Shown here: positions 1-64,000 of the stretch, in pieces
Numbering within the stretch: position 1 is the first letter of the stretch
Layout: every line of letters starts with the position of its first letter
NCBI GenBank assembly: GCA_035556555.1
Contig: DATMES010000020.1
Coordinates: 1 to 64,000, forward strand
Direction of reading: 5' to 3'
Length of the DNA stretch: 64,000 bases
Source: Frankiaceae bacterium
GTDB taxonomy: Bacteria; Actinomycetota; Actinomycetes; BP-191
The notes under the pieces: generated by a model
Seen by the model: the letters and a program-made list of their open reading frames with translations, nothing else
The model's database searches: none
Told to the model about the DNA's origin: nothing
Translations under genes and position numbers: made by a program

Positions 1-2489
<2,489 letters not shown>

Positions 2490-2492
2490 GGG

Positions 2493-2891
2493 TCACTTCC
2501 TCCGCCACACCACGACTTGGGCGTTGTTGAGGGGGACGAGGTCGCGGCGGTACGACGCGTGCACCTGCTCCTCGCGGCGCTCGGCGTCGGCGCGCGCGGC
2601 GTCGGCCTCGGCCTGCAGCTCGTTGATGCGCGAACGCAGGGCGTCGACCTGGTGCTCGAGCTCGATGATGCGCTTGATGCCGGCGAGGTTGATGCCCTCG
2701 TCCTGGGAGAGGCGCTGCACCTCGCGGAGCAGCGCGACGTCGCGCTCGCTGTAGCGGCGCCCGCGCCCCGCCGTACGGCCAGGGGAGACGAGCCCCAGGC
2801 GGTCGTACGTCCGCAGCGTCTGCGGGTGCATGCCGGCGAGCTGGGCGGCGATCGAGATGACGTAGACCGGGCGTTCGTCCGACTCAGCCAC
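2493..2891 (-). CDS. hspR: Heat-shock repressor HspR (MerR family)
   Basis: Autorepressor of the dnaK operon; in Streptomyces and Mycobacterium HspR binds HAIR sites, with DnaK as co-repressor. The 132-residue product starts with a MerR-type winged helix ([20 protein letters not shown], about residues 10-29; wing [11 protein letters not shown]), then a helical effector and dimer region and a charged coiled coil (about 75-110). It ends in the hydrophobic-basic tail VVVWRRK, like the VXXWXXG-type tail of other HspR proteins. The start is GTG with GGAGG 8 bases upstream, and the first 8 bases overlap the end of dnaJ, so translation is coupled. The matching operator lies upstream of dnaK (6550-6570). 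Confidence 0.95.
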
Positions 2892-3984
2892 TGGTCACCT
2901 CCTCGGCGAGGTACGCGCGGGGGTCGGCGCCGTCCTCCGCGGCCAGCGTCTCCAGTGCCTTGCGCGCCTTGGCGGAGAGCTTCTGCGGGACGGCGACCTC
3001 GACGGTGACGAGCAGGTCGCCGTTCTTGGCGCCGCGCCCCTTGACGCGGAACGTCTTGCCCGACGGCGTGCCCGGCGGGATGCGCAGGCGTACGGAGCCG
3101 TCGAGCGTCGGCACCTCGATGTCGGCGCCGAGCGCCGCCTCGGTGAACGTCACCGGGACGGCCAGCGTGACGTGGTCGCCCTTGCGCCCGAAGACGCGGT
3201 GCGGCGTGACGTGCACGCGGACGAACAGGTCGCCGGCCGGGCCGCCGTTCTCCCCCGGGGAGCCCTTGCCGGCGAGCCGGATGCGCTGGCCGTCCTGGAC
3301 GCCGGCGGGGATGCGGACGGTCAGGGTGCGTTCGCGGGTCGTGACGCCGGTGCCCTTGCAGTCGCGGCACGGCGTGTCGACGACGCGCCCCTGGCCGCGG
3401 CAGTCGCGGCACGGCTGCGACAGCGAGAACGGCCCCTGGTTGACCGACAGCGCGCCGGTGCCGCCGCAGGAGACGCAGGTGCGCGGCGTCGTGCCCGGCG
3501 CGGCGCCGGACCCGCCGCACGTACGGCACGCGTGCGGGCTGGCGAGCCGCAGCGGCACGGTGACGCCGTGCACCGCCTCGGCGAAGTCGAGCGTGACGTC
3601 GGTCTCGGCGTCGCCACCGCGGCGCGGGCCCCGGGCGCGGGACGCCCCGCCCCCGAACATCCCCCCGAAGATGTCGCCGAGCCCGCCGCTGCCGAACAGG
3701 TCGCCGAAGCCGCCGCCCCCGCCGCCGCCGCCGCGCGGCCCGCGGAAGCGGCCGGACCCGAACAACGTGCGCTGCTCGTCGTACTCCGCGCGCTTCTGCG
3801 GGTCGGAGAGGACGGCGTACGCCTCGGAGACCTCCTTGAAGCGCTCCTCGGCCTTGGCGTCCCCGGCGTTCTTGTCGGGGTGCAGGTCGCGGGCGAGCGT
3901 GCGGTACGCCTTCTTGATGTCGGCCGCCGACGCGTCCTTCGCCACGCCGAGCGCGGCGTAGTAGTCCTTCTCGAAGGCGTTCAT
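2884..3984 (-). CDS. dnaJ: Co-chaperone DnaJ (type I, zinc-binding)
   Basis: Delivers unfolded clients to DnaK and stimulates its ATPase. The 366-residue product has a complete type I layout: J domain with HPD at residues 35-37, a Gly/Phe-rich linker containing a long glycine run (about 85-120), four CxxCxGxG zinc motifs ([32 protein letters not shown]; about 150-215), and two C-terminal client-binding beta domains. Length is normal for the family. It lies 17 bases after grpE with GAGGAGG ahead of the ATG, and its 3' end overlaps hspR by 8 bases. All expected catalytic and metal-binding residues are present. Confidence 0.97.
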
Positions 3985-4001
3985 CTACGCCGCGCCTCCT
4001 C

Positions 4002-4622
4002 TCAGTCGCTCGCGGCGGGCTCGGCCACCGCGACCATCGCGGGGCGGAGCAGGCGCTCGGCGAACCGGTAGCCGGGTCGCATCACCGAGACGCACGTCGC
4101 CTCGGTCACGTCGTCGGAGTGCTGGTGCGTCACGGCCTCGTGCAGCATCGGGTCGAACGGGTCGCCCTCCGCGCCGTACCGCTCCAGGCCGAGCTTGGCG
4201 AGCGAGCCGTCGAGCGCGTCGGCGACCGACTTGAAGCCGCCCGTCACCTCGCCGTGCTCGCGGGCCCTGTCGACGTCGTCGAGCACCGGCAGCAGGTGGA
4301 GCAGGACGCCCGCGACGGCCTGCTCGGCCATCGCCTGCCGGTCGCGGTCGACGCGGCGGCGGTAGTTGTCGAACTCCGCCTTGAGCCGCTGGAGGTCGGC
4401 GGTCCGCTCGTCGAGCAGCGCCTGCATCGAACGCAGCTCCACGAAGTCGTCCGCCGCCACCTCCTCCGCCGTCCGGGTCCTCGTCGCGTCGTCGGGCACC
4501 GCGTCGGCGCCGCTCGGCGCCCCCTCCACGGGGTCCGGCTCGCGGAGAGACCCCGAGGGGTCGACGCGGCGCTTGTCGCGCACGACGACCCGCTGGGGCT
4601 CCTCGGTCTCGTTCTCCGTCAT
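4002..4622 (-). CDS. grpE: Nucleotide exchange factor GrpE
   Basis: Releases ADP from DnaK to complete the chaperone cycle. The product is 206 residues. A disordered, charged N-terminus (about 1-60) precedes the long dimerising helix (LQRLKAEFDNYRRRVDRDRQ, about 80-100) and the four-helix bundle with beta domain carrying the family signature (MLHEAVTHQHSDDVTEATC, then MRPGYRFAERLLRPAMV near the end). The ATG lies 2 bases beyond the dnaK stop, so the two genes are translationally coupled. The open frame extends further upstream antisense-free through dnaK sequence, but that part reads as out-of-frame dnaK, so this start is preferred. Confidence 0.95.
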   Translation of the reverse strand: MTENETEEPQRVVVRDKRRVDPSGSLREPDPVEGAPSGADAVPDDATRTRTAEEVAADDFVELRSMQALLDERTADLQRLKAEFDNYRRRVDRDRQAMAEQAVAGVLLHLLPVLDDVDRAREHGEVTGGFKSVADALDGSLAKLGLERYGAEGDPFDPMLHEAVTHQHSDDVTEATCVSVMRPGYRFAERLLRPAMVAVAEPAASD

Positions 4623-4624
4623 CG

Positions 4625-6472
4625 TCAGCTCGCCGGGGGCTCGTCGACGATCTCGGCGTCCACGACGTCCTCGTCGGCCGCCGTGTCGGCGGCGCCGGGG
4701 CCCGCGTCGCCGGCGGGGCCGCCCGCGGCGGGGCCGGACTGCGCGTACATCGCGGCGCCCATCTTCTGGCTGGCCGTCGCGACCGCCTCGGACGCCGTAC
4801 GGATCGCGGCGGTGTCGGTGCCGCCGAGCGCCGCCTTGAGCGACGCGAGCGCCTCCTCGACCTCGCTCTTCTCGGTGGCGCCGACCTTGTCGGCGTTCTC
4901 CGCGAGGAACTTCTCGGTCTGGTAGACGAGCTGCTCGCCGGTGTTGCGGGTCTCCGCCTCCTCCTTGCGGCGGCGGTCCTCCTCGGCGTACTGCTCGGCC
5001 TCGTGCATCATCCGCTCGACCTCGTCGCGCGGCAGCGCGGAGCCGCCGGTGATCGTCATCGACTGCTCCTTGCCCGTCGCGGTGTCCTTGGCGGACACGT
5101 GGACGATGCCGTTGGCGTCGATGTCGAACGTCACCTCGATCTGCGGCACCCCGCGCGGCGCCGGCGGCAGCCCCGACAGCTCGAACATGCCGAGCTTCTT
5201 GTTGTACGCCGCCATCTCGCGCTCGCCCTGGTAGACCTGGATCTGCACGGACGGCTGGTTGTCGGCGGCCGTCGTGAACGTCTCCGAGCGCTTGGTCGGG
5301 ATCGTGGTGTTGCGCTCGATGAGCTTGTGCATGATGCCGCCCTGCGTCTCGATGCCGAGCGACAGCGGCGTGACGTCGAGCAGCAGGACGTCCTTGACCT
5401 CGCCCTTCATGACGCCGGCCTGCAGGGCGGCGCCGACGGCGACGACCTCGTCGGGGTTGACGCCCTTGTTGGGCTCCTTGCCGCCGGTCAGCTCGCGGAC
5501 CAGCTCGGAGACCGCGGGCATACGCGTCGAGCCGCCGACGAGCACGACGTGGTCGATGTCGTTGACGCTGATGCCGGCGTCCTTGACCGCCTGCTGGAAC
5601 GGGCCCTTGCAGCGGTCGAGCAGGTCGGCCGTCATCCGCTGGAACTCGCTGCGCGAGAGCTTGGTCTCGAGGTGCAGCGGGCCCTCGGCGGAGGCGGTGA
5701 TGTACGGCAGGTTGATGTGCGTCTCGGTCGACTGGCTCAGCTCGATCTTGGCCTTCTCGGCGGCCTCGCGGAGCCGCTGCATCGCCATCTTGTCCTTCGA
5801 CAGGTCGATGCCGTGGCCGTTCTGGAACTCCTTGACGAGCCACTCCATGACCCGCTGGTCCCAGTCGTCGCCGCCGAGGTGCGTGTCACCCGAGGTCGAC
5901 TTGACCTCGACGACGCCCTCGCCGATCTCCAGGAGGCTCACGTCGAACGTGCCGCCGCCGAGGTCGAACACGAGGATCGTCTGGTCCTTCTCGCCCTTGT
6001 CGAGGCCGTACGCGAGCGCCGCCGCGGTGGGCTCGTTGACGATCCGCAGGACGTTGAGGCCGGCGATGGTGCCCGCCTCGGTCGTCGCCTGCCGCTCGGC
6101 GTCGCCGAAGTACGCCGGCACGGTGATGACCGCGTCGGTGACCGTCTCGCCGAGGTACGACTCCGCGTCGCGCTTGAGCTTCTGCAGGACGAACGCGCTG
6201 ATCTGCTGGGGCGTGAACGTCTTGCTGTCGAGGTCGATCTTCCAGTCGGTGCCCATGTGGCGCTTGACCGACCGGATCGTGCGGTCGACGTTGGTCACCG
6301 CCTGGCGCTTGGCGACCTCGCCGACCAGCACCTCGCCGTTCTTGGCGAACGCCACCACGCTCGGCGTCGTACGGCTGCCCTCGGCGTTGGCGATGACCGT
6401 CGGCTCGCCGCCCTCGAGGACGGAGACGACGGAGTTGGTCGTACCGAGGTCGATGCCGACCGCTCGTGCCAT
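4625..6472 (-). CDS. dnaK: Chaperone DnaK (Hsp70)
   Basis: ATP-driven Hsp70 that binds exposed hydrophobic segments; in actinomycetes it also acts as co-repressor with HspR. The 615-residue product has the actin-like ATPase domain (GIDLGTTNS at residues 6-14, [21 protein letters not shown]), the linker [16 protein letters not shown], the beta-sandwich substrate domain and a helical lid ending in an acidic disordered tail. The start at 6472 is preferred over an in-frame ATG 15 codons upstream because it gives the canonical [11 protein letters not shown]-terminus and has AGGTGAG 6-7 bases ahead of it. It is the first gene of the operon; a promoter and HAIR-like operator lie immediately upstream. 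Confidence 0.97.
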
Positions 6473-6516
6473 GAGTCTCACCTGGGATTCGTTCGAAGTT
6501 GATGGGTACGGGCTCA

Positions 6517-6544
6517 ATCATGCCTGGGGCCGCGCGGGTGTCAA
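6517..6544 (-). promoter_or_regulatory. Predicted dnaK promoter
   Basis: On the minus strand TTGACA (6544-6539, a perfect -35) is followed after 16 bases by CATGAT (6522-6517, 4 of 6 to the -10 consensus). It would start transcription about 35-40 bases before the dnaK ATG. An inverted pair GGCTCAA (6511-6517) and TTGAGCC (6551-6557) encloses it. The pattern match was read by eye; no start-site data exist here. Confidence 0.6.
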
Positions 6545-6549
6545 GTCGA

Positions 6550-6570
6550 GTTGAGCCATTGAGGCGCAAG
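6550..6570. promoter_or_regulatory. HAIR-like HspR operator upstream of dnaK
   Basis: On the minus strand the sequence reads CTTGCGC, 7 bases, GCTCAAC. The published HAIR consensus is CTTGAGT, 7 bases, ACTCAAG, so 10 of 14 defined positions and the spacing match. It sits 5 bases upstream of the predicted -35 of the only operon here that encodes HspR. Autorepression by HspR is inferred from family knowledge and position. Confidence 0.6.
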
Positions 6571-6663
6571 TTTTCTGAGCCGCAGTCCATGGTGTCCGAT
6601 TCCACCAAAGCGTGACACAATGACTACGTCGCGCAACCAGCGTGCGGAGTCAAGGGGGCCCGA

Positions 6664-7437
6664 GTGGCGACGGAGCTGTGGGGTGTAGGCGCTGACGCCC
6701 GCCGCCCAGGGCGTCCCGTCGTCGCGTGCGCGGCGCTGGGGGTGGCGGCGTTCGCGCTGACGTTCGTCGGCGCCCTCGTGCTCGGCCGCGGCCTCGCCGG
6801 CTCCGCCCTCGCCGCCCTCCTGCTGCCCCTCGCGCTCTCCGGCGCGCTCGCCGTCGGCCTCGCCGTGGCGTTCGTCGTGGCGGTCGCGCTCGAGCAGCCG
6901 TACGGCGCCCGCCGCGTCGGCCGCCTCGTCACCGTCGCGACGCCGCTCGCCGCGCTCGTCGCCCTCTTCGCGTACGCCGGGGCGCCCGGCGGCGGTGGCG
7001 GACTGCCGCTCGCGCTCGGCGGGCCGACCGACATCGTGCTCGGTACGCCGCGGACGCCGCAGCGCGCGCCGCGCGTCGTCCGCGTCCCCCCGGCGGTCAC
7101 CCCGCCCGTCGCGCCGGAGACCGTGCCGGACCCCGCTCCGCCCGTGGCCGCGCCCCCGGTGTCCGGCCCTGTGCTCTCGCCGCCGGACGTCGTTCCCGAA
7201 CGCCCCGTCGTCGCCCCGCGCGCGACCCCCGACCGCACCGAGGCCGGGCCGGAGCGCAAGGTGCGCCGTGTCGCGACCGCGCGGAAGGCGTTCCGGGCGG
7301 CGACGACCGGGGGGCGTACGTACGCCGCGCACGTCGACGATCCCGGGCCCGCCGAGCGCTGCGCGCCGAGGAAGGCCAAGGGCAAGGGCCACGCCAAGGC
7401 CCGCGGCAAGGGCCACGCGACCCACCACTGCCACTGA
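6664..7437 (+). CDS. Membrane protein with proline-rich region and Lys/His tail
   Basis: No family was recognised. The 257-residue product starts at GTG with a purine-rich AAGGGGG about 6-8 bases upstream. About three or four hydrophobic helices fill residues 18-106, followed by a glycine cluster and a long proline/valine-rich low-complexity segment (about 125-205), then basic stretches and a tail rich in Lys, Gly and His ending HATHHCH. The tail could bind metal or nucleic acid, but nothing proves either. The gene is divergent from the dnaK operon, and its upstream region is shared with the dnaK promoter. GC-rich third codon positions support real coding. Confidence 0.75.
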   Translation: MATELWGVGADARRPGRPVVACAALGVAAFALTFVGALVLGRGLAGSALAALLLPLALSGALAVGLAVAFVVAVALEQPYGARRVGRLVTVATPLAALVALFAYAGAPGGGGGLPLALGGPTDIVLGTPRTPQRAPRVVRVPPAVTPPVAPETVPDPAPPVAAPPVSGPVLSPPDVVPERPVVAPRATPDRTEAGPERKVRRVATARKAFRAATTGGRTYAAHVDDPGPAERCAPRKAKGKGHAKARGKGHATHHCH

Positions 7438-7453
7438 CGGCTCGGCGTCGCCC

Positions 7454-7467
7454 GGACGGCGCCGTCC
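7454..7467. terminator. GC palindrome between convergent genes
   Basis: GGACGGCGCCGTCC is a perfect 14-base palindrome in the 79-base gap between two convergent genes (7437 and 7517). It has no T tract. It may act as a bidirectional terminator, but a 14-base palindrome in DNA this GC-rich can also be chance. Confidence 0.35.
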
Positions 7468-7516
7468 GCCGTGATCTTGGACATGCCTTGCCTGCCGCCT
7501 GCCGCGCCTGCCGCCC

Positions 7517-7990
7517 CTACTCCGGCGCGGCCGTCGCTCCCACGATCGTCACGCGGGTCCCCGCCTTGACGGCGTGCTTCGGGAAGAAGCCACCGGGCGC
7601 CTCGACGGCCATCGTGTACGCCCCCGCGGGCTCGTACGTCGGGCAGGGGTCCTCCTCGCACGGGGTCATCTCGTGCGTGCTGACCACCCGGTCGCCGTCG
7701 ACGTACGCGATCGACAGCGGGATCAGCGTGCCCTTCATCCAGAAGCCGCCGCTCGTCCGGCCGGCGAAGAGGAAGACCATCCCCTCGCCCTCGTTGAGCG
7801 ACGTGCGCTGCATGAGCCCGCGCGCTCGCTGCTCGCGGGTCCGCGCGACCTCCGCCTTGATCGGCGGCGCCCCGTCGAACGTCACCGTCACCGGCGCGTC
7901 GAAGCCCCCCGCCGGCGTCGCGGGGAGGTCAGCGGGAGCATCAGAACAGGCGACCAGGGCGAGGGCGGCGAGCACGGCACGGAGGCGCAC
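7517..7990 (-). CDS. DUF192 family lipoprotein
   Basis: The 157-residue product has a lipoprotein signal peptide (VLAALALVAC, lipobox Cys near residue 16) followed by a DUF192 domain: VTVTFDGAPPIKAEVARTRE, RARGLMQRTSL, GMVFLFAGRTSGGFWMKGT, PLSIAYVDGDRVV and a C-terminal YTMAVEAPGGFF segment. DUF192 proteins are small exported beta-rich domains of unknown biochemical role. The start is set at GTG 7990 because it places the hydrophobic segment at the N-terminus; no good ribosome site is visible there. It is divergent from the Fe-S reductase gene at 8075. Confidence 0.85.
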   Translation of the reverse strand: MRLRAVLAALALVACSDAPADLPATPAGGFDAPVTVTFDGAPPIKAEVARTREQRARGLMQRTSLNEGEGMVFLFAGRTSGGFWMKGTLIPLSIAYVDGDRVVSTHEMTPCEEDPCPTYEPAGAYTMAVEAPGGFFPKHAVKAGTRVTIVGATAAPE

Positions 7991-8074
7991 CAGAGGAGCG
8001 TACGGCCGGTCGAGTTCGAACTTGTCACACGGTGGCCGTAGGCTTCGCGCAGCACTCGCGCCTCCCGAAGGGGC

Positions 8075-10348
8075 ATGACGCCTCCGATGCAGAAGTTCGC
8101 GATCGCCGTATCGCTGACGATCACCGTCATCGCCGTGGCCATGGTCGCCAGGACCGCCACGCGGATGGTCTCCGTGCTGCGCCTCGGCCGCCCTGACCCC
8201 GACCGCTTCGACGTGCCCGCCCAGCGCATGAAGACGGTGCTGACCGAGACCCTCGGCCACACCCGCATGCTCAAGTGGTCGGTGCCCGGGCTCGCCCACT
8301 GGGCGGTGTTCCTCGGCTTCATCGGGCTGTTCGGCAGCCTCGTGGAGGCGTACGGCGAGCTGTTCGACCCGGAGTTCCACCTGCCGTTCGCCGACAGGAT
8401 CGAGGCCTACGGCCTCGCGATCGAGGTCATCGCGGCGCTGACGTTCCTCGGCATCGTCGTGCTGCTCGCGATCCGGCTGCTCAACCTGCCGTCCGTCGCC
8501 GGCCGCAAGTCGCGGTTCCTCGGCTCGACGCAGTGGCAGGCGTACTACGTCGAGCTGACGATCGTCGGCGTCGCGGCGGCGGTGTTCGTGCTCCGCGGGC
8601 TTCGCGTGGCGGCGGGGACGTTCCCGTACGGCCGCGGCAACGTCATCTCGTACTTCGTCGGCGAGAAGGTCTTCGGCGGCCTGTCCGACCACGCGCTGCA
8701 CAACTGGCTGTACGCCGCGGCGACGTTCAAGATCGTCATCTCGATGCTGTGGTTCATCGTCATCGCGTCGAACATCACGATGGGCGTCGCGTGGCACCGG
8801 TTCACGGCGCCGTTCAACATCGCGTTCAAGCGCTTCGGCGACGGCCGCACCGCGCTGGGCCCGCTGCGTCCCATGAACGTCAGCTTCGAGGACCCCCAGG
8901 ACGACGACGTCTACGGCGCGGGCAAGGTCGAGGACCTCTCCTGGAAGCAGCTCCTCGACCTGCCGACGTGCACCGAGTGCGGCCGCTGCCAGTCGCAGTG
9001 CCCGGCCTGGAACACCGGCAAGCCGCTGTCGCCCAAGCTCGTCATCCTCAGCCTGCGCGACCATCTGTTCGCCAAGGCGCCGTACCTCCTCGACCCGGAG
9101 ACCGCGTCCGACGCGGCGAAGGCGGAGGCCGAGCGGCCGCTGGTGGGGACGTACGAGCAGGGCGGCGTCATCGACCCCGACGTCCTCTGGTCGTGCACGA
9201 CCTGCGGCGCCTGCGTCGAGCAGTGCCCCGTCGACATCGAGCACGTCGACACGATCCTCGACATGCGTCGCTACCAGGTGCTCATCGAGTCGTCGTTCCC
9301 GAGCGAGGCCGGCGTGATGCTGCGCAACCTCGAGTCCCAGGGCAACCCGTGGGGCCTCTCGCCCAACGCGCGCAACGAGTGGATGGAGGGCCTCGGCTTC
9401 GAGGTCTACGTCGCCGACGGCAAGATCCCCGACGACGTCGAGTGGCTGTTCTGGGTCGGCTGCGCGGGCGCGCTGGAGGACCGTTCGAAGAAGGTCACGC
9501 GCGCGGTGGCGGAGCTGCTGCACACGGCGGGCGTGGCGTTCGCGGTGCTCGGCTCGCAGGAGGGCTGCACCGGCGACCCGGCGCGCCGCCTCGGCAACGA
9601 GTACCTGTTCACCGAGCTCGGCAAGGCCAACGTCGAGCTGCTCAACTCCAAGAACGCCCGCAAGATCGTCGCGACCTGCCCGCACTGCTTCAACACCATC
9701 GGGCGCGAGTACCCGCAGCTCGGCGGCAACTACGAGGTCATCCACCACACTCAGCTGCTCGGCAGGCTCATCGACGAGGGCCGGCTGGTGCCGGTCACGC
9801 CCGTCGACGCCGACGTGACGTACCACGACCCGTGCTACCTCGGCCGGCACAACCAGGTCTACACGCCGCCGCGCGAGGTGCTCGGCGCGATCCAGGGCCT
9901 CAAGAACACCGAGATGCACCGCTGCAAGGAGCGCGGCTTCTGCTGCGGCGCGGGCGGCGCGCGGATGTGGATGGAGGAGCGCATCGGCAAGCAGGTCAAC
10001 GTCGAGCGCACCGACGAGGCCATCGCGACCGGCGCCGACATCGTCTCGACCGCGTGCCCGTACTGCATGGTCATGCTCGGCGACGCCGTCCAGGCCAAGA
10101 AGGCCGACGGGTCCGTGGCCGAGCACGTCCAGGTCCTCGACGTCGCGCAGATCCTCGCCAAGTCGCTGGTCCGCGAGGAGCCCGCGTACCGCGCGCTGAC
10201 CGCGCCCGCCGAGCCGTCGCCCGAGGTCGGGTCCGTCGACGGCGCCGCCGGTGGCGAGCCCGCGCTGGCAGGCGCCGGGTCCGACGGGTCCGCGACCGCC
10301 GCGCCGGAGCCGTCCGGAGGGTCGCCGAGCGCGCCCGAGGTCGGCTGA
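8075..10348 (+). CDS. Membrane Fe-S reductase, heterodisulfide-reductase type
   Basis: The 757-residue product resembles the actinobacterial iron-sulfur reductases related to HdrD/GlpC (Rv0338c type). The N-terminal 260 residues hold about five to six membrane helices, like a nitrate-reductase gamma or HdrE subunit. Next come two 4Fe-4S motifs, CTECGRCQSQCP and CTTCGACVEQCP (about 305-395), and two CCG domains (HDPCYLGRHN and FCCGAGGARMW, about 610-660). The tail after about residue 710 is low-complexity Ala/Gly/Pro. It probably passes electrons from a soluble partner to the quinone pool; donor and acceptor are unknown. The start is ATG 8075 or ATG 8087: GAAGGGG lies too close to the first and rather far from the second. 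Confidence 0.88.
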   Translation: MTPPMQKFAIAVSLTITVIAVAMVARTATRMVSVLRLGRPDPDRFDVPAQRMKTVLTETLGHTRMLKWSVPGLAHWAVFLGFIGLFGSLVEAYGELFDPEFHLPFADRIEAYGLAIEVIAALTFLGIVVLLAIRLLNLPSVAGRKSRFLGSTQWQAYYVELTIVGVAAAVFVLRGLRVAAGTFPYGRGNVISYFVGEKVFGGLSDHALHNWLYAAATFKIVISMLWFIVIASNITMGVAWHRFTAPFNIAFKRFGDGRTALGPLRPMNVSFEDPQDDDVYGAGKVEDLSWKQLLDLPTCTECGRCQSQCPAWNTGKPLSPKLVILSLRDHLFAKAPYLLDPETASDAAKAEAERPLVGTYEQGGVIDPDVLWSCTTCGACVEQCPVDIEHVDTILDMRRYQVLIESSFPSEAGVMLRNLESQGNPWGLSPNARNEWMEGLGFEVYVADGKIPDDVEWLFWVGCAGALEDRSKKVTRAVAELLHTAGVAFAVLGSQEGCTGDPARRLGNEYLFTELGKANVELLNSKNARKIVATCPHCFNTIGREYPQLGGNYEVIHHTQLLGRLIDEGRLVPVTPVDADVTYHDPCYLGRHNQVYTPPREVLGAIQGLKNTEMHRCKERGFCCGAGGARMWMEERIGKQVNVERTDEAIATGADIVSTACPYCMVMLGDAVQAKKADGSVAEHVQVLDVAQILAKSLVREEPAYRALTAPAEPSPEVGSVDGAAGGEPALAGAGSDGSATAAPEPSGGSPSAPEVG

Positions 10349-10509
10349 TCGCCGGCGACGAGCCGGGAGAGGGGCCGGACGGCGGCGCGGCGTTCGACCC
10401 GTACGAGCGCGCCGCCGCGCGCGCGGCCGAGGCACCGCGGCGTGCGCAGGAGAAGAAGCCGCCGGACGCGCTGCAGTTCCGCAGGCCCGCGCGCAACATC
10501 GTCCGCAAG

Positions 10510-10926
10510 GTGATGCTCGGCCTCGTCGTGATCCTGTTCATCCTGCGGATCAGCTCCGAGCGCCGCCCCCAGGCTCCCGACCTCGCCGCCGACTGCGCCA
10601 GGCCGGCGTTCGCGCTGTCGAAGACGTCCGTGGTGCCCGCGGGGCCGGTGGCGTTCACCATGGTCGGGCCTGCCGGGCGGCGGTACGCGCTCGGCGTCGA
10701 CGTGGCGACGTTCAGCGAGACCGGCGCGCCGGTGCCGAAGGCCGGCTACGAGACGACGGCGCTCGTCCCGGACGACGGGAAGAAGCCGATGCCGAAGGAG
10801 TGCGTCAAGGAGGGCTTCTTCGCGCTGCCGGTGCCGCCGGGCACGCACACCGTGACGATGTACGAGCTCACCGACCGCGGCGCCGTCTTCGTCGCCGAGC
10901 AGCCCGTCGAGGTCACGGAACCATAA
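10510..10926 (+). CDS. Single-pass membrane protein, unknown function
   Basis: No family was recognised. The frame has one hydrophobic segment (MLGLVVILFILRI) followed by an extracytoplasmic domain with two cysteines and a beta-rich pattern ending AVFVAEQPVEVTEP. Coding-type codons extend upstream to the end of the Fe-S reductase gene (about 10345), giving a plausible cytoplasmic leader (FDPYERAAARAAEAPRR), but that stretch contains no ATG, GTG or TTG in frame. The start here is therefore GTG 10510 or ATG 10513, while the true start may be a CTG at 10345 overlapping the previous stop. The tight linkage suggests co-transcription with the reductase. Confidence 0.6.
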   Translation: MMLGLVVILFILRISSERRPQAPDLAADCARPAFALSKTSVVPAGPVAFTMVGPAGRRYALGVDVATFSETGAPVPKAGYETTALVPDDGKKPMPKECVKEGFFALPVPPGTHTVTMYELTDRGAVFVAEQPVEVTEP

Positions 10927-10980
10927 GCGCTGCGCGAAACCGCGTGCGGCCGGTCGCGCGGGGCGGTTGACTGCCCCTTC

Positions 10981-12282
10981 GTGAGCCAGCCAGAGGGTTA
11001 CGTCCTCCCGCCGACCGCGCGCCTGCGCGGGACCGTCCTCGGCATCCGCGACTTCCGGCTGCTCTGGATCGGCCAGACCGTCTCCTCGATCGGCGACCAG
11101 ATCTTCCCCATCGCCGTCGCGCTCAAGGTCGTGCACGCCGGCGGCAGCGCCGGCGACCTCGGCGTCGTGCTGCTCGGCCGGTCGCTCGCGATGGTGCTGT
11201 TCCTCGTCATCGGCGGCGTCTACGCCGACCGCATCAGCCGCACCCGCGTCATGATCGGCTCCGACGTCTTCCGCGCGATCGCCGTCACGGCCCTGGCGAT
11301 GACCCCCGGCGAGGTGCCGGTGTGGGCGCTGGCGGGGCTCACGTTCGTCGTGGGCGGCGGGGAGGCGTTCTTCCGGCCTGCGTACGGCGCGATCCTCCCG
11401 AGCGTCGTCCCCGAGCACCGGCTGGCGCAGGCCAACGCGTTCACCTCGGTCAGCCTCAAGACGTCGCTGATCCTCGGCCCGGCGCTCGGCGGCTTCGTCG
11501 TCGCGGTCGCCGGACCCGGCTGGGCGCTGGCGATCGACGCGGGAACGTTCCTCGCGTCGATGGCGACGCTGCTGCGCATCGCGGAGCCGCCGTTGCCGGC
11601 CCGCGGCCCGCGCCAGTCGGGCGTCCGCGAGGCGCTCGACGGCGTGGCCGAGGTCCGCGCCAGACCGTGGATCGGCGCGATCCTCGGCATGGCGACGTTG
11701 CAGCTCATGTTGGCGATCGCGCCGTACATGGTGCTGCTGCCGTTCGTCGCCCGCGAGCGCCTCGGCGGCGACGGGGCGTACGGCGCGGTGCTCGTCGCGT
11801 TCGCCGTCGGCGGTCTCTTCGGTGCGCTGGTCGCGGGCAAGTGGACGCCGCGGCTGCCCGGCCAGTGGGCGCTGGTCGGGCTGCTGCCGCACGCCGGGCT
11901 GTTCCTCGCGATGGCGTACAGCCGCTCGGTGGTCGTCGTGGCGGCATGGTCGTTCGTCTGCGGCGTCGGCCTGGAGCCGTTCCAGATCTGGTGGTCGTCC
12001 GCGCTGCAGCGCGACGTGCCGCCCGACCTGCTGGCGCGCGTCATCTCGCTCGACTGGCTGGTGTCGCTCGGCCTGATGCCCGTCGGGCTGGCGCTGGCCG
12101 GGCCGGCGGCGGACGCGTTCGGGCGGGAGGCGGTGCTGCTCGTCGCGGCCGGTGCGATGGTCGTCACGACGCTCGCGGTGCTGCCCGTCCCTGGGGTGCG
12201 GGAGTTCCGGACGCCGGGGAACCGCGTACGTGAGCGGCCGCCTTCCGAGGTAGCATCGTCGCCGCACGACACGCGGGTGTAG
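10981..12282 (+). CDS. MFS transporter
   Basis: The 433-residue product has about twelve hydrophobic helices and the loop motif YADRISRTRVMIGSD between helices 2 and 3, the acidic-basic A-loop of the major facilitator superfamily. It resembles the macrolide/drug-efflux branch (DUF894/MFS_3), as do the two other MFS proteins in this window. The substrate is unknown. It starts at GTG. The C-terminal tail is long, polar and arginine-rich, and the stop codon (12280-12282) falls inside the D-arm region of the tRNA-Gly gene, so the last 10 bases overlap that gene. No terminator separates them. Confidence 0.88.
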   Translation: MSQPEGYVLPPTARLRGTVLGIRDFRLLWIGQTVSSIGDQIFPIAVALKVVHAGGSAGDLGVVLLGRSLAMVLFLVIGGVYADRISRTRVMIGSDVFRAIAVTALAMTPGEVPVWALAGLTFVVGGGEAFFRPAYGAILPSVVPEHRLAQANAFTSVSLKTSLILGPALGGFVVAVAGPGWALAIDAGTFLASMATLLRIAEPPLPARGPRQSGVREALDGVAEVRARPWIGAILGMATLQLMLAIAPYMVLLPFVARERLGGDGAYGAVLVAFAVGGLFGALVAGKWTPRLPGQWALVGLLPHAGLFLAMAYSRSVVVVAAWSFVCGVGLEPFQIWWSSALQRDVPPDLLARVISLDWLVSLGLMPVGLALAGPAADAFGREAVLLVAAGAMVVTTLAVLPVPGVREFRTPGNRVRERPPSEVASSPHDTRV

Positions 12283-12343
12283 TTCAGAGGCAGAACACGA
12301 GCTTCCCAAGCTTGCAACGCGGGTTCGATTCCCGTCACCCGCT
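12273..12343 (+). tRNA. tRNA-Gly (anticodon CCC)
   Basis: A full cloverleaf is seen: acceptor GCGGGTG pairs with CACCCGC; anticodon stem CGAGC/GCTTG encloses loop TTCCCAA, giving anticodon CCC; the T-arm has GGTTCGATTCC. The discriminator is T, and CCA is not encoded. The 5' end overlaps the end of the upstream MFS gene by 10 bases. Confidence 0.95.
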
Positions 12344-12380
12344 CCGAATCCGTTCTCTCCCCTACGGAGGACACCGAACA

Positions 12381-12800
12381 ATGCGCCGCACTCTCGCCGT
12401 CGCCGCCACGGCCGCCACCCTCCTCGTCGTGCCGCTCGCCGGCTCCGCCGCCGCCACCGGCTGCGCCGCCACCTCGGGCCCCGCGCTCTACCGCTACGGC
12501 ACCGGCTCCATCGCGGGCAGGGGCACGTTCGGGTGCGACGAGGCGGCCACCGGCATGACGGTCACGGTCTGTGTCGAGCAGTCGCACGACGTCCAGGCCG
12601 AGACGTGGACGCCGCTCGGCTGCGTGACGACGACCGAGCTCGAGGCGGTCGACGAGGTCAGCGCGGTCGCCGAGATCGGCGTGCCCGTCTACGCCACCTG
12701 GCTGCGCACCAGCACGACCGGCGTCAACGACACCGGCGCGACCGCGACCTCGGTGAGCCTGCCGGTGTGGTGGTTCAACTGCGCGTGCTACATCGGCTGA
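12381..12800 (+). CDS. Small secreted protein, unknown function
   Basis: The product is 139 residues with a clear Sec signal peptide (MRRTLAVAATAATLLVVPLA, cleavage likely after GSAAA near residue 25). The mature part is a beta-rich ~110-residue domain with six cysteines, which suggests disulfides, and ends in an aromatic-cysteine motif WWFNCACYIG. The ATG has ACGGAGG 10-16 bases upstream. The open frame continues upstream through the tRNA gene, but that part cannot be coding. It lies convergent to and 1 base from the next gene. No function was recognised. Confidence 0.75.
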   Translation: MRRTLAVAATAATLLVVPLAGSAAATGCAATSGPALYRYGTGSIAGRGTFGCDEAATGMTVTVCVEQSHDVQAETWTPLGCVTTTELEAVDEVSAVAEIGVPVYATWLRTSTTGVNDTGATATSVSLPVWWFNCACYIG

Positions 12801-12801
12801 G

Positions 12802-13320
12802 CTACTGCTCGAAGTTCTGGAAGGTCTCGTACGGGTTCGGGTACGTGTCGTTGAAGTCGTCCACCGTGTTGCTGGCGGTCGCGGCGAACGCGATGAACGC
12901 GGCGAGGAACAGCAGCGACACCACGATGTTGATCCACGAGATGACCTTCGCGGCGGTGACCATGCCCGCGCCGCCGAGCCGTCCGCCCGACTCCCGGATC
13001 CGCTGCGACGCCTGACTCGCGAGCACCAGCGCGACGATCGCCGGGATCACCGGGCAGACGAACCACGCGATGAGCGACGACACCAGCGCGCCGACGGCCT
13101 TGCCGTCGTTCGGCGGGGGGCCGTAGTACGGCGGCGGCTGGCCGAAGCCGGGGGGAGCGCCGTACCCGCCGTAGCCCGGCGGCGGCGGGGGCGTCCCGTA
13201 GCCAGGAGGGGGCTGGCCGTAGCCCGGCGGCGGGGGACCCCAGCCCGGCTGTTCGCCACCCTGGCCCGGGATCGCGCCCCAGCCTGGCTGGTTCGGGTCG
13301 GGACCGCCCTGCTCCGTCAC
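12802..13320 (-). CDS. DUF4190-like membrane protein with Pro/Gly/Tyr-rich N-terminus
   Basis: The 172-residue product starts with a disordered segment of repeated PPGYG/PPPGYG units (about 1-85), followed by two membrane helices around LIAWFVCPVIPAIVALVLA and INIVVSLLFLAAFIAFAA. This is the common actinobacterial DUF4190 layout, and the function is unknown. The GTG start at 13320 overlaps the upstream gene's stop by 4 bases, so the pair is translationally coupled. A longer in-frame extension is arginine-rich shadow sequence and is not used. Confidence 0.8.
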   Translation of the reverse strand: MTEQGGPDPNQPGWGAIPGQGGEQPGWGPPPPGYGQPPPGYGTPPPPPGYGGYGAPPGFGQPPPYYGPPPNDGKAVGALVSSLIAWFVCPVIPAIVALVLASQASQRIRESGGRLGGAGMVTAAKVISWINIVVSLLFLAAFIAFAATASNTVDDFNDTYPNPYETFQNFEQ

Positions 13321-13622
13321 ACCAGCGCTCCGATCGTGAGTACGACGCCGAGGCCGACGACGAAGACCACAGCGTAGAAGGCAACGCTTGCCCATGCGGT
13401 GACCCGCGCCGCCCGGGCGAGTCCCGCGCCGGTCACCCGGCCGTCACCGGCCGCAATCTCCTCGTCGGCATTGCGGGCGAGGATCAGCGCGACGACCGCG
13501 GGCACGACAGGGAAGACGAACCCCAGCACGGCGAGCACGAGCGCCACGATCGCGCTGGTGCTCGTCTGCGGCGTCGTGAACGCCGCCGGTGGGTACGGCG
13601 CGTGCGGCCCCGCCTCGGTCAT
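13317..13622 (-). CDS. DUF4190-like membrane protein
   Basis: A 101-residue paralogue of the following gene. A short proline-rich N-terminus (MTEAGPHAPYPPAAF) precedes a first helix with VALVLAVLGFVFPVVPAVVALILA, then a charged loop with NADEEIAAGDGRVTGAGLARAA and a second helix VAFYAVVFVVGLGVVLTIGAL. The loop corresponds to SQRIRESGGRLGGAGMVTAA in the neighbour. It is the first gene of a two-gene operon with a 4-base overlap. The start is ATG 13622; an upstream ATG would add residues that look non-coding and run into the repeat at 13678-13829. Confidence 0.8.
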   Translation of the reverse strand: MTEAGPHAPYPPAAFTTPQTSTSAIVALVLAVLGFVFPVVPAVVALILARNADEEIAAGDGRVTGAGLARAARVTAWASVAFYAVVFVVGLGVVLTIGALV

Positions 13623-13677
13623 CGTCAGCCCCTCCCCGCACCCGGGGGATCCGACCCGGGACACGACGAGGCTAGGC

Positions 13678-13829
13678 CATGTCTCGCAACCCGTCGATCT
13701 GCCGCGCGACGCCCGGCACGGCACCTCGCGGCGTTGTCGGAGCCCCCGATCGCGCTGCTATCAGGGGCCCTCCGCCTTGCGATGCACTGTCCGGACGCCG
13801 CTCGCGACGATCACGGGTTGCGCGACATG
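13678..13829. repeat. Palindromic intergenic repeat, copy A
   Basis: A 152-base element closed by imperfect inverted arms: CATGTCTCGCAACCCGTC on the left, and the complement of CATGTCGCGCAACCCGTG on the right. The core closely matches the element at 33484-33643, including CGCGTTGTCG-type, GCGCTGCTAT and CTCCGCCTTGCGAT blocks. An inner hairpin pairs GCCCCCGAT with ATCAGGGGC around loop CGCGCTGCT. It lies 12 bases after the stop of the sigma-factor gene and upstream of the DUF4190 pair, so it is in the 3' region of a transcript. Confidence 0.75.
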
Positions 13830-13841
13830 CCCAGCGCGAGA

Positions 13842-14852
13842 TCAGGCGTTCGCGGCAGCCCTCAGCTGCTGCAACGACCGCGCGAGCAGCCGCGACACGT
13901 GCATCTGGCTGATGCCGACCTTCGCCGCGATCGCCGACTGCGGCAGCCCGTCGAAGAACCGCAGCTTGAGGATCGCCCGCTCCCGCTCGGGCAGCGCCTC
14001 GAGCGCCGGCACGAGCCACGCGCGTTCCTCGACCATCCGGTAGCCGTCCTCGACCGCCGGCTGGTCGTACCAGCCGTCCTCGTCGTCGCCGCGCGGGGCG
14101 TCGAGCGAGGCGACGCGCAGCGCGGAGCGCGCCTCCAGCGACTCGATGACCTGCTCCTCCGAGACGCCGAGGTGCGCGGCCAGCTCGGAGGGCGTCGGCG
14201 TACGGCCGATGCGGTGCGTGAGGTCCTCGCTCGCCGACCGTACGGCGAGGTACAGCTCCTGGACGGGGCGTGCGACGTGCAGCGTCCACGCGTGGTCCCG
14301 GAAGTACCGCTTCAGCTCGCCGGTGATGGTCGCCTGCGCGTACGTCGAGAACTGCACCTCCCGCGTCGCGTCGTAGCGCTGCGCGGCGGTGACGAGCCCG
14401 AGGTACGCCACCTGGCGCAGGTCCTCGAGCGGCTGCCCGCGGCCCGCGAAGCGGCCGGCGAGGCGTTCGGCGAGGCCGCGGTGGTCGCGGATGAGCGCCT
14501 CGACGTCGGTCTCGCCCTCGCGGACGACCTGCAGCGCCCGGGGCGCGCGGACGCAGGCGAACAGCTCGTCGCCGGCGTCCCGGAGCGCCGCGAACACCTG
14601 CCGCGACGGGTTGGCGAGCACGAACGACCGCCCCGCCTCCTCGGCGATGCGCCGCGCCTCATCGAGGACGGCGACGCCGTCCGCGTCGAGCAGTGTGACG
14701 CCGCGGAGGTCGAGTACGACTGTCGGGCCTGCCTGGCGGCAGGCCGAGCCCACGACGGCGACGACGGGCGCTGCCCGGTCGTCGATGTCGCCGATGATCT
14801 CGACGCGCACGGTGTCCGTACGCGTCGTGTCCAGTGCTGCTTGCATCCGCAT
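13842..14852 (-). CDS. STAS domain fused to SigB/F-type sigma factor
   Basis: The 336-residue product joins an N-terminal STAS (anti-sigma antagonist) domain (about 14-105) to a complete SigB/F/G-type sigma factor (about 115-336). In the sigma part, region 2 includes LEDLRQVAYLGLVTAAQRYD and FSTYAQATITGELKRYFRD, region 3 includes GRTPTPSELAAHLGVSEEQV, and region 4 includes LPERERAILKLRFFDGLPQS with SQMHVSRLLARSL as recognition helix. In stand-alone anti-sigma antagonists the switch motif is DSSG or DSTG and the first Ser is phosphorylated by the anti-sigma kinase. Here it reads DADG (residues 56-59), so that serine is missing. No anti-sigma gene lies next to it. The ATG has CCGGAG about 7 bases upstream. 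Confidence 0.9.
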   Translation of the reverse strand: MRMQAALDTTRTDTVRVEIIGDIDDRAAPVVAVVGSACRQAGPTVVLDLRGVTLLDADGVAVLDEARRIAEEAGRSFVLANPSRQVFAALRDAGDELFACVRAPRALQVVREGETDVEALIRDHRGLAERLAGRFAGRGQPLEDLRQVAYLGLVTAAQRYDATREVQFSTYAQATITGELKRYFRDHAWTLHVARPVQELYLAVRSASEDLTHRIGRTPTPSELAAHLGVSEEQVIESLEARSALRVASLDAPRGDDEDGWYDQPAVEDGYRMVEERAWLVPALEALPERERAILKLRFFDGLPQSAIAAKVGISQMHVSRLLARSLQQLRAAANA

Positions 14853-14953
14853 GGCGCGCTCCGGCCCACGGGAAGCGCGGCCCTCATGAGGACGTTCCGC
14901 GCTCCAAATCCAGGCGCCGCATTTGTCTGAACGGCTGGCCTGGTACCGAGGGG

Positions 14954-14977
14954 ATACGCGCCGACGCCGCGAGAAAC
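14954..14977 (-). promoter_or_regulatory. Possible SigB/F-type promoter of the sigma fusion
   Basis: On the minus strand GTTT (14977-14974) is followed after 15 bases by CGTAT (14958-14954). This resembles the GTTT-N15-GGGTAT class read by SigB/SigF of Streptomyces and Mycobacterium. It lies about 100 bases before the sigma start codon, which would allow autoregulation. The match was read by eye and is short. Confidence 0.35.
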
Positions 14978-14997
14978 AATCCTTACCTTACGCTCGT

Positions 14998-15999
14998 TTA
15001 CGACACTACGCGAGCCCCGTCCACGGCCCGTACGCGCCAACCCTCGGTCACGGCGCCCGGAATCCCCAACGCCACGACGCATCCCCCGAAGCCCGCCCCC
15101 GTCATCCGGGCCCCGAACACGCCGGGCAGCGCCGCCAGCCGCGCCGCCAGCGTGTCGAGCGCACCGGTCGTCACCTCGAAGTCGGCCGCGAGGCTGGCGT
15201 GGCTCTCGCCCATCAGCCGGCCCGCCGACGGCAGGTCGCCCGCGCGCAGCGCCGTCGCGAACGCGCGGACGCGGGCGTTCTCCGTCACGACGTGCCGCGC
15301 CCGCCGGCGCAGCCGCTCGTCCTCGATCCGCTCGACGTCGTCGCGCGTCGCCCCCGCGAGCGGGCCGACTTCGGCGGCGGCACGCTCGCAGTCGGCGCGG
15401 CGGTCGGCGTACTCGGACCCGGCCAGCTCGCGCGCGACGCCGGTGTGCACGACGACGACCTCGCAGCCGGGCGGGAGCGGAACGTGCTCGACGCCGAGCG
15501 TCGTGAAGTCCACGACCATCGCGTGGTCCGCGCGCCCGCAGGCCGAGGCGAGCTGGTCGAGCAGGCCGCACGGCACGCCGACCGCCGCGTGCTCGGCGCG
15601 CTGGCAGGCCGTCGCGAGCTCGAACGGCGTCCCCCGGAACCCCAGCGCCAGCGCCACCGACAGCTCCAGCGCCGCGCTCGACGACATGCCCGCGCCCACC
15701 GGCACCGTGGACGTCATCGTGCCGGTGCCGCCGGCCTCGGGACGTACGACGGACACGACTCCCGCGACGTACCTCGCCCACCGCGGCCTCACCAGCATCG
15801 GGTCGGCGACGTCGAGCGGGACGACGGCCTGCAGCGGCTGCTGGTCGGAGACGATCCGCACCTCGTCGCCCCCGCGCTCCAGCGTCGTCGTCGTGCCGAG
15901 GTCGACTGCCATCGGGCAGGCGAGACCACCGGTGTAGTCCGTGTGGTCACCGATGAGGTTGACCCGCCCCGGCGCGAAAGCCGTCGTCGTCGCGTTCAT
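14998..15999 (-). CDS. galK: Galactokinase
   Basis: Phosphorylates galactose to galactose-1-phosphate, the first step of the Leloir pathway. The 333-residue product carries all three GHMP motifs: the galactokinase signature GRVNLIGDHTDY near the N-terminus, the ATP loop VPVGAGMSSSAAL, and MTGAGFGGCVVAL near the C-terminus. It is somewhat shorter than the typical 380 residues. No galT or galE is seen in the window, but a fragment of an FAD oxidoreductase of the UDP-galactopyranose-mutase/amine-oxidase type lies just upstream. The ATG at 15999 gives a family-like N-terminus, although no convincing ribosome site precedes it. Confidence 0.92.
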   Translation of the reverse strand: MNATTTAFAPGRVNLIGDHTDYTGGLACPMAVDLGTTTTLERGGDEVRIVSDQQPLQAVVPLDVADPMLVRPRWARYVAGVVSVVRPEAGGTGTMTSTVPVGAGMSSSAALELSVALALGFRGTPFELATACQRAEHAAVGVPCGLLDQLASACGRADHAMVVDFTTLGVEHVPLPPGCEVVVVHTGVARELAGSEYADRRADCERAAAEVGPLAGATRDDVERIEDERLRRRARHVVTENARVRAFATALRAGDLPSAGRLMGESHASLAADFEVTTGALDTLAARLAALPGVFGARMTGAGFGGCVVALGIPGAVTEGWRVRAVDGARVVS

Positions 16000-16053
16000 G
16001 AAACAAGTCAACAGGAGTCGTAGGCTGCGTGGGGTCCCGAGAACGGATCTGTG

Positions 16054-16360
16054 GATGAGTTCCGCGAAAAACCTCACCCCTCTCGTCCTGGGGATAACCA
16101 CGGCCGCGAACGTCGTCGACCCTGCCATTCCGGAAATGCTCCGTTCCGCGCCCGCGCAGGTGCACGAGACCCGCGTCGACCCCGGCGCCGGCGTCGTCGT
16201 CGTGGCGCTGAAGCCGGGCGCCGTTCTCGACGAGGACCTCGCGGCGGAGCTCGGCGGCGAGGGCGCCGACGCGGGTGCGCTGCCGTGGCCGGACGTCCCC
16301 TCGCTGGGTGCCGTGGTCCGCGAGCGTGGCGGTGTCCGCGTCATAACGACGACTGGGTGA
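16054..16360 (+). CDS. Hypothetical 101-residue protein (doubtful)
   Basis: This short reading frame has GC-biased third codon positions and an acidic, alanine-rich product (for example VVVVALKPGAVLDEDLAAEL). It is not recognised, and no ribosome site is obvious. Its last codons run in a different frame over the start of the FAD-oxidoreductase remnant at 16315-16449, so the 3' end may be an artefact of gene decay. It is divergent from galK. It may be a real small gene or part of the same degenerate region. Confidence 0.35.
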
Positions 16361-16449
16361 TCCTCGAGGCGAACGACCACGTCGGCGGTCTCGCGACGTC
16401 GTTCACGTCGGAGAACGGGCTCACGTACGACGTGGGCGGCCACGTGAGC
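16315..16449 (+). pseudogene. Remnant of FAD-dependent oxidoreductase (NAD(P)-binding N-terminus)
   Basis: About 45 codons encode the unmistakable stretch NDDWVILEANDHVGGLATS followed by FTSENGLTYDVGGHV. This matches the region just after the dinucleotide-binding GxGxxG in protoporphyrinogen-oxidase/UDP-galactopyranose-mutase-like flavoproteins. The preceding glycine motif is only vaguely visible (GPRAWRCPRH) and the frame continues into unrelated sequence after GGHV, so about 90% of the gene is gone. No start codon or ribosome site belongs to it. Confidence 0.7.
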
Positions 16450-16530
16450 CGGAGACGGTGTGGAGCCCGCGCGGAGAGAGAGGCGGGCACGGCATCCGGT
16501 AGGTCGCCGTGCGCCGCTCGTCTCCGCTTC

Positions 16531-16590
16531 TTCGTGATCTTGGCTGCCTTTCTGCTGCCCGAGCGACACGAACGCAGCCAAGATCAGGAA
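16531..16590. repeat. Dispersed hairpin repeat (GATCTTGGCTG type), copy 1
   Basis: A 60-base hairpin with arms TGATCTTGGCTGC and GCAGCCAAGATCA around a ~26-base loop containing CTGCCCGAGCGACACGAACG. A near-identical hairpin lies at 62129-62195 with the same loop words (TTTCTGC, CGAACC). It is between the oxidoreductase remnant and the VOC gene. Its conservation at two distant places marks it as a mobile or structural repeat rather than a chance terminator. Confidence 0.75.
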
Positions 16591-16623
16591 ATCCGGTCGT
16601 CGTCCGCGGCGTAGCGTGGCCGG

Positions 16624-17250
16624 ATGATCGTCGACCACGTCACCCTCGTCGTGGACGACGACGCGGCGACGGCCCACCACTTCCGCGAGGCGTACGGCCT
16701 CGGCTCGCGCGGCGGCGCGTACCTCGACCACCTCGGCGCGACGTCGACCGCCGTGCCGCTCACGCCGCCACAGTCGGTCGAGTGGCTCGCGGTCAGCGAT
16801 CCCGCCGTCGCCGAAGGCTCACCGACGGGCCGGATGCTGCTCGACGCGCTCGCGGACGGCGGCGGGCTCGTCGCGTGGACGGTGCTCGTCGACGACATCG
16901 ACGCGGTCGCGGCGCGGACCGGCATCGCGCCCTACGCCGGCGCCACCCGCAACACGTACACCGGCACGTTCCGCCGCTGGTGGACGGTCACCGGCGCGCC
17001 GCACCTGCCGATCTTCATCGCGTACGACGGCCCGCCGCACGAGCGGGTCGAACGCTGGCAGGCGGCGTACGACATGGTCGGTCACACCTGCGCGCCCGGC
17101 GGCTTCGCGCGGATCGAGGTCGGTGGCGACGCGGCCGAGCTGGACGACTGGCTCGGCCCGCACGACCTGCCCGTCGCCGTCGTCGACGGCCCGCCCGGGT
17201 TGCGAGCGGTGCACGTCGCGACGGCGAACGGGCCTGTCGTCCTGCGCTGA
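16624..17250 (+). CDS. VOC (glyoxalase-like) family protein
   Basis: The 208-residue product opens with MIVDHVTLVVDDDAATAHHF, the typical first beta-alpha-beta unit of the glyoxalase_3/VOC fold, and has a second half beginning with the VVLR-type strands near AVHVATANGPVVLR. The middle contains FRRWWTVTGAPHLPIFIAYD, which resembles the glyoxalase-like domain (PF13468 type). Such proteins bind metal and small molecules; the substrate is unknown. The ATG start directly follows the hairpin repeat with only a weak purine-rich ribosome site. It ends 1 base before the next minus-strand frame. Confidence 0.8.
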   Translation: MIVDHVTLVVDDDAATAHHFREAYGLGSRGGAYLDHLGATSTAVPLTPPQSVEWLAVSDPAVAEGSPTGRMLLDALADGGGLVAWTVLVDDIDAVAARTGIAPYAGATRNTYTGTFRRWWTVTGAPHLPIFIAYDGPPHERVERWQAAYDMVGHTCAPGGFARIEVGGDAAELDDWLGPHDLPVAVVDGPPGLRAVHVATANGPVVLR

Positions 17251-17251
17251 G

Positions 17252-17341
17252 CTACCGGAGCAGCGTCAGCCCGTCGATGGGCCCGCGAACGAACGACGTG
17301 CTCGCGAGAGCGGAGGCGACAGCGAGGGCGCGCAGACGCAT
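17252..17341 (-). CDS. Possible 29-residue signal-peptide-like microprotein
   Basis: A short frame starting with ATG 17341 behind CAGGGGAC (about 5-10 bases upstream) encodes MRLRALAVASALASTS followed by a 13-residue tail FVRGPIDGLTLLR. The first 16 residues look like an actinobacterial export signal. It fills the gap between the VOC gene and the phosphotransferase and ends 1 base from the convergent gene. It could be a tiny exported peptide or the front end of a lost secreted protein. Confidence 0.3.
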   Translation of the reverse strand: MRLRALAVASALASTSFVRGPIDGLTLLR

Positions 17342-17430
17342 GGAGTCCCCTGTGATGTGGGCTGGGGCCGACAGCGTCACCCGCGATGGGGGTATTGGTC
17401 CGCAAGGTCGTGGAAAGACGGCCCATGTGA

Positions 17431-18315
17431 CTATGGCCGCCAGGGTCCGAGGTCGCCGAACGCGTGCTCCGGCACCGGCAGGCCGAGCTCCTCGCACGCC
17501 CACCGCAGCGTCGCGACAGCCTCGCGGCGCTCCGTCTCGGCCAGCCGCGGGGCCGTGTCCGGGCCGACCCTGCTGAGGTAGAACGCCGCGTTGCCCGCCA
17601 TCCACGCGGCCCACTCCGGGTGCGCGTCGAGCACGATCCCCTGTGGCCCGCCGGCCGCGCGTACCGCGGCCTCGCCCCACGCGCGCATGGCCAGCGGGTT
17701 GCCCGCGCCGCAGCCCGCCCAGTCGACGAGGACGACACCGCGCTCCGTACGGCACCAGTTCTGCAGCCACACGTCGAGGTGTGCCAGCCGGTCGCCGCTC
17801 CGGCCGGCGGCCGCCGCCGCCGGCGTCAGCGCGGGGAGGTGGCGTTCGGCCCAGGCGTCGTCCACGAGCCCCGTCGCGACCAGCGGCGCGCGGTCGTCCG
17901 CGAACGCCGTCCACCCCGGCCCGGTGTCGATGGCGCCGAGTCCATCGGGTGCCGGCAACTCGCCGAGGCCGTCCAGCGCTGTCCGCAGCGCTGCCGCGTC
18001 GGCGGCCGTGACCGGGGCGCCCCAGCGGGCGTTCGAGAGGTCCTCGGTGACGAGGACGGCCGGCGGGCCCGGGTCGTACGCGTGGAGCCGGGGGACCGCG
18101 TCGAAGGTCACCGAGGAGTACACGCGGTGCTCGACCGCGACACCGTGGCGGTCGTCCGCCGTGGCCTCCGCCTTGACGAACGCCGACCCGCCGTCGGCCC
18201 ACCGCACGACCCAGCGGCCGGCTCGCGAGTACGCGCCCTCGTCGCGTACGGACCACGCCACCGGCTCGCGGCCGGTGATGCGGCGCAGTACCGGCGCGAG
18301 GTCCTCGGGGGTCAC
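17431..18315 (-). CDS. Aminoglycoside-phosphotransferase-like kinase
   Basis: The 294-residue product has a protein-kinase-like APH fold. There is a small lobe with GGSAFVKAEATADD (the ATP-binding Lys) and YSSVTFDAVPRLHAYD, then the catalytic loop LAHLDVWLQNW, which keeps HxD and the downstream Asn, and VLVDWAGCGAGNP in the metal-binding position. Many such enzymes act on sugars or antibiotics; the substrate is unknown and resistance is not implied. It is divergent from the SDR gene at 18441, and a 19-base palindrome (18383-18401) lies between the two start codons. Confidence 0.85.
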   Translation of the reverse strand: MTPEDLAPVLRRITGREPVAWSVRDEGAYSRAGRWVVRWADGGSAFVKAEATADDRHGVAVEHRVYSSVTFDAVPRLHAYDPGPPAVLVTEDLSNARWGAPVTAADAAALRTALDGLGELPAPDGLGAIDTGPGWTAFADDRAPLVATGLVDDAWAERHLPALTPAAAAAGRSGDRLAHLDVWLQNWCRTERGVVLVDWAGCGAGNPLAMRAWGEAAVRAAGGPQGIVLDAHPEWAAWMAGNAAFYLSRVGPDTAPRLAETERREAVATLRWACEELGLPVPEHAFGDLGPWRP

Positions 18316-18382
18316 GCCGACAGCGTTTCACCCCTCGAGGCGCGGGCACCCGGAAACCGGAGACGAGAGACGACGAGGGAGC

Positions 18383-18401
18383 CCATTCAGATACTGAATG
18401 G
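18383..18401. promoter_or_regulatory. Palindromic operator candidate between divergent genes
   Basis: CCATTCAG-ATA-CTGAATGG is a perfect 8+8-base inverted repeat with a 3-base centre, AT-rich against a GC-rich background. It lies 68 bases before the phosphotransferase start and 40 bases before the SDR start. The size and symmetry fit a TetR- or MarR-type dimer site, but no such regulator gene is next to it. Confidence 0.55.
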
Positions 18402-18440
18402 CCTCGTTTCGGTCGCGACGCGGCGGGCACGCGGAGTCGC

Positions 18441-19433
18441 ATGAAGACATCGCTCGACGGACGGGTCGTCGTCGTACTCGGCGCGTCCTCAGGGATCGGC
18501 CGCGCGACCGCCGCGCGGTTCGCGAAGCAGGGCGCCACCGTCGTCTGCGCCGCGCGCGGCAAGCGCGCCCTCGATGCCACGGTCTCCGAGATCACGCAGG
18601 CAGGCGGCCGCGCGTTCGCCATCCCCACCGACGCCGCCGAGCGCGGCCAGGTCGACGCCCTCGCGCGCCAGACGATCGCCGAGCACGGTCGCATCGACGT
18701 CTGGCTCAACGCCGTCGGCATCGCGAGCTACGGAGCGTTCGAGGCGACGCCGCCGGAGGAGTTCGAACGCGTCCTGCGCGTCAACCTGCTCAGCCACGTG
18801 TGGGGCGCGTACGCCGCCCTGCCGCACCTGCGCGAGTCGGCGGGGACGCTCGTCGGGATCGCGAGCGTGTTCGGCACGCGCTCGTCGCCGCTGCTGACGT
18901 CGTACTGCGCGTCGAAGTGGGGCCTGCGCGGCTTCTACGACGCGCTGCGCATGGAGCTGCGGCACCAACGCGAGCCGGTGAGGGTGACGACGATCCTGCC
19001 GTCGTCGGTCGACACGCCGCTGTTCGTCCACGCGCGCAGCAGGCTCGGCACGCGCCCGCGGCCGATCCCCCCGGTGTACGACCCCGAGGTCGTCGCCGCG
19101 GCGATCGTGCGCGCCGCGCGGCGCCCGACGCGCGAGGTCGTCGTGGGCGGGGCGGGAGCGGCGTACGCCACGGTGCAGCGCATCGCGCCGGCGCTCTCCG
19201 ACGCGACGTCGGGGCTGCTCTGGCGGCTGCAGCACGACGACCGCGCCGACGACGCGCACGACAACCTCGACGAGCCGGTGGACGGCGCGGGCGCGGTTCG
19301 GGGCGGCTGGAAGGGCCACGTGTCGCAGACGAGCGCGTACACCGCCCTGGTGGGGCAGCGTCCCTGGGCGACCCGCGCGCTCGTGACCGGCGCCGGCCTG
19401 CTGGCGTACCGACGACTCCGGAGGTGCTCGTGA
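18441..19433 (+). CDS. Short-chain dehydrogenase/reductase
   Basis: The 330-residue product has the classical SDR elements: VVVVLGASSGIGRATAARF (NAD(P)-binding TGxxxGIG variant), LNAVGIASYG (NNAG variant), a catalytic Ser near GIASVFGTRSS, and the catalytic YCASK near residue 155. It is about 70 residues longer than a typical SDR; the extra C-terminal part includes a final hydrophobic segment (ALVTGAGLLAYRRL), suggesting membrane association. Substrate unknown. GCGGAG precedes the ATG by about 6 bases. Its stop overlaps the next gene's GTG by 4 bases. Confidence 0.88.
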   Translation: MKTSLDGRVVVVLGASSGIGRATAARFAKQGATVVCAARGKRALDATVSEITQAGGRAFAIPTDAAERGQVDALARQTIAEHGRIDVWLNAVGIASYGAFEATPPEEFERVLRVNLLSHVWGAYAALPHLRESAGTLVGIASVFGTRSSPLLTSYCASKWGLRGFYDALRMELRHQREPVRVTTILPSSVDTPLFVHARSRLGTRPRPIPPVYDPEVVAAAIVRAARRPTREVVVGGAGAAYATVQRIAPALSDATSGLLWRLQHDDRADDAHDNLDEPVDGAGAVRGGWKGHVSQTSAYTALVGQRPWATRALVTGAGLLAYRRLRRCS

Positions 19434-19657
19434 CGACGAAGGTCTGGATCACCGAGGCGGACGGCGCCGCCGAGGGCGACTACGTCCTGCGCCGCAAGGG
19501 CGACGAGATCGAGGTCGGCCGCGTCGCCGACGGCGACGTCGCGTGGACCAGCACGATCCCCGCGTCCACGCTGCCCGACCTCGAGGGCGCCGGCCAGGAG
19601 CGACTGCTCGTCGCCGCCCGCGGCGTCGAGACCGCCATGCACAACCGAGGAGGCTGA
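19430..19657 (+). CDS. Small conserved hypothetical protein
   Basis: The 75-residue product starts at GTG in a GTGA overlap with the SDR stop. It is acidic and beta-rich (WITEADGAAEGDYVLRRKGD, EVGRVADGDVAWTSTIPAST), with no signal peptide or helix. It is translated together with the SDR. No family was recognised. Confidence 0.65.
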   Translation: MTTKVWITEADGAAEGDYVLRRKGDEIEVGRVADGDVAWTSTIPASTLPDLEGAGQERLLVAARGVETAMHNRGG

Positions 19658-19662
19658 ACGCC

Positions 19663-19851
19663 ATGACCAAGCCCCAGCAGAACGAGCTGCGTCGCAGCGG
19701 CACGGGCGCGACCGACCAGAGCAGCGCCGAGATCAAGGCCGAAGCGGGCCAGGAGCTCGGTACGAAGGGCACGGGCGGCCCGGTGCCGCCCGGCAACCAG
19801 CCGGGCTGGATGGACCGCGGCGGTCCCGCCGAGAACTACCCCGACAAGTAA
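19663..19851 (+). CDS. Small hydrophilic protein, possibly disordered
   Basis: The 62-residue product begins 5 bases after the previous stop, behind a good CGAGGAGG site. It is almost entirely polar, rich in Gly, Pro, Gln and Lys, with no predicted fold (TKPQQNELRRSGTG, PVPPGNQPGWMDRGG). The composition recalls small stress-associated hydrophilic proteins. It is the last gene of the SDR cluster, followed by a strong hairpin. Confidence 0.65.
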   Translation: MTKPQQNELRRSGTGATDQSSAEIKAEAGQELGTKGTGGPVPPGNQPGWMDRGGPAENYPDK

Positions 19852-19861
19852 CGAGCGTTAG

Positions 19862-19895
19862 CGAAGCCCCGGGCAGGCAAGGCGCCGGGGCTTCG
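19862..19895. terminator. Hairpin terminator between convergent genes
   Basis: CGAAGCCCCGG and CCGGGGCTTCG form a perfect 11-base-pair stem with a 12-base loop, 10 bases after the stop at 19851 and 12 bases before the end of the next minus-strand gene. There is no T run; it may work in both directions. Confidence 0.75.
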
Positions 19896-19906
19896 TCGTG
19901 CGCGGG

Positions 19907-20176
19907 CTACGCGAGCCGCGTACGGACCTCGTCGACGAGCTCGGGCACCTCGCCCGCCGCCCAGTCGAGCGAGAAGTCGTGCGGCAGCTCGGTGACGACC
20001 TTGCGTTCGAGGAGCACCTCGATCGACTCCCGGACGACCAGCTCCTCGTCGGTGCCGATCAGCACGTCGCGGATGTCGTCGGGAACGGTCACGCGGTGCG
20101 TCGTACGGATGTCTCCCTCGCCGACCGTGACGGAGAACTCGTGCGGGCCCATGGGCAGGATCTCGATGTCGCTCAT
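19907..20176 (-). CDS. Small conserved hypothetical protein
   Basis: The 89-residue product starts at ATG 20176 (MSDIEILPMGPHEFSVTVGE) and reads as a compact alpha/beta domain with a C-terminal helix (ELPHDFSLDWAAGEVPELVD). It resembles small actinobacterial hypothetical proteins annotated without function. A longer frame upstream overlaps the DUF3072 gene on the other strand and is judged a shadow. The gene is divergent from the DUF3072 gene, 54 bases apart. Confidence 0.7.
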   Translation of the reverse strand: MSDIEILPMGPHEFSVTVGEGDIRTTHRVTVPDDIRDVLIGTDEELVVRESIEVLLERKVVTELPHDFSLDWAAGEVPELVDEVRTRLA

Positions 20177-20230
20177 GGGCGGCGCGTACCCGGGGGTGTC
20201 CGGCGCAAACGACGCGGGTAGGCGGCAGGC

Positions 20231-20425
20231 ATGACCGAACAGCAGGGCACCGAAGTCCCCGAGCCGGAGACGTGGCAGACCGGCGACGAGCCGCCGACCG
20301 GCCGGCAGGAGGCGTACCTCGAGACGCTGGCCCGTGAGGCCGGCGAGGAGGTCCCCGGCGGCCTCACGAAGGCCGAGGCGTCCGAGAAGATCGACGAGCT
20401 GCGCGAACGCACCGGACGCGCGTAG
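20231..20425 (+). CDS. DUF3072 family protein
   Basis: The 64-residue product contains the DUF3072 core PPTGRQEAYLETLAREAGEE, then LTKAEASEKIDELRERTG. This looks like the SAP/DUF3072 helix-loop module often fused to or found beside DNA-associated proteins in actinobacteria; function is unproven. The N-terminal 20 residues are acidic. It is a single gene with a short upstream region shared with the divergent small gene. Confidence 0.85.
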   Translation: MTEQQGTEVPEPETWQTGDEPPTGRQEAYLETLAREAGEEVPGGLTKAEASEKIDELRERTGRA

Positions 20426-20494
20426 CGCCGGCGGAACGGCGTGGCGAACCACACCGTTCCCCCGCGAATGGGGGCGGCGCTACCGTACGGCGCC

Positions 20495-21331
20495 ATGAAC
20501 ACGCGCCCCCGCACCGCCGCCTCGCTGGTCGCACTCGCCGCGGCGTACTTCATCAACGAGGGCATCTACGCCCTCATGCTCGTCGGGTCGTGCTCGACGC
20601 CGGCCGGACCGGGCGAGACCCCGTGCCCGCCGGGCAGCGAGAAGTACTTCTTCTACCTCTTCTTCGGGATCATCGTCGCGATGGGCGCGATCTTCGCCGG
20701 CGGGAGCTGGTTCGCGTTCCTCTCGATCTTCGCCGCCGTCGGCATCGGCGCGATCCGCGCGGGGATGGCGCCCGAGGCTCCCGAGGGCACGGGCTGGTAC
20801 TTCTTCTTCGGGCTGACGTTCCTCCTCACGCCGCTGTCGGGGCTGATCGCGCTGCCGTTCGTCGGGCTGAAGCGCCTGAGGGCGGCGCGGCTGCTGAGCA
20901 ACGGGCACACCGGCACAGGGACGGTGCTCGCGATCGGCGACACCGGCGTCACGATCAACGGCAACCCGCGGGTACGGCTGACGTTCCGCATCGAGCCGTC
21001 GGACGGCGTCACGCCGCCGTTCGAGGCGACGAAGACCACGACGGTCTCGCGCGTGCAGCTGCCGCGCGTCGGCGACCGCTACCCGGTCTGGTTCGACCCG
21101 GACGACCACGACAAGTGGGCGTTCGCGACGGGGCCGGGCACGGCCGCGGTCGAGCAGCCCGGTCTGCGCAAGCTCGTCGAGCTGGCGAAGCGCGGCGCGC
21201 AGCCCGGCGTCCCCGCGCCGCAGCCGCAGCACGTCGTCGGGGAGCTGAACCGCCTCAACGAGCTCCGCCTCACCGGCAAGATCACCGCCGAGGAGTTCGC
21301 GTCGCGGACCGCCGACCTTCTCCGCGCATGA
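20495..21331 (+). CDS. Membrane protein with C-terminal SHOCT-like motif
   Basis: The 278-residue product has about three to four membrane helices in the first 135 residues (for example FFYLFFGIIVAMGAIFAGGS and YFFFGLTFLLTPLSGLIALP), a cytoplasmic beta-rich domain (GTGTVLAIGDTGVTINGNP, similar to domains found before SHOCT), and a C-terminal SHOCT-like helix pair LNRLNELRLTGKITAEEFAS. SHOCT tails are thought to mediate oligomerisation or binding. The ATG at 20495 is used; 18 extra upstream codons are not coding-like. The next gene overlaps its stop by 4 bases. Confidence 0.75.
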   Translation: MNTRPRTAASLVALAAAYFINEGIYALMLVGSCSTPAGPGETPCPPGSEKYFFYLFFGIIVAMGAIFAGGSWFAFLSIFAAVGIGAIRAGMAPEAPEGTGWYFFFGLTFLLTPLSGLIALPFVGLKRLRAARLLSNGHTGTGTVLAIGDTGVTINGNPRVRLTFRIEPSDGVTPPFEATKTTTVSRVQLPRVGDRYPVWFDPDDHDKWAFATGPGTAAVEQPGLRKLVELAKRGAQPGVPAPQPQHVVGELNRLNELRLTGKITAEEFASRTADLLRA

Positions 21332-21669
21332 GCGGCCGTCGGCGGGCCGTCGGCTGGCTGTTCTCGGCGGCGGCGTTCGTACTGATCGCGTGGGGGACGT
21401 ACGACGAGTCGAGGCGCCCGCTGCTGATGAGCGTGGGCCTGCTGCTGGCCGCCGGAGCGGCGTACGGCGGTCCCGCGTGGCGGGTCTTCGGGGTGGTGTC
21501 CGGCGGGGGCGCGCTCGGGGCGTTCCTCGCGGGCGAGGCGCTGTGGGGCGCCCTCTACCTGCTCGTCGTGCTGGCCATGGCCGTCACGGACGGCCTCGCG
21601 TACCGCCACCGCCGGCTCGCCGGCACCGGCATCCAGACGAGTACGGCGCCGCCGTCGATGCCGCGCTGA
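21328..21669 (+). CDS. Small membrane protein, unknown function
   Basis: The 113-residue product has four short hydrophobic helices (WLFSAAAFVLIAWGTY, LLMSVGLLLAAGAAYGG, GALGAFLAGEALWGALYLLV, AMAVTDGLAYRH). The ATG overlaps the previous stop (ATGA), so it is translated together with the SHOCT-like gene. No family was recognised. Confidence 0.65.
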   Translation: MSGRRRAVGWLFSAAAFVLIAWGTYDESRRPLLMSVGLLLAAGAAYGGPAWRVFGVVSGGGALGAFLAGEALWGALYLLVVLAMAVTDGLAYRHRRLAGTGIQTSTAPPSMPR

Positions 21670-21686
21670 CGAGAGGGGATCGGCTG

Positions 21687-22151
21687 ATGCATCCGAGCAC
21701 CGAACGCGTCGTGCGCGCGTTCGCCGACGCCGGCGTACGCATCGACGTCGTGGACATCCCCGAGGGCGCCGCGACCGCGGCCGCCGCCGCGGCGGCGCTC
21801 GGCGTCGAGGTCGGCCGCATCGCCAACAGCCTCGTCTTCACCGCCGGCGGCGAGCCGCTGCTCGTCATGACGAGCGGCGCCAACCGCGTCGACACGAAGG
21901 CCGTCGGCGCGCTGCTCGGCGCGACCGTGAAGCGGGCAGACCCGGAGACCGTACGGGCGGCCACGGGCTTCGCGATCGGCGGCGTCGCGCCCGCGGGCTT
22001 CCCCGCGCCGGTGCGCGTGCTCGTCGACGAGGACCTGCTGTCGTACGACACCGTGTGGGCGGCCGCGGGCACGCCGCACACGGTGTTCGAGACGACCGGT
22101 GAGGAGCTCGTCAGGGTGACCGGCGGGACGGCCGTGAAGGTGACCGGCTAG
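21687..22151 (+). CDS. YbaK/aminoacyl-tRNA deacylase family protein
   Basis: The 154-residue product is a single YbaK/ProX editing domain, which removes wrongly attached amino acids from tRNA in characterised members. Diagnostic segments are LGVEVGRIANSLVFTAGGEP, LVMTSGANRVDTKAVGALLG (the substrate-pocket Lys is in DTKAV), ATGFAIGGVAPAGFP and the final strand region GTPHTVFETTGEELV. The ATG has GAGAGGGG about 9 bases upstream. Length is normal. Which tRNA it edits cannot be told. Confidence 0.88.
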   Translation: MHPSTERVVRAFADAGVRIDVVDIPEGAATAAAAAAALGVEVGRIANSLVFTAGGEPLLVMTSGANRVDTKAVGALLGATVKRADPETVRAATGFAIGGVAPAGFPAPVRVLVDEDLLSYDTVWAAAGTPHTVFETTGEELVRVTGGTAVKVTG

Positions 22152-22247
22152 GCCGACCAGACCTGGGCCCACCATCTTCCCGTGCGTCGCGACCCCGCGC
22201 GTGCCCGGCCGCACTGGAAGCTCGGAGCAGTCCGGGCGGCGGGCGCC

Positions 22248-24395
22248 CTACGAGGCGCGCCGCATCCGCCGCGCGACGACCGCCGCGCCGGCCAGCGCGA
22301 CCGCCGCGACCGGCCAGCCCAGGCCGCCCGTCGTCGGGATCGTGCCGCCGTCGTCGTCCCCGTCGCCACCGGTGTCGTCGCCGCCGCCGTCGGTGTTCTC
22401 GCCGCCACTGCCGCCGGAGCCCTTGGCCGGCAGTACGAAGTCGAACGCCGCCGTCCCGTCGACCGGGTAGAGGAAGCCCTGCAGCTCGTTGACGGACGTG
22501 TTGCCCATGGCCCACGCGGTGCCCGAGTAGAAGCGCGAGACGCCGGTCTCTTCGGCCTCGCCGACCTCCGGCCTGCCGTGCTCGTCGATGCCGGTGAACG
22601 CCTTGAGCAGGTTGCGCGGCACGGTCATGCGGATGATGCCGGAGTCCTCGTCGACGTCGATCGGGACGGCAGTGGCTCCGGGGTACGTGAAGCACTTCGA
22701 CTCGGTGCCGATGCACGTCACGGAGCCCGTCGCGAAGTCGTCGAAGCCGCCCGCGAAGCCGCGCGCCGGGTCCCAGTGCACGGACAGCGCGGCGGGCTGG
22801 TAGCCGTTGACCCAGCGGAACGCCCAGATGAGCGACGTCGACCCGGTCGTCGTCAGCGCCGACTGCAACGCGCCCGCCGACAGGTCCGAGACCTTCATCG
22901 TCACGGTGAAGCCGCCCTCGTCCGCGACGTCCCCTGTCGAGAAGTCGGTCTCCGGGCCGACGACCGCGGAGAGGATGTCGAGCGCGGGCTGGTTGGTGCG
23001 CGCGGCCGGCGGTGGCGCGACCGGCACGGTGAGGCTCGAGATGGAGTACGGCGCCTGCGCGTCGCCCTCCGGGTCGGCGCCTCCTGTGCGCAGGACCGGA
23101 CGGCGCTGGCCGAGGACGTGGCCGAGGTTGCTCTCACCGGTGTTCTGGACGAGGACGTTCGGCAACGCGATGGAGCCGAGCGTCGCGTCGGGCAGCTTCT
23201 GCGACTCGTTGTAGACGACGACGAGCCGCCCCGTCGTCGGGTCGAGCGCCATGGCGAAGAAGTCGGCGAGGCTGCGGTCGCCGCCGGTCGTGCAGGCGAG
23301 GCCCGACAGGCAGATCTGGTCGTAGTGCATCGGGTGCGTCGTGGCCTTGACCTGACGCCACGACGGCTCGGGGTCGAGCGCGTCGAGGGACTGCGCGACG
23401 TAGACGTCCCATGGCCCCTTGAACGTCGCGGAGTCGGCCACGCCACTGGTCGTGCTGCCGTACCACGCGATCGCCACGCGACCCGGCGCGCCGGACGCGA
23501 CGAGCCACGGGAAGACCAGCGTGCGCGTCGGCGGCCTGTCGACCTGGATCGGCGTGGACCAGCCGGGGTTCTCGTCGGGCTCGGTGCACTCGTCGATCTT
23601 CGAGACCGGCAGCCACGAGTACATCGCGCGGAACGCCCCTTCCTCGCCGCCCTTCTCGCCCCAGGAGACGTAGAGGTTGCCGGCGAGGTCCTTGTCGAGG
23701 ACGACGAAGCCGTTCGACGGGTCGGCGTCGGTCTCGGCGACGAGGCAGCGCGTCCACGTGTCGCCGGAGTCGAGGGAGACGGCGATGCCGACGGTGTTGC
23801 CGTCGTTGAAGCCGAAGTAGACGAGCGGCTGACCGGGGTTGGCCTCGTTGTGCGAGCCGTCGGGGTCGGCGGCCATCGGGCCGGGGAAGTCGGCAGTCGT
23901 CGAGATGTCGCGCTGCGCGGTCGCGGCACAGGGGCCGTACGCGTCGTACGTCAGCCCGCCGTTGGTCGACTTCTGCACGACGGTGGGGCCGCGGCCGACG
24001 TCGTTGTACGTCACGAACGACGTCTTGTCGTCGATGAACGTCGTCCACTGCCTGTCGGTCGCGCCGGAGCAGGTGGTCGGCATCGCCGCGAACGACGCGC
24101 CGTAGTTGTCGCTCGTCGCGGTCGTGAAGTCGGCGTCGGCGAGGCCGATGTAGGAGACGGAGTACGTCCCCTGAGCGTTCTTCGCCTTGCCGGTCGAGAT
24201 GTAGCAGTCGCCGCCGCCGCGGTCGGCGAGCTGGCCGCGCGGCGGAGTGCCCAGCAGGTGGAACTGGTCGCCGCCGTCGGTCGACACCTGCGCGTAGTCG
24301 GCGCCGGTCGTGAAGCCGGTCGGGCCGCACGTGTAGATGCGGCCCTCCTTGTCGATCTCGATGTTCGGCTCGGACTCGTCGCGCTGCGGGTCCAC
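22248..24395 (-). CDS. Surface-anchored sialidase-like beta-propeller protein (N-terminus frameshifted)
   Basis: The 715 readable residues contain several Asp-box motifs of BNR/sialidase propellers (STDGGDQF, STNGGLTY, SLDSGDTW) and a long beta-rich C-terminal half. The end is a Gly/Asp-rich spacer, an IPTTGG sequence (about 686-691), a hydrophobic helix and RRMRRAS, which is an LPxTG-like wall-anchor arrangement. The first legal start in this frame is GTG 24395, but the mature protein clearly begins further upstream, and its signal peptide lies in another frame (24446-24532). Catalytic sialidase residues were not identified, so it may be a binding propeller. It is divergent from the SDR at 24595. 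Confidence 0.82.
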   Translation of the reverse strand: MDPQRDESEPNIEIDKEGRIYTCGPTGFTTGADYAQVSTDGGDQFHLLGTPPRGQLADRGGGDCYISTGKAKNAQGTYSVSYIGLADADFTTATSDNYGASFAAMPTTCSGATDRQWTTFIDDKTSFVTYNDVGRGPTVVQKSTNGGLTYDAYGPCAATAQRDISTTADFPGPMAADPDGSHNEANPGQPLVYFGFNDGNTVGIAVSLDSGDTWTRCLVAETDADPSNGFVVLDKDLAGNLYVSWGEKGGEEGAFRAMYSWLPVSKIDECTEPDENPGWSTPIQVDRPPTRTLVFPWLVASGAPGRVAIAWYGSTTSGVADSATFKGPWDVYVAQSLDALDPEPSWRQVKATTHPMHYDQICLSGLACTTGGDRSLADFFAMALDPTTGRLVVVYNESQKLPDATLGSIALPNVLVQNTGESNLGHVLGQRRPVLRTGGADPEGDAQAPYSISSLTVPVAPPPAARTNQPALDILSAVVGPETDFSTGDVADEGGFTVTMKVSDLSAGALQSALTTTGSTSLIWAFRWVNGYQPAALSVHWDPARGFAGGFDDFATGSVTCIGTESKCFTYPGATAVPIDVDEDSGIIRMTVPRNLLKAFTGIDEHGRPEVGEAEETGVSRFYSGTAWAMGNTSVNELQGFLYPVDGTAAFDFVLPAKGSGGSGGENTDGGGDDTGGDGDDDGGTIPTTGGLGWPVAAVALAGAAVVARRMRRAS

Positions 24396-24532
24396 CGGCT
24401 GGCCTGGCCCGAACGACAGCGTCGGCGGGATGACCGGGGGCGACGCGCCGCGGCGTGCGGCAGCACGACGGGAGCGGCAGCGGCGCAGACCGCGAGGAGG
24501 CCGAGGGACAGACGGCGCGCACGGGACGACAT
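24396..24532 (-). other. Signal peptide of the propeller protein, out of frame by one base
   Basis: Starting at ATG 24532, one frame encodes SSRARRLSLGLLAVCAAAA followed by PVVLPHAAA, a textbook signal peptide. The continuation SPPVIPPTLSFGPGQPVDPQ, which leads directly into the propeller, is in a different frame. Adding a single G/C base in the run near 24445 (GCGGCG-CGTCG on the minus strand) would join them. This is either a real mutation that stops export, or a base-calling error in a GC run. Confidence 0.7.
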
Positions 24533-24594
24533 GGGCTCATGGTGGCACCGCGCGCGGCCGGGCCACACTGTCGGCGGCGAGAGGAGGCCGTGGG

Positions 24595-25536
24595 ATGGGT
24601 GCGCTCGACGGCACGGTGGCGCTGGTCGCGGGGGCGACGCGCGGCGCGGGACGCGGGATCGCGGTGGCGCTCGGCGAGGCCGGCGCGACGGTCTACGCGA
24701 CGGGGCGTACGACGCGCGGGCAGCGGTCGGAGTACGACCGCCCGGAGACCATCGAGGAGACCGCCGAGCTCGTCACGGCCGCGGGCGGCAAGGGCATCGC
24801 GGTCCGCGTCGACCACCTCGTACCCGAGGAGGTCCGCGCGCTCGTGGATCGCATCCGTACGGACTCCGGCCGGCTCGACCTGCTCGTCAACGACATCTGG
24901 GGCGGCGAGCTGCTCACGCAGTGGAACGTGCCCGTCTGGGAGCACGACCTCGCCGGCGGCCTGCGGATGCTGCGCCTCGCCGTCGAGACGCACCTCGTCA
25001 CGAGCCACTTCGCGCTGCCGTTGCTCATCGAACGGCCCGGCGGGCTCGTCGTCGAGGTGACCGACGGCACCGCCGAGTACAACGCCACGCGCTACCGCCT
25101 CTCCGCGTTCTACGACCTCGCGAAGACGTCGGTGACGCGGCTCGCGTTCGCGCAGTCGAAGGAGCTGGCGCCGTACGGCTGCGCGGCGGTGTCGTTCACG
25201 CCGGGGTGGCTGCGCTCGGAGATCATGCTCGAGTCGTTCGGCGTCACCGAGGCGAACTGGCTCGACGCGACGACGAAGACGTTCGACGAGCCGGGCGCCG
25301 ACGTCGACCTCGCGCACTTCGCGATCTCGGAGACGCCGCTCTACGCGGGCCGCGCCGTCGCCGCGCTCGCCGCCGACCCCGACCGCACCCGCTGGAACGG
25401 CCAGTCCGTCTCCAGCGGCCAGCTCGCGCAGGTCTACGGCTTCACCGACGTCGACGGCAGCCGGCCCGACGCGTGGCGGTACCTCGTCGAGGTGCAGGAC
25501 CCCGGCCTGCCCGCCGACGTGACGGGCTACCGCTGA
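24595..25536 (+). CDS. Short-chain dehydrogenase/reductase
   Basis: The 313-residue product has the SDR cofactor motif VALVAGATRGAGRGIAVALG, the structural motif LVNDIWGGELL, a catalytic Tyr-Lys pair in FYDLAKTSVTRLAF and a conserved FTPGWLRSE after it. The usual catalytic Ser region reads VEVTDGTAEY, so Thr probably replaces Ser. It belongs to the branch that has RTTRGQRSEYDRPETIEET and is common in actinobacteria; substrate unknown. The ATG follows GAGGAGG. No link to the neighbouring genes is evident. Confidence 0.87.
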   Translation: MGALDGTVALVAGATRGAGRGIAVALGEAGATVYATGRTTRGQRSEYDRPETIEETAELVTAAGGKGIAVRVDHLVPEEVRALVDRIRTDSGRLDLLVNDIWGGELLTQWNVPVWEHDLAGGLRMLRLAVETHLVTSHFALPLLIERPGGLVVEVTDGTAEYNATRYRLSAFYDLAKTSVTRLAFAQSKELAPYGCAAVSFTPGWLRSEIMLESFGVTEANWLDATTKTFDEPGADVDLAHFAISETPLYAGRAVAALAADPDRTRWNGQSVSSGQLAQVYGFTDVDGSRPDAWRYLVEVQDPGLPADVTGYR

Positions 25537-25582
25537 TCGGGCCAAACCGGTCGTACGCGGGCACCTCCCTTGGGACACTGGC

Positions 25583-27298
25583 GTGATGCAGGAGCCGAGG
25601 TGGACCGAGGTCGACGGCGTTCCCGTGGCGTGGGTCGACGTCGCGGGACCGTTGCGCGCCAGCCTCTGCTTCCGCGTGGGGATGGCCAACGAGACCGTCC
25701 CGCTGCGCGGCGTCACGCACCTCGTCGAGCACCTCGCGCTGCACGGGATGCACGACCGGCGGTACCCGCTCAACGGCACCACCGACCTGACCGAGACGCG
25801 GTTCATGTCGGCGGGCACGCCGGAGGAGACGGTGGAGTTCCTCGGGACCGTCTGCGACCGCCTCGGCGACCTCCCCGCGGAGCGCGTCGAGGTCGAGCGC
25901 CAGGTGCTGCGCGCCGAGGCCGACGCGCGGACGCGGTCGTACCGCGACACCCTGCTGGTCTGGCGGTACGGCGCCGCGGGGCCCGGGCTCGCGGGGATCG
26001 ACGAGTACGGCCTGCGCTGGCTGGACGCCGCCACCGTGCGATGGTGGGCGGCCCAGCGCTTCACGCGTGGCAACGCGATCCTGCTCCTCAGCGGCCCGCC
26101 GCCGGCGGGGCTGCGCCTGCCGCTCGCCGACGGGCCCGCGCACCCGCCGGTCGTCGCCGAGGCGACCGAGGCGGTCATCCCCGGGTGGTTCCCGACCGAC
26201 TGCCGCGGCGTCGCGATGTCGGGCGTGCGGCCGCGCCGCCCGGGCGGCAACGTCGCCATGGCCGTCCTGGAGAGCGAGCTGACCCGGGTGCTGCGCTTCG
26301 AGCGCGGGCTGACGTACTCCGTCGGCGCTCTCAGCGAGGCGCTGGACGCGACGCGGTCCCACGTCGTCTACGCCGCGGACGCCCACGTCGACCGGCACGC
26401 CGAGCTGCGCGACGGCTTCCTCGAGGTCGTCGGGCGGCTGGCCGACGCCGGCCCCGACCCGGCCGAGCTCGAGCGGCTGATCGACAGGGGCGGCCGCGGC
26501 GACGCCGACGACCACCTGCTCGGGTACCTGTTCGGCCTCGGCGCGGACTTCGCCGCGGGCGCGCCGTACGAGTCGTTCGAGCTGCTCGACGAGGCGTGGC
26601 GGACGATGACGCCGGAGGGTGTCACCGAGCTGGTGCGCGCCGTCGCCGACTCGGCGCTGTTCATGCTGCCGTACGACCTCGGCATGCCCGCCGACATCCC
26701 CGCCGTGCCGGTGACGTCGCCCACCACGGTCGCGGGGCGGACGTTCCGCGGTCTGGCCCGGCACGAGGTGCTCGTCGTTGGAGACGAGGGCGTGTCGCGC
26801 GTCGAGCACGGGCACGCGGTGACCGTGCGCTGGAACGAGACCGCCGCGACGCTGTGGTGGGGCGACGGCACCCGCGTCGTCGTGGGCCGCGACGCGTTCC
26901 AGGTCGTCGTGAAGCCCGCGGAGTGGGAGGACGGCCACGACGCCGTCGCGGCGATCGACGCCAGGGCGCCCCGGCACGCGGCCGTGCCGATGGGAGAGGG
27001 GAAGCCGCCCCCGCCGCCCGGCTCGTGGCCGGCGCCCACCAGGACCGACAACCGGGCCGCCGCGTGGTTCGGCCTCGCGTGCGGCTTCGGGGTCGCGCTG
27101 CTGTTCCTCGTCATCGGCCTCGACGGGCCCCAGCCCGCCACGGAGTACTCGGAGGAGGTGACGCGGGAGGACGCCAACCTGATGATCGCCGTCGGCGCCG
27201 GGGGCATGGCGCTGACGCTCTTCCTCGCGTGGCTCAAGCTGCGCAAGCGGCGCCGCGACCGGGCTAGCCAGGCCGAATGGCGTTCTGTACCCTCGTAG
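25583..27298 (+). CDS. M16-like metallopeptidase with C-terminal membrane anchor
   Basis: The 571-residue product has the inverted zinc motif HLVEH (residues 46-50) of M16 peptidases and a candidate third ligand Glu in [13 protein letters not shown] (about 103-112). A second half-domain has [16 protein letters not shown], which matches the R-GLxYSV substrate-binding segment. M16B enzymes normally act as paired subunits, whereas here both halves are in one chain. After about residue 480 a proline-rich linker leads to two membrane helices ([19 protein letters not shown] and [16 protein letters not shown]) and a basic tail. The start is GTG or the ATG next to it. Its stop overlaps the operator of the next gene by one base. 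Confidence 0.78.
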
Positions 27299-27313
27299 TT
27301 ACTCGCGAGTAAC
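27298..27313. promoter_or_regulatory. TetR-type operator before the acyl-CoA dehydrogenase gene
   Basis: GTTACTCGCGAGTAAC is a perfect 16-base palindrome placed 16 bases before the GTG of the acyl-CoA dehydrogenase, immediately ahead of its ribosome site AAGGAG. A repressor dimer here would block transcription. Palindromes of this type with TTACT/AGTAA arms are typical of TetR-family regulators of fatty-acid degradation in actinobacteria; the regulator itself is not in the window. Confidence 0.7.
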
Positions 27314-27329
27314 AAGGAGCGCAGCAGCC

Positions 27330-29141
27330 GTGGGCCACTACAAGAGCAACCTCCGGGACATCGAGTTCAACCTCTACGAGGTGCTCGGCACCGACGAGCG
27401 GCTGGGCCAGGGGCCGTACGCCGACATGGACATGGACACCGCGCGCAACGTCCTCCGCGAGGTCGACCGGCTCGCGACGGAGGACTTCGCGGCGTCGTTC
27501 GAGGAGGGCGACAGGACGCCGCCGACCTTCGACGCGGCGACGGGCACCGTGACGCTCCCGCCGGGTCTGCGGAAGAGCCTCGACGCGTTCTTCGGCGGCG
27601 AGTGGTTCCGCCTGGACCTGCCCGAGCACCTCGGCGGCTACGGCGCCCCCGCCAGCCTGCGGTGGGCCTGCGCGGAGCTGCTCTGCGGCGCCAACGCCCC
27701 GGCGTTCATGTACGCCGTCGGCCCGCTGTTCGCGAAGATCCTCGACGGCATCGCGACCGACGAGCAGAAGGAGCGCTTCGTCAAGCCGATGATCGAGCGG
27801 CACTGGGGCGCGACCATGGTGCTGACCGAGCCGGACGCCGGCTCCGACGTCGGCGCGGGACGTACGCGCGCGCTGCAGCAGGCCGACGGCACGTGGCACA
27901 TCGAGGGCGTGAAGCGGTTCATCACCAGCGGCGACTTCGACTGGCCGGAGAACATCGTCCACCTCGTCCTCGCCCGCCCCGAGGGCCACGGGCCAGGCAC
28001 CAAGGGCCTGTCGCTGTTCATCGTGCCCAAGCTGTGGGTCGACGAGGACGGCTCCCTCGGCGAGCGCAACGGCGTCTACGTCACCAACGTCGAGCACAAG
28101 ATGGGCCTCAAGGCCTCCGCCACCTGCGAGATCACGTTCGGCGACCGCGAGCCCGCCCGCGGGTACCTCGTCGGCGAGGTGCACGACGGCATCGCGCAGA
28201 TGTTCAAGGTCATCGAGTACGCCCGCATGATGGTCGGCACCAAGGCCATCGCGACGCTGTCGACCGGCTACCTCAACGCCCTCGACTACGCGAAGACCCG
28301 CGTGCAGGGCGCGGACATGACGAAGATGCTCGACAAGACCGCGCCGCGGGTCGAGATCATCGCCCACCCCGACGTACGCCGGATGCTCATGGTCCAGAAG
28401 GCGCACGCCGAGGGCATGCGCGCGCTCGTCCTCTACACGGCCACCGTGCAGGACCGCATCGAGATGGGCGACGCCTCCGCCGACGCCCTCAACGACCTGC
28501 TGCTGCCGATCGTCAAGGGCTACGGGTCGGAGACGTCGTACCGGCTGCTCGCCGACTCGCTGCAGGTGTTCGGCGGCTCCGGCTACCTGCAGGACTACCC
28601 CGTCGAGCAGTACATCCGCGACGCCAAGATCGACACGCTGTACGAGGGCACGACGTCGATCCAGGGCCTCGACCTGTTCTTCCGCAAGATCGTGCGCGAC
28701 CAGGGCGCGGCGCTCACCGCGCTGCTGTCCGAGGTGCAGGAGGTCGCCAAGGGCGACGCCGGCAACGGCGCCCTCGCCGACCAGCGCGCCGCCCTCGCGA
28801 CCGCGCTCGAGGACGTCCAGGCGATGGTCGGGTCGATGGTGGGCTACCTGCAGACCGGCATCGAGGACCCGCGCAACGCGTACAAGGTCGGCCTCAACAC
28901 CACCCGCCTGCTCATGTCCCTCGGCGACCTCGTCATCGGCTGGCTGCTCGTCCGCCAGGCCGAGGTCGCGCTCGCGCGGCTGGGCGACGGCGTGGGCGGC
29001 GCGGACAAGGCGTTCTACGAGGGCAAGGTCGCGGCGGCGCGGTTCTTCACGACGTCGGTGCTGCCCGAGCTCACGGCGCGGCGGCGCGTCGTGGAGACGA
29101 CCGACCTCGCGTTGATGGACCTGCCCGTCGAGTCGTTCTGA
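27330..29141 (+). CDS. Acyl-CoA dehydrogenase (FadE5-like)
   Basis: FAD enzyme that introduces the trans-2 double bond in acyl-CoA beta-oxidation. The 603-residue product is of the long actinobacterial class with an extra C-terminal domain. Visible: an N-terminal helical domain, the substrate and flavin segments [19 protein letters not shown] and [13 protein letters not shown], the FAD-binding [18 protein letters not shown] and the catalytic base region [13 protein letters not shown]. The start GTG follows AAGGAG by about 10 bases. The perfect palindrome at 27298-27313 suggests repression by a TetR-family fatty-acid regulator. It is followed after 135 bases by a small secreted protein gene with its own leader. 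Confidence 0.93.
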
Positions 29142-29156
29142 CCGTCCGGGCCTGCC

Positions 29157-29208
29157 CGTTCTTTGAAGATCACCACGCGCGAGACCGGCGCCTCACCCGC
29201 AAGGAACG
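29157..29208. repeat. 52-base dispersed repeat, copy 1
   Basis: The segment is 79% identical (41 of 52, no gaps) to 52821-52872 and both are bounded by CGTTC...GAACG inverted ends. Shared words include CGTTCTTTGA, GATCACC and CGAGACCGGC. This copy lies 15 bases after the acyl-CoA dehydrogenase stop and in the leader of the small secreted protein gene. Confidence 0.65.
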
Positions 29209-29242
29209 CGGCGATGGCAGGAGAACGCCGTCCGGCGGGCGA

Positions 29243-29260
29243 AGGGGACGCCCGTCCCCT
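29243..29260 (+). promoter_or_regulatory. Leader hairpin before the small secreted protein
   Basis: AGGGGACG and CGTCCCCT form a tight GC hairpin that ends 4 bases before the ribosome site AAGGAG (29264-29269). It may shape translation or stabilise the transcript; there is no proof of switching. Confidence 0.4.
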
Positions 29261-29276
29261 CACTAAGGAGTTCGTC

Positions 29277-29450
29277 TTGCGCAAGATCCTGCTCGCGGCC
29301 GCGGCCGCCGGCCTGCTCACCGCGTCGTTCGCCGGTACGGCGTCGGCCTCCGAGTGCATCCAGTGGCCCAACCCGCTCGGCTGGGACCAGATCGAGGTCT
29401 GCCACCAGCTGCCGATCGACCCCCAGGACATTATCGAGCTCGAGTCCTAG
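29277..29450 (+). CDS. Small secreted protein, unknown function
   Basis: Starting at TTG 29277, with AAGGAG 7 bases upstream, the 57-residue product has a signal peptide (LRKILLAAAAAGLLTASFAG, cleavage near TASA-S) and a mature part of only about 30 residues with two cysteines (ECIQWPNP, EVCHQLPID). It resembles in size and design the protein at 61910-62113. A longer in-frame extension upstream is possible but runs through the repeat and lacks coding character. The stop codon is part of the left arm of the palindromic repeat copy C. Confidence 0.65.
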   Translation: MRKILLAAAAAGLLTASFAGTASASECIQWPNPLGWDQIEVCHQLPIDPQDIIELES

Positions 29451-29614
29451 GAGGGATCTGCGAACCCCTGCCCTGCTGCGCCGAGCCCAGACGGCGACCG
29501 GCTTCGTTCTCGGTCGCCTGCGGGCAACACCAGCCCGCAGGCTCCCTGCGGCCTCGCCGGATCGCCGCCTGGCTCTCGGCTCGCGACGGGCCGGGTTCCG
29601 CAGAACCCTCCTAG
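29447..29614. repeat. Palindromic intergenic repeat, copy C (diverged)
   Basis: A 168-base element with long imperfect inverted arms: CTAGGAGGGATCTGCGAACC on the left, complement of CTAGGAGGGTTCTGCGGAAC on the right; next inside, GCCGAGCCCAGACGGCGA against a near-complement. An inner hairpin CCTGCGGGC/GCCCGCAGG lies in the centre. The conserved blocks CTGCTGCGC, GGCTCGCGACG and GGAT-type words align with copies A and B at lower identity. It begins inside the stop codon of the small secreted protein gene. Confidence 0.6.
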
Positions 29615-29626
29615 CAGCCACACCGG

Positions 29627-29660
29627 ACGCCGGCCTGCCACGCGACGTGGCGGCCGGCGT
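29627..29660. terminator. Hairpin terminator between convergent genes
   Basis: ACGCCGGCC-T-GCCACG pairs with CGTGGCGGCCGGCGT (15 pairs, one bulged T, 3-base loop), followed on the plus strand by TCGTCCTTCT. It lies directly 5' of the convergent gene end at 29670 and can end transcripts from both sides. Confidence 0.75.
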
Positions 29661-29669
29661 TCGTCCTTC

Positions 29670-30998
29670 TCAGAACACGGAGAGCTCGCTGCGGGACGTG
29701 TAGAACCCGCCGCTGGTGCCGGTGACGCGGACGTACCGCGCGCTGCCGCTCAACGCGCCCGCGCAGAAGTCCCCGGGGAACGCCTCGTCGGTGTCGATGC
29801 CCGCGTCGCGCCAGGTGGTGCCGTCGTTCGACAGCGCGATCCTGTCGATCGTGTCGCAGCCGTGGAACGCGAGGTACGACACCCGCCGCACGCCGCCGAG
29901 GTCCACGACGAACCTGCGGTCGCACGACTTCCCGCCGCACGTGTCGGGCGTCTTCGGCGTCCAGTTCTTCGTGACGTCGCCGTCGGTGAGGCCGCACGGC
30001 GACTGGCGTACGGGCTTCCCGCTGCGCGGCATGTACTCGATGCAGGAGCGCCCGCGGCTCTGCGGCCGGTACCTGCCGCGCGTGGTCGTCGACGAGGAGT
30101 ACGTCGAGTCGCCCAGCCGCGTGCGGACCGTCACCGTCACCGACACCTTCGCCGCGGCGTCGACGAGGTTCCGCGCGTCGAACGTCGTCCCCGGCCTCGC
30201 CTCGTGGTCCTCGACCAGCCGGGAGTCGCCGGCCGTGACCGACAGGTGCGCCGACTTCCACGACCCGAGCGACGACGGCGGCGTACGGAACCGCACGGTC
30301 GCCCGCGTGCCGCGCTGCTCGACGCTGACGGCGGGGTTCCACAGCACGACGTCCGGCAGCACGAGCGGCTTGCTCTTGAAGTCCACGTCGGCGCCGAACG
30401 CCGGCCCGTCCTTGACCGCCACGGTGAGCGAGTAGTCGTCCACGTCGGGTTCGAGGAACACCGTGTAGCGGCCGTTCGCGTCGGTGCGGCCCTCGCCGTA
30501 CGGCACCGTGCAGATGTCCGTGAGGCAGGCGAGCCCGAGCGAGAACACCGCCACGAACGCCGTCGCCAGGCCCTCGAAGAACCCCTGGTTCTGGCTCATC
30601 CGCACGGTGGCGCCGGAGACCGGGCGGCCGGCGGTGTCGACGACCCGGCCGCGGACGGGGATGCCGTCGGGCGGCGCGCTGTACGTCCTCGCCGGCTGCG
30701 GCGCGGGCACCTTCGTCGCGCGCGGTGGCTTGGTCGCGCGCGGGGTGCGGGCGGGGGTCGGGGTCGGGCGTACCGAGGCGGAGACGGTCGGGCTGGGCGC
30801 CGCGGAAGGGGTACGGCGCTCGGACCGTACGGTCACGGCGACGACGGCCGCGACGAGCGCGACGGCGATGACGACGGCGAGCGGCGCCTGCCAGCGCCGA
30901 TCGGGAGGCGGCGGCGAAGGTGGCGCACCCCAGCCCGCGCCGGGCGCTGCCCACGGGTCGGTGCCGGGCCGGTCGGGCGCTGCCCACGGGTCGGTCAT
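29670..30998 (-). CDS. Membrane-anchored protein with carboxypeptidase-regulatory-like and discoidin-like domains
   Basis: The 442-residue product has a cytoplasmic Pro/Trp-rich start containing two DPWAAP motifs, one membrane helix (LAVVIAVALVAAVVAVTV, about 39-56) and a Ser/Thr/Pro linker. Then comes a carboxypeptidase regulatory-like fold (GIPVRGRVVDTAGRPVSGAT, about 110-205), a fibronectin-like region and a C-terminal domain with RRFVVDLGGVRRVSYLAFHG and RYVRVTGTSGG, which looks like an F5/8 (discoidin) carbohydrate-binding module. Six or more extracellular cysteines suggest disulfides. It probably sits on the outer face of the membrane; ligand unknown. Confidence 0.78.
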   Translation of the reverse strand: MTDPWAAPDRPGTDPWAAPGAGWGAPPSPPPPDRRWQAPLAVVIAVALVAAVVAVTVRSERRTPSAAPSPTVSASVRPTPTPARTPRATKPPRATKVPAPQPARTYSAPPDGIPVRGRVVDTAGRPVSGATVRMSQNQGFFEGLATAFVAVFSLGLACLTDICTVPYGEGRTDANGRYTVFLEPDVDDYSLTVAVKDGPAFGADVDFKSKPLVLPDVVLWNPAVSVEQRGTRATVRFRTPPSSLGSWKSAHLSVTAGDSRLVEDHEARPGTTFDARNLVDAAAKVSVTVTVRTRLGDSTYSSSTTTRGRYRPQSRGRSCIEYMPRSGKPVRQSPCGLTDGDVTKNWTPKTPDTCGGKSCDRRFVVDLGGVRRVSYLAFHGCDTIDRIALSNDGTTWRDAGIDTDEAFPGDFCAGALSGSARYVRVTGTSGGFYTSRSELSVF

Positions 30999-31257
30999 CG
31001 ATGTCCCTCGTCAGGCCGGTGGCGTCACCGGCTCCGACCTCCGAATGTAGCCACCGGTTTCGTCCGCGTTCGGCGCTTTCGCGGGTCGGTGGCGGACCGC
31101 GGTCCCTTCGCGCGGATGGTCTCCCCCCCATGACCGCGCGGCGAACGGGACCGCGGCCGCCGCTCGGGCCGCCCCCAAGCCGACAGCGAGGAAACGTTCC
31201 CTCTTCTGCGTAGATGTCGGAAAGGGGTTTTCGGTTCAGGTCGGGCAGAAACGTCCG

Positions 31258-31598
31258 GTGAGCCGGCTGCGGGACCTCAACCCGCCGGAGTCCTGGCAGC
31301 GGCTGCCCGCCGACATGCGGTGGACGGTGCTGCACGAGGCGCGGCGGGGCGCCCCGCGCTCGACCCCGTCGTCGCGACGGCCGCCCTCGACTGGGCCGGG
31401 TGGGCGCTCCGCCGGGCGCGGCTGGTGTTCCTGGCAGGCGGCGTGCTGCTCGTCGTGGTCGTCGTCCTCGAGGTGTTCTCGCACTGGGTGCTGCTGACCG
31501 GCGGCGGGCTGGTGTCGGCGATGGCGGCGACCGCGCGTGAGCGACGCCGGGCGCTGGAGGTGCTCGAGGCCCTAGTAGCGCTTGGCGAAACGGCCTGA
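31258..31598 (+). pseudogene. Small membrane protein gene, apparently frameshifted
   Basis: From GTG 31258 one frame reads SRLRDLNPPESWQRLPADMR, WTVLHEARRG and then becomes nonsense (SSRRPPSTGP). A second frame takes over near 31350 with PALDPVVATAALDWAGWALR, then a membrane helix FLAGGVLLVVVVVLEVFSHW and a helical tail to the stop at 31598. Joined, they give a natural protein of about 113 residues. The switch falls in a run GGCGGGGCGCCCC, so a base-calling error is as likely as mutation. Confidence 0.55.
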
Positions 31599-31646
31599 TG
31601 GTGGCCGAGCGTGACCGGCCGCGTCCCCGGTGAGCGCCTTCGCTCT

Positions 31647-31700
31647 GATCGGGGTGCGATCTGCGCTTTTTCCCCGCACGGCCCGCAACCCGGTTGCGGA
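31647..31700. repeat. 54-base dispersed repeat, copy 1
   Basis: The segment matches 51 of 54 bases of the complement of 36923-36976. It starts GATCGGGGTGCGATCTGCGC and ends with the near-palindrome CCGCAACCCGGTTGCGG. It lies between the broken small gene and the end of the thioredoxin-NHL gene. Confidence 0.85.
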
Positions 31701-31756
31701 GCCGACCCGAGCACCGTCACCGCACGTGAACATGCGCGGCGTTTCGCCAAGCCCTC

Positions 31757-33481
31757 CTAGCCGAGGCCGCGGAGCGGCAGTGACAGGACGTCGTCGCCCT
31801 CGGGCACGAGGCGTACGGGGATGCCCCAGTCCTGCGTCGTGAGGTGGCACGCGGGGTGCTCGCCCTCGTCGTCGCACGTCGCGGCCCACGCGGTGACGTG
31901 CAGCACGCCGGCCTCGTGGCCCTCGGCGAGGAGGAGGTCGCGCGTGAGGCCAGGCTCCGTGCCACCGCCCTTCCGCAGCAGCTCGGGAGGGGAGGCACTG
32001 ACCGCGAGCCGGGTCGCGGGGCCGAAGCTGTCGTCGAGGTGCTGGCCCCTCGGCGGCTCGAACGCCACCGTGAGCCGTACGGCGCCGGGCCGTACGTCGG
32101 TGGCGGGACGCTGCGTCTGCCGCGCCTCGCCGTCCACCGTCTCGGCGCGCATGAGCGGCCTGCTGACGGTGTGGCCCGCCGACTCCACGACCCAGACCTC
32201 GCCGCCGCGCTCGACGGCGTCGGACGGCTCCGCGAGGCCCGTCGCGAGGGTCGAGACGGTGCCGGCGGCGGGGTCGTACGACCGCAGGGCGCCGTTGTAC
32301 GTGTCGCAGACGAGCACCGTCCCGTCCGCGCGGGCGAGGACGCCGAGCGGGTGCTGCAGCAGCGCGTCGGCGGCGGGCCCGTCCACGTGGCCGAAGTCGA
32401 ACAGCCCGTGCCCGACCGCCGTGCCGACCTCGCCGTCGCAGTACCAGCGCAGCGCCGACGTCTCGGAGTCGGCGAACCAGAGCCGGTCGGCGCCCACGGA
32501 CAGGCCGCTCGGCTGCGCGAGGTACGCCGTCTCCGCGGGCCCGTCGCGCAGCCCCTCGGCGGCGGTGCCGGCGATGACGCCGACGGTCTCGCCGTCGTAC
32601 GCCCAGAGCTGGTGGATGCCGGCCATCGCGATGACGAGCCGGCCGTCGTACCAGGCCAGGTCCCACGGCGAGCTGAGCGGCTGCGCCAGGGCGGGCCCGG
32701 AGAACGGCGCTGCGCGCAGCTGCTCGCCGGTCCCGGCCAGGACCGTCACCTCGCCGGTCGTGAGGTCGAGGCGGCGTACGACGTGCGCGCTCGTGTCCGC
32801 GACGGCCACGCCGCCGTCGGGCAGCAGGCAGAGCCCCTGCGGCTCGCGGAAGCCGTCGTAGCGGCGTACGACACCGCCGTCGTCGTCGAGCAGCACGACG
32901 GACCGGTGGCCGGTGTCGGAGACGAGCAGCCCGAGCGGGGTGTCGATGGCCTTGCCCGGAAACCGCAGAGGAGTCTCCGCGGCGGGCGGCGGGACGTACG
33001 GCGCGTCGCCACGCCGCAGCGTCCCCTTCGCCTCGTGGGTGGCGACGAGGTCGCGGATCACCTCGGCGAGCCCGGCGGCGTGGCCCTCACCGGAGGCCTG
33101 CGCGACGACGTACCCCTCGGGGTCGACGAGCACGAGCGTGGGCCAGGCGCGGACGGCGTACTGCCGCCACATCGTCAGGCCCGGGTCGTCGAGGACGGGG
33201 TGGCGGACGTCGTAGCGCTCGACCGCCGCGACGACGGCGTCGTGGTCGGCCTCGTGCGCGAACTTCGGCGAGTGCACGCCGACCACGACGAGCACGTCCG
33301 CGAACTCGTGCTCCAGCGGCCGCAGCTCCTCGATGACGTGGAGGCAGTTGGCGCAGCAGAACGTCCAGAAGTCGAGCAGCACGACCTTGCCGCGCAACGC
33401 CGCCAGCGACAGCGGCGACGGCGTGCCGACCCAGCCGCCGGCGCCCGACAGCTCCGGCGCGCGCACCCGCACGGTGTCCAT
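31757..33481 (-). CDS. Thioredoxin-like NHL-repeat protein (NHLRC2-like)
   Basis: The 574-residue product has an N-terminal TlpA/thioredoxin-like domain (about 1-150) with the active-site motif CCANC in FWTFCCANCLHVIEELRPLE, followed by a six-bladed NHL propeller (IDTPLGLLVSDTGHRSVVLL; PDGGVAVADTSAHVVRRLD; ADSETSALRW; VCDTYNGALRSYD) and a C-terminal beta domain. This is the NHLRC2 layout found from bacteria to humans. No signal peptide is visible, so it is likely cytosolic. Its role in redox control is uncertain. No ribosome site is visible because the palindromic repeat copy B ends 2 bases before the ATG. Confidence 0.9.
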   Translation of the reverse strand: MDTVRVRAPELSGAGGWVGTPSPLSLAALRGKVVLLDFWTFCCANCLHVIEELRPLEHEFADVLVVVGVHSPKFAHEADHDAVVAAVERYDVRHPVLDDPGLTMWRQYAVRAWPTLVLVDPEGYVVAQASGEGHAAGLAEVIRDLVATHEAKGTLRRGDAPYVPPPAAETPLRFPGKAIDTPLGLLVSDTGHRSVVLLDDDGGVVRRYDGFREPQGLCLLPDGGVAVADTSAHVVRRLDLTTGEVTVLAGTGEQLRAAPFSGPALAQPLSSPWDLAWYDGRLVIAMAGIHQLWAYDGETVGVIAGTAAEGLRDGPAETAYLAQPSGLSVGADRLWFADSETSALRWYCDGEVGTAVGHGLFDFGHVDGPAADALLQHPLGVLARADGTVLVCDTYNGALRSYDPAAGTVSTLATGLAEPSDAVERGGEVWVVESAGHTVSRPLMRAETVDGEARQTQRPATDVRPGAVRLTVAFEPPRGQHLDDSFGPATRLAVSASPPELLRKGGGTEPGLTRDLLLAEGHEAGVLHVTAWAATCDDEGEHPACHLTTQDWGIPVRLVPEGDDVLSLPLRGLG

Positions 33482-33483
33482 CA

Positions 33484-33643
33484 GGGCGTGTCCGGTGGAT
33501 CCTCGGTCTGCTGCGCGGCGCCCAGGGCGGCGCCTCGCCGCGTTGTCGTCGTCGCGCATAGCGCTGCTATGCGCTCCTCCTCCGCCTTGCGATCCACCAC
33601 CCTCACCTCCGCTCGCGACGACCGAGATCCACCGGACGCGCCC
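33484..33643. repeat. Palindromic intergenic repeat, copy B
   Basis: A 160-base element with outer arms GGGCGTGTCCGGTGGATC on the left and the complement of GGGCGCGTCCGGTGGATC on the right. An inner hairpin GCGCATA/TATGCGC encloses loop GCGCTGC. Conserved blocks shared with copy A are CGCGTTGTCG, GCGCTGCTAT, CTCCGCCTTGCGAT and CCGCTCGCGACGA. It fills the whole gap between vdh and the thioredoxin-NHL gene: 1 base after one stop and 2 bases before the next start. Confidence 0.85.
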
Positions 33644-33644
33644 T

Positions 33645-34712
33645 CTACGGACGCAGGTACAGCCCGCGCAGCCGGCCGACCTCGGCCATGCGCCGCTCGG
33701 CGAACCGGTCGGCGGCCACCGCGGGCGGCACGCCCTCGGACGCCGCGATCGCGAACACCTGCTTGGTCGTGTCGAAGATCTTCGCGGCGTGCGACTTGGC
33801 GCGCTCGAAGTTGAAGCCCTCGATCTCGTCGGCGACCTGGACGAGGCCGCCGGCGTTGACGACGTAGTCGGGCGCGTAGAGCACGCCGCGGTCGGCGAGG
33901 ACCTTCTCGATGCCGGGGTGGTCGAGCTGGTTGTTGGCGGCGCCGCAGACGACCTGCGCCTGCAGCACCGGCACGGTCTCGTCGCTCAGCGCGCCGCCGA
34001 GCGCGCACGGCGCGTAGACGTCCATGGCCTCGGACACGAGCGCGTCCGGGGCGACGGCCTCGACCTCGGGGTGCTGCGCCTGGACACGCGCGATCGCGTC
34101 GGCGGAGACGTCCGCGACGACGACCGAGGCGCCGTCGTCGACGAGGTGGTCGACGAGGTGGTGGCCGACCTTGCCGACGCCCGCGACGCCGACCCGCTTG
34201 CCGGACAGCGTCGCCTTGCCCCAGACGTGCTCGGCGGCCGCGCGCATGCCCTGGAAGACGCCGTACGCCGTCAGCACAGCCGAGTCGCCGGCGCCGCCGT
34301 GCTCGGGGGAGCGGCCGGTGACGTACGAGCACTCGCGCGCGACGACGTCCATGTCCTGGACGTACGTCCCCACGTCGCACGCCGTGAAGTAGCGGCCGTT
34401 GAGCGACTGGACGAAGCGGCCGTACGCCCGCAGCAGCGCCTCGCTCTTGTCCGTCGCCGGGTCGCCGATGATGACGGCCTTGCCGCCGCCGAGGTCGAGG
34501 CCCGCGCAGGCCGCCTTGTACGCCATCGCGCGGGAGAGGTTGAGGACGTCGTGCAGCGCGTCGTCCTCGGTGGCGTACGGGTAGAAGCGCGTCCCGCCGA
34601 GCGCAGGGCCGAGGGCGGTGGAGTAGATGGCGACGATCGCCTTGAGACCGGAGGCGGGGTCCTGGCAGAAGACGACCTGCTCGTGCCCGGTGTTCTCGCT
34701 GAAGACGCCCAC
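33645..34712 (-). CDS. vdh: Valine (branched-chain) dehydrogenase
   Basis: NAD-dependent oxidative deamination of valine and related amino acids, feeding branched-chain precursors to fatty-acid or polyketide synthesis. The product strongly resembles Streptomyces Vdh: [54 protein letters not shown] (catalytic Lys), [16 protein letters not shown], the Rossmann motif [17 protein letters not shown] and [15 protein letters not shown]. The start is set at GTG 34712 because AGGAG lies 9 bases upstream; an ATG at 34760 would add 16 low-complexity residues ([11 protein letters not shown]). Length is normal. The palindromic repeat follows its stop after one base. Confidence 0.93.
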
Positions 34713-34820
34713 GGCGTACTGCTCCTGTTGGTCTGGCCTCGGGGGTGGTGAGGCGGGCATGGGGGGCCGCCACGAGCCCTTGTGAGGCGTAGCGGGACTC
34801 CCAGGGTAGAGGATCGCGCC

Positions 34821-35633
34821 ATGGGGACCTACACCTCGTACCTGCGGGCGTACGAGCCGCTGGCCGCGTTCCCGCCGCCGGAGCGCAAGCGCTGGGAGCG
34901 CTACCTCGCCGACGGCCGCGTGCCGGCCACGACCGACGGCGTGCGGTACGAGCAGCGGGCCGCGATGGTCGCCGCCATCGGCATCCCGCCGGAGAACGAG
35001 GTCGACCACGCGTACGTGCACCGGCTCGACGGCGTGACGTACGTCTGCCCCTGGCGCACTCAGTTGCGCGCGTGGACGGCGATGACGGAGTTCCGCCGCT
35101 CGATGCCCGACGAGATCGCGGACGCGTTCTTCCCGAAGCAGGCCGCCGAGGTCGCCGAACGCGAGCTGGCCCGCGTCCGCGCAGAGGACCCGGACACCAA
35201 GACGTACATCCTCAGCGAGACGTGGCAGGTGCCGCTGCGGTGGTTCCTGCCGTTCGAGGGGGAGGAGCGCCGGCTGGTGCTCCACGGCGAGCGCTCGGTG
35301 TCGTACCTCACGTCGATGAGCAGCGCCCGCCGCCGCACCGCCCGCGCCCTCGCGATCCTGCGCCGCACCATCGAGGACCGGCCGATCCTCGACGGCGTCG
35401 AGGAGGTCGCGCGCTGGCTCGAGGACTACCACCCGCGCTCGCTCGTCGAGCTCGACTACGGCGGCCTCGTCGCGTTGTTCGACGACGTGGACCTGGAGGC
35501 AGACGAGTCCGCCGCGGACATCGCGCACGCCGTCGCCTGCCTGGCCGGCGGCGAGGTGGACGAGGCCACGGAGGCGTACGCCCGCGTGGCGACCCGCTGG
35601 GGCGCCGTCCGCGCCGTCGAGGTCGCGAACTAG
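34821..35633 (+). CDS. Conserved actinobacterial protein, unknown function
   Basis: The 270-residue product from ATG 34821 starts [20 protein letters not shown] and includes [40 protein letters not shown] and [21 protein letters not shown] recognise the pattern as a widespread actinobacterial hypothetical protein (DUF8083 type) without known function. No signal peptide or helix. It is divergent from vdh and lies upstream of lepB on the same strand with a 45-base gap. Confidence 0.8.
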
Positions 35634-35678
35634 ACATCCGGGACCAGACGCAGGAACTCCCGTCTACGCTGGCTCGTC

Positions 35679-36479
35679 ATGGACGTCATGGACCCTGCGC
35701 TGATCGCTCAGCCCGAGGAGGACGAGGAGCACACCAAGCGCTCGTACACCAAGGAGATGTGGTTCCTCCTCCTGGTGGCCCTCGGGCTGGCGCTGCTGCT
35801 CAAGTCGTTCCTCATCCAGGCGTTCTTCATCCCGTCCGGCTCCATGGAGAAGACGCTGCACGGCTGCAGCGGCTGCAGCGGCGACCGGGTGCTGGTCAAC
35901 AAGGTCGTCTACAAGTTCCGCGACATCCACCGCGGCGAGATCGTCGTCTTCAACGGCAAGGGCACGAACTTCACGTCCGAGACCACCGTCGACCCGCCGA
36001 AGAACCTCGTCCAGAAGGTGCTCCGCGAGGTCCAGAGCTGGATCGGCTTCGGCGCGCCGGGCGACAAGGACTTCATCAAGCGGGTCATCGGGGTCGAGGG
36101 CGACGTCGTGGCCTGCTGCACCGACGGCCACGTCACGGTCAACGGCGAGGAGCTGATCGAGCCGTACGTCTACTACAGCGACACGTCGACGAAGCCCATG
36201 GAGTTCGGGCCCACGACGGTCCCCGACGGGGAGCTGTACCTCATGGGCGACCACCGCGACGGGTCCAGCGACTCCCGCTTCAACGGCACCGTCCCCGAGA
36301 AGGCGGTCGTCGGCAGGGCGTTCGCGATCTTCTTCCCCGTCAGCCGCGCCACGGTGCTCGGCGTGCCCAGCACGTTCGACCCGCCTGGCGGCCCCCAGGC
36401 GGCCCCGCACGTGCTCGGATTCGCGCTGGCAGTGCCCATCACGGTCGTTCGGCGACGACTTCGGGTTAGGACGGACTAG
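35679..36479 (+). CDS. lepB: Signal peptidase I
   Basis: Cleaves Sec signal peptides at the outer face of the membrane. The 266-residue product has an N-terminal anchor (WFLLLVALGLALLLKSFLIQ) and the S26 catalytic residues: Ser55 in IPSGSMEKTL and Lys134 in FIKRVIGVEGD; box E reads LMGDHRDGSSDSR. A second hydrophobic helix near the C-terminus (HVLGFALAVPITV) with a basic tail gives the two-helix form common in actinobacteria. Cysteines in LHGCSGCSGD and VACCTDG are unusual and may form disulfides. The start is ATG 35679 or ATG 35688. Confidence 0.95.
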   Translation: MDVMDPALIAQPEEDEEHTKRSYTKEMWFLLLVALGLALLLKSFLIQAFFIPSGSMEKTLHGCSGCSGDRVLVNKVVYKFRDIHRGEIVVFNGKGTNFTSETTVDPPKNLVQKVLREVQSWIGFGAPGDKDFIKRVIGVEGDVVACCTDGHVTVNGEELIEPYVYYSDTSTKPMEFGPTTVPDGELYLMGDHRDGSSDSRFNGTVPEKAVVGRAFAIFFPVSRATVLGVPSTFDPPGGPQAAPHVLGFALAVPITVVRRRLRVRTD

Positions 36480-36586
36480 TCACGACATAGTCCCAAGATG
36501 GCCCGGGTGGGCCATATCGGACATCGCGGGCAACGGCGACGATCTGCACAGCGAGCGAACACCGCTCTCCCGCGAAAGGATCGACC

Positions 36587-36790
36587 ATGAGCAGCCGCAC
36601 TCCTGAGGCAGAGCCCCTCCTGACGCCGGCGGAGGTCGCGACGATGTTCCGCGTGGACCCGAAGACGGTCACCCGCTGGGCAAAGTCCGGCAAGCTGACG
36701 TCGATCCGGACGCTCGGCGGACACCGCCGGTACCGCGAGTCGGAAGTCAGGAACCTCCTCGCGGGCATCCCGCAGCAGCGTTCCGAGTAA
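36587..36790 (+). CDS. bldC: Developmental regulator BldC
   Basis: MerR-like DNA-binding protein with a single winged helix and no effector domain; in Streptomyces it delays development and binds DNA cooperatively in tandem. The 67-residue product (AEPLLTPAEVATMFRVDPKT, WAKSGKLTSIRTLGGHRRYR, AGIPQQRSE) is almost identical to Streptomyces BldC. The ATG follows AAAGGA by 7 bases. It is a single gene with 107 bases upstream and a long structured region downstream (hairpin 36837-36899). Confidence 0.96.
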   Translation: MSSRTPEAEPLLTPAEVATMFRVDPKTVTRWAKSGKLTSIRTLGGHRRYRESEVRNLLAGIPQQRSE

Positions 36791-36836
36791 CACAGCTCCT
36801 CCTCGATCCAGCGCTCGGGCGGGCCCCCGCCCGGGC

Positions 36837-36899
36837 GCATGGCAGACGGGCCCTGATCCGGTTGTTGCGCAGGCGACCGGGCGGGGCCCGTCGCCATGC
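36837..36899 (+). terminator. Long stem-loop downstream of bldC
   Basis: GCATGGCAGACGGGCCC (36837-36853) pairs with GGGCCCGTCGCCATGC (36884-36899), with one small internal irregularity and a 30-base loop. It lies 46 bases after the bldC stop, so it probably ends or protects the bldC transcript. Confidence 0.6.
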
Positions 36900-36922
36900 C
36901 ACGGCGCGAGTCGGCGGTCCCG

Positions 36923-36976
36923 TCCGCAACCCGGTTGCGGGTCGTGCGGGGACAAGGCGCAGATCGCACCCCGATC
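36923..36976. repeat. 54-base dispersed repeat, copy 2 (inverted)
   Basis: The reverse complement of 31647-31700 with three mismatches. The two copies face each other across about 5.2 kb carrying the thioredoxin-NHL gene, vdh, a hypothetical gene, lepB and bldC. Confidence 0.85.
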
Positions 36977-37221
36977 GTGCGAGGGCTCGTCACGCGACCG
37001 CGAACGTCACGTGCGGTCACCAGCCAGTCGGCCAAGCCAGTCAGGCCGGCTCGCCCGCGTCGGTGCGGCCGTCACCTTCGTCGCCGCGGCGTGAACGCTG
37101 CTCGGCTTCGCGCGCAGGCGCCGCGCCGACCCGGCCGCCGAGGTATTCCCCGACCGGCGCGAACGCGTCTCCGCGTCCTGGCGAAGCAAATTAGAGGACC
37201 GGCCGCCCGTTCCGTCGAAAT

Positions 37222-37251
37222 CCCCCCTCGGAAACACTTCCGTGGGGGGAG
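37222..37251 (+). promoter_or_regulatory. Hairpin covering the ribosome-binding site
   Basis: CCCCCC-T-CGGAA (37222-37233) pairs with TTCCG-T-GGGGGG (37238-37249): 11 base pairs with one T-T mismatch and loop ACAC. The 3' arm GGGGGG plus AG is the Shine-Dalgarno sequence of the gene at 37258, 6 bases from its ATG, so the folded RNA would hide it. Confidence 0.65.
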
Positions 37252-37257
37252 CCCAGC

Positions 37258-38244
37258 ATGCGCAGGACCGTTCTCGTCGCCTTGGCGTTGACCATGGCGG
37301 CCGTGCCCGTCGCCGAGGCGAAGCCGAAGCCCAAGGCGGTCGCCGGCTTCACGATGGTCTACGGCTGGGCCAACAGTGCCGTCGACGTCACCGTGCCGAA
37401 GGGCGCGAAGCTGTTCGTGCCGACGCCCGAGCCCGGGCGGACCGCAGGGTTCGCGGAGCTCGTCAACTACAGCGCGGGCCAGAAGGACACCTGGATGGTC
37501 GTCGCGCTGATCTCGCGCTCGACCCGCGTCGCGGGCAGGCCCGTCGCGGCCGTGCAGGTCCACGCGCCGCGCCCCGACCACTGCCCCTCCGACGACGCGC
37601 CGACGGTCGAGCCGCCGCCGCCGTGCAGGACGTTCGTGGAGCACGTCTCCGTCCACGGGGTCTCCGCCACCGAGGTCGCCGGCGGCGTGCAGTACGCGCT
37701 GCCCGCGGGCACGTACCAGCTCATCGTCAGCGGCCCCTCGCGGCAGCTGCTCGCGGCGTACTTCCAGGTCGACGGTCTCGGCGGCCAGCGCGGCTTCGTC
37801 ACGAACAAGGGCGTCGGCGCGGCGTTCGACCGCAACCGTTCCGAGGACCTCGTGCTCGCGCACAGCGAGGGCTACTTCGGCCGCAAGCTCAGCGCGAGCG
37901 GCATGGCCGTCATCGGCGTCTGGCACGCGGCGGCCGCCGACGAGCCGGGCGAGATGACGTACGCCCAGTGCGTCACCGCCGGCGACCCGGCGCTCGCCAA
38001 CCCCGACGACTGCACCCCCGTGGCCGCGAGCGGCCAGGCGCCGCCCGCCGGCGTCGACGCGAAGAAGCCGGTGTTCGCGGCGTTCGACGGCGGCGTCACG
38101 CTCGACCCGGCGGGGACGGAGACGTTCCAGACGCCGATCCTGAAGAAGGGCACGTACTTCAACACGTTCCGCGTCACGCGCGGCGGGCGCGGGCCCGCGG
38201 CGGGGACGTTCGCGTGGTGGGTCATCGCGGACTCGTTGAAATAG
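37258..38244 (+). CDS. Secreted protein, unknown function
   Basis: The 328-residue product has a signal peptide (RRTVLVALALTMAAVPVAEA, cleavage likely before KPKPK) and a beta-rich mature chain with four cysteines. Recognisable features are repeated beta-sandwich-like stretches (FTMVYGWANSAVDVTVPKGA; AGTYQLIVSGPSRQLLAAYF; GTETFQTPILKKGTYFNTF), but no family was recognised. The ribosome site is buried in the hairpin at 37222-37251, so expression may be controlled at translation. The tRNA operon follows on the other strand, with the convergent ends 17 bases apart. Confidence 0.78.
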   Translation: MRRTVLVALALTMAAVPVAEAKPKPKAVAGFTMVYGWANSAVDVTVPKGAKLFVPTPEPGRTAGFAELVNYSAGQKDTWMVVALISRSTRVAGRPVAAVQVHAPRPDHCPSDDAPTVEPPPPCRTFVEHVSVHGVSATEVAGGVQYALPAGTYQLIVSGPSRQLLAAYFQVDGLGGQRGFVTNKGVGAAFDRNRSEDLVLAHSEGYFGRKLSASGMAVIGVWHAAAADEPGEMTYAQCVTAGDPALANPDDCTPVAASGQAPPAGVDAKKPVFAAFDGGVTLDPAGTETFQTPILKKGTYFNTFRVTRGGRGPAAGTFAWWVIADSLK

Positions 38245-38261
38245 TCCTCGTCCGAGACGGA

Positions 38262-38338
38262 TGGTGGGCAGGGGCGGGATCGAACCGCCGACCTTCCGCT
38301 TTTCAGGCGGACGCTCGTACCAGCTGAGCTACCTGCCC
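38262..38338 (-). tRNA. tRNA-Phe (anticodon GAA)
   Basis: Acceptor GGGCAGG/CCTGCCC, D-arm TAGCTCAGCTGGTA, anticodon loop CTGAAAA giving GAA, T-arm CGGCGGTTCGATCCCGCC. CCA is encoded. It is last in the Glu-Asp-Phe operon. Confidence 0.97.
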
Positions 38339-38352
38339 CCGGAGGGGTCGAG

Positions 38353-38427
38353 CGGTCCCGACGGGATTTGAACCCGCGACCTCCGCCTTGACAGGGCGGC
38401 GTGCACTCCAAACTGCACTACGGGACC
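38353..38427 (-). tRNA. tRNA-Asp (anticodon GTC)
   Basis: Acceptor GGTCCCG/CGGGACC with discriminator G, anticodon stem CCGCC/GGCGG around CTGTCAA giving GTC, T-arm GCGGGTTCAAATCCCGT. CCA is not encoded. It is the middle gene of the Glu-Asp-Phe operon. Confidence 0.97.
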
Positions 38428-38443
38428 TCGTGGTGCCTTGCCG

Positions 38444-38516
38444 TACCCCCAACGGGATTCGAACCCGTGTCGCCGCCTTGAAAGGGCGGTGTCCTAGGCC
38501 TCTAGACGATGGGGGC
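38444..38516 (-). tRNA. tRNA-Glu (anticodon TTC)
   Basis: Acceptor GCCCCCA/TGGGGGT (with the usual G-U first pair), anticodon stem CCGCC/GGCGG around CTTTCAA giving TTC, T-arm ACGGGTTCGAATCCCGT, discriminator A, no encoded CCA. First gene of the operon, a common actinobacterial arrangement. Confidence 0.97.
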
Positions 38517-38585
38517 TTGGACGCCCGCCGGCTGCGCCGTCGAGCGGAGACGACCCCACTGCCGTGCCGTCGGGAGAACCTGGGA

Positions 38586-38615
38586 AGCATAGGCGACGCG
38601 GGCGCCAAGTACCAA
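38586..38615 (-). promoter_or_regulatory. Predicted promoter of the tRNA-Glu-Asp-Phe operon
   Basis: On the minus strand TTGGTA (38615-38610), 18 bases, TATGCT (38591-38586). It lies about 70 bases before tRNA-Glu. It was read by eye and the match to consensus is moderate. Confidence 0.5.
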
Positions 38616-38705
38616 CGCGCTTCTGCGTCCACAGGCTGAACTACGTCATCCACAGATGCGAAACGAGGTCGTTGCGCCCGCCGCGCGCCGCCTAGCATCG
38701 AGAGC

Positions 38706-39023
38706 ATGGATCCGTACGAGATCGTCGAGCAGGGCGGCGTCCCCGAGCTGACCGAGTGGGTGCGGGGCCTCGTCGTGGGCTCGATCACCGTGCTGGACGT
38801 CGAGTACGACGCCGGCCCCGATCCCCAGGACCAGCCCGCCCTGTTCGTCGACCTGACGATCACGGATCCCGTGCCGGGACCGGGCTGGCCCGCCGAGGAC
38901 ATCATCGAGCTGACGCACCGGGTGTGGGCGAGGTGCGGGGAGCTCAGGCTGCCCAACTGGTACGTCCGCCCGCACTCGCTCCGTTCGCGCCTCCAGAAGG
39001 CGGCCGCCGAGGGGGGTGGCTAG
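38706..39023 (+). CDS. Hypothetical partner of a HEPN-type protein
   Basis: The 105-residue product is acidic and alpha/beta (MDPYEIVEQGGVPELTEWVR; VDLTITDPVPGPGWPAEDII; LTHRVWARCGELRLPNWYV), with an N-terminal strand that could bind the partner. The nucleotidyltransferase GSxxxxDxD motif of classical MNT antitoxins is absent. The next gene begins 3 bases after its stop, so the two are a pair. The pair sits alone between the tRNA-Glu promoter and tRNA-Lys. A role as antitoxin or regulator of the HEPN protein is inference from this arrangement. Confidence 0.65.
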   Translation: MDPYEIVEQGGVPELTEWVRGLVVGSITVLDVEYDAGPDPQDQPALFVDLTITDPVPGPGWPAEDIIELTHRVWARCGELRLPNWYVRPHSLRSRLQKAAAEGGG

Positions 39024-39026
39024 GCG

Positions 39027-39545
39027 GTGCTGGCGCCGCTCGAGCCGCGGCGGCTCCTCGACCACGCCGTCCGGCTGGCACGTCCGCAGGACCTCGGGCC
39101 GGTGTCGCCGGAGTGGCTGCGACGCTCGACCTCGGCGTCGTACTACGCGGTGTTCCACGGCTTCGCCGTCGCGATGGCCGACCAGGTCGCACCCGGCTCG
39201 CCACCCGGAGAGCGGTACCGGCTTTGCCGCGCGCTCGACCACGGCAGGGTCGCCGACGTCTGCCGCTGGCTCACGGGTGCCGCGAGCGGCAAGGAGCACG
39301 TCCGTCCCATCGTCGCGCGGCTCCGTGCCAACCGCATGCTCGCCGATCTCGCGAGGGCGTTCCTCCTGCTCCAGCAGGCGCGGCACAGCGCCGACTACGA
39401 CCATCTCGCCGACGTCGACGAGGGGCAGACGCTCTCGCACGCCGACGAGGCGACGCGCGCGCTCGACCTGCTCGAGGCGCTCGCGCCCACGCCGGACGGC
39501 CAGGAGTTCCTCGCGCTGGTCGCGCTGCACACGGCGCTGCGCTGA
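39027..39545 (+). CDS. HEPN-like domain protein
   Basis: The 172-residue helical product resembles HEPN/UPF0332 proteins: a first helix pair with STSASYYAVFHGFAVAMAD and a later RHSADYDH, comparable to the R-x-x-ADYD motif of that group. Many HEPN domains are RNases used in toxin-antitoxin and defence systems. The catalytic R-x4-6-H pattern is present as RHSADYDH. The start is GTG with AGGGGGG upstream at the end of the partner gene. It ends 15 bases before tRNA-Lys (opposite strand). Family assignment is from pattern only. Confidence 0.62.
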   Translation: MLAPLEPRRLLDHAVRLARPQDLGPVSPEWLRRSTSASYYAVFHGFAVAMADQVAPGSPPGERYRLCRALDHGRVADVCRWLTGAASGKEHVRPIVARLRANRMLADLARAFLLLQQARHSADYDHLADVDEGQTLSHADEATRALDLLEALAPTPDGQEFLALVALHTALR

Positions 39546-39560
39546 CCCGAGAACGAAGGG

Positions 39561-39633
39561 TGGGCCGGGTGGGGATCGAACCCACAACCCACAGCTTAAA
39601 AGGCTGCTGCTCTGCCAGTTGAGCTACCGGCCC
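39561..39633 (-). tRNA. tRNA-Lys (anticodon TTT)
   Basis: Acceptor GGGCCGG/CCGGCCC, D-arm TAGCTCAACTGGCAGAGC, anticodon loop CTTTTAA giving TTT, T-arm TGTGGGTTCGATCCCCAC, discriminator A, no encoded CCA. It is transcribed away from the RTX giant. Confidence 0.97.
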
Positions 39634-39695
39634 GCCGGTCATTCTGCCGCCCACGCCGCCAGGGCGCCCGGGTCACCAAGACAACACGCAGAGTC

Positions 39696-39737
39696 ACCGA
39701 AAGGCCGTTCGGTCAGCCGCAATGGTCCCTTAGGACC
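39696..39737. promoter_or_regulatory. Inverted repeats upstream of the RTX giant
   Basis: Two short hairpins lie 139-180 bases before the giant gene: ACCGAA/TTCGGT (39696-39713) and GGTCC-CTTA-GGACC (39724-39737). A further TTCGGTC copy lies near 39763. They could be regulator sites or transcript structures; which one is unknown. Confidence 0.4.
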
Positions 39738-39875
39738 ACGACTGACGTGTGCGCAAGGGACGGTTCGGTCGCGCAGCGTGACCAGATCCCCCGATGACCG
39801 CCCGCCGGACCACCCGACGCGAGTACCACGGGACACGCGGGAGAGCGTCAACGGGGCCAGGCGAGGGGTTTTCCG

Positions 39876-42800
39876 ATGAAGCGTGGCGTCGCGTCGCGAA
39901 GCGCGGTGACGGTTCTGCTGTCGAGCGCGGTGGTGCTCTACGGCCTCCCGAGCCTGCCGGCGACGGCCGCGAGCCCGGGCACCCCCGAGGCCATCGGCAC
40001 CGCCCACGGCGTCGCGAGCCTCACCGCGGCTCTCGACACGATGGCCGACCACCCGGCGTTCGCGACGAAGCTGCCGCTCACCGACCGCAGCCCCGCCGAC
40101 ATCCTCGGCTTCCCGACGCTGTTCACCCGCACGCTCGGCCTCGACATGGCGGCGTTCGACGGCGACTACGCCGACCTGAAGAACGCCATCGAGGCGGCGA
40201 GCGAGACCGGTGTCACGTACACCGTCCCCGGCGGCATCACCGAGAGCGGCGACGTCGCGACGTTCACGATCCACGCCGTCGTGCACAAGACGCAGAACGT
40301 CCCCATCTCCTACGTGCGCCCAGGCAGCGACCCCGACGCCGCCAACCCCCGCCCCGCGATCTCCGTCCACGGCACCGACACGGCAGGCGTCGGAACGGTC
40401 CCCGTCGGCATGACGCTCACGGCCGACCTGCCGCTGCGTATGGACAAGGCCGTCCTCGCCGCCGACGGCGTCACGATCGACGTCCCGAACGCCCTCACGC
40501 TCGACCCCACCGCCACGACGCTGACGCTCGCCACCGACGCCAACAGCAGCCGGACGGGCCTGTCCTTCACCTCGCGGTACGGCTTCACCGACGTCACGGT
40601 CACGGGCCGCGCGGCGTACGACCTCGCGGGCTCGACGGTCTTCACCGACCCCGACGCGAGCGGCGCGGTCACGCAGGACGAGTGGACCAACACGCTGCTG
40701 CCGGACTGGGCGGCGTTCTCGCTGACCGACACGGCGGGTACGACGCCGAGCGTCGACGTCGCGCTGACGTTCGCCTCCTCGCTGCTGCCGAGCGGCACCG
40801 ACGGCGGGACCATCACGTACGCCGACGCCGGCGCCCCCACGTACGTCGACCTCCGCCCGCTCAACCCCACCGCGACCGCGCCGAGCGCGCCGGTCGTCAG
40901 CCTCGCCAACCTCGAGCCGTTCACCCGCGTCGGCGCCGACGACGCGCTGACCGGCCTCTCGCAGTTCAGCGCCGCCATGGCAGGCGCGCAGGCGCGCATC
41001 GACCAGCGGCTGCCGCTGCTCGACAAGCGGTTCTCCGACGCGTTCTCGCCGGCGGGCCAGTTGCAGGACCTCGTCGAGCGCCAGGGCTCCGCCGCCATCG
41101 TCTGCGGCAAGGCCAACACCCAGCCGCCCACCGGCGCCGACCTCGCCGGCACCACCTGGTACTGCCAGGCCGTGACCCAGAGCGAGGTCACCAACGTCTC
41201 GTGGAAGCGCGCCGACGGCACCACCACCGGCATCACCGGCGCCACCACCGCGACCACCGCCGGTCCCGCGCCGACCACCAACATCACCGTCGCCAACGTC
41301 ACCGGCGAGCCCGACGTCAAGGTGTCGTTCGACGTCACCGCGCAGCAGGCCGACGGCACCATGGCCACGCAGACGTTCACTGCCGAGCCGCGCATCCGCA
41401 GCGCGCAGGAGCTGCAGACCGCGCTCGACGCGCTCGAGGGCTCCACGATCACCGTCGCGTACGACCGCGTGGCCGAGAAGCTCACGTACGCCGTCGGCAT
41501 CAGCAAGGACCCCGCGTCGATGACGACCGGCTACGACGTCGGCGACGCGCTCCGCCCGAAGACCGGCCTGTCCGGCCTCACCACCGCGGCCACCGCGACG
41601 CTCGACCTCGGCACCATCGGGCTCTCCGGCACGTACGGCCTGCTGCTGCAGAACGACCTCGCTGCCCTCGACTCCGATGCCCTCAACGGCCAGGTGGACC
41701 GCTACTTCGCGCAGTTCGGCTCCGGCCCCGAGGTCTCCGTCGCGAGCGCGACCGTGAGCGGCGCGACCGGCGACGTGTTCTCCGGCAAGGTCGGCTACCT
41801 CGGCGTCAACGCCACGACGACGTCGTGGGCGCTGGCCCCCGTCGCGACCGGCAACGTCCTCTCCGCCGACCTCGGCCTCGACGCGGCGCACCCCGTCGCC
41901 GGCGCCGACTCCGTCACCATCGCCAACGCCGTCGGCCTGCGCCGCCTGCTCGCGCTCGCCAGCCCGGTGACGCCGGCGTTCAACCTGAAGTACGACGCGG
42001 CGTTCGACGTCGCGGCGAGCGGCTCGCTCTCCGCGCTGACCACCGGCACCGACCAGGCGAGCGTCACCGCGGCCTGGCACGACTTCGGCCCCGCGACCCG
42101 CCCGGTGGCGACGCCCAACACCGCGTACGAGACGTACCTGAAGCTCTTCGACGTCCTCCCGCTCGTCGAGGGCAAGGCGACCAACGCGTCCAAGTCCACC
42201 GTCACGCTGACCGACAGCGCCGCGGACTTCACCACGGCGTTCGGCCACACCATCGCCGCGGGCTCCCCGCTGCCCGCCACGCTGCAGAACGCCACCACCG
42301 GCGCGACGTGCGACAACGTCGTCGTCACCAACGCCACCACGCTGACCTGCAACATCTCCAGCTCCGTCGACGACGGCACCACCGCCGGCGCGACGCTGGC
42401 CGGCATGTCCGGCGGCCGCCGCCTCTCCGTCCGCACCGGCACCGCCTCGAACGGCACGCCGACGTACGCCGACGCCGACGGCGCCACCGTCACCGAGGCC
42501 GTCACGACCGACAACAACTGGCGCGCCGGCGACATGTGGCGGGTCAGCGGCGACCAGGACGCGCTGCGCACGCTGCTACTCGAGAACCTCTACGACATCG
42601 CCAACCGCCTCGACCTCAACACCGAGCCCGGCTACATCACGCCGCTGCCGATGCTCGGCAAGGCGCCGAGGGACCTCACGCCGCAGTTCGCGCAGCTCCG
42701 CGACGTCGCCGCGAAGATCGGCGAGCGCGTGCCCGTCACGGCGCAGGCGCCGTCGTGGGCGCCGGGCAAGGCGTACGCCCTGAACGACCTCGTCCTCCCG

Positions 42801-45800
42801 AGCGTCTCCGTCGCCGGCACGCCGCTGCTCTACAAGGCGACGGCGGCGGGCACCAGCGGCGCGACCGCGCCGAACTTCCCGAGCACCGTCGGCGGCACCG
42901 TCACCGACGGCGGCGTCACGTGGACCGCGGTCAGCCCCGCGCCCGTCCCGCCGGCGACACTGCAGGACCTCGTCAGCGCGCTGACCACCGAGATGGGCGC
43001 GATCACCACGGCGAACGGCGTGACGCTCAGCGCAGCGTCCGTCGGCGTGACCCTCGCGCGGTTCACGCACACCATGCCCGACGGCTCGACCAAGTCGAAC
43101 AAGCCCCACGCCCAGCTCGCCGTCACGTGGAACGGCGCCGACACCGTCGACGCGCCGGTCCGCATGGAGCTGACCGGGCTCTCCGCCCTCGACCTGCACG
43201 GCATCGCCGACGAGGCCGGTGCCGTGGGCGCGTTCGACATCGCGACGACGTCGTCGGCCAAGATCCGCTTCGCCGTCCCGCTGGCGCCGGACATCCCTTC
43301 GGGCGACGTCGTCGTCCGCGCCGACACCGGCATCACCAGTCTCACCGCGACCGTCGACTCCTCGACCGTCGACTTCACCGGCAGCGTCGGCTCCATGGGC
43401 CTCACGCTCGGCACGGGCGCGCGGCTGTTCGGCCGCCACGACCCGGTCACCGGCACCCACACCGCCGACTCGCCGCTCACCGGCACGCTGACGCCGTTCA
43501 CCCTCTCGGGTACGGCGGACACCGGCTCCGCGACGAACCAGCTCGTCGACAACGACGTGGACTTCGTCGCCCGCGGGGTCATGACCGGCGCGACCGTCAC
43601 GAGCGGCGGCAAGACCTGCAGCGTCACCGCCATCGCGCAGCACACCCTCACCTGCCAGCTCAGCGACTCGGTCGCCTGGGCGAGCGGCGCGGCGTACTCG
43701 CTGTCGCAGCTCGGGCACGCGACCCGCGCGACCGCGAGCGGCCTGTCCGCGCCAGGCTTCTCCGGCCTGATCACCGGCGACGTCATCCGCCAGGGCACCG
43801 CCAACTGCACCGTCGGCGCCGGCACGGCGAAGACGACGACGACCATCGACTGCCCGATCTCGTCCGGCACGTGGGACGCCACCAAGACGTTCACCGTCGA
43901 GCGCGCCGCCACGCTGACCGACGGCGACCGCACCGGCGACGCGACCGCGGCCGACGACGTGCGCGCGTTCACGTCGTTCCTCTCGGCCGGTGTCGCCGGC
44001 ACGACCGTGACCAACACCACCGAGGCCGGCGCCTCCTGCGCCGTCGGCCCCATCACCGGCACCACCGTCTCCTGCACCAGCGGCACCGCGCTCTCCGGCG
44101 GCAAGACGTGGACCAAGGACGACGTGTACCGCCTCGACCTCGGCGACCCCACGAAGGTCCTCGTCGACCCGGGCACCGGCTTCGACGGCATGGGCCTCGT
44201 CGGCCGCACCGTCTGGAACCGCACCGACAACGCCTCCTGCGTCGTCACCGCCGCGACCGGCGACTCGCTCACCTGCGGCACCGCGCTCACGAGCAGCGGG
44301 AACTGGGACGCCGGCGACTACTACGAGGTGCAGGGGCCCGGCATCGCCAAGGCGAGCCTCACGACGTGGAACCTCACCGGCGCCGTCGACGACGACCCGG
44401 CGGCGTACACCGCGCCGGCCAACCTCGCCGTCAGCGCGACCGGCCCGCTGTTCGACCCGTCGTGCTCCGACGGCATCGGCCTCTCGCCGACCACCGGTGA
44501 CGCGTGCGCGCTGCTCGCCGCCCAGGTCCGCGACCCGAACGCGCCGCACGGCACCGCGACCGCCGTCGCCGGCAACGTCGTCACGACGACCGTCCCCGCG
44601 GCCGTCGTCGTCGGCACCACGATCCGCAACGAGACCGCGGACTTCTCCTGCGTCGTCACCGCCAAGACGGGCACGACGGCGTTCACCTGCCCGGCGCCGT
44701 CCGGCAAGTCCTGGGCCACCGGCAACGCGTGGCGCGCGGACGACGGCAAGTTCCTCGGCGTCCTGAAGTACAGCGCCGACTTCACCAGCGGCGTGTCCGC
44801 CGCGAGCGGCCTCGGCGCGGCGTTCACCGAGGCGATCGCGGGCGACGAGCCGCTGGAGTTCTCGCTGCTCACCGTCGCGATGGGCCTGCTCAAGGGCTAC
44901 GTCGAGGACGGCCTCGACGGCACGCTCGCCGCCGAGCCGTTCCCGCTCATCGGCCTCGACCGCACCGCCGGCTCGCACGTCATGGACGGCCTGCAGGCGC
45001 TGGAGGACGAGCTGGCGAGCCTGCCCGTTCCCGCGTTCCAGAGCGGCCCGAACTCGATCACCGGCTTCAAGGCGAGCATCGAGACGTACCTCGCCAACGC
45101 GATCGACAACGCCGGCTCCTCGCTCATGAAGGTCCTCAGCCCGAAGACCACCGCCGACAACAACACCGGCGTCAAGGTCATCCTCGACTGCAAGACCACG
45201 CCGAACGCCGCCACGACCCACCCGTGCGCGGACGGCACCGACAGCGACGAGAACATCGTCGACGTCCGCGTGCAGACGACCATCGGCGGCGACGCCGCGG
45301 CCGCGCCGAAGCTCACCAAGGGCTGCGGCAACTGCGACAGCGCGATCGCGTCGATCGACCTGCCGCGCTTCGACGCCGGCCTCCCGGGTCTCGAGATCGA
45401 CGGCCCGAACGGCCTCGAGGCCGAGGTGGCCTGGACGTTCGACGTGGACTTCGGCATGGCCCGCGACGTCGGCCCGTACATCGGCGTCAACAAGGCCGAC
45501 GCGACGGACGCGGCGCTCGAGGTCGCGGCGTCCGTGCACCTGCCCGACGCGGGCTCCTGCACGACGGCCGACGTGCCCGCGGGCGCGAAGGCGGGCCAGA
45601 CCGCCGAGACCGGCGCGGCCAACAGCGGCTTCTCCAACACCCGCTGCTACCAGGCCACCCTCGGCCTGCTGCAGGGCATCATCTACGACGGCACCGGCGA
45701 CCCGCTCAGCGCCTCCGACGGCACCAACGCCGACCGCACCGGGCTCGCGTTGAAGGCCACGCTCGACTTCGGTCTCGCCGCGGCGAGCGACGCGAAGGGC

Positions 45801-48800
45801 CGCATCAGCCTCGACACGCTGTCGTCGCCGACCGTGCCGACGCCGAGGTTCCAGGCCGACGCGACCGGCAACATCGACCTCTACTTCGTCACCGGCGTCA
45901 CCACCGGCGGCAACCCGGCGGGCACCACGCTGCCGTCGCTGCAGGGCACCGTCCACGTCGGCTTCGGTGTCAACGGGCTCCTCTCGGCCGCCGACGCGGA
46001 CGCCACGGCGTACACCGACATCGGCTACGCCGACCTGCAGATGGACGCGGGCTCGTTCGTCAACGAGTTCATGCAGCCGATCGTCGCGGAGCTCTACGCG
46101 CTGACCCGGCCGTTCAAGACCATCGCCGACATCCTCACCGCGCCGATCCCGGTGCTGAAGGAGATCGCGGCGCTGACCGGCCAGGCCATCGGCACCCTCA
46201 TGGACATCCTGGAGGAGGCGGCGCGCAAGCCGCTCGCGCTCGTGCGCTCGGTCATCAGCGTCACCCAGCTCGTCGCCGACCTCGCGCAGCGCGCGGCCAG
46301 CACGCTCATCGGTCTCGGCTCGTGGAACAACGGCGTGCAGGAGAAGGGCGGCTTCAAGGTCGCCAAGAAGAACGCCACCAAGGGCGCCTGCGGCAAGAAG
46401 GACGACGCCGGTGCCAAGCAGCCGAAGGACTGCCAGAAGCAGTTCAAGCAGGACGGCACGACGTACAAGCAGAAGACCGTCCAGCTCGAGAACTGCCCCG
46501 CCAACGGCTGCACCGGCAAGGAGCTGGCGCGGACGATGACCCGCGGCAAGACCATCCAGAAGTTCGACGGCATGGGCATCTCGTTCCCGTTCCTGAACGA
46601 CGCCGCGTCGGTCATGGGCCTGCTCGTCGGCGAGAACGTCACGCTGGTCCGCTTCGACACCGGCGCGTTCGGCGTCTCGGCGTCGCTGGCGTACTCGTGG
46701 GGTCCGTTCATGGCCGGCCCGGTGCCCGTCGACATCTCGATCGGCGCCACCATCGGCCTGTCCGCGCGGTTCGCGGTGGGCTACGACACGCGCGGCATCA
46801 TGAACGTCCTCAAGCAGGACCGTGACTCGTTCGACCCGAGCGCACTCGTAGACGGCATCTTCCTCGACGACCTCGACGCGGCCGGCACCGACGTCCCCGA
46901 GATCAAGCTGACGTTCGTCGTCACGCTCGGCGCGTCCGTCTCCATCAGCATCTTCAAGGTCGGCCTGTACGGCGGCGTCGGCATCACCATCAACTTCGAC
47001 CTCGTCGACCCCGACAACGACGGCAAGCTCTACATCGACGAGATCGAGGAGTTCAAGGACAACCCGATCTGCCTGTTCCGCGTGGAGGGCCTGCTCGACT
47101 TCTTCTTCGGCTTCTTCGTCGAGGTGGACCTCAAGCTGTGGAGCAAGAGATGGGAGTTCGAGCTGTTCCGGCTCAAGCCGCCCATCAAGCTGTTCGAGGT
47201 CGAGTGCGAACGCTTCGAGCCCGACCTCGCCGTGCACCAGTCCGGCAACCTGCGGCTCAACATCGGTGACGTCGACGACGGCGCAGGGCACACGTACGCC
47301 TTCAACAGGCACTACAAGTCCACGCGGACGCAGGAGAAGTTCGTCGTCCGCCAGCTCGAGCCCGTGACCGCGGGCCAGTCCACCGACGTGCAGGTCGAGT
47401 TCAGCGGCCTCGTGCAGAACGACACCGTCCCCGCCGGTGGACGCATCGTCGCCAACAGCGGCACCGGCAACGACGTCATCGAGCTCGCGTCCGGTGCGAC
47501 CGAGGCCGGCGTGGAGATCCCGTTCACCATCGCCTCGACCATCGACGCCGGCGCAGGTGACGACAAGGTCACCACCGGCGGCGGCAACGACACCGTCAAC
47601 GGCGGCGAGGGCGCCGACAAGGTCACGACCGGCCTCGGCGACGACACCGCCGACGGCGACGCCGGCAACGACGTCCTCGACGGCGGCATCGGTGACGACG
47701 TCCTCGACGGCGACGGCGGCGACGACAAGGTCAACGGCAACGCGGGCAGCGACTTCGTCCGCGGCGGCGCCGACAACGACTCCCTCAACGGCGGCCCAGG
47801 CCTCAACGCCACCCAGGCAGCCACCGCGCGGACGCGCAACCCGGCCCTCACGGCCGCGGGCGCGCTGACGCTGCTCGACGGCCGCGACGTGGTCGTCGGC
47901 GACGGCGGCGCGGACACGCTGTCCGGCCACTTCGCCGGTGACTACCTGTTCGGCGGCGCGTTCAGCGGCACGTCCACCCCGACGACCGACCGCGCGCGCC
48001 TCGAGGACCTGACCGGCTCGGCCACGACGTTCTCGTTCGACACGGCGTGCGCCGCGGCGAGCACCGACGGCAACGACCAGCTCCAGGGCGAGGCCGGCAA
48101 CGACGTCCTCGTCGGCGACGCCGGCGACGACAACCTCGCGGGCGGGCCCGACAACGACTCGCTCTGCGGCGGCACCGGCCACGACTTCGTCGAGGGCGAC
48201 AGCGCGAACACCACGGTCCCCGGCAACGACGTCCTCCGCGGCGGCTCCGGCTCCGACCAGCTCCTCGCGCGCGGCGGCACCGACGTCCTCGACGGCGGCC
48301 CCGGTGACGACCTCGTCGACGCCGGCGACGGCGACGACAAGGCGACCGGCGGCACCGGCTCCGACGCGGTCGACGCCGGCAGCGGCTCCGACATCGTCGT
48401 CGGCGACACCGGCACGATCTCCGGCTCCGCGGTCATCGCGACCACCGGCGCCGACGTGAAGGCGCTCGTCACCCGTGACACCGGCACCGACGCGGCGTCG
48501 AGCACGACGCCGATCGCCTGCCGCGCGTCCGCCAACGTCCGCGCCGACGGCACCCTCGACCTCGACGGTGACGGCGACACGGACAGCGGCCGGTTCCTCG
48601 GCAGGCTCGTCACCGCGGGCGTCGTGATGCACGACGGCGGCGGGACGTTCAACGGCACCCTCGGGGACCGCGTCGTCACCAACGGCGTCGTCCAGGGCGG
48701 CATGGCGTCCGTCGCGGGCATCTCCATGGCGCGCGCCGCGGCCAACGGCCTCTCGTCCGACTGCGTGCTCGCGGGCAGCGGCAACGACGCGGTCTTCGCC

Positions 48801-51800
48801 GGCCCCGGCGACGACACCGTCATCGGCGACGCGGGCCGCGACTTCCTCGCGGGCGACAGCGGCGCGGACTTCCTGCGCGGCTACCAGGACGCCGACGAGA
48901 TCGACGCCGGCAGCGGCGCCGACGACGTCTACGGCGACACCGGCGACGACGTGGTCGACGGCGGTGCCGACAACGACACCGTCCACGGCGGCATCGGCGA
49001 CGACACGGCGTTCGGCGGTCCCGGCCACGACGCGGTCTCCGGTGAGGACGGCGCCGACACGCTCATCGGCGGCTCCACCACCGCCGCGACCGCGGACGGC
49101 AACGACACCATCGACGGCGGCGCCGACGCCGACGTCATCGCGGGCGACAACGCGTCACCGGTCACCGGCGGCGTGACGCTGCACGACCTGTCCGGCGGCT
49201 TCGCCGGCAACGACGTGCTCGGCGGCCAGACCGAGGACGACACGATCTACGGCCAGGGCGCGAACGACACCATCGACGGCCACGAGCAGAACGACACGCT
49301 CTACGGCAACGGCGGCGACGACACCGTCAACGGCAACGGCGGCAACGACCTCATGGCCGGCGGCAGCCACGTCGCGGGCGCGCTCGACGGCAACGACACG
49401 ATGCACGGCAACCAGGGCACCGACACGCTCCTGGGCGACAACGGCGTGCCGGGCACGCTGACGTTCCACGACGGCAACGCCGGCGACGACTCGCTCTGGG
49501 GCGACGAGCAGAACGACCTGGTCTTCGGCGAGGGCGGCTCGGACACCATCCACGGCAACGCCGGCGTCGACCGGCTCGTGGGCGGCTCCGGCACGGCGGG
49601 CCACGCGGACGCGGGCGACACCATCAACGGCAACGACGGCAACGACGTCATCGCCGGCGACAACGCGTCCATCAACGCCGCGCTGGCCGTGACGCTGCAC
49701 GACGCGGCCGGCGGCTTCTCCGGCGGCGACACCATCCACGGTGACGCCGGCGAGGACCGCATCCACGGCCAGGGCAGCGGCGACACCATCCACGGCGACG
49801 CCGACGACGACTTCGTCGAGGGCAACAGCGGCGGCGACACGATCTACGGCGACGGCGGCAACGACCGGCTCGTCGGCGGCAGCGGGTTCTCCGGCCGGGC
49901 TGACGACGGCGACACCATCTCCGGCGGCGACGGTACCGACTCCATCGCCGGTGACAACGCCACCATCGCCACGCTCGGCGTCGTGACGCCGCTCGACCTC
50001 AAGACCGGCGGCGCGCACGTCGGCAGCGAGGCCGGCGACGACACCATCACCGGCGACGCGCACGACGACGTCATCTACGCCACCGGCGGCGACGACAACG
50101 TGCACGGCAACGGCGGCGACGACTACGTCGAGGGCGGGTCCGGCGCGGACACCCTCTACGGCGACGACGGCATCGACGAGATCATGGGCGGCTCCTCGAC
50201 CGAGGACGTCCGCGACGGCGGGGACACGATCTCCGGCGGCAACGACGCCGACGTCCTGACCGGCGACAACGCGAGGTTCGGCTCCGTCGTGCTGCTCGAC
50301 CTGCGGGAGAGCGGCGGCACCGTTGCGCACGAGGCCGGCGGCGACACGATCAACGGCGACGCCGCGAACGACCTCATCTACGGCCAGTCCGGCAACGACA
50401 CGCTGCACGGCGACGCCGGCGACGACTACGTCGAGGGCAACGCCGGCGACGACACGATCAACGGCAACGCCGGCACCGACCGGATCGTCGGCGGCAGCGG
50501 CGTCGACGACGGCGGCCTCGCGGGCGCGGTCCGCGAGCTGCGCAACATGCTCGACGGCGCCGACGCCATCCACGGCAACGAGGACGACGACGTTGCCGTC
50601 GGCGACAACGCGAAGATCGCCGCGAACGGCACCGTCACGCTCTACGACGAGGACGGCTCCGGCGCGGCCGGGCCGCCCGTCGACGTGAGCGGCGGCGACA
50701 CCATGGACGGCGACGCCGGGCTCGACCGGCTCTACGGCCAGGGCGGCGGCGACACCATGCGCGGCGGCACCGAGACCGACCGCATGGAGGGCAACAGCGG
50801 CGCCGACACCATGCACGGCAACGACCACGACGACGTCATGGTCGGCGGCACGACCCGTGACGGCTCCATCGAGGACGCCGGCGACACCATGACCGGCGGC
50901 ACCGGCATCGACGTCATGCTCGGCGACAACGGTGTGGTGACGGGCAGTGGCAGCACCGCGAAGTGGACGTTCCACGACCTCGACCCGGCAGGTGCCGGGC
51001 CGCACGCGGCCGCCGACCTGGCGGGCGACGACACGATGGACGGCGACGCGGGCACGGACTGGATGTTCGGGCAGAGCGGCGACGACACGATGTCGGGCGG
51101 CACCGAGGACGACCGCATGCAGGGCAACGGCGGCGACGACACGATGGCCGGCGACGCCGGCGCGGACGACGTCGTCGGCGGCAGCGCGGTCCACTACGTC
51201 GGCAGCACGCTGACGGCGCTGACCGACAAGGTCGACGGTGCCGACACCATCACCGGCGCCGACGGCGCCGACGTGGTCGTCGGTGACAACGGCCGCATCG
51301 ACCGTACGGGCGCCACCGACCCCAACACCGGGTCGGCGGTCCGGACGACGACGCTGTTCGATGTGGCGGTCGCGGGTCAGCCGCAGCCCCCGGTCAACGC
51401 CTCCGGCGCGGACACCGTCAACGGCGACGGCGGCCGCGACCTCGTCTTCGGCGGCGGCGCGGACGACACGCTCCACGGCGACAACGGCGACGACCACGTC
51501 GAGGGCAACGCCGGTGCCGACACCATCACCGGCGACGCGCACGACGACGACCTCGTCGGCGGCGGCTCCTCGCTCGCCAACGGCGTCGTCCGGCACACGC
51601 CGCCTGCCGTCACCACCGCGGCCACGGTCACGAACCTGGCCGACGGCGACGACACCATCGACGGCGGCACCGGCGAGGACGCGGTCCTCGGCGACAACGG
51701 CGTCGTGGCGCGGACCGTGACGACGCTGGGGGCGTGGACGTACCACGCGGCGCCGTTCGCGGAGATCCCGAAGCGCACCGTCCAGGCGCCGACGCTGCAC

Positions 51801-52703
51801 GAGGTGGCGGGGGCGTACGGCGACGACACCGTCACCGGTGCCGCGGGTCACGACGAGCTGCACGGCGAGCTCGGCGACGACACGATCGCCGGTGACGCCG
51901 GCGACGACGCGCTGCACGGCGACCTCGGCCGTTTCACGGTCTCGGTCAACGGCAAGGGCACCGGCCAGAACGGCATCGCGGCGAAGGTCATCACCGACTC
52001 CGCGAAGTTCCTGTCCGAGACGATCAACTCGACCAACTCACTGCAGCGCGACGCGCAGCTGTACGACATCCCCGTCGGCGGCGACGACGTCCTCGACGGC
52101 GGGGCGGGCAACGACGCCATCCACGCCGGTGCCGGCAACGACACCGCCAACGGCAACGCCGGTGCCACCGACACCGACGCCGACCTGCGGGCCGTCTGCG
52201 CGGCGACGATCGTGTCGACGTGCGACCGCGACGCCATCTTCGGCGACGACGGCGACGACTGGCTCTGGGGCGGCCCGGACAAGGACCACGTCTGGGGCGG
52301 CTACGGCAGCGACCACCTCGACGTGGTCCGCCCGGGCGTCACGAACCCGATCGCGAAGTTCGTCGGGCCCGACGTCCTCTACGGCGGCTGGCAGCAGGAC
52401 GCCCTCCAGGGCGACCTGACCTCACCCAACCCGAACAACGTCGACAAGCTCATCGACTCCACCGGCGTCTACAACATCTACTACGTCTGCGAAGGCGCGT
52501 ACGGCGGCCACAGCGTCGTCCGCTCGCCGTCGCCGTCGATGCAGAGCACGTTGCAGACGCTCGCCACCGCGGACGGGGCGCTGTCCGTCGCGACGCGAGG
52601 CAGCAGCGGGTTCAACGAGGTGTCGATGGTGTTCACGAACGAGTTCTCCCAGAACAGCTCTCCGGCGTTCCTCGACTCGCCTGGGCACTTCATCTGCGGG
52701 TAG
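39876..52703 (+). CDS. Giant secreted calcium-binding RTX protein (4,275 residues)
   Basis: One uninterrupted gene with GAGGGG 7 bases before its ATG. Residues 1-32 are a Sec signal peptide (AVTVLLSSAVVLYGLPSLPA, then ATA-AS). Residues about 35-2540 are a beta-rich stalk without close known family; they include at least six cysteine-paired modules (about 808-1610; pattern SCxVxxxTGxxxTC ... WxxGDxYxV), a helical segment (about 2060-2145) and a canonical EF-hand loop DPDNDGKLYIDE (2378-2389). Residues about 2555-4150 are RTX calcium repeats (GGxGxDxxx) organised from about 3055 to 3970 in nine super-repeats. The last 125 residues are a unique cysteine-containing end. RTX proteins usually leave Gram-negative cells by type I secretion with a C-terminal signal; here export is by Sec. 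No wall anchor is visible. A role in adhesion, a calcium-stabilised surface layer or polymer binding is inference. Confidence 0.93.
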   Translation: MKRGVASRSAVTVLLSSAVVLYGLPSLPATAASPGTPEAIGTAHGVASLTAALDTMADHPAFATKLPLTDRSPADILGFPTLFTRTLGLDMAAFDGDYADLKNAIEAASETGVTYTVPGGITESGDVATFTIHAVVHKTQNVPISYVRPGSDPDAANPRPAISVHGTDTAGVGTVPVGMTLTADLPLRMDKAVLAADGVTIDVPNALTLDPTATTLTLATDANSSRTGLSFTSRYGFTDVTVTGRAAYDLAGSTVFTDPDASGAVTQDEWTNTLLPDWAAFSLTDTAGTTPSVDVALTFASSLLPSGTDGGTITYADAGAPTYVDLRPLNPTATAPSAPVVSLANLEPFTRVGADDALTGLSQFSAAMAGAQARIDQRLPLLDKRFSDAFSPAGQLQDLVERQGSAAIVCGKANTQPPTGADLAGTTWYCQAVTQSEVTNVSWKRADGTTTGITGATTATTAGPAPTTNITVANVTGEPDVKVSFDVTAQQADGTMATQTFTAEPRIRSAQELQTALDALEGSTITVAYDRVAEKLTYAVGISKDPASMTTGYDVGDALRPKTGLSGLTTAATATLDLGTIGLSGTYGLLLQNDLAALDSDALNGQVDRYFAQFGSGPEVSVASATVSGATGDVFSGKVGYLGVNATTTSWALAPVATGNVLSADLGLDAAHPVAGADSVTIANAVGLRRLLALASPVTPAFNLKYDAAFDVAASGSLSALTTGTDQASVTAAWHDFGPATRPVATPNTAYETYLKLFDVLPLVEGKATNASKSTVTLTDSAADFTTAFGHTIAAGSPLPATLQNATTGATCDNVVVTNATTLTCNISSSVDDGTTAGATLAGMSGGRRLSVRTGTASNGTPTYADADGATVTEAVTTDNNWRAGDMWRVSGDQDALRTLLLENLYDIANRLDLNTEPGYITPLPMLGKAPRDLTPQFAQLRDVAAKIGERVPVTAQAPSWAPGKAYALNDLVLPSVSVAGTPLLYKATAAGTSGATAPNFPSTVGGTVTDGGVTWTAVSPAPVPPATLQDLVSALTTEMGAITTANGVTLSAASVGVTLARFTHTMPDGSTKSNKPHAQLAVTWNGADTVDAPVRMELTGLSALDLHGIADEAGAVGAFDIATTSSAKIRFAVPLAPDIPSGDVVVRADTGITSLTATVDSSTVDFTGSVGSMGLTLGTGARLFGRHDPVTGTHTADSPLTGTLTPFTLSGTADTGSATNQLVDNDVDFVARGVMTGATVTSGGKTCSVTAIAQHTLTCQLSDSVAWASGAAYSLSQLGHATRATASGLSAPGFSGLITGDVIRQGTANCTVGAGTAKTTTTIDCPISSGTWDATKTFTVERAATLTDGDRTGDATAADDVRAFTSFLSAGVAGTTVTNTTEAGASCAVGPITGTTVSCTSGTALSGGKTWTKDDVYRLDLGDPTKVLVDPGTGFDGMGLVGRTVWNRTDNASCVVTAATGDSLTCGTALTSSGNWDAGDYYEVQGPGIAKASLTTWNLTGAVDDDPAAYTAPANLAVSATGPLFDPSCSDGIGLSPTTGDACALLAAQVRDPNAPHGTATAVAGNVVTTTVPAAVVVGTTIRNETADFSCVVTAKTGTTAFTCPAPSGKSWATGNAWRADDGKFLGVLKYSADFTSGVSAASGLGAAFTEAIAGDEPLEFSLLTVAMGLLKGYVEDGLDGTLAAEPFPLIGLDRTAGSHVMDGLQALEDELASLPVPAFQSGPNSITGFKASIETYLANAIDNAGSSLMKVLSPKTTADNNTGVKVILDCKTTPNAATTHPCADGTDSDENIVDVRVQTTIGGDAAAAPKLTKGCGNCDSAIASIDLPRFDAGLPGLEIDGPNGLEAEVAWTFDVDFGMARDVGPYIGVNKADATDAALEVAASVHLPDAGSCTTADVPAGAKAGQTAETGAANSGFSNTRCYQATLGLLQGIIYDGTGDPLSASDGTNADRTGLALKATLDFGLAAASDAKGRISLDTLSSPTVPTPRFQADATGNIDLYFVTGVTTGGNPAGTTLPSLQGTVHVGFGVNGLLSAADADATAYTDIGYADLQMDAGSFVNEFMQPIVAELYALTRPFKTIADILTAPIPVLKEIAALTGQAIGTLMDILEEAARKPLALVRSVISVTQLVADLAQRAASTLIGLGSWNNGVQEKGGFKVAKKNATKGACGKKDDAGAKQPKDCQKQFKQDGTTYKQKTVQLENCPANGCTGKELARTMTRGKTIQKFDGMGISFPFLNDAASVMGLLVGENVTLVRFDTGAFGVSASLAYSWGPFMAGPVPVDISIGATIGLSARFAVGYDTRGIMNVLKQDRDSFDPSALVDGIFLDDLDAAGTDVPEIKLTFVVTLGASVSISIFKVGLYGGVGITINFDLVDPDNDGKLYIDEIEEFKDNPICLFRVEGLLDFFFGFFVEVDLKLWSKRWEFELFRLKPPIKLFEVECERFEPDLAVHQSGNLRLNIGDVDDGAGHTYAFNRHYKSTRTQEKFVVRQLEPVTAGQSTDVQVEFSGLVQNDTVPAGGRIVANSGTGNDVIELASGATEAGVEIPFTIASTIDAGAGDDKVTTGGGNDTVNGGEGADKVTTGLGDDTADGDAGNDVLDGGIGDDVLDGDGGDDKVNGNAGSDFVRGGADNDSLNGGPGLNATQAATARTRNPALTAAGALTLLDGRDVVVGDGGADTLSGHFAGDYLFGGAFSGTSTPTTDRARLEDLTGSATTFSFDTACAAASTDGNDQLQGEAGNDVLVGDAGDDNLAGGPDNDSLCGGTGHDFVEGDSANTTVPGNDVLRGGSGSDQLLARGGTDVLDGGPGDDLVDAGDGDDKATGGTGSDAVDAGSGSDIVVGDTGTISGSAVIATTGADVKALVTRDTGTDAASSTTPIACRASANVRADGTLDLDGDGDTDSGRFLGRLVTAGVVMHDGGGTFNGTLGDRVVTNGVVQGGMASVAGISMARAAANGLSSDCVLAGSGNDAVFAGPGDDTVIGDAGRDFLAGDSGADFLRGYQDADEIDAGSGADDVYGDTGDDVVDGGADNDTVHGGIGDDTAFGGPGHDAVSGEDGADTLIGGSTTAATADGNDTIDGGADADVIAGDNASPVTGGVTLHDLSGGFAGNDVLGGQTEDDTIYGQGANDTIDGHEQNDTLYGNGGDDTVNGNGGNDLMAGGSHVAGALDGNDTMHGNQGTDTLLGDNGVPGTLTFHDGNAGDDSLWGDEQNDLVFGEGGSDTIHGNAGVDRLVGGSGTAGHADAGDTINGNDGNDVIAGDNASINAALAVTLHDAAGGFSGGDTIHGDAGEDRIHGQGSGDTIHGDADDDFVEGNSGGDTIYGDGGNDRLVGGSGFSGRADDGDTISGGDGTDSIAGDNATIATLGVVTPLDLKTGGAHVGSEAGDDTITGDAHDDVIYATGGDDNVHGNGGDDYVEGGSGADTLYGDDGIDEIMGGSSTEDVRDGGDTISGGNDADVLTGDNARFGSVVLLDLRESGGTVAHEAGGDTINGDAANDLIYGQSGNDTLHGDAGDDYVEGNAGDDTINGNAGTDRIVGGSGVDDGGLAGAVRELRNMLDGADAIHGNEDDDVAVGDNAKIAANGTVTLYDEDGSGAAGPPVDVSGGDTMDGDAGLDRLYGQGGGDTMRGGTETDRMEGNSGADTMHGNDHDDVMVGGTTRDGSIEDAGDTMTGGTGIDVMLGDNGVVTGSGSTAKWTFHDLDPAGAGPHAAADLAGDDTMDGDAGTDWMFGQSGDDTMSGGTEDDRMQGNGGDDTMAGDAGADDVVGGSAVHYVGSTLTALTDKVDGADTITGADGADVVVGDNGRIDRTGATDPNTGSAVRTTTLFDVAVAGQPQPPVNASGADTVNGDGGRDLVFGGGADDTLHGDNGDDHVEGNAGADTITGDAHDDDLVGGGSSLANGVVRHTPPAVTTAATVTNLADGDDTIDGGTGEDAVLGDNGVVARTVTTLGAWTYHAAPFAEIPKRTVQAPTLHEVAGAYGDDTVTGAAGHDELHGELGDDTIAGDAGDDALHGDLGRFTVSVNGKGTGQNGIAAKVITDSAKFLSETINSTNSLQRDAQLYDIPVGGDDVLDGGAGNDAIHAGAGNDTANGNAGATDTDADLRAVCAATIVSTCDRDAIFGDDGDDWLWGGPDKDHVWGGYGSDHLDVVRPGVTNPIAKFVGPDVLYGGWQQDALQGDLTSPNPNNVDKLIDSTGVYNIYYVCEGAYGGHSVVRSPSPSMQSTLQTLATADGALSVATRGSSGFNEVSMVFTNEFSQNSSPAFLDSPGHFICG
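47540..52330 (+). repeat. RTX nonapeptide array with nine super-repeats
   Basis: Coding repeats in the RTX giant. The 9-residue unit is GGxGxDxUx with G, N and D dominant (for example GGNDTVNGG). From about 49040 to 51780 they form nine larger units of about 90-135 residues, each containing VGGS- or MGGS-type and GDNA- or GDNG-type words followed by a short TLxD strand. DNA-level repeats such as GGCGACGACACC and GGCAACGAC follow from the protein repeats. Confidence 0.88.
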
Positions 52704-52729
52704 GGGTTCTTCTTCGCAGGGTCGGTGAG

Positions 52730-52788
52730 GGGGTGCCCCCACCCCGCTAGTTCCGCGAGCTCCCTTGGTCGCGGGGTGGGGGCACCCC
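52730..52788. terminator. Strong terminator after the RTX giant
   Basis: GGGGTGCCCCCACCCCGC (52730-52747) and GCGGGGTGGGGGCACCCC (52771-52788) are a perfect 18-base inverted repeat with a 23-base loop, 27 bases after the stop. It is the strongest hairpin in the window. Confidence 0.85.
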
Positions 52789-52820
52789 TCCCCTCCCACC
52801 GGAGTTTCGGGGCCCGGTGC

Positions 52821-52872
52821 CGTTCTTTGATGATCACCGTGCTCGAGACCGGCTGCTTGCCTGCAGAGAACG
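52821..52872. repeat. 52-base dispersed repeat, copy 2
   Basis: This matches 29157-29208 at 41 of 52 positions without gaps and has the same CGTTC...GAACG ends. It lies between the giant gene's terminator and the operator of the ArsR-type repressor. Confidence 0.65.
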
Positions 52873-52886
52873 AGGGCACCGCAGAC

Positions 52887-52918
52887 TGCAAAGAAGTCTT
52901 TGCAAAGAAGTCTTTGCA
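52887..52918. promoter_or_regulatory. Two overlapping palindromes: operator of the ArsR-type repressor
   Basis: TGCAAAGAAGTCTTTGCA occurs at 52887-52904 and 52901-52918, sharing TGCA. Each copy has arms TGCAAAGA/TCTTTGCA around a 2-base centre. A promoter (-35-like TTTGCA 52899-52904, 17 bases, TAGGGT 52922-52927) overlaps them, and the ATG follows 7 bases after the -10, which suggests a leaderless, autorepressed transcript. Confidence 0.75.
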
Positions 52919-52933
52919 GTGTAGGGTCGCCGC

Positions 52934-53518
52934 ATGGTCGACAGGAACCCGGAGCTCGGGCTGGAGCAGGTCAGGGCCCTCACCCACCCGTTGCGGATCG
53001 CGATCCTCCGCGCGCTTCGCAGCCACGGGCCCGCCACGGCCACCGCGCTCGGCAAGCGGCTGAACGAGAGCAGCGGGTCGATGTCGTACCACCTGCGGCA
53101 GCTCGAGAAGCACGGGTTCGTCGAGGAGGTCCCCGACTCCGGTGACGGGCGGGACCGCTGGTGGCGGCCGGCGTTCGGCGGCCACAAGGTCGAGCCCGCG
53201 CGCTGGGTCGACGACCCGGAGCCGCGCGCCATCGTCGGCGTCTACCAGCAGCACGTCGTGGCCAACCACCACGAGCGCGCCGCGGCGTTCGTCACGCAGC
53301 AGACCGCCGGCGAGTGGAGCCGCGACTGGGTGGAGGCCGCCGACATGAGCGACTTCCGGCTGCGCCTGACGCCCGCCCAGCTCATGCGCCTGCACCAGCG
53401 GATCCACGCGCTCGTCGAGTCGTTCGGGAAGTACGACTCCCCGGGCGCGGTGGACGTCACCGTGCAGGTCGAGGCGTTCCCGCTGCGGACGCGACCGTTC
53501 ACCGAGGAGGAGTCGTGA
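52934..53518 (+). CDS. ArsR-type winged-helix repressor
   Basis: The 194-residue product has an N-terminal ArsR/HTH_20 winged helix (VRALTHPLRIAILRALRSHG; ATALGKRLNESSGSMSYHLR; QLEKHGFVEEVPDSGDGRDR) and a C-terminal helical domain that probably binds a ligand or dimerises. The metal-binding CxC of metal sensors is absent, so it is more like the drug- or stress-sensing members. It overlaps the MFS gene by 4 bases, so the repressor and pump are one operon. The two overlapping palindromes just upstream are its likely operator. Confidence 0.88.
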   Translation: MVDRNPELGLEQVRALTHPLRIAILRALRSHGPATATALGKRLNESSGSMSYHLRQLEKHGFVEEVPDSGDGRDRWWRPAFGGHKVEPARWVDDPEPRAIVGVYQQHVVANHHERAAAFVTQQTAGEWSRDWVEAADMSDFRLRLTPAQLMRLHQRIHALVESFGKYDSPGAVDVTVQVEAFPLRTRPFTEEES

Positions 53519-54756
53519 ACCGCGCGCCGCTGCGTGGCCTGCTGGCGGCCAACGCCGTCTCCATCACCGGCAACATCCTCACCGTCCTCGCCATCCCGTG
53601 GTTCGTGTTGTCGACCACGGGCAGCGCCACCAAGACCGGCATCGCGGCGGCGGCGTCGTCGCTGCCGATCATGCTGTCGGCGGCGTTCAGCGGGACGTTC
53701 GCCGACCGCATCGGCCACCGTCGCGCGAGCATCGCCTCCGACCTCGTCAGCGCCGGCATCGTCGGCCTGGTCCCGTTGCTGCACGCGACGGTGGGGCTGG
53801 AGTTCTGGCAGCTGCTGGTGCTGGTGTTCCTGCGGTCGATGTTCGCGACGCCCGGCGAGACGGCGCGCGGCGCGCTGCTGCCCGACCTCGCCGAGGTGGC
53901 GGGCAAGCCGCTGGAGAAGGCGACCTCGGCGTACGACGCCATGGCCCGCGGGGCGCGCATGCTCGGCGCTCCCATCGCCGCCGTGCTCATCACCGCGATC
54001 GGCGCGCCGAACCTGCTCATCCTCGACGCCGCGACGTACGTCGTCTCCGCGTTCCTCGTCGCGCGCTACGTCCCGCCGCCGACGCGCATCGTCCGTGAGC
54101 GGTCGACGTACCTCGCCGACCTCCGCGAGGGCTTCGCGTACGTCCGCCGCGAGCCCCTGGTGCGCAACATCATCCTGCTCTGCATGGTCACGAACATGCT
54201 CGACGCGGGGCAGTCTGCAGTCATGTTCCCCGTCCACGCGCGGGAGGTCATGAAGTCACCTCTCGTCCTCGGCCTCGCGTCCGGCATCAGCGGCGGGGCG
54301 GCGGTGGCGGGCGCGTTCGCGTTCGGCTCGCTGGGGCTGCGGCTGCCGCGGCGGCGGGCGTTCGTCGTGGCGTACGTCCTCTGCGGCGTCCCGCGCTTCG
54401 CGGTCCTCGCGCTGCGCGCACCGCTGTGGGTCATCGTCGCGGTCTACGCCGTCAGCGGCCTCGCGTCCGGTCCGCTCAACCCGATCATGGACACCGCGAT
54501 GTACGAGCGCCTCCCCGAGAACATGCGGGCCCGCGTCTACGGCGTCGTCTTCGCCGGCTGCACGGCCGCGATGCCGATCGGCGGGGTCCTCGCCGGCTCG
54601 CTCGTCGGCTGGGCCGGGCTGTCGGCGGCGCTGTGGTCGTTCGGCCTCGTCTACCTCGCGGTGACGCTGGCGCCGGCGTTCCTCGCGTCGTGGCGTGGCC
54701 TCGAACGCCAGGTGGCCCAGGCCCCCGAGGTCGTCGCGGTCCCCGCGGTGACGTAG
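53515..54756 (+). CDS. MFS efflux transporter
   Basis: The 413-residue product starts at GTG in a GTGA overlap with the repressor. It has twelve hydrophobic helices, the loop motif GTFADRIGHRRASIASD and the second-half motif SLGLRLPRRRAFVVAYV. The layout (repressor plus MFS pump) is typical of self-regulated drug or metabolite efflux; the substrate is unknown. The ligand that lifts the repressor may be the exported compound. GC-biased codons are normal for the window. Confidence 0.9.
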   Translation: MNRAPLRGLLAANAVSITGNILTVLAIPWFVLSTTGSATKTGIAAAASSLPIMLSAAFSGTFADRIGHRRASIASDLVSAGIVGLVPLLHATVGLEFWQLLVLVFLRSMFATPGETARGALLPDLAEVAGKPLEKATSAYDAMARGARMLGAPIAAVLITAIGAPNLLILDAATYVVSAFLVARYVPPPTRIVRERSTYLADLREGFAYVRREPLVRNIILLCMVTNMLDAGQSAVMFPVHAREVMKSPLVLGLASGISGGAAVAGAFAFGSLGLRLPRRRAFVVAYVLCGVPRFAVLALRAPLWVIVAVYAVSGLASGPLNPIMDTAMYERLPENMRARVYGVVFAGCTAAMPIGGVLAGSLVGWAGLSAALWSFGLVYLAVTLAPAFLASWRGLERQVAQAPEVVAVPAVT

Positions 54757-54774
54757 GTACGAGAGGATGCGGAG

Positions 54775-57030
54775 GTGACCGACGACGCCCTCCGCGAGGT
54801 CGAACGCCGCGTGCTCTGGCTCGCCGCGTCGATGGTGCACGCGGCCAACACCCGCCCCAACCCCTCCGGCATCAAGGTGGGCGGGCACCAGGCGTCGAGC
54901 GCCTCGATGGTCAGCCTCATGACGGCGCTGTGGTTCGACGCGCTCGGGCCCGACGACCGGGTCAGCGTCAAGCCGCACGCGTCGCCGGTGTTCCACGCGA
55001 TCTCGTACCTGCTCGGCGACATCGACGCGTCGTACATGCCGCGGCTCCGTGAGCTCGGCGGGCTGCAGCCGTACCCGAGTCGCACGAAGGACCCTGACAA
55101 GCCCGACTACTCGACGGGATCCGTCGGCATCGGCGCGACCGCACCGGTCTGGGGCGCGGTCGCGCGGCGGTACCTGGAGAGCCACTTCGACACCCCGCGC
55201 GGCGGCCGGCAGATCAGCCTGCTCGGCGACGCGGAGCTCGACGAGGGCGCGGTGTGGGAGTGCATCGCGGACCCCGTCGTACCGCGGCTCGGCGAGGTGC
55301 TCTGGGTCGTCGACCTCAACCGCCAGTCGCTCGACCGCGTCGTCCCCGACATCGCCGCGACGCGGCTCATGCGGATGTTCGAGGCGGCCGGCTGGCAGGT
55401 GCTCCCGGTGAAGTACGGGCGCTTCCTCCAGTCGCTGTTCGAGCGCAAGGGCGGCAACGCGCTCCGCAAGCGCATCGACGAGATGGGCAACGAGGAGTAC
55501 CAGTCGCTCCTGCGCGCGCCGGCCTCGGCACTCAGGGAGCGGCTCAACGTCAAGAAGGTCCTCGACGACCTGAGCGACGACGACGTGGCGCGCGCGATCC
55601 GCGACCTCGGCGGCCACGACCTCGACGAGCTTCGTGCCGCGTACGGCGCCGTCGCCTGCGACCGCCCCAGCGTCATGTTCGCGTACACGATCAAGGGCTG
55701 GGGGCTGCCGATCGAGGGGCACCCGGCCAACCACTCCGCGCTGCTGACGCAGCAGCAGTACGCCGACCTCGCCGAGCGCCTCGGTACCGACGCGGCCAAC
55801 CCGTGGCTGCCGTTCGACCCCGACTCCGACGCGGGCAAGCTCTGCCGCGCCGTCGCGGACCGGCTGAAGCGCGAGCAGCTCGCCGACGCGAAGGCGCCGA
55901 ACGTACCGACCGAGCTCGGCCGTGAGTACAAGGGCGAGCAGGCCACGCAAGCGGTGCTAGGGCGTGTCCTGGTGGACCTCACGCGCGAGGCGCCCGAGGT
56001 CGCCGCGCGCGTCGTCACGGTCTCGCCCGATGTCGCGTCGTCCACCAACACCGGCGGCTGGATCAACAAGGTCGGCGTCTGGGCGCCGGAGGACAGGCCC
56101 GACTGGTTCGCGGACGCGACCGACATCCTCATGCGCTGGAAGGAGACGTCGAAGGGCCAGCACATCGAGCTCGGCATCGCCGAGACCAACCTCGTCGGCC
56201 TCCTCGGAGAGCTCGGCGCGACGTGGCTCACGACCGGCGAGCCACTGCTGCCGATCGGGACGGTGTACGACCCGTTCGTCGCGCGGGCGCTGGAGCCGTG
56301 GGCGTTCGGCGTCTACGGCGGCGGCCAGTCGATCCTCGTCGGCACGCCGTCCGGCGTGACGCTGGCCGCCGAGGGCGGTGCGCACCAGTCGGTCATCACG
56401 CCGTCGATCGGGCTCGAGCAGCCGGGCGTGACGGCGTGGGAGCCGGCGTTTGCGCAGGACCTCGAGTGGGTGCTGCTGCACGCGCTGTCGCGGCTCGGCC
56501 GGCCCGACGGCGAGTCGGCGTACGTCCGCCTCACGACCCGCCCCGTCGACCAGTCACTCGCAGCGCTGCCGGAAGACCGTGAGGAGCGCCGGCGCGACGT
56601 CCTCGCCGGTGCCTACCGGCTCCGCGACGGCGGCGACCTGACGATCGCGGCGGTCGGCGCCGTCGTGCCCGAGGCGCTGACCGCGGCCGACGAGCTGGCG
56701 TCGCTCGGCGTCTCCGCGGGGGTCGTCGTCGTGTCGTCGTACGACCGCCTCTGGCGCGCCGCGCAGGCCCGCCGCGGCCTGCTGCCCGACGCGCTGGCGC
56801 AGGGCGTGGACGAGGGCGTGCTGGACCGTGTCTTCACGGGTACGCCGCTCGTGACGGTGCTCGACGGGCACCCGCACACGCTGGCGTTCCTCGGGGCGGC
56901 GCTCGGCGTGCCGGTGTCGTGCCTCGGCGTCTCGCGCTTCGGCCAGGCGGGTGCCGTGGAGGACCTGTACCGGCTGCACGGCATCGACGCGCGGGCCGTC
57001 GTGGAGGCGGCGCTAGACCTCGTGGACTAA
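54775..57030 (+). CDS. Transketolase/pyruvate-dehydrogenase-E1-like enzyme
   Basis: The 751-residue thiamine-diphosphate enzyme is related to the single-chain E1 (AceE) and transketolase. The N-terminal half has GGHQASSASMVSLMTALWFD, KPHASPVFHAISYLLGD and the cofactor motif GDAELDEGAVWECI with the Asn-Gln of VVDLNRQSLD. The middle pyrimidine domain has HIELGIAETNLVGLLGELG (catalytic Glu in GIAE). It is shorter than AceE (about 890) and carries no lipoyl-type partner gene nearby, so acceptor and substrate are uncertain. The start is GTG 18 bases after the MFS gene, so it could belong to the same operon. Its 3' end overlaps the convergent MFS gene by 18 bases. Confidence 0.85.
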   Translation: MTDDALREVERRVLWLAASMVHAANTRPNPSGIKVGGHQASSASMVSLMTALWFDALGPDDRVSVKPHASPVFHAISYLLGDIDASYMPRLRELGGLQPYPSRTKDPDKPDYSTGSVGIGATAPVWGAVARRYLESHFDTPRGGRQISLLGDAELDEGAVWECIADPVVPRLGEVLWVVDLNRQSLDRVVPDIAATRLMRMFEAAGWQVLPVKYGRFLQSLFERKGGNALRKRIDEMGNEEYQSLLRAPASALRERLNVKKVLDDLSDDDVARAIRDLGGHDLDELRAAYGAVACDRPSVMFAYTIKGWGLPIEGHPANHSALLTQQQYADLAERLGTDAANPWLPFDPDSDAGKLCRAVADRLKREQLADAKAPNVPTELGREYKGEQATQAVLGRVLVDLTREAPEVAARVVTVSPDVASSTNTGGWINKVGVWAPEDRPDWFADATDILMRWKETSKGQHIELGIAETNLVGLLGELGATWLTTGEPLLPIGTVYDPFVARALEPWAFGVYGGGQSILVGTPSGVTLAAEGGAHQSVITPSIGLEQPGVTAWEPAFAQDLEWVLLHALSRLGRPDGESAYVRLTTRPVDQSLAALPEDREERRRDVLAGAYRLRDGGDLTIAAVGAVVPEALTAADELASLGVSAGVVVVSSYDRLWRAAQARRGLLPDALAQGVDEGVLDRVFTGTPLVTVLDGHPHTLAFLGAALGVPVSCLGVSRFGQAGAVEDLYRLHGIDARAVVEAALDLVD

Positions 57031-58272
57031 GCGAGTGACATCCCGGACGGACAGCACCATCAGCGTCGGGACCACGAGCGCCGCGAAGCCGACCCAGAGC
57101 ATCGTGTCCACGCCGAACGCCTCCGACAGCGGCCCGATGAGCGCCGTGCCGATGGGCAGCAGCGCGACCGAGCCGAACCAGTCGTACGCGCTGACGCGGG
57201 ACAGGCGGTCGGCGGGCACGAGGCGTTGCAGCGTCGTCTCCCACAGCGTCCCGAAGACCGCGAACCCCGACCCGCCGATGGCGCCCGCCAGCGCGAGGGC
57301 GACGAGCGGCGCGCGGGTGACGAGCGCGAGGATGAGCACGCCCTGGCCGAACGTCGTGAGCGTCGCGACCAGCAGCGGGCGGCGTACGTGCACGTGCAGC
57401 GCGATGAGCCCGCCGATGACCGACCCGATGCCGGAGCACGTGAGGACCGTGGCCCAGGCCTTGGCGCCGCCGTAGTCGGACTTGGCGACGACGACGCCGA
57501 GGACGTAGATCGGCGGCATGACGAGCAGGTGGAACACCGAGAACTGCGCCACGATCGCCCACAGCCACGTCCGCGAACGGAACTCGGTCCACCCCTCGCG
57601 GAGGTCGGCGAGCATGGAGGAGCGTTCGCGCGGGACGGCGGCGCGGGTGCGTACCGCGAGCATGCAGAGCGCGCTGACGCCGAACGTCGCGGAGTTGACC
57701 GCCAGCGCGAACGGCCCGCCGCCCGTCGCCACGAGGATGCCCGCGAACGCCGGCCCGGCGATCTGCGCGACGGACCACGCGAGGTTGCGCAGGGCGTTGG
57801 CCTGCTGGAGACGTCCTGGGCTGGCGATCTCGGGGACGAGGCCGGCGTACGTCGGCACGGCGAACGCGTGCGCCGACCCGCGGACCGCCTCGAGCGCGGC
57901 CAGCTGCCAGATCTGCCAGCCGTCCGTGAACAGCAGCGCCGCCGCGGCCGCCTGCACGACGCAGGACACGACGTCGGCGGTGATGAGCACCGTACGTCGA
58001 GGGATCCGGTCCGCCACGACGCCGCCGAACAGCAGCAGGACCACCATCGGCGTGCTGAACGCCGTCAGCACCAGCCCCAGCGAGCCAGGGTCGTCGAAGC
58101 GCTCGAGGACGGCGAACGACAGCGCGACCGGCAGCATGAAGTCGCCGATGAGCGTGACCACCTGGCCGGTGAAGAACAGCCGGTAGTCGCGCTCGCCCAG
58201 CACCGCGAACCGTCCTGAAAGCCGCACGCCCGCTGACGCTAGCGCCGGTCGTACCCGGAAGGGTGACGACAT
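57013..58272 (-). CDS. MFS transporter
   Basis: The 419-residue product has about twelve helices (for example LFFTGQVVTLIGDFMLPVAL; GLVLTAFSTPMVVLLLFGGV) and the loop motif VVADRIPRRTVLITADVV. It is most like the other MFS proteins here (DUF894/macrolide-efflux branch). It starts at ATG 58272; a few bases upstream the next gene runs the other way, 28 bases apart. Substrate unknown. It converges on the E1-like gene with an 18-base overlap. Confidence 0.9.
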   Translation of the reverse strand: MSSPFRVRPALASAGVRLSGRFAVLGERDYRLFFTGQVVTLIGDFMLPVALSFAVLERFDDPGSLGLVLTAFSTPMVVLLLFGGVVADRIPRRTVLITADVVSCVVQAAAAALLFTDGWQIWQLAALEAVRGSAHAFAVPTYAGLVPEIASPGRLQQANALRNLAWSVAQIAGPAFAGILVATGGGPFALAVNSATFGVSALCMLAVRTRAAVPRERSSMLADLREGWTEFRSRTWLWAIVAQFSVFHLLVMPPIYVLGVVVAKSDYGGAKAWATVLTCSGIGSVIGGLIALHVHVRRPLLVATLTTFGQGVLILALVTRAPLVALALAGAIGGSGFAVFGTLWETTLQRLVPADRLSRVSAYDWFGSVALLPIGTALIGPLSEAFGVDTMLWVGFAALVVPTLMVLSVRDVTRLVHEV

Positions 58273-58300
58273 CGCTCACGGCGTAACCGATCGTGGAGGC

Positions 58301-58726
58301 ATGGAAGCGGTGATCCGTCCCGCGGCGATCCTCGGCATCGCCGTGGCGGCCGAGGTCCTGCGCGCCCTCGAGCGGAACGACATCGCCAACGGCGGAGTGT
58401 GGAGCGCCACGCCCGGAATGTGGCAGCGCTTCGACCGGCCGTGGAACGGACCCGGCGGCGGGCGCGGCACCGCCCAGCTTGCCGGGTCGATCGCGGTCAT
58501 CTACGACGAGCCGCGCCGCAACGAGATCACGATCTACCGCGTCAACGTCACCCCCGCCGGCCTCGCCGCCGGATGGGACGTCGAGCGCCTCTGCGACGAC
58601 GCCCTCTCGTCGGTCGGGCTGACCCTCGCCACCTGCCCGCGGGCCGACCTGCGCCCGCCGCCCCGGCCGGACCCTTTCCATCTCCCTGCGCAACGCGACC
58701 CGCGTTCGGTACCGTCGTGGGGCTAG
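58301..58726 (+). CDS. Hypothetical protein
   Basis: The 141-residue product starts MEAVIRPAAILGIAVAAEVL (a short hydrophobic N-terminus) and has a beta-rich middle (GSIAVIYDEPRRNEITIYRV) and a proline-rich tail with two cysteines. A family was not recognised. It is divergent from the MFS gene and 69 bases upstream of msrB. The codon bias supports coding, but the last 25 residues are low complexity. Confidence 0.6.
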   Translation: MEAVIRPAAILGIAVAAEVLRALERNDIANGGVWSATPGMWQRFDRPWNGPGGGRGTAQLAGSIAVIYDEPRRNEITIYRVNVTPAGLAAGWDVERLCDDALSSVGLTLATCPRADLRPPPRPDPFHLPAQRDPRSVPSWG

Positions 58727-58795
58727 GCCCGCCGGAGCCGGCAGCGGCGGCGTTGTAGGGGCGCCGTCGCTGCCCCCGCGGCGTACTGTCGAGGC

Positions 58796-59221
58796 ATGGT
58801 CGACAAGCTGGTCCTGAGCGACGAGGAGTGGCGGGCGCGGCTGACGCCCGAGGAGTACGACGTGCTCCGCAAGCACGGCACCGAACGTGCCGGCACGGGC
58901 TGCTTCGTCGGCACCCACGACCCGGGGACGTACATCTGCGCGGGGTGCTTCAACCCGCTGTTCAAGAGCGGCGAGAAGTTCGAGTCGGGGACGGGGTGGC
59001 CGTCGTTCACCCGGCCCGTGTCGGAGGACTCGGTGGTGACGTACGAGGACAGGTCGTGGCTCATGGTGCGCGTCGAGGTGCGCTGCGCGCGGTGCGACGG
59101 ACACCTGGGGCACGTGTTCGACGACGGCCCGCCGCCGACGGGGCTGCGCTACTGCATGAACAGCGCCGCGATGAAGCACGTCCTGGAGGGCGAGCCGTTC
59201 CCCGCGCTGGTCACGGCGTAG
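58796..59221 (+). CDS. msrB: Methionine-R-sulfoxide reductase MsrB
   Basis: Repairs the R form of oxidised methionine using a catalytic cysteine. The 141-residue product has the zinc pairs CAGC and CARC, GTGWPSFTRPVSEDSVVTYE, VRCARCDGHLGHVFDDGP and the catalytic segment RYCMNSAAM. All functional residues are present and the length is normal. ATG follows a GAGG-like purine patch. It is a single gene; the lower-GC module begins 28 bases later. Confidence 0.95.
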   Translation: MVDKLVLSDEEWRARLTPEEYDVLRKHGTERAGTGCFVGTHDPGTYICAGCFNPLFKSGEKFESGTGWPSFTRPVSEDSVVTYEDRSWLMVRVEVRCARCDGHLGHVFDDGPPPTGLRYCMNSAAMKHVLEGEPFPALVTA

Positions 59222-59249
59222 GCATGCTCGTTCGAATGGGGAGGATGGC

Positions 59250-60302
59250 GTGGACTCGGCTCTCGCCGACGCTGTCGCAGTCGCGACACTAGTCGGAGTG
59301 GCGATGGCGGTTGTGGCATCGACCGTTGCCGTCGCGTCGCTTCGTTCTCAGGCGAAGAGCCAGGAACTCAACGCAATCATCGAGACGAACAAGTTGTGGC
59401 TGAACGTCGCGGAGTCGGCGCGGAAGGTGACGCTCTCCGAGCCGACTGTACGGGCTATTCGTCGCGCCTACGACGACCTCATCGAGGGTGACAACCCGTC
59501 CGTCCTCTCGGTCAACGCCGCACCCGACGCGGTCACGATGGAGGTTCCATACATCGTCGGTGCGCTGCTTCCTGAGGGTGTCCAAGGCAAGGAATCAGCG
59601 CCGGAGACAGAAGACGTCTATGTGCGGGACGTCCGGGCACGCACCCTCGTCCTCGGCTATCTGCGTACCGTGTTGGAGAAGTCGGACCCGCGCCCGTCGT
59701 GGCTGTCCGTCGCTGTCCGCCAAGCCGTCGTCTCGGACTTTGCCGCCCTCGATAAGGCCATGGCGGCGTGGGTGAACCCCATGAATGAGGTCGCGGAGCT
59801 CTACGACGGCGACCTCGTAGATCGGCGACGGTTCGCAGGGAAGCGCAGCGGCGCCATCATCCGGCAGATGGCGGTCGCCGAGCCGTACATCCTCTGGCGC
59901 AACAGCACCACGTCGGGTCGGTGGGGTGTGCGCGTGCTGGGACTTGGCGCCGAGGTCAGGCAGTATCACTGGCGCTCACCGCTCCAGCGCGCCGGTCTCC
60001 GGCTGGTCAAGGACCCTGACGGTTACGCCGGGTTCTCAGAACGCTTCGGGTGGATCGTCGGTCCGGGCAGCACGCCAGACAACGGGAACCCATTCGTGCT
60101 GAGCGTTACCGAGGCACGGTTGCGCCGCCGGATCGGGGCGGGGTTCAGCACGGCGAGCAAGGCACGTCAGAATCGGTTCGTGGAGACGTTGCCGCGCGAC
60201 CCAGACAGCGGTCTCGAGCCAGGACAATCGACCTGGAGCGATGTCGTCGCCGATCCCGCGCGTGTCCGGGACTCCATCGCCTTGCTGTCGAGACAACTGT
60301 GA
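59250..60302 (+). CDS. Membrane-anchored protein of a two-gene accessory module
   Basis: The 350-residue product starts with one membrane helix (VAVATLVGVAMAVVASTVAV, about 9-29) followed by a cytosolic helical domain (ELNAIIETNKLWLNVAESAR; YLRTVLEKSDPRPSWLSVAV) and a basic C-terminal half. I recognise no family. Codons with A or T in the third position are clearly more frequent than in the neighbours, suggesting acquisition by transfer. The next gene overlaps its stop by 4 bases (GTGA), so the two form one translational unit, and a toxin-antitoxin pair follows. Confidence 0.7.
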   Translation: MDSALADAVAVATLVGVAMAVVASTVAVASLRSQAKSQELNAIIETNKLWLNVAESARKVTLSEPTVRAIRRAYDDLIEGDNPSVLSVNAAPDAVTMEVPYIVGALLPEGVQGKESAPETEDVYVRDVRARTLVLGYLRTVLEKSDPRPSWLSVAVRQAVVSDFAALDKAMAAWVNPMNEVAELYDGDLVDRRRFAGKRSGAIIRQMAVAEPYILWRNSTTSGRWGVRVLGLGAEVRQYHWRSPLQRAGLRLVKDPDGYAGFSERFGWIVGPGSTPDNGNPFVLSVTEARLRRRIGAGFSTASKARQNRFVETLPRDPDSGLEPGQSTWSDVVADPARVRDSIALLSRQL

Positions 60303-61282
60303 CCAGGTTCGAACGCGTGCCGGTCCCCACGTGGGACCAAGACGCCGGGCCGCCCGAGACCGTGCGTCAGATCGACGACTGGTTGATGTCGGAACCCATG
60401 GCCACTCTCGTCGAGATGTTCGGCGGTAACCGCGACAACGCCGCGTTGGACTGCTTGGAAGCGTTCGCGAAGAAGCACTGGGACTTCCGCGGCGGCCGGG
60501 AGCGCGACATGGTCCCCACGGTCGCCTTCAGTGAGTCCGTCGCATCGACGGTCATTGCCGTCGCCGACGCCCTTGGGCTGGTCGAACCGACGCCACCACG
60601 CAGGACGGAGTACGACGCGGCGTTGGTGCTCGGCGGCCTCGTCCGAGCGTGCATTGTGCGCCCACGGTTCGCCGCGTCGCTGGTGCGATCGGGGCTGCGC
60701 CTCCGGGAAGTGGTAGCGCTGGGAGCCTTTCGGGGGCTGAGCAAGGTAGAGGTCGAACTTGCCACGCGGTTCGACCTGCCGGTGACGGACGAGTTCACCG
60801 CGATGACCGAGGGAATGCGTGCTGCCTTCACGGCGTGGCTGACGGAGCCGCCGGCCATCGCGGGCGAAGACGTGGCAAGGAACGCCTCGCGATCGTGGCG
60901 CACTGTCACATGGCGTCCGACGGACGCGCCGATAGAAGCGGTAAGTGTCGTCGCCGCGCCGACCCTGCGTCGGGACGCTGACCGCGCGAACACAGCCGAG
61001 ACGTACGACTTCTGGGTCCGACGGCTCAAGCGCGCCGAGATCCGGTCTGTGCTGGTGATCACCAATCCGATCTACGTCCCGTACCAAGGCTCCACGGCGA
61101 TCGAGTCGCTGGGCCTCGCACACGGACTTGATGTGGAAACCGTCGGTGTCTCGTCGGAGACGGCTGATCTCGGGCCCGATACCCAGCGGTTCGAGCCGCA
61201 CCATTACCTCCAGGAGATCAGGTCCGCGATCGGCGCTCTGATCCGGCTGCGGTCGGCGTTGGTCGGACCGGCACACGACTGA
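60299..61282 (+). CDS. YdcF/DUF218-like protein of the accessory module
   Basis: The 327-residue product from GTG 60299 has a helical N-terminal half (about 1-215) and a C-terminal part with RANTAETYDFWVRRLKRAEI and SVLVITNPIYVPYQGSTAIE, ending HYLQEIRSAIGALIRLR. The C-terminal part resembles the DUF218/YdcF fold, where the NTxEN-like and VxVTxxxxxxR-like segments lie at the active site; function of that fold is unclear. Composition is less GC-rich than the surroundings. It is translationally coupled to the membrane-anchored partner and converges on the RelE gene, 7 bases apart. Confidence 0.65.
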   Translation: MTRFERVPVPTWDQDAGPPETVRQIDDWLMSEPMATLVEMFGGNRDNAALDCLEAFAKKHWDFRGGRERDMVPTVAFSESVASTVIAVADALGLVEPTPPRRTEYDAALVLGGLVRACIVRPRFAASLVRSGLRLREVVALGAFRGLSKVEVELATRFDLPVTDEFTAMTEGMRAAFTAWLTEPPAIAGEDVARNASRSWRTVTWRPTDAPIEAVSVVAAPTLRRDADRANTAETYDFWVRRLKRAEIRSVLVITNPIYVPYQGSTAIESLGLAHGLDVETVGVSSETADLGPDTQRFEPHHYLQEIRSAIGALIRLRSALVGPAHD

Positions 61283-61289
61283 TGCACAG

Positions 61290-61559
61290 TCAGCGCGGGC
61301 GGTAGGCGTCCCTCCGGTGCTGCAGCCGGTGGACGACGACGACGTGATCGTCGTCGCGGATCTCGTAGACGACGCGGTACTCGCCACGTCGTGCCGCATG
61401 AAGTCCGTTCAGCTCACGCTGCAACATGCGGCCGACGCGGTACGGGTTGGCCGCGAGGCTGCCCGACAGGAACTCCATCACCGCGGGCCGCACCTTCGCA
61501 GGCAACGCGTCGAGCGACCGGCGGGCGGCGCTGGTGAGCTGGATCCGCCATGCCGTCAG
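61290..61559 (-). CDS. RelE/ParE-type toxin (CTG start proposed)
   Basis: Likely mRNA-cleaving or gyrase-poisoning toxin of a type II system. The full RelE/ParE fold reads TAWRIQLTSAARRSLDALP, KVRPAVMEFLSGSLAANPYR, VGRMLQRELNGLHAARRGEY and RVVYEIRDDDHVVVVHRLQH with the C-terminal RR-D-YR end. No ATG, GTG or TTG opens this whole fold: the first is TTG 61505, which would cut off the first strand and helix. A CTG at 61559 overlaps the antitoxin stop as CTGA, the same geometry as common ATGA overlaps, and gives a normal 89 residues, so I propose it as the start. Confidence 0.8.
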   Translation of the reverse strand: MTAWRIQLTSAARRSLDALPAKVRPAVMEFLSGSLAANPYRVGRMLQRELNGLHAARRGEYRVVYEIRDDDHVVVVHRLQHRRDAYRPR

Positions 61560-61807
61560 ATCAGGTCCTCCAGGTCGGTCAGGTCACCTTCCGCCGCCTG
61601 GCGCCGTGACTCGCGGATCGACGCCATCAGCTCCGGGTCACTGAGGATGTCCAACGTCTCCTCGAGTCCCTCGAGCTCGTCCTGGCTGATGAGGACGGCC
61701 GCGACTCGTCCGTTGCGCGTGACCGTGACGCGGTCGTGCTCGCGTTCGACCCGGTCTACGAGCTCCGACAGGTGGGCCTTGGCATCGGTGAGAGGGACAG
61801 CGTTCAT
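61556..61807 (-). CDS. Phd/YefM-type antitoxin
   Basis: The 83-residue product has the Phd/YefM DNA-binding N-terminus (MNAVPLTDAKAHLSELVDRV; VTVTRNGRVAAVLISQDELE) and an acidic helical C-terminus (SDPELMASIRESRRQAAEGD) that wraps the toxin. It neutralises the RelE protein encoded next and normally represses its own promoter with it. The predicted -10 lies only 7 bases before the ATG, so the transcript may be leaderless. Confidence 0.92.
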   Translation of the reverse strand: MNAVPLTDAKAHLSELVDRVEREHDRVTVTRNGRVAAVLISQDELEGLEETLDILSDPELMASIRESRRQAAEGDLTDLEDLI

Positions 61808-61830
61808 ACTGACCAGAATACGGACCAGTC
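61808..61830 (-). promoter_or_regulatory. Predicted promoter/operator of the toxin-antitoxin operon
   Basis: On the minus strand ACTGGTCCGTATTCTGGTCAGT precedes the antitoxin ATG. TATTCT (61820-61815) fits a -10, and the repeated CTGGTC words on both sides of it form an imperfect palindrome that the Phd-type protein could bind. Confidence 0.5.
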
Positions 61831-61909
61831 GCGCTGCTGGCTAGTGGCAGGCGACGGGCGGTGCGCGGCGAATCAGCCAGGCATCCCGTTCCCCCTCTCG
61901 GAGGTCCCC

Positions 61910-62113
61910 GTGAAGATCCGCCTGCTCCTCGGTGCGGCGCTCGCCGCCGGCGCCGTGCTCGTGCCCGTCGCGCCCGCCTCGGCCAACACCGGCTGTACGC
62001 ACCTGCCCACCCGCGAGTGGCTCGACCCGGACCCGGTCACCGGCGCGTGCTACACCGCCGTCGGCCTGATCCCGGACGCGCTCTGCACCAAGTACGGCAT
62101 CTGCTTCGGCTAA
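61910..62113 (+). CDS. Small secreted protein, unknown function
   Basis: The 67-residue product from GTG (with CTCGGAGG about 7 bases upstream) has a signal peptide (KIRLLLGAALAAGAVLVPVA, cleavage near PASA) and about 40 mature residues with four cysteines (TGCTHLP, GACYTAV, ALCTKYGICFG), which suggests two disulfides. In design it resembles the product at 29277-29450. The hairpin repeat at 62129-62195 ends its transcript. Confidence 0.72.
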   Translation: MKIRLLLGAALAAGAVLVPVAPASANTGCTHLPTREWLDPDPVTGACYTAVGLIPDALCTKYGICFG

Positions 62114-62128
62114 GTCCCGGACACTCGC

Positions 62129-62195
62129 GATTTCGGTGATCTTGGCTGGGTTTCTGCCGCTCGGGCAGCACGAACCCAGCCAAGATCACGAAATC
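62129..62195. repeat. Dispersed hairpin repeat (GATCTTGGCTG type), copy 2
   Basis: A 67-base hairpin with arms GTGATCTTGGCTGGGTT/AACCCAGCCAAGATCAC extended by GATTTCG/CGAAATC, with a ~17-base loop. It closely matches 16531-16590, and the differences in the arms (GGG against CCC) keep the pairing. It lies exactly between two convergent genes and probably serves as a bidirectional terminator. Confidence 0.8.
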
Positions 62196-62226
62196 TGGGG
62201 TGGCCGCCGCGCCTCGCGCGGCCGAC

Positions 62227-62877
62227 CTACACCTGGCGGTCGGACAGGCGGGCTGCGTACGCCGCGGCCTGCGTACGGCGCTCCATGCCCAGCTTGGCGA
62301 GCATGTTCGAGACGTAGTTCTTGACGGTCTTCTCGGCGAGGTGGATCTCCTCGGCGATCTGCCGGTTGGTGAGCCCCTGGCCGATGAGCTCGAGGATGCG
62401 CCGTTCCTGGTCGGTGAGCTTGCCGAGCCGTTCCTCGCGCTCGTTGCCCTCCCGCAGCCGCTGCAGGACCCGTGACGTGATCGACGGGTCGAGCAGCGAG
62501 CGCCCCGCGGCGACGGTACGGAGGTTGTCGACCAGGTCGGTGCCGCCGATGTTCTTGAGCAGGTAGCCGGCGGCTCCGGCGATGATCGAGTCGAACAGCG
62601 CGTCGTCGGAGTCCAGCGTCGACAGCATGAGGATGTTGACCTCGGGCACCTTGAGCCGGATCTCCCGGCACACCTCGATGCCGCTGCCGTCGGGCAGCTT
62701 CGCCTCGATGATGGCGACATCAGGGCGCAGCAACGGCAGCTGGGCCAGCGCCTCGGCGGACGACGTGGCCTCGCCGACGATGCTGAACTCCGCGGTGCCG
62801 CGGAGCAGGTCGACGATTCCCCGCCGGACCAGCTCCGCGTCGTCCACGAGATAGACGCGTGTGCTGTCCCCGATCAT
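62227..62877 (-). CDS. NarL/DevR-type response regulator with Glu at the phosphorylation site
   Basis: The 216-residue product has a receiver domain (about 5-120) and a LuxR helix-turn-helix (LTDQERRILELIGQGLTNRQ; IAEEIHLAEKTVKNYVSNML, about 155-200). The acidic pair D12-D13 and the switch Lys (LLKNIG) are present, but the phospho-acceptor position reads PDVAIIEAKLPDG, giving Glu58 where active receivers have Asp (LDVRLPDG). Glu often mimics the phosphorylated state, so the regulator may be always active. Overall it is most like mycobacterial DevR (DosR). No histidine kinase gene is next to it. The start ATG 62877 is supported by the MIGDSTRVYLVDD N-terminus. Confidence 0.9.
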   Translation of the reverse strand: MIGDSTRVYLVDDAELVRRGIVDLLRGTAEFSIVGEATSSAEALAQLPLLRPDVAIIEAKLPDGSGIEVCREIRLKVPEVNILMLSTLDSDDALFDSIIAGAAGYLLKNIGGTDLVDNLRTVAAGRSLLDPSITSRVLQRLREGNEREERLGKLTDQERRILELIGQGLTNRQIAEEIHLAEKTVKNYVSNMLAKLGMERRTQAAAYAARLSDRQV

Positions 62878-62910
62878 GGGACGGAGCGTAGTCGTTTCCG
62901 GGCGATAGCC

Positions 62911-63519
62911 CTACGACTTCCCGCCGCCCTTGCCTCGACGGAGCCCCAGAAGCCCGCCCTTGGCGGCCGGCTTGGCCGCCGTCTTGGCGGTCGGCTGGCC
63001 CGCCGCGGCGGCCGCGGTGGGGGAGGTCAGGTTGGCCGGCGCCTCGTCGGGGGCCTCCGGCTGCGGGGTGTCGGGCACCTCGTTGCGCGCGGCCTCCATG
63101 GTCTCGAACAGCTCGACGAGCGGCTTGCGCCCGAGGGCCTCGCGGACCTTCGGGAACATCTCCTGCTCTTCCTCCTCGACGTGGTGGCGGACGCTCTCCA
63201 TGAGCACCTTCACCTTGGCGTCGAACCGCTCCTCGTCGCCGTTCATCCCCTCGAGCTCCGACAGCGTCCACTTGACGATGTGGTGCTCCTCGAGGCCCTC
63301 GAGCACGACGTCCTCCGCCTCCTCGACGGACTTGCGGACCGCCGGGTAGAACACCTGCTCCTCGACCGCGGCGTGCACGGACAGCTCGCGGATGATCTCG
63401 CCGACGACCTGGCGCTTGTCGGTGGCGCTGCCGTCGTTCTTCTCGAGCTTCTCGAACGCCTTGAACAGCTTCTCGACCTTCTTGTGGTCGTCGCGCAGGC
63501 TCGTGATCGCGTCGGGCAT
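62911..63519 (-). CDS. Hemerythrin HHE-domain protein
   Basis: The 202-residue product carries a hemerythrin-like di-iron site: SLRDDHKKVEKLF, LSVHAAVEEQVFYPAV, LEEHHIVKWTL and VRHHVEEEEQEMFPKV provide the His and carboxylate ligands in a four-helix bundle (about 1-145). The rest is an Ala/Pro/Lys-rich disordered tail ending in RRGKGGGKS. Such proteins in actinobacteria bind oxygen, nitric oxide or peroxide and are often stress-linked. The ATG 63519 is chosen; a longer start would add 14 residues without coding character. It lies 10 bases from the next gene and may be co-transcribed with it. Confidence 0.92.
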   Translation of the reverse strand: MPDAITSLRDDHKKVEKLFKAFEKLEKNDGSATDKRQVVGEIIRELSVHAAVEEQVFYPAVRKSVEEAEDVVLEGLEEHHIVKWTLSELEGMNGDEERFDAKVKVLMESVRHHVEEEEQEMFPKVREALGRKPLVELFETMEAARNEVPDTPQPEAPDEAPANLTSPTAAAAAGQPTAKTAAKPAAKGGLLGLRRGKGGGKS

Positions 63520-63529
63520 GGTCGTCCTC

Positions 63530-64000
63530 TCAGAGTGAACGCAGCCGCGGCAGCAGCTCACGTTCGAAGAAGGTCAGGAAACCGGCCTGGTCGGGGCCGA
63601 TCTGGTGGAAGTAGACGTGGTCGAACCCCGCGTCGGCGTAGGTGCGGAACGCCTCGGCGTACGGCTCGGGGTCGGGTCCGCACGGCGTGTGCTCGGTGGC
63701 CTGCTCCTCGGTGAGCATCTCGGCGGCCGCCTCGAAGTACGACGGCAGCGCCAGCTCCTGGGCCAGCTGGCCGGTGATGCCGGAGTTGGGCCAGATCTCG
63801 AACGCGGTCTTGCGGCCCTCCGCCTCCGACGAGGCCCAGCAGCAGGTCACCTGCGCGAAGCAGGGCCCGTCGCCGCCGGCCTTGCGGAACGTCTCGACGA
63901 GCCCGCTGTCGGGGCTCATGCCCCAGTAGCCGTCGCCGATCCGCCCGGCCAGCTCGGTGGCCTTCTCGCCGGCGCCGGACACGATGATCGGCGGCTTGGT
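63530..64000 (-). CDS. F420-type LLM-class oxidoreductase (N-terminus outside the window)
   Basis: The last 156 codons of a luciferase-like monooxygenase-family enzyme are visible, reading PPIIVSGAGEKATELAGRIG at the window edge, then GDGYWGMSPDSGLVETFRKA and the C-terminal DHVYFHQIGPDQAGFLTFFE. This pattern matches the actinobacterial F420-dependent G6PD-like group, whose members reduce or oxidise unknown substrates with coenzyme F420. The start is missing. The gene is followed after 10 bases by the hemerythrin gene in the same direction. Confidence 0.85.
   Translation of the reverse strand, partial: TKPPIIVSGAGEKATELAGRIGDGYWGMSPDSGLVETFRKAGGDGPCFAQVTCCWASSEAEGRKTAFEIWPNSGITGQLAQELALPSYFEAAAEMLTEEQATEHTPCGPDPEPYAEAFRTYADAGFDHVYFHQIGPDQAGFLTFFERELLPRLRSL

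Follow-up and report, generated by a model that had tools for sequence, protein, structure and literature searches.

Palindromic intergenic repeats of Actinomycetota are MITE-like mobile elements that keep a structured core and exchange their ends

How can three intergenic repeats in one stretch of a Frankiaceae genome differ in their stems while each copy still pairs with itself? The original prediction, made for three copies in the 64,000-nucleotide stretch of DNA analyzed here (the window), took this as a sign of a selected RNA or cruciform structure and did not consider mobility. All three copies were found, and their arms and apical hairpins were seen in the sequences to differ on both sides of the stem, as predicted. 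The repeats are mobile, MITE-like elements. The copies and their parts are listed below, with scores from R1, a covariance model whose alignment comprises 20 copies from the window's genome.

13674..13834, minus strand: copy A of the hairpin element (R1, 138.8 bits; A in the model alignment; end-to-end fold), flanked by a sigma-factor gene with a STAS domain (stop at 13842) and a DUF4190 gene, by Pfam
13770..13783, minus strand: first core word of copy A, ATCGCAAGGCGGAG (exact match; reads CTCCGCCTTGCGAT on the plus strand)
13725..13739, minus strand: second core word of copy A, CGACAACGCCGCGAG (from the sequence)
33483..33645, minus strand: copy B of the hairpin element (R1, 158.8 bits; B in the model alignment), overlapping by one base the stop codon of a Glu/Leu/Phe/Val-dehydrogenase-like gene, its other end preceding the ATG (33481) of a thioredoxin/NHL-repeat gene by 1 nt, both genes by Pfam
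33618..33645, minus strand: 5′ outer arm of copy B, terminal repeat AGGGCGCGTCCGGTGGATCTCGGTC (R1 alignment; pairs with 33483-33507)
33483..33507, minus strand: 3′ outer arm of copy B (R1 alignment)
33580..33593, minus strand: first core word of copy B, ATCGCAAGGCGGAG (exact match)
33534..33548, minus strand: second core word of copy B, CGACAACGCGGCGAG (from the sequence)
33554..33574, no strand assigned: apical hairpin of copy B, GCGCATAGC-GCT-GCTATGCGC (sequence and fold)
29449..29613, minus strand: copy C, a divergent subfamily with arms CTAGGAGGG... (R1, 67.0 bits, E 3.3e-12)

Copies A and B were included in the alignment from which R1 was built and match it by construction, whereas copy C was left out and is an independent match. 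Close relatives of copy C are present in a congener (G002), where the C subfamily is repeated. As had been noted before, all three copies adjoin stop codons: copy A lies 8 nt away from one, copy B has the one-base overlap, and copy C runs over the stops of two convergent genes. The earlier statement that A and B have unrelated outer arms does not wholly hold; the arms of both copies are forms of a single terminal repeat, (A)GGGCGTGTCTC.

Each copy is an imperfect hairpin of ~160 nt from end to end (range, about 125 to 165 nt), composed, from the outside to the inside, of outer arms (the terminal repeats), a middle stem, a core, and an apical hairpin, and the copies align over about 163 positions. 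All 20 copies with the word CTCCGCCTTGCGAT fold end to end as a single long imperfect hairpin. In all 20, the more stable fold was that of the strand corresponding to minus in the window's copies, so that this is probably the strand on which the fold naturally forms. Column identity among copies of the window's genome was 0.97 for the core words compared to 0.73 for the outer arms and 0.68 for the apical hairpin. In copies from many genera, one side of the core is AUSGCAAGGCGGAGGAGG and the opposite side is CGACGACAACGCNGCSAG, and the core is near invariant in 33 diverse copies; its internal loops, AAG/N and GAGGAGG/CGACGACAA, are asymmetric and conserved, and the letter S changes together on both sides. 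The apical hairpin is variable and is wholly absent from three copies of the window's genome (L006, L007, and L012), which, like a fourth copy without it in another genome (G320:C1:4447719-4447840, L343), keep all or part of the core words.

The ends fall into several classes, whose termini were read by arm extension with strict scoring (lenient extension overran the ends). The commonest class, TAGGGCGTGTCT.. and its variants, was found in the window's genome, in Streptomyces, and in G018 and G320. Two further classes, TTAGAGCGCCCGGCAATAGG and TTAGTGGTCGCCGCCGGAA, both also occur in G018, and TTAGAGGCCGCGCCAATAGGTGG, CTAGTGACCYGAGTYGGAA, and CTAGTGCTGTGGCCGGAAAGG were found in G238, G306, and G384, respectively. 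The same core is thus seen with different terminal repeats inside a single genome (G018; G320). Several Streptomyces copies (L092, L094, L097, L105, L114, L121, L126, and L130) contain inside an arm a shorter hairpin of about 40 to 50 nt (GGGGGTCCCTCCCGTGCC..GGGGGAG type), which looks like another small repeat family within this one.

Searching the whole genome and its relatives with a covariance model, as had been proposed, produced many further copies. At least 44 clear copies were found with R1 in the 4.0-Mb genome, opposite-strand echoes of the same copies being left out of the count, and all 20 exact occurrences of CTCCGCCTTGCGAT in the genome lie inside such an element. R1 matches were present in 10 of the 40 genomes searched as relatives (the window's own included), with 35 and 16 in two congeners and 57 and 30 in members of two other families (G018 and G009, respectively). 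For one terminal-repeat word in G018, ~418 matches were counted compared to 14 for the control, which points to some 200 copies. A pattern made of the two core words matched at least 120 contigs; among the matches listed, all are actinobacterial, mostly from Streptomyces and Kitasatospora, with further hosts in Rathayibacter, Frigoribacterium, Pseudonocardiaceae, Streptosporangiaceae, and Frankiaceae. Matches were also found in 57 Streptomyces plasmid records. In a survey of the phylum, 18 of 396 genomes matched, several of them in other classes, a lower bound given that 9 candidates were scored per genome. Such a patchy spread fits a mobile element. The phage collection searched contained no match to the element, and among the IMG/VR viral contigs only four stretches (L344 to L347) match the core pattern, which may be true phage copies or may be host flanks. 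Contigs of draft assemblies often stop right in or at a copy (G001:C66, C113, C133, C45, and C24; G009:C922 and C405). The element therefore seems to break assemblies, and copy counts from drafts would be too low.

Insertion could be read at one CTAG site that exists in three states. This site (L035, with counterparts in G001 and G002) is empty in the window's genome (GGCCTAGAGCACACC), holds a C-type copy in G002, and holds a copy of another subfamily in G001. In G002, the C-type copy stands between two CTAG sequences (AGCACACC), the CTAG having been duplicated compared to the empty site; two convergent genes share this CTAG as their stop, and each still has its stop codon after the insertion. 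When the concatenated flanks of 16 copies of the window's genome were used as queries and each flank was read by local alignment, the flanks of 9 of the 16 sites (L031, L032, L034, L037, L039, L041, L045, L048, and L050) were contiguous in at least one of the two congeners, with no element between them. Target duplications were CTA(C) at L034, TCAGCGGCT at L039, and GACGTTCA at L048. Because the length of the duplication varies, being CTAG or TA in some cases and about 8 to 9 bp in others, more than one enzyme is probably involved. With genes called by open frames and GC3, 21 of 29 copies in the window's genome were found within 6 nt of a stop codon, and a CTAG at a stop codon is clearly one of the targets. 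In the 64-kb window, CTAG occurs 20 times compared to 161 times expected from base composition, an about eightfold depletion, and because it is so rare elsewhere, targeting of CTAG explains the position of the copies at stop codons. The element has terminal inverted repeats, no coding capacity (no gene lies inside the ~125 to 165 nt), target-site duplications with empty orthologous sites, and ends in common with an autonomous element, IS5, in four genomes (G013, G320, G039, and G278). By these features the family qualifies as a MITE, although it is unusual in that the core is kept and the ends are exchanged.

The shared ends suggest a candidate for the mobilizing enzyme. Insertion sequences of ~945 bp, bordered by CTAG, are present in the complete genomes G320 and G013; their ends are CTAGGGCRTGTCTGAYAA and CTAGGGCRYGTCTCCYAAC. 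The CTAGGGCRYGTCTCCYAAC ends nearly equal the ends of the hairpin elements in the same genome, G013 (TAGGGCGTGTCTCTCAACTCC). The proteins of these insertion sequences match NF033580 IS5 and PF13340/PF01609, and we take the group to be IS427-like. More generally, the commonest terminal repeats resemble the ends of IS5-family insertion sequences of ~0.92 to 0.95 kb in other host genomes; in the Streptomyces-like genomes G039 and G278, the readable IS5 ends are TAGGGCGTGTCTCTTTGG, TAGGTTCTGTCTGACAAAGG, and similar. Genes of the NF033580 type were present in 8 of 13 element-bearing genomes. Profile searches of the window's genome for DUF4096/IS5 and for the NF033580 IS5 transposase found neither, and NF033580 was not found in G001, G002, G009, and G036. 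For several terminal-repeat classes, no insertion sequence with matching ends was found. We can thus only infer the mobilizer of the copies in the window's genus, which may have been lost there or not yet recognized. In G039, about 50 nt separate an IS5-type transposase gene (G039:C22:70511-71427, L394) from a hairpin copy, an arrangement that may reflect a composite or nested insertion.

The stems showed changes on both sides far above both controls used, and the copies do not differ on one side only. RNAalifold gave 57 pairs for the alignment of copies from the window's genome, 32 of which had changed on both sides. In this alignment, the paired cells came to 94.6% compared to 81.9% after shuffling, double changes to 134 cells compared to 37, and the covariation score to 0.379 compared to 0.155; for each of these, none of 500 shuffles was as high. 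When the alignment was slid, pairing went down to 32 to 51%, a comparison that is flattered because the structures were derived from the same alignments as were tested. A second alignment, built afresh from 33 diverse copies of many genera, was 89.4% paired, with a covariation score of 0.504 compared to 0.185 after shuffling. Whole arms changed in a coordinated manner, copy B having 7 double changes and no mismatch and copy L008 having 11 double changes and 1 mismatch. In the outer-arm cells as a whole, 86 double Watson-Crick changes were counted compared to 34 G-U, 7 A-C, and 26 other combinations. There is also a double change in the core, from AUCGC..GCGAG to AUGGC..GCCAG.

The double changes of the arms are by themselves no proof of a selected RNA, because palindrome correction would give the same result. 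The core, however, has loops that a perfect palindrome would lack and that are constant over the phylum, and this requires selection. Selection on the core is well supported, and its near invariance together with the conserved asymmetric loops points to a folded single strand as the target of selection. The prediction of a selected RNA or cruciform structure is partly supported: the core is under selection, but correction could equally yield the double changes of the arms, and the copies show no bias in their orientation to host genes. That selection on the fold is strand specific is suggested, not shown. In the arms, G-T exceeds A-C 803 to 46, but this largely reflects a few fixed G-U pairs. 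Counted as separate minority types, the ratios were 18:13 (p 0.47) and 33:20 (p 0.10), and the overall excess was therefore not accepted as decisive.

It is quite possible, if somewhat short of probable, that the elements are MITEs whose paired arm changes are mutational, produced by hairpin-templated palindrome correction (template switching), with the fold under selection only in the core. This would account for the replacement of whole arms on both sides with few single-sided intermediates and for the weak strand bias of the minority changes. Over the phylum, however, the asymmetric loops have not been corrected to a perfect palindrome, and double changes are found in the core as well. Another explanation is a regulatory RNA that acts in cis for the host, as a 3′ untranslated region element, terminator, or insulator, ending or stabilizing the transcripts of adjacent genes, and that has spread because of its usefulness at these places. 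The location at gene 3′ ends, the very stable fold, and the strong conservation of pairing are all consistent with such a role, but we consider it unlikely. Among co-directional gene pairs, 42 copies were in sense and 55 in antisense orientation (p 0.22), copy B sits between two co-directional genes directly before a start codon, sites are empty in congeners, and the position at stop codons is explained by CTAG targeting. Given this neutral orientation, a role in host mRNA is unlikely, and one that serves the element itself is more plausible.

The neutral orientation, and the fact that arm structure is better kept than arm sequence, would also be expected if the folded single strand were DNA used in transposition or site-specific recombination, as are the ends of IS200/IS605 elements and integron attC sites. 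IS200/IS605-type insertion takes place without target duplication. Here, the target is duplicated on insertion, the ends match a DDE-type IS5 insertion sequence, and a Y1 transposase (PF01797) was not found in the window's genome by a search whose control was positive. We regard this reading as highly unlikely. It appears doubtful that the element is a parasitic structured RNA comparable to SINEs, in which a functional RNA core, perhaps captured from a host RNA, would ride on various insertion-sequence ends. The high identity of the core argues for this, as does the combination of the same core with several unrelated terminal repeats, even within a genome. Against it, no Rfam relative above the gathering score was found (for copy B, none up to E 10), and there was no sign of reverse transcription.

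Among the known systems closest to this family, IS5-derived MITEs (NF033580 type) are likewise short, noncoding, multicopy, and intergenic, with CTAG target duplication, and the terminal inverted repeats here are like those of the IS5 insertion sequence in related genomes. The present element differs from them in being palindromic over its whole length and in having its core best conserved and its ends least, the same core being found with ends of several classes. ERIC/IRU and Correia (NEMIS) elements of proteobacteria are palindromic interspersed repeats whose transcripts fold into long hairpins (PMC10969869). They are similar in size (about 100 to 170 nt) but are set apart, going by their descriptions, in that here the arms vary freely with pairing kept and the core is common to the phylum. 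QMITE2 of Coxiella burnetii, with a core of 113 to 145 bp, repeats of 23 to 29 bp, and a stable folded transcript (PMC10969869), is comparable in size; it belongs to a different phylum, and the exchange of ends around a conserved core is not reported for it. REP/BIME sequences, mobilized by RAYT/Y1, are also interspersed structured palindromes near gene 3′ ends, but the element here is much longer than their 20 to 40 nt and has a target duplication. The REP/RAYT system was rejected for the absence of the Y1 transposase from the window's genome, and an IS630/mariner-derived MITE was rejected because DDE_3 (PF13358) was not found in the window's genome (G000) or in G001, G002, G009, or G039. A known Rfam RNA family was also rejected, as the gathering score was not reached and relaxed E-values gave no match for the element; weak matches to microRNA models fell on a related locus only. 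In the open literature (subscription journals were outside the scope), no paper was found that contained the core words or described the family, and a 2024 review of prokaryotic MITEs makes no mention of Streptomyces, actinobacteria, or mycobacteria. The family thus appears to be undescribed in Rfam and in the open literature searched.

The explanation we favor, with a probability of about three in four, is that the repeats are a family of non-autonomous, MITE-like mobile elements of Actinomycetota with a selected core and IS5-type mobilization. Judging from their ends, copies of the TAGGGCGTGTCT class would be moved in trans by IS5-type transposases, and the other terminal-repeat classes may use other transposases. 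A CTAG at a stop codon is duplicated on insertion, so that the flanking genes keep their stops. The two core words face each other across defined internal loops and are kept while the terminal repeats are exchanged. The core may act in folded, single-stranded form, most likely as RNA transcribed from the element and less likely as single-stranded DNA, and so help the element to persist or spread, and the complementarity of the arms may be held by that need of the core fold together with palindrome correction. A more tentative extension is that the core could be a selected RNA domain that parasitizes several insertion-sequence families by swapping terminal repeats, a counterpart of SINEs whose transcript fold would be needed for spread.

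In this family, the usual pattern of MITEs is reversed, since it is the ends that vary, even within one genome, and the core that stays. A noncoding mobile element with a conserved structured core makes the role of that core open to test. Some actinobacteria, antibiotic producers among them, carry tens to hundreds of copies, and the copies mark recent insertion at stop codons. The family also offers a natural system for separating selected compensatory change from palindrome correction.
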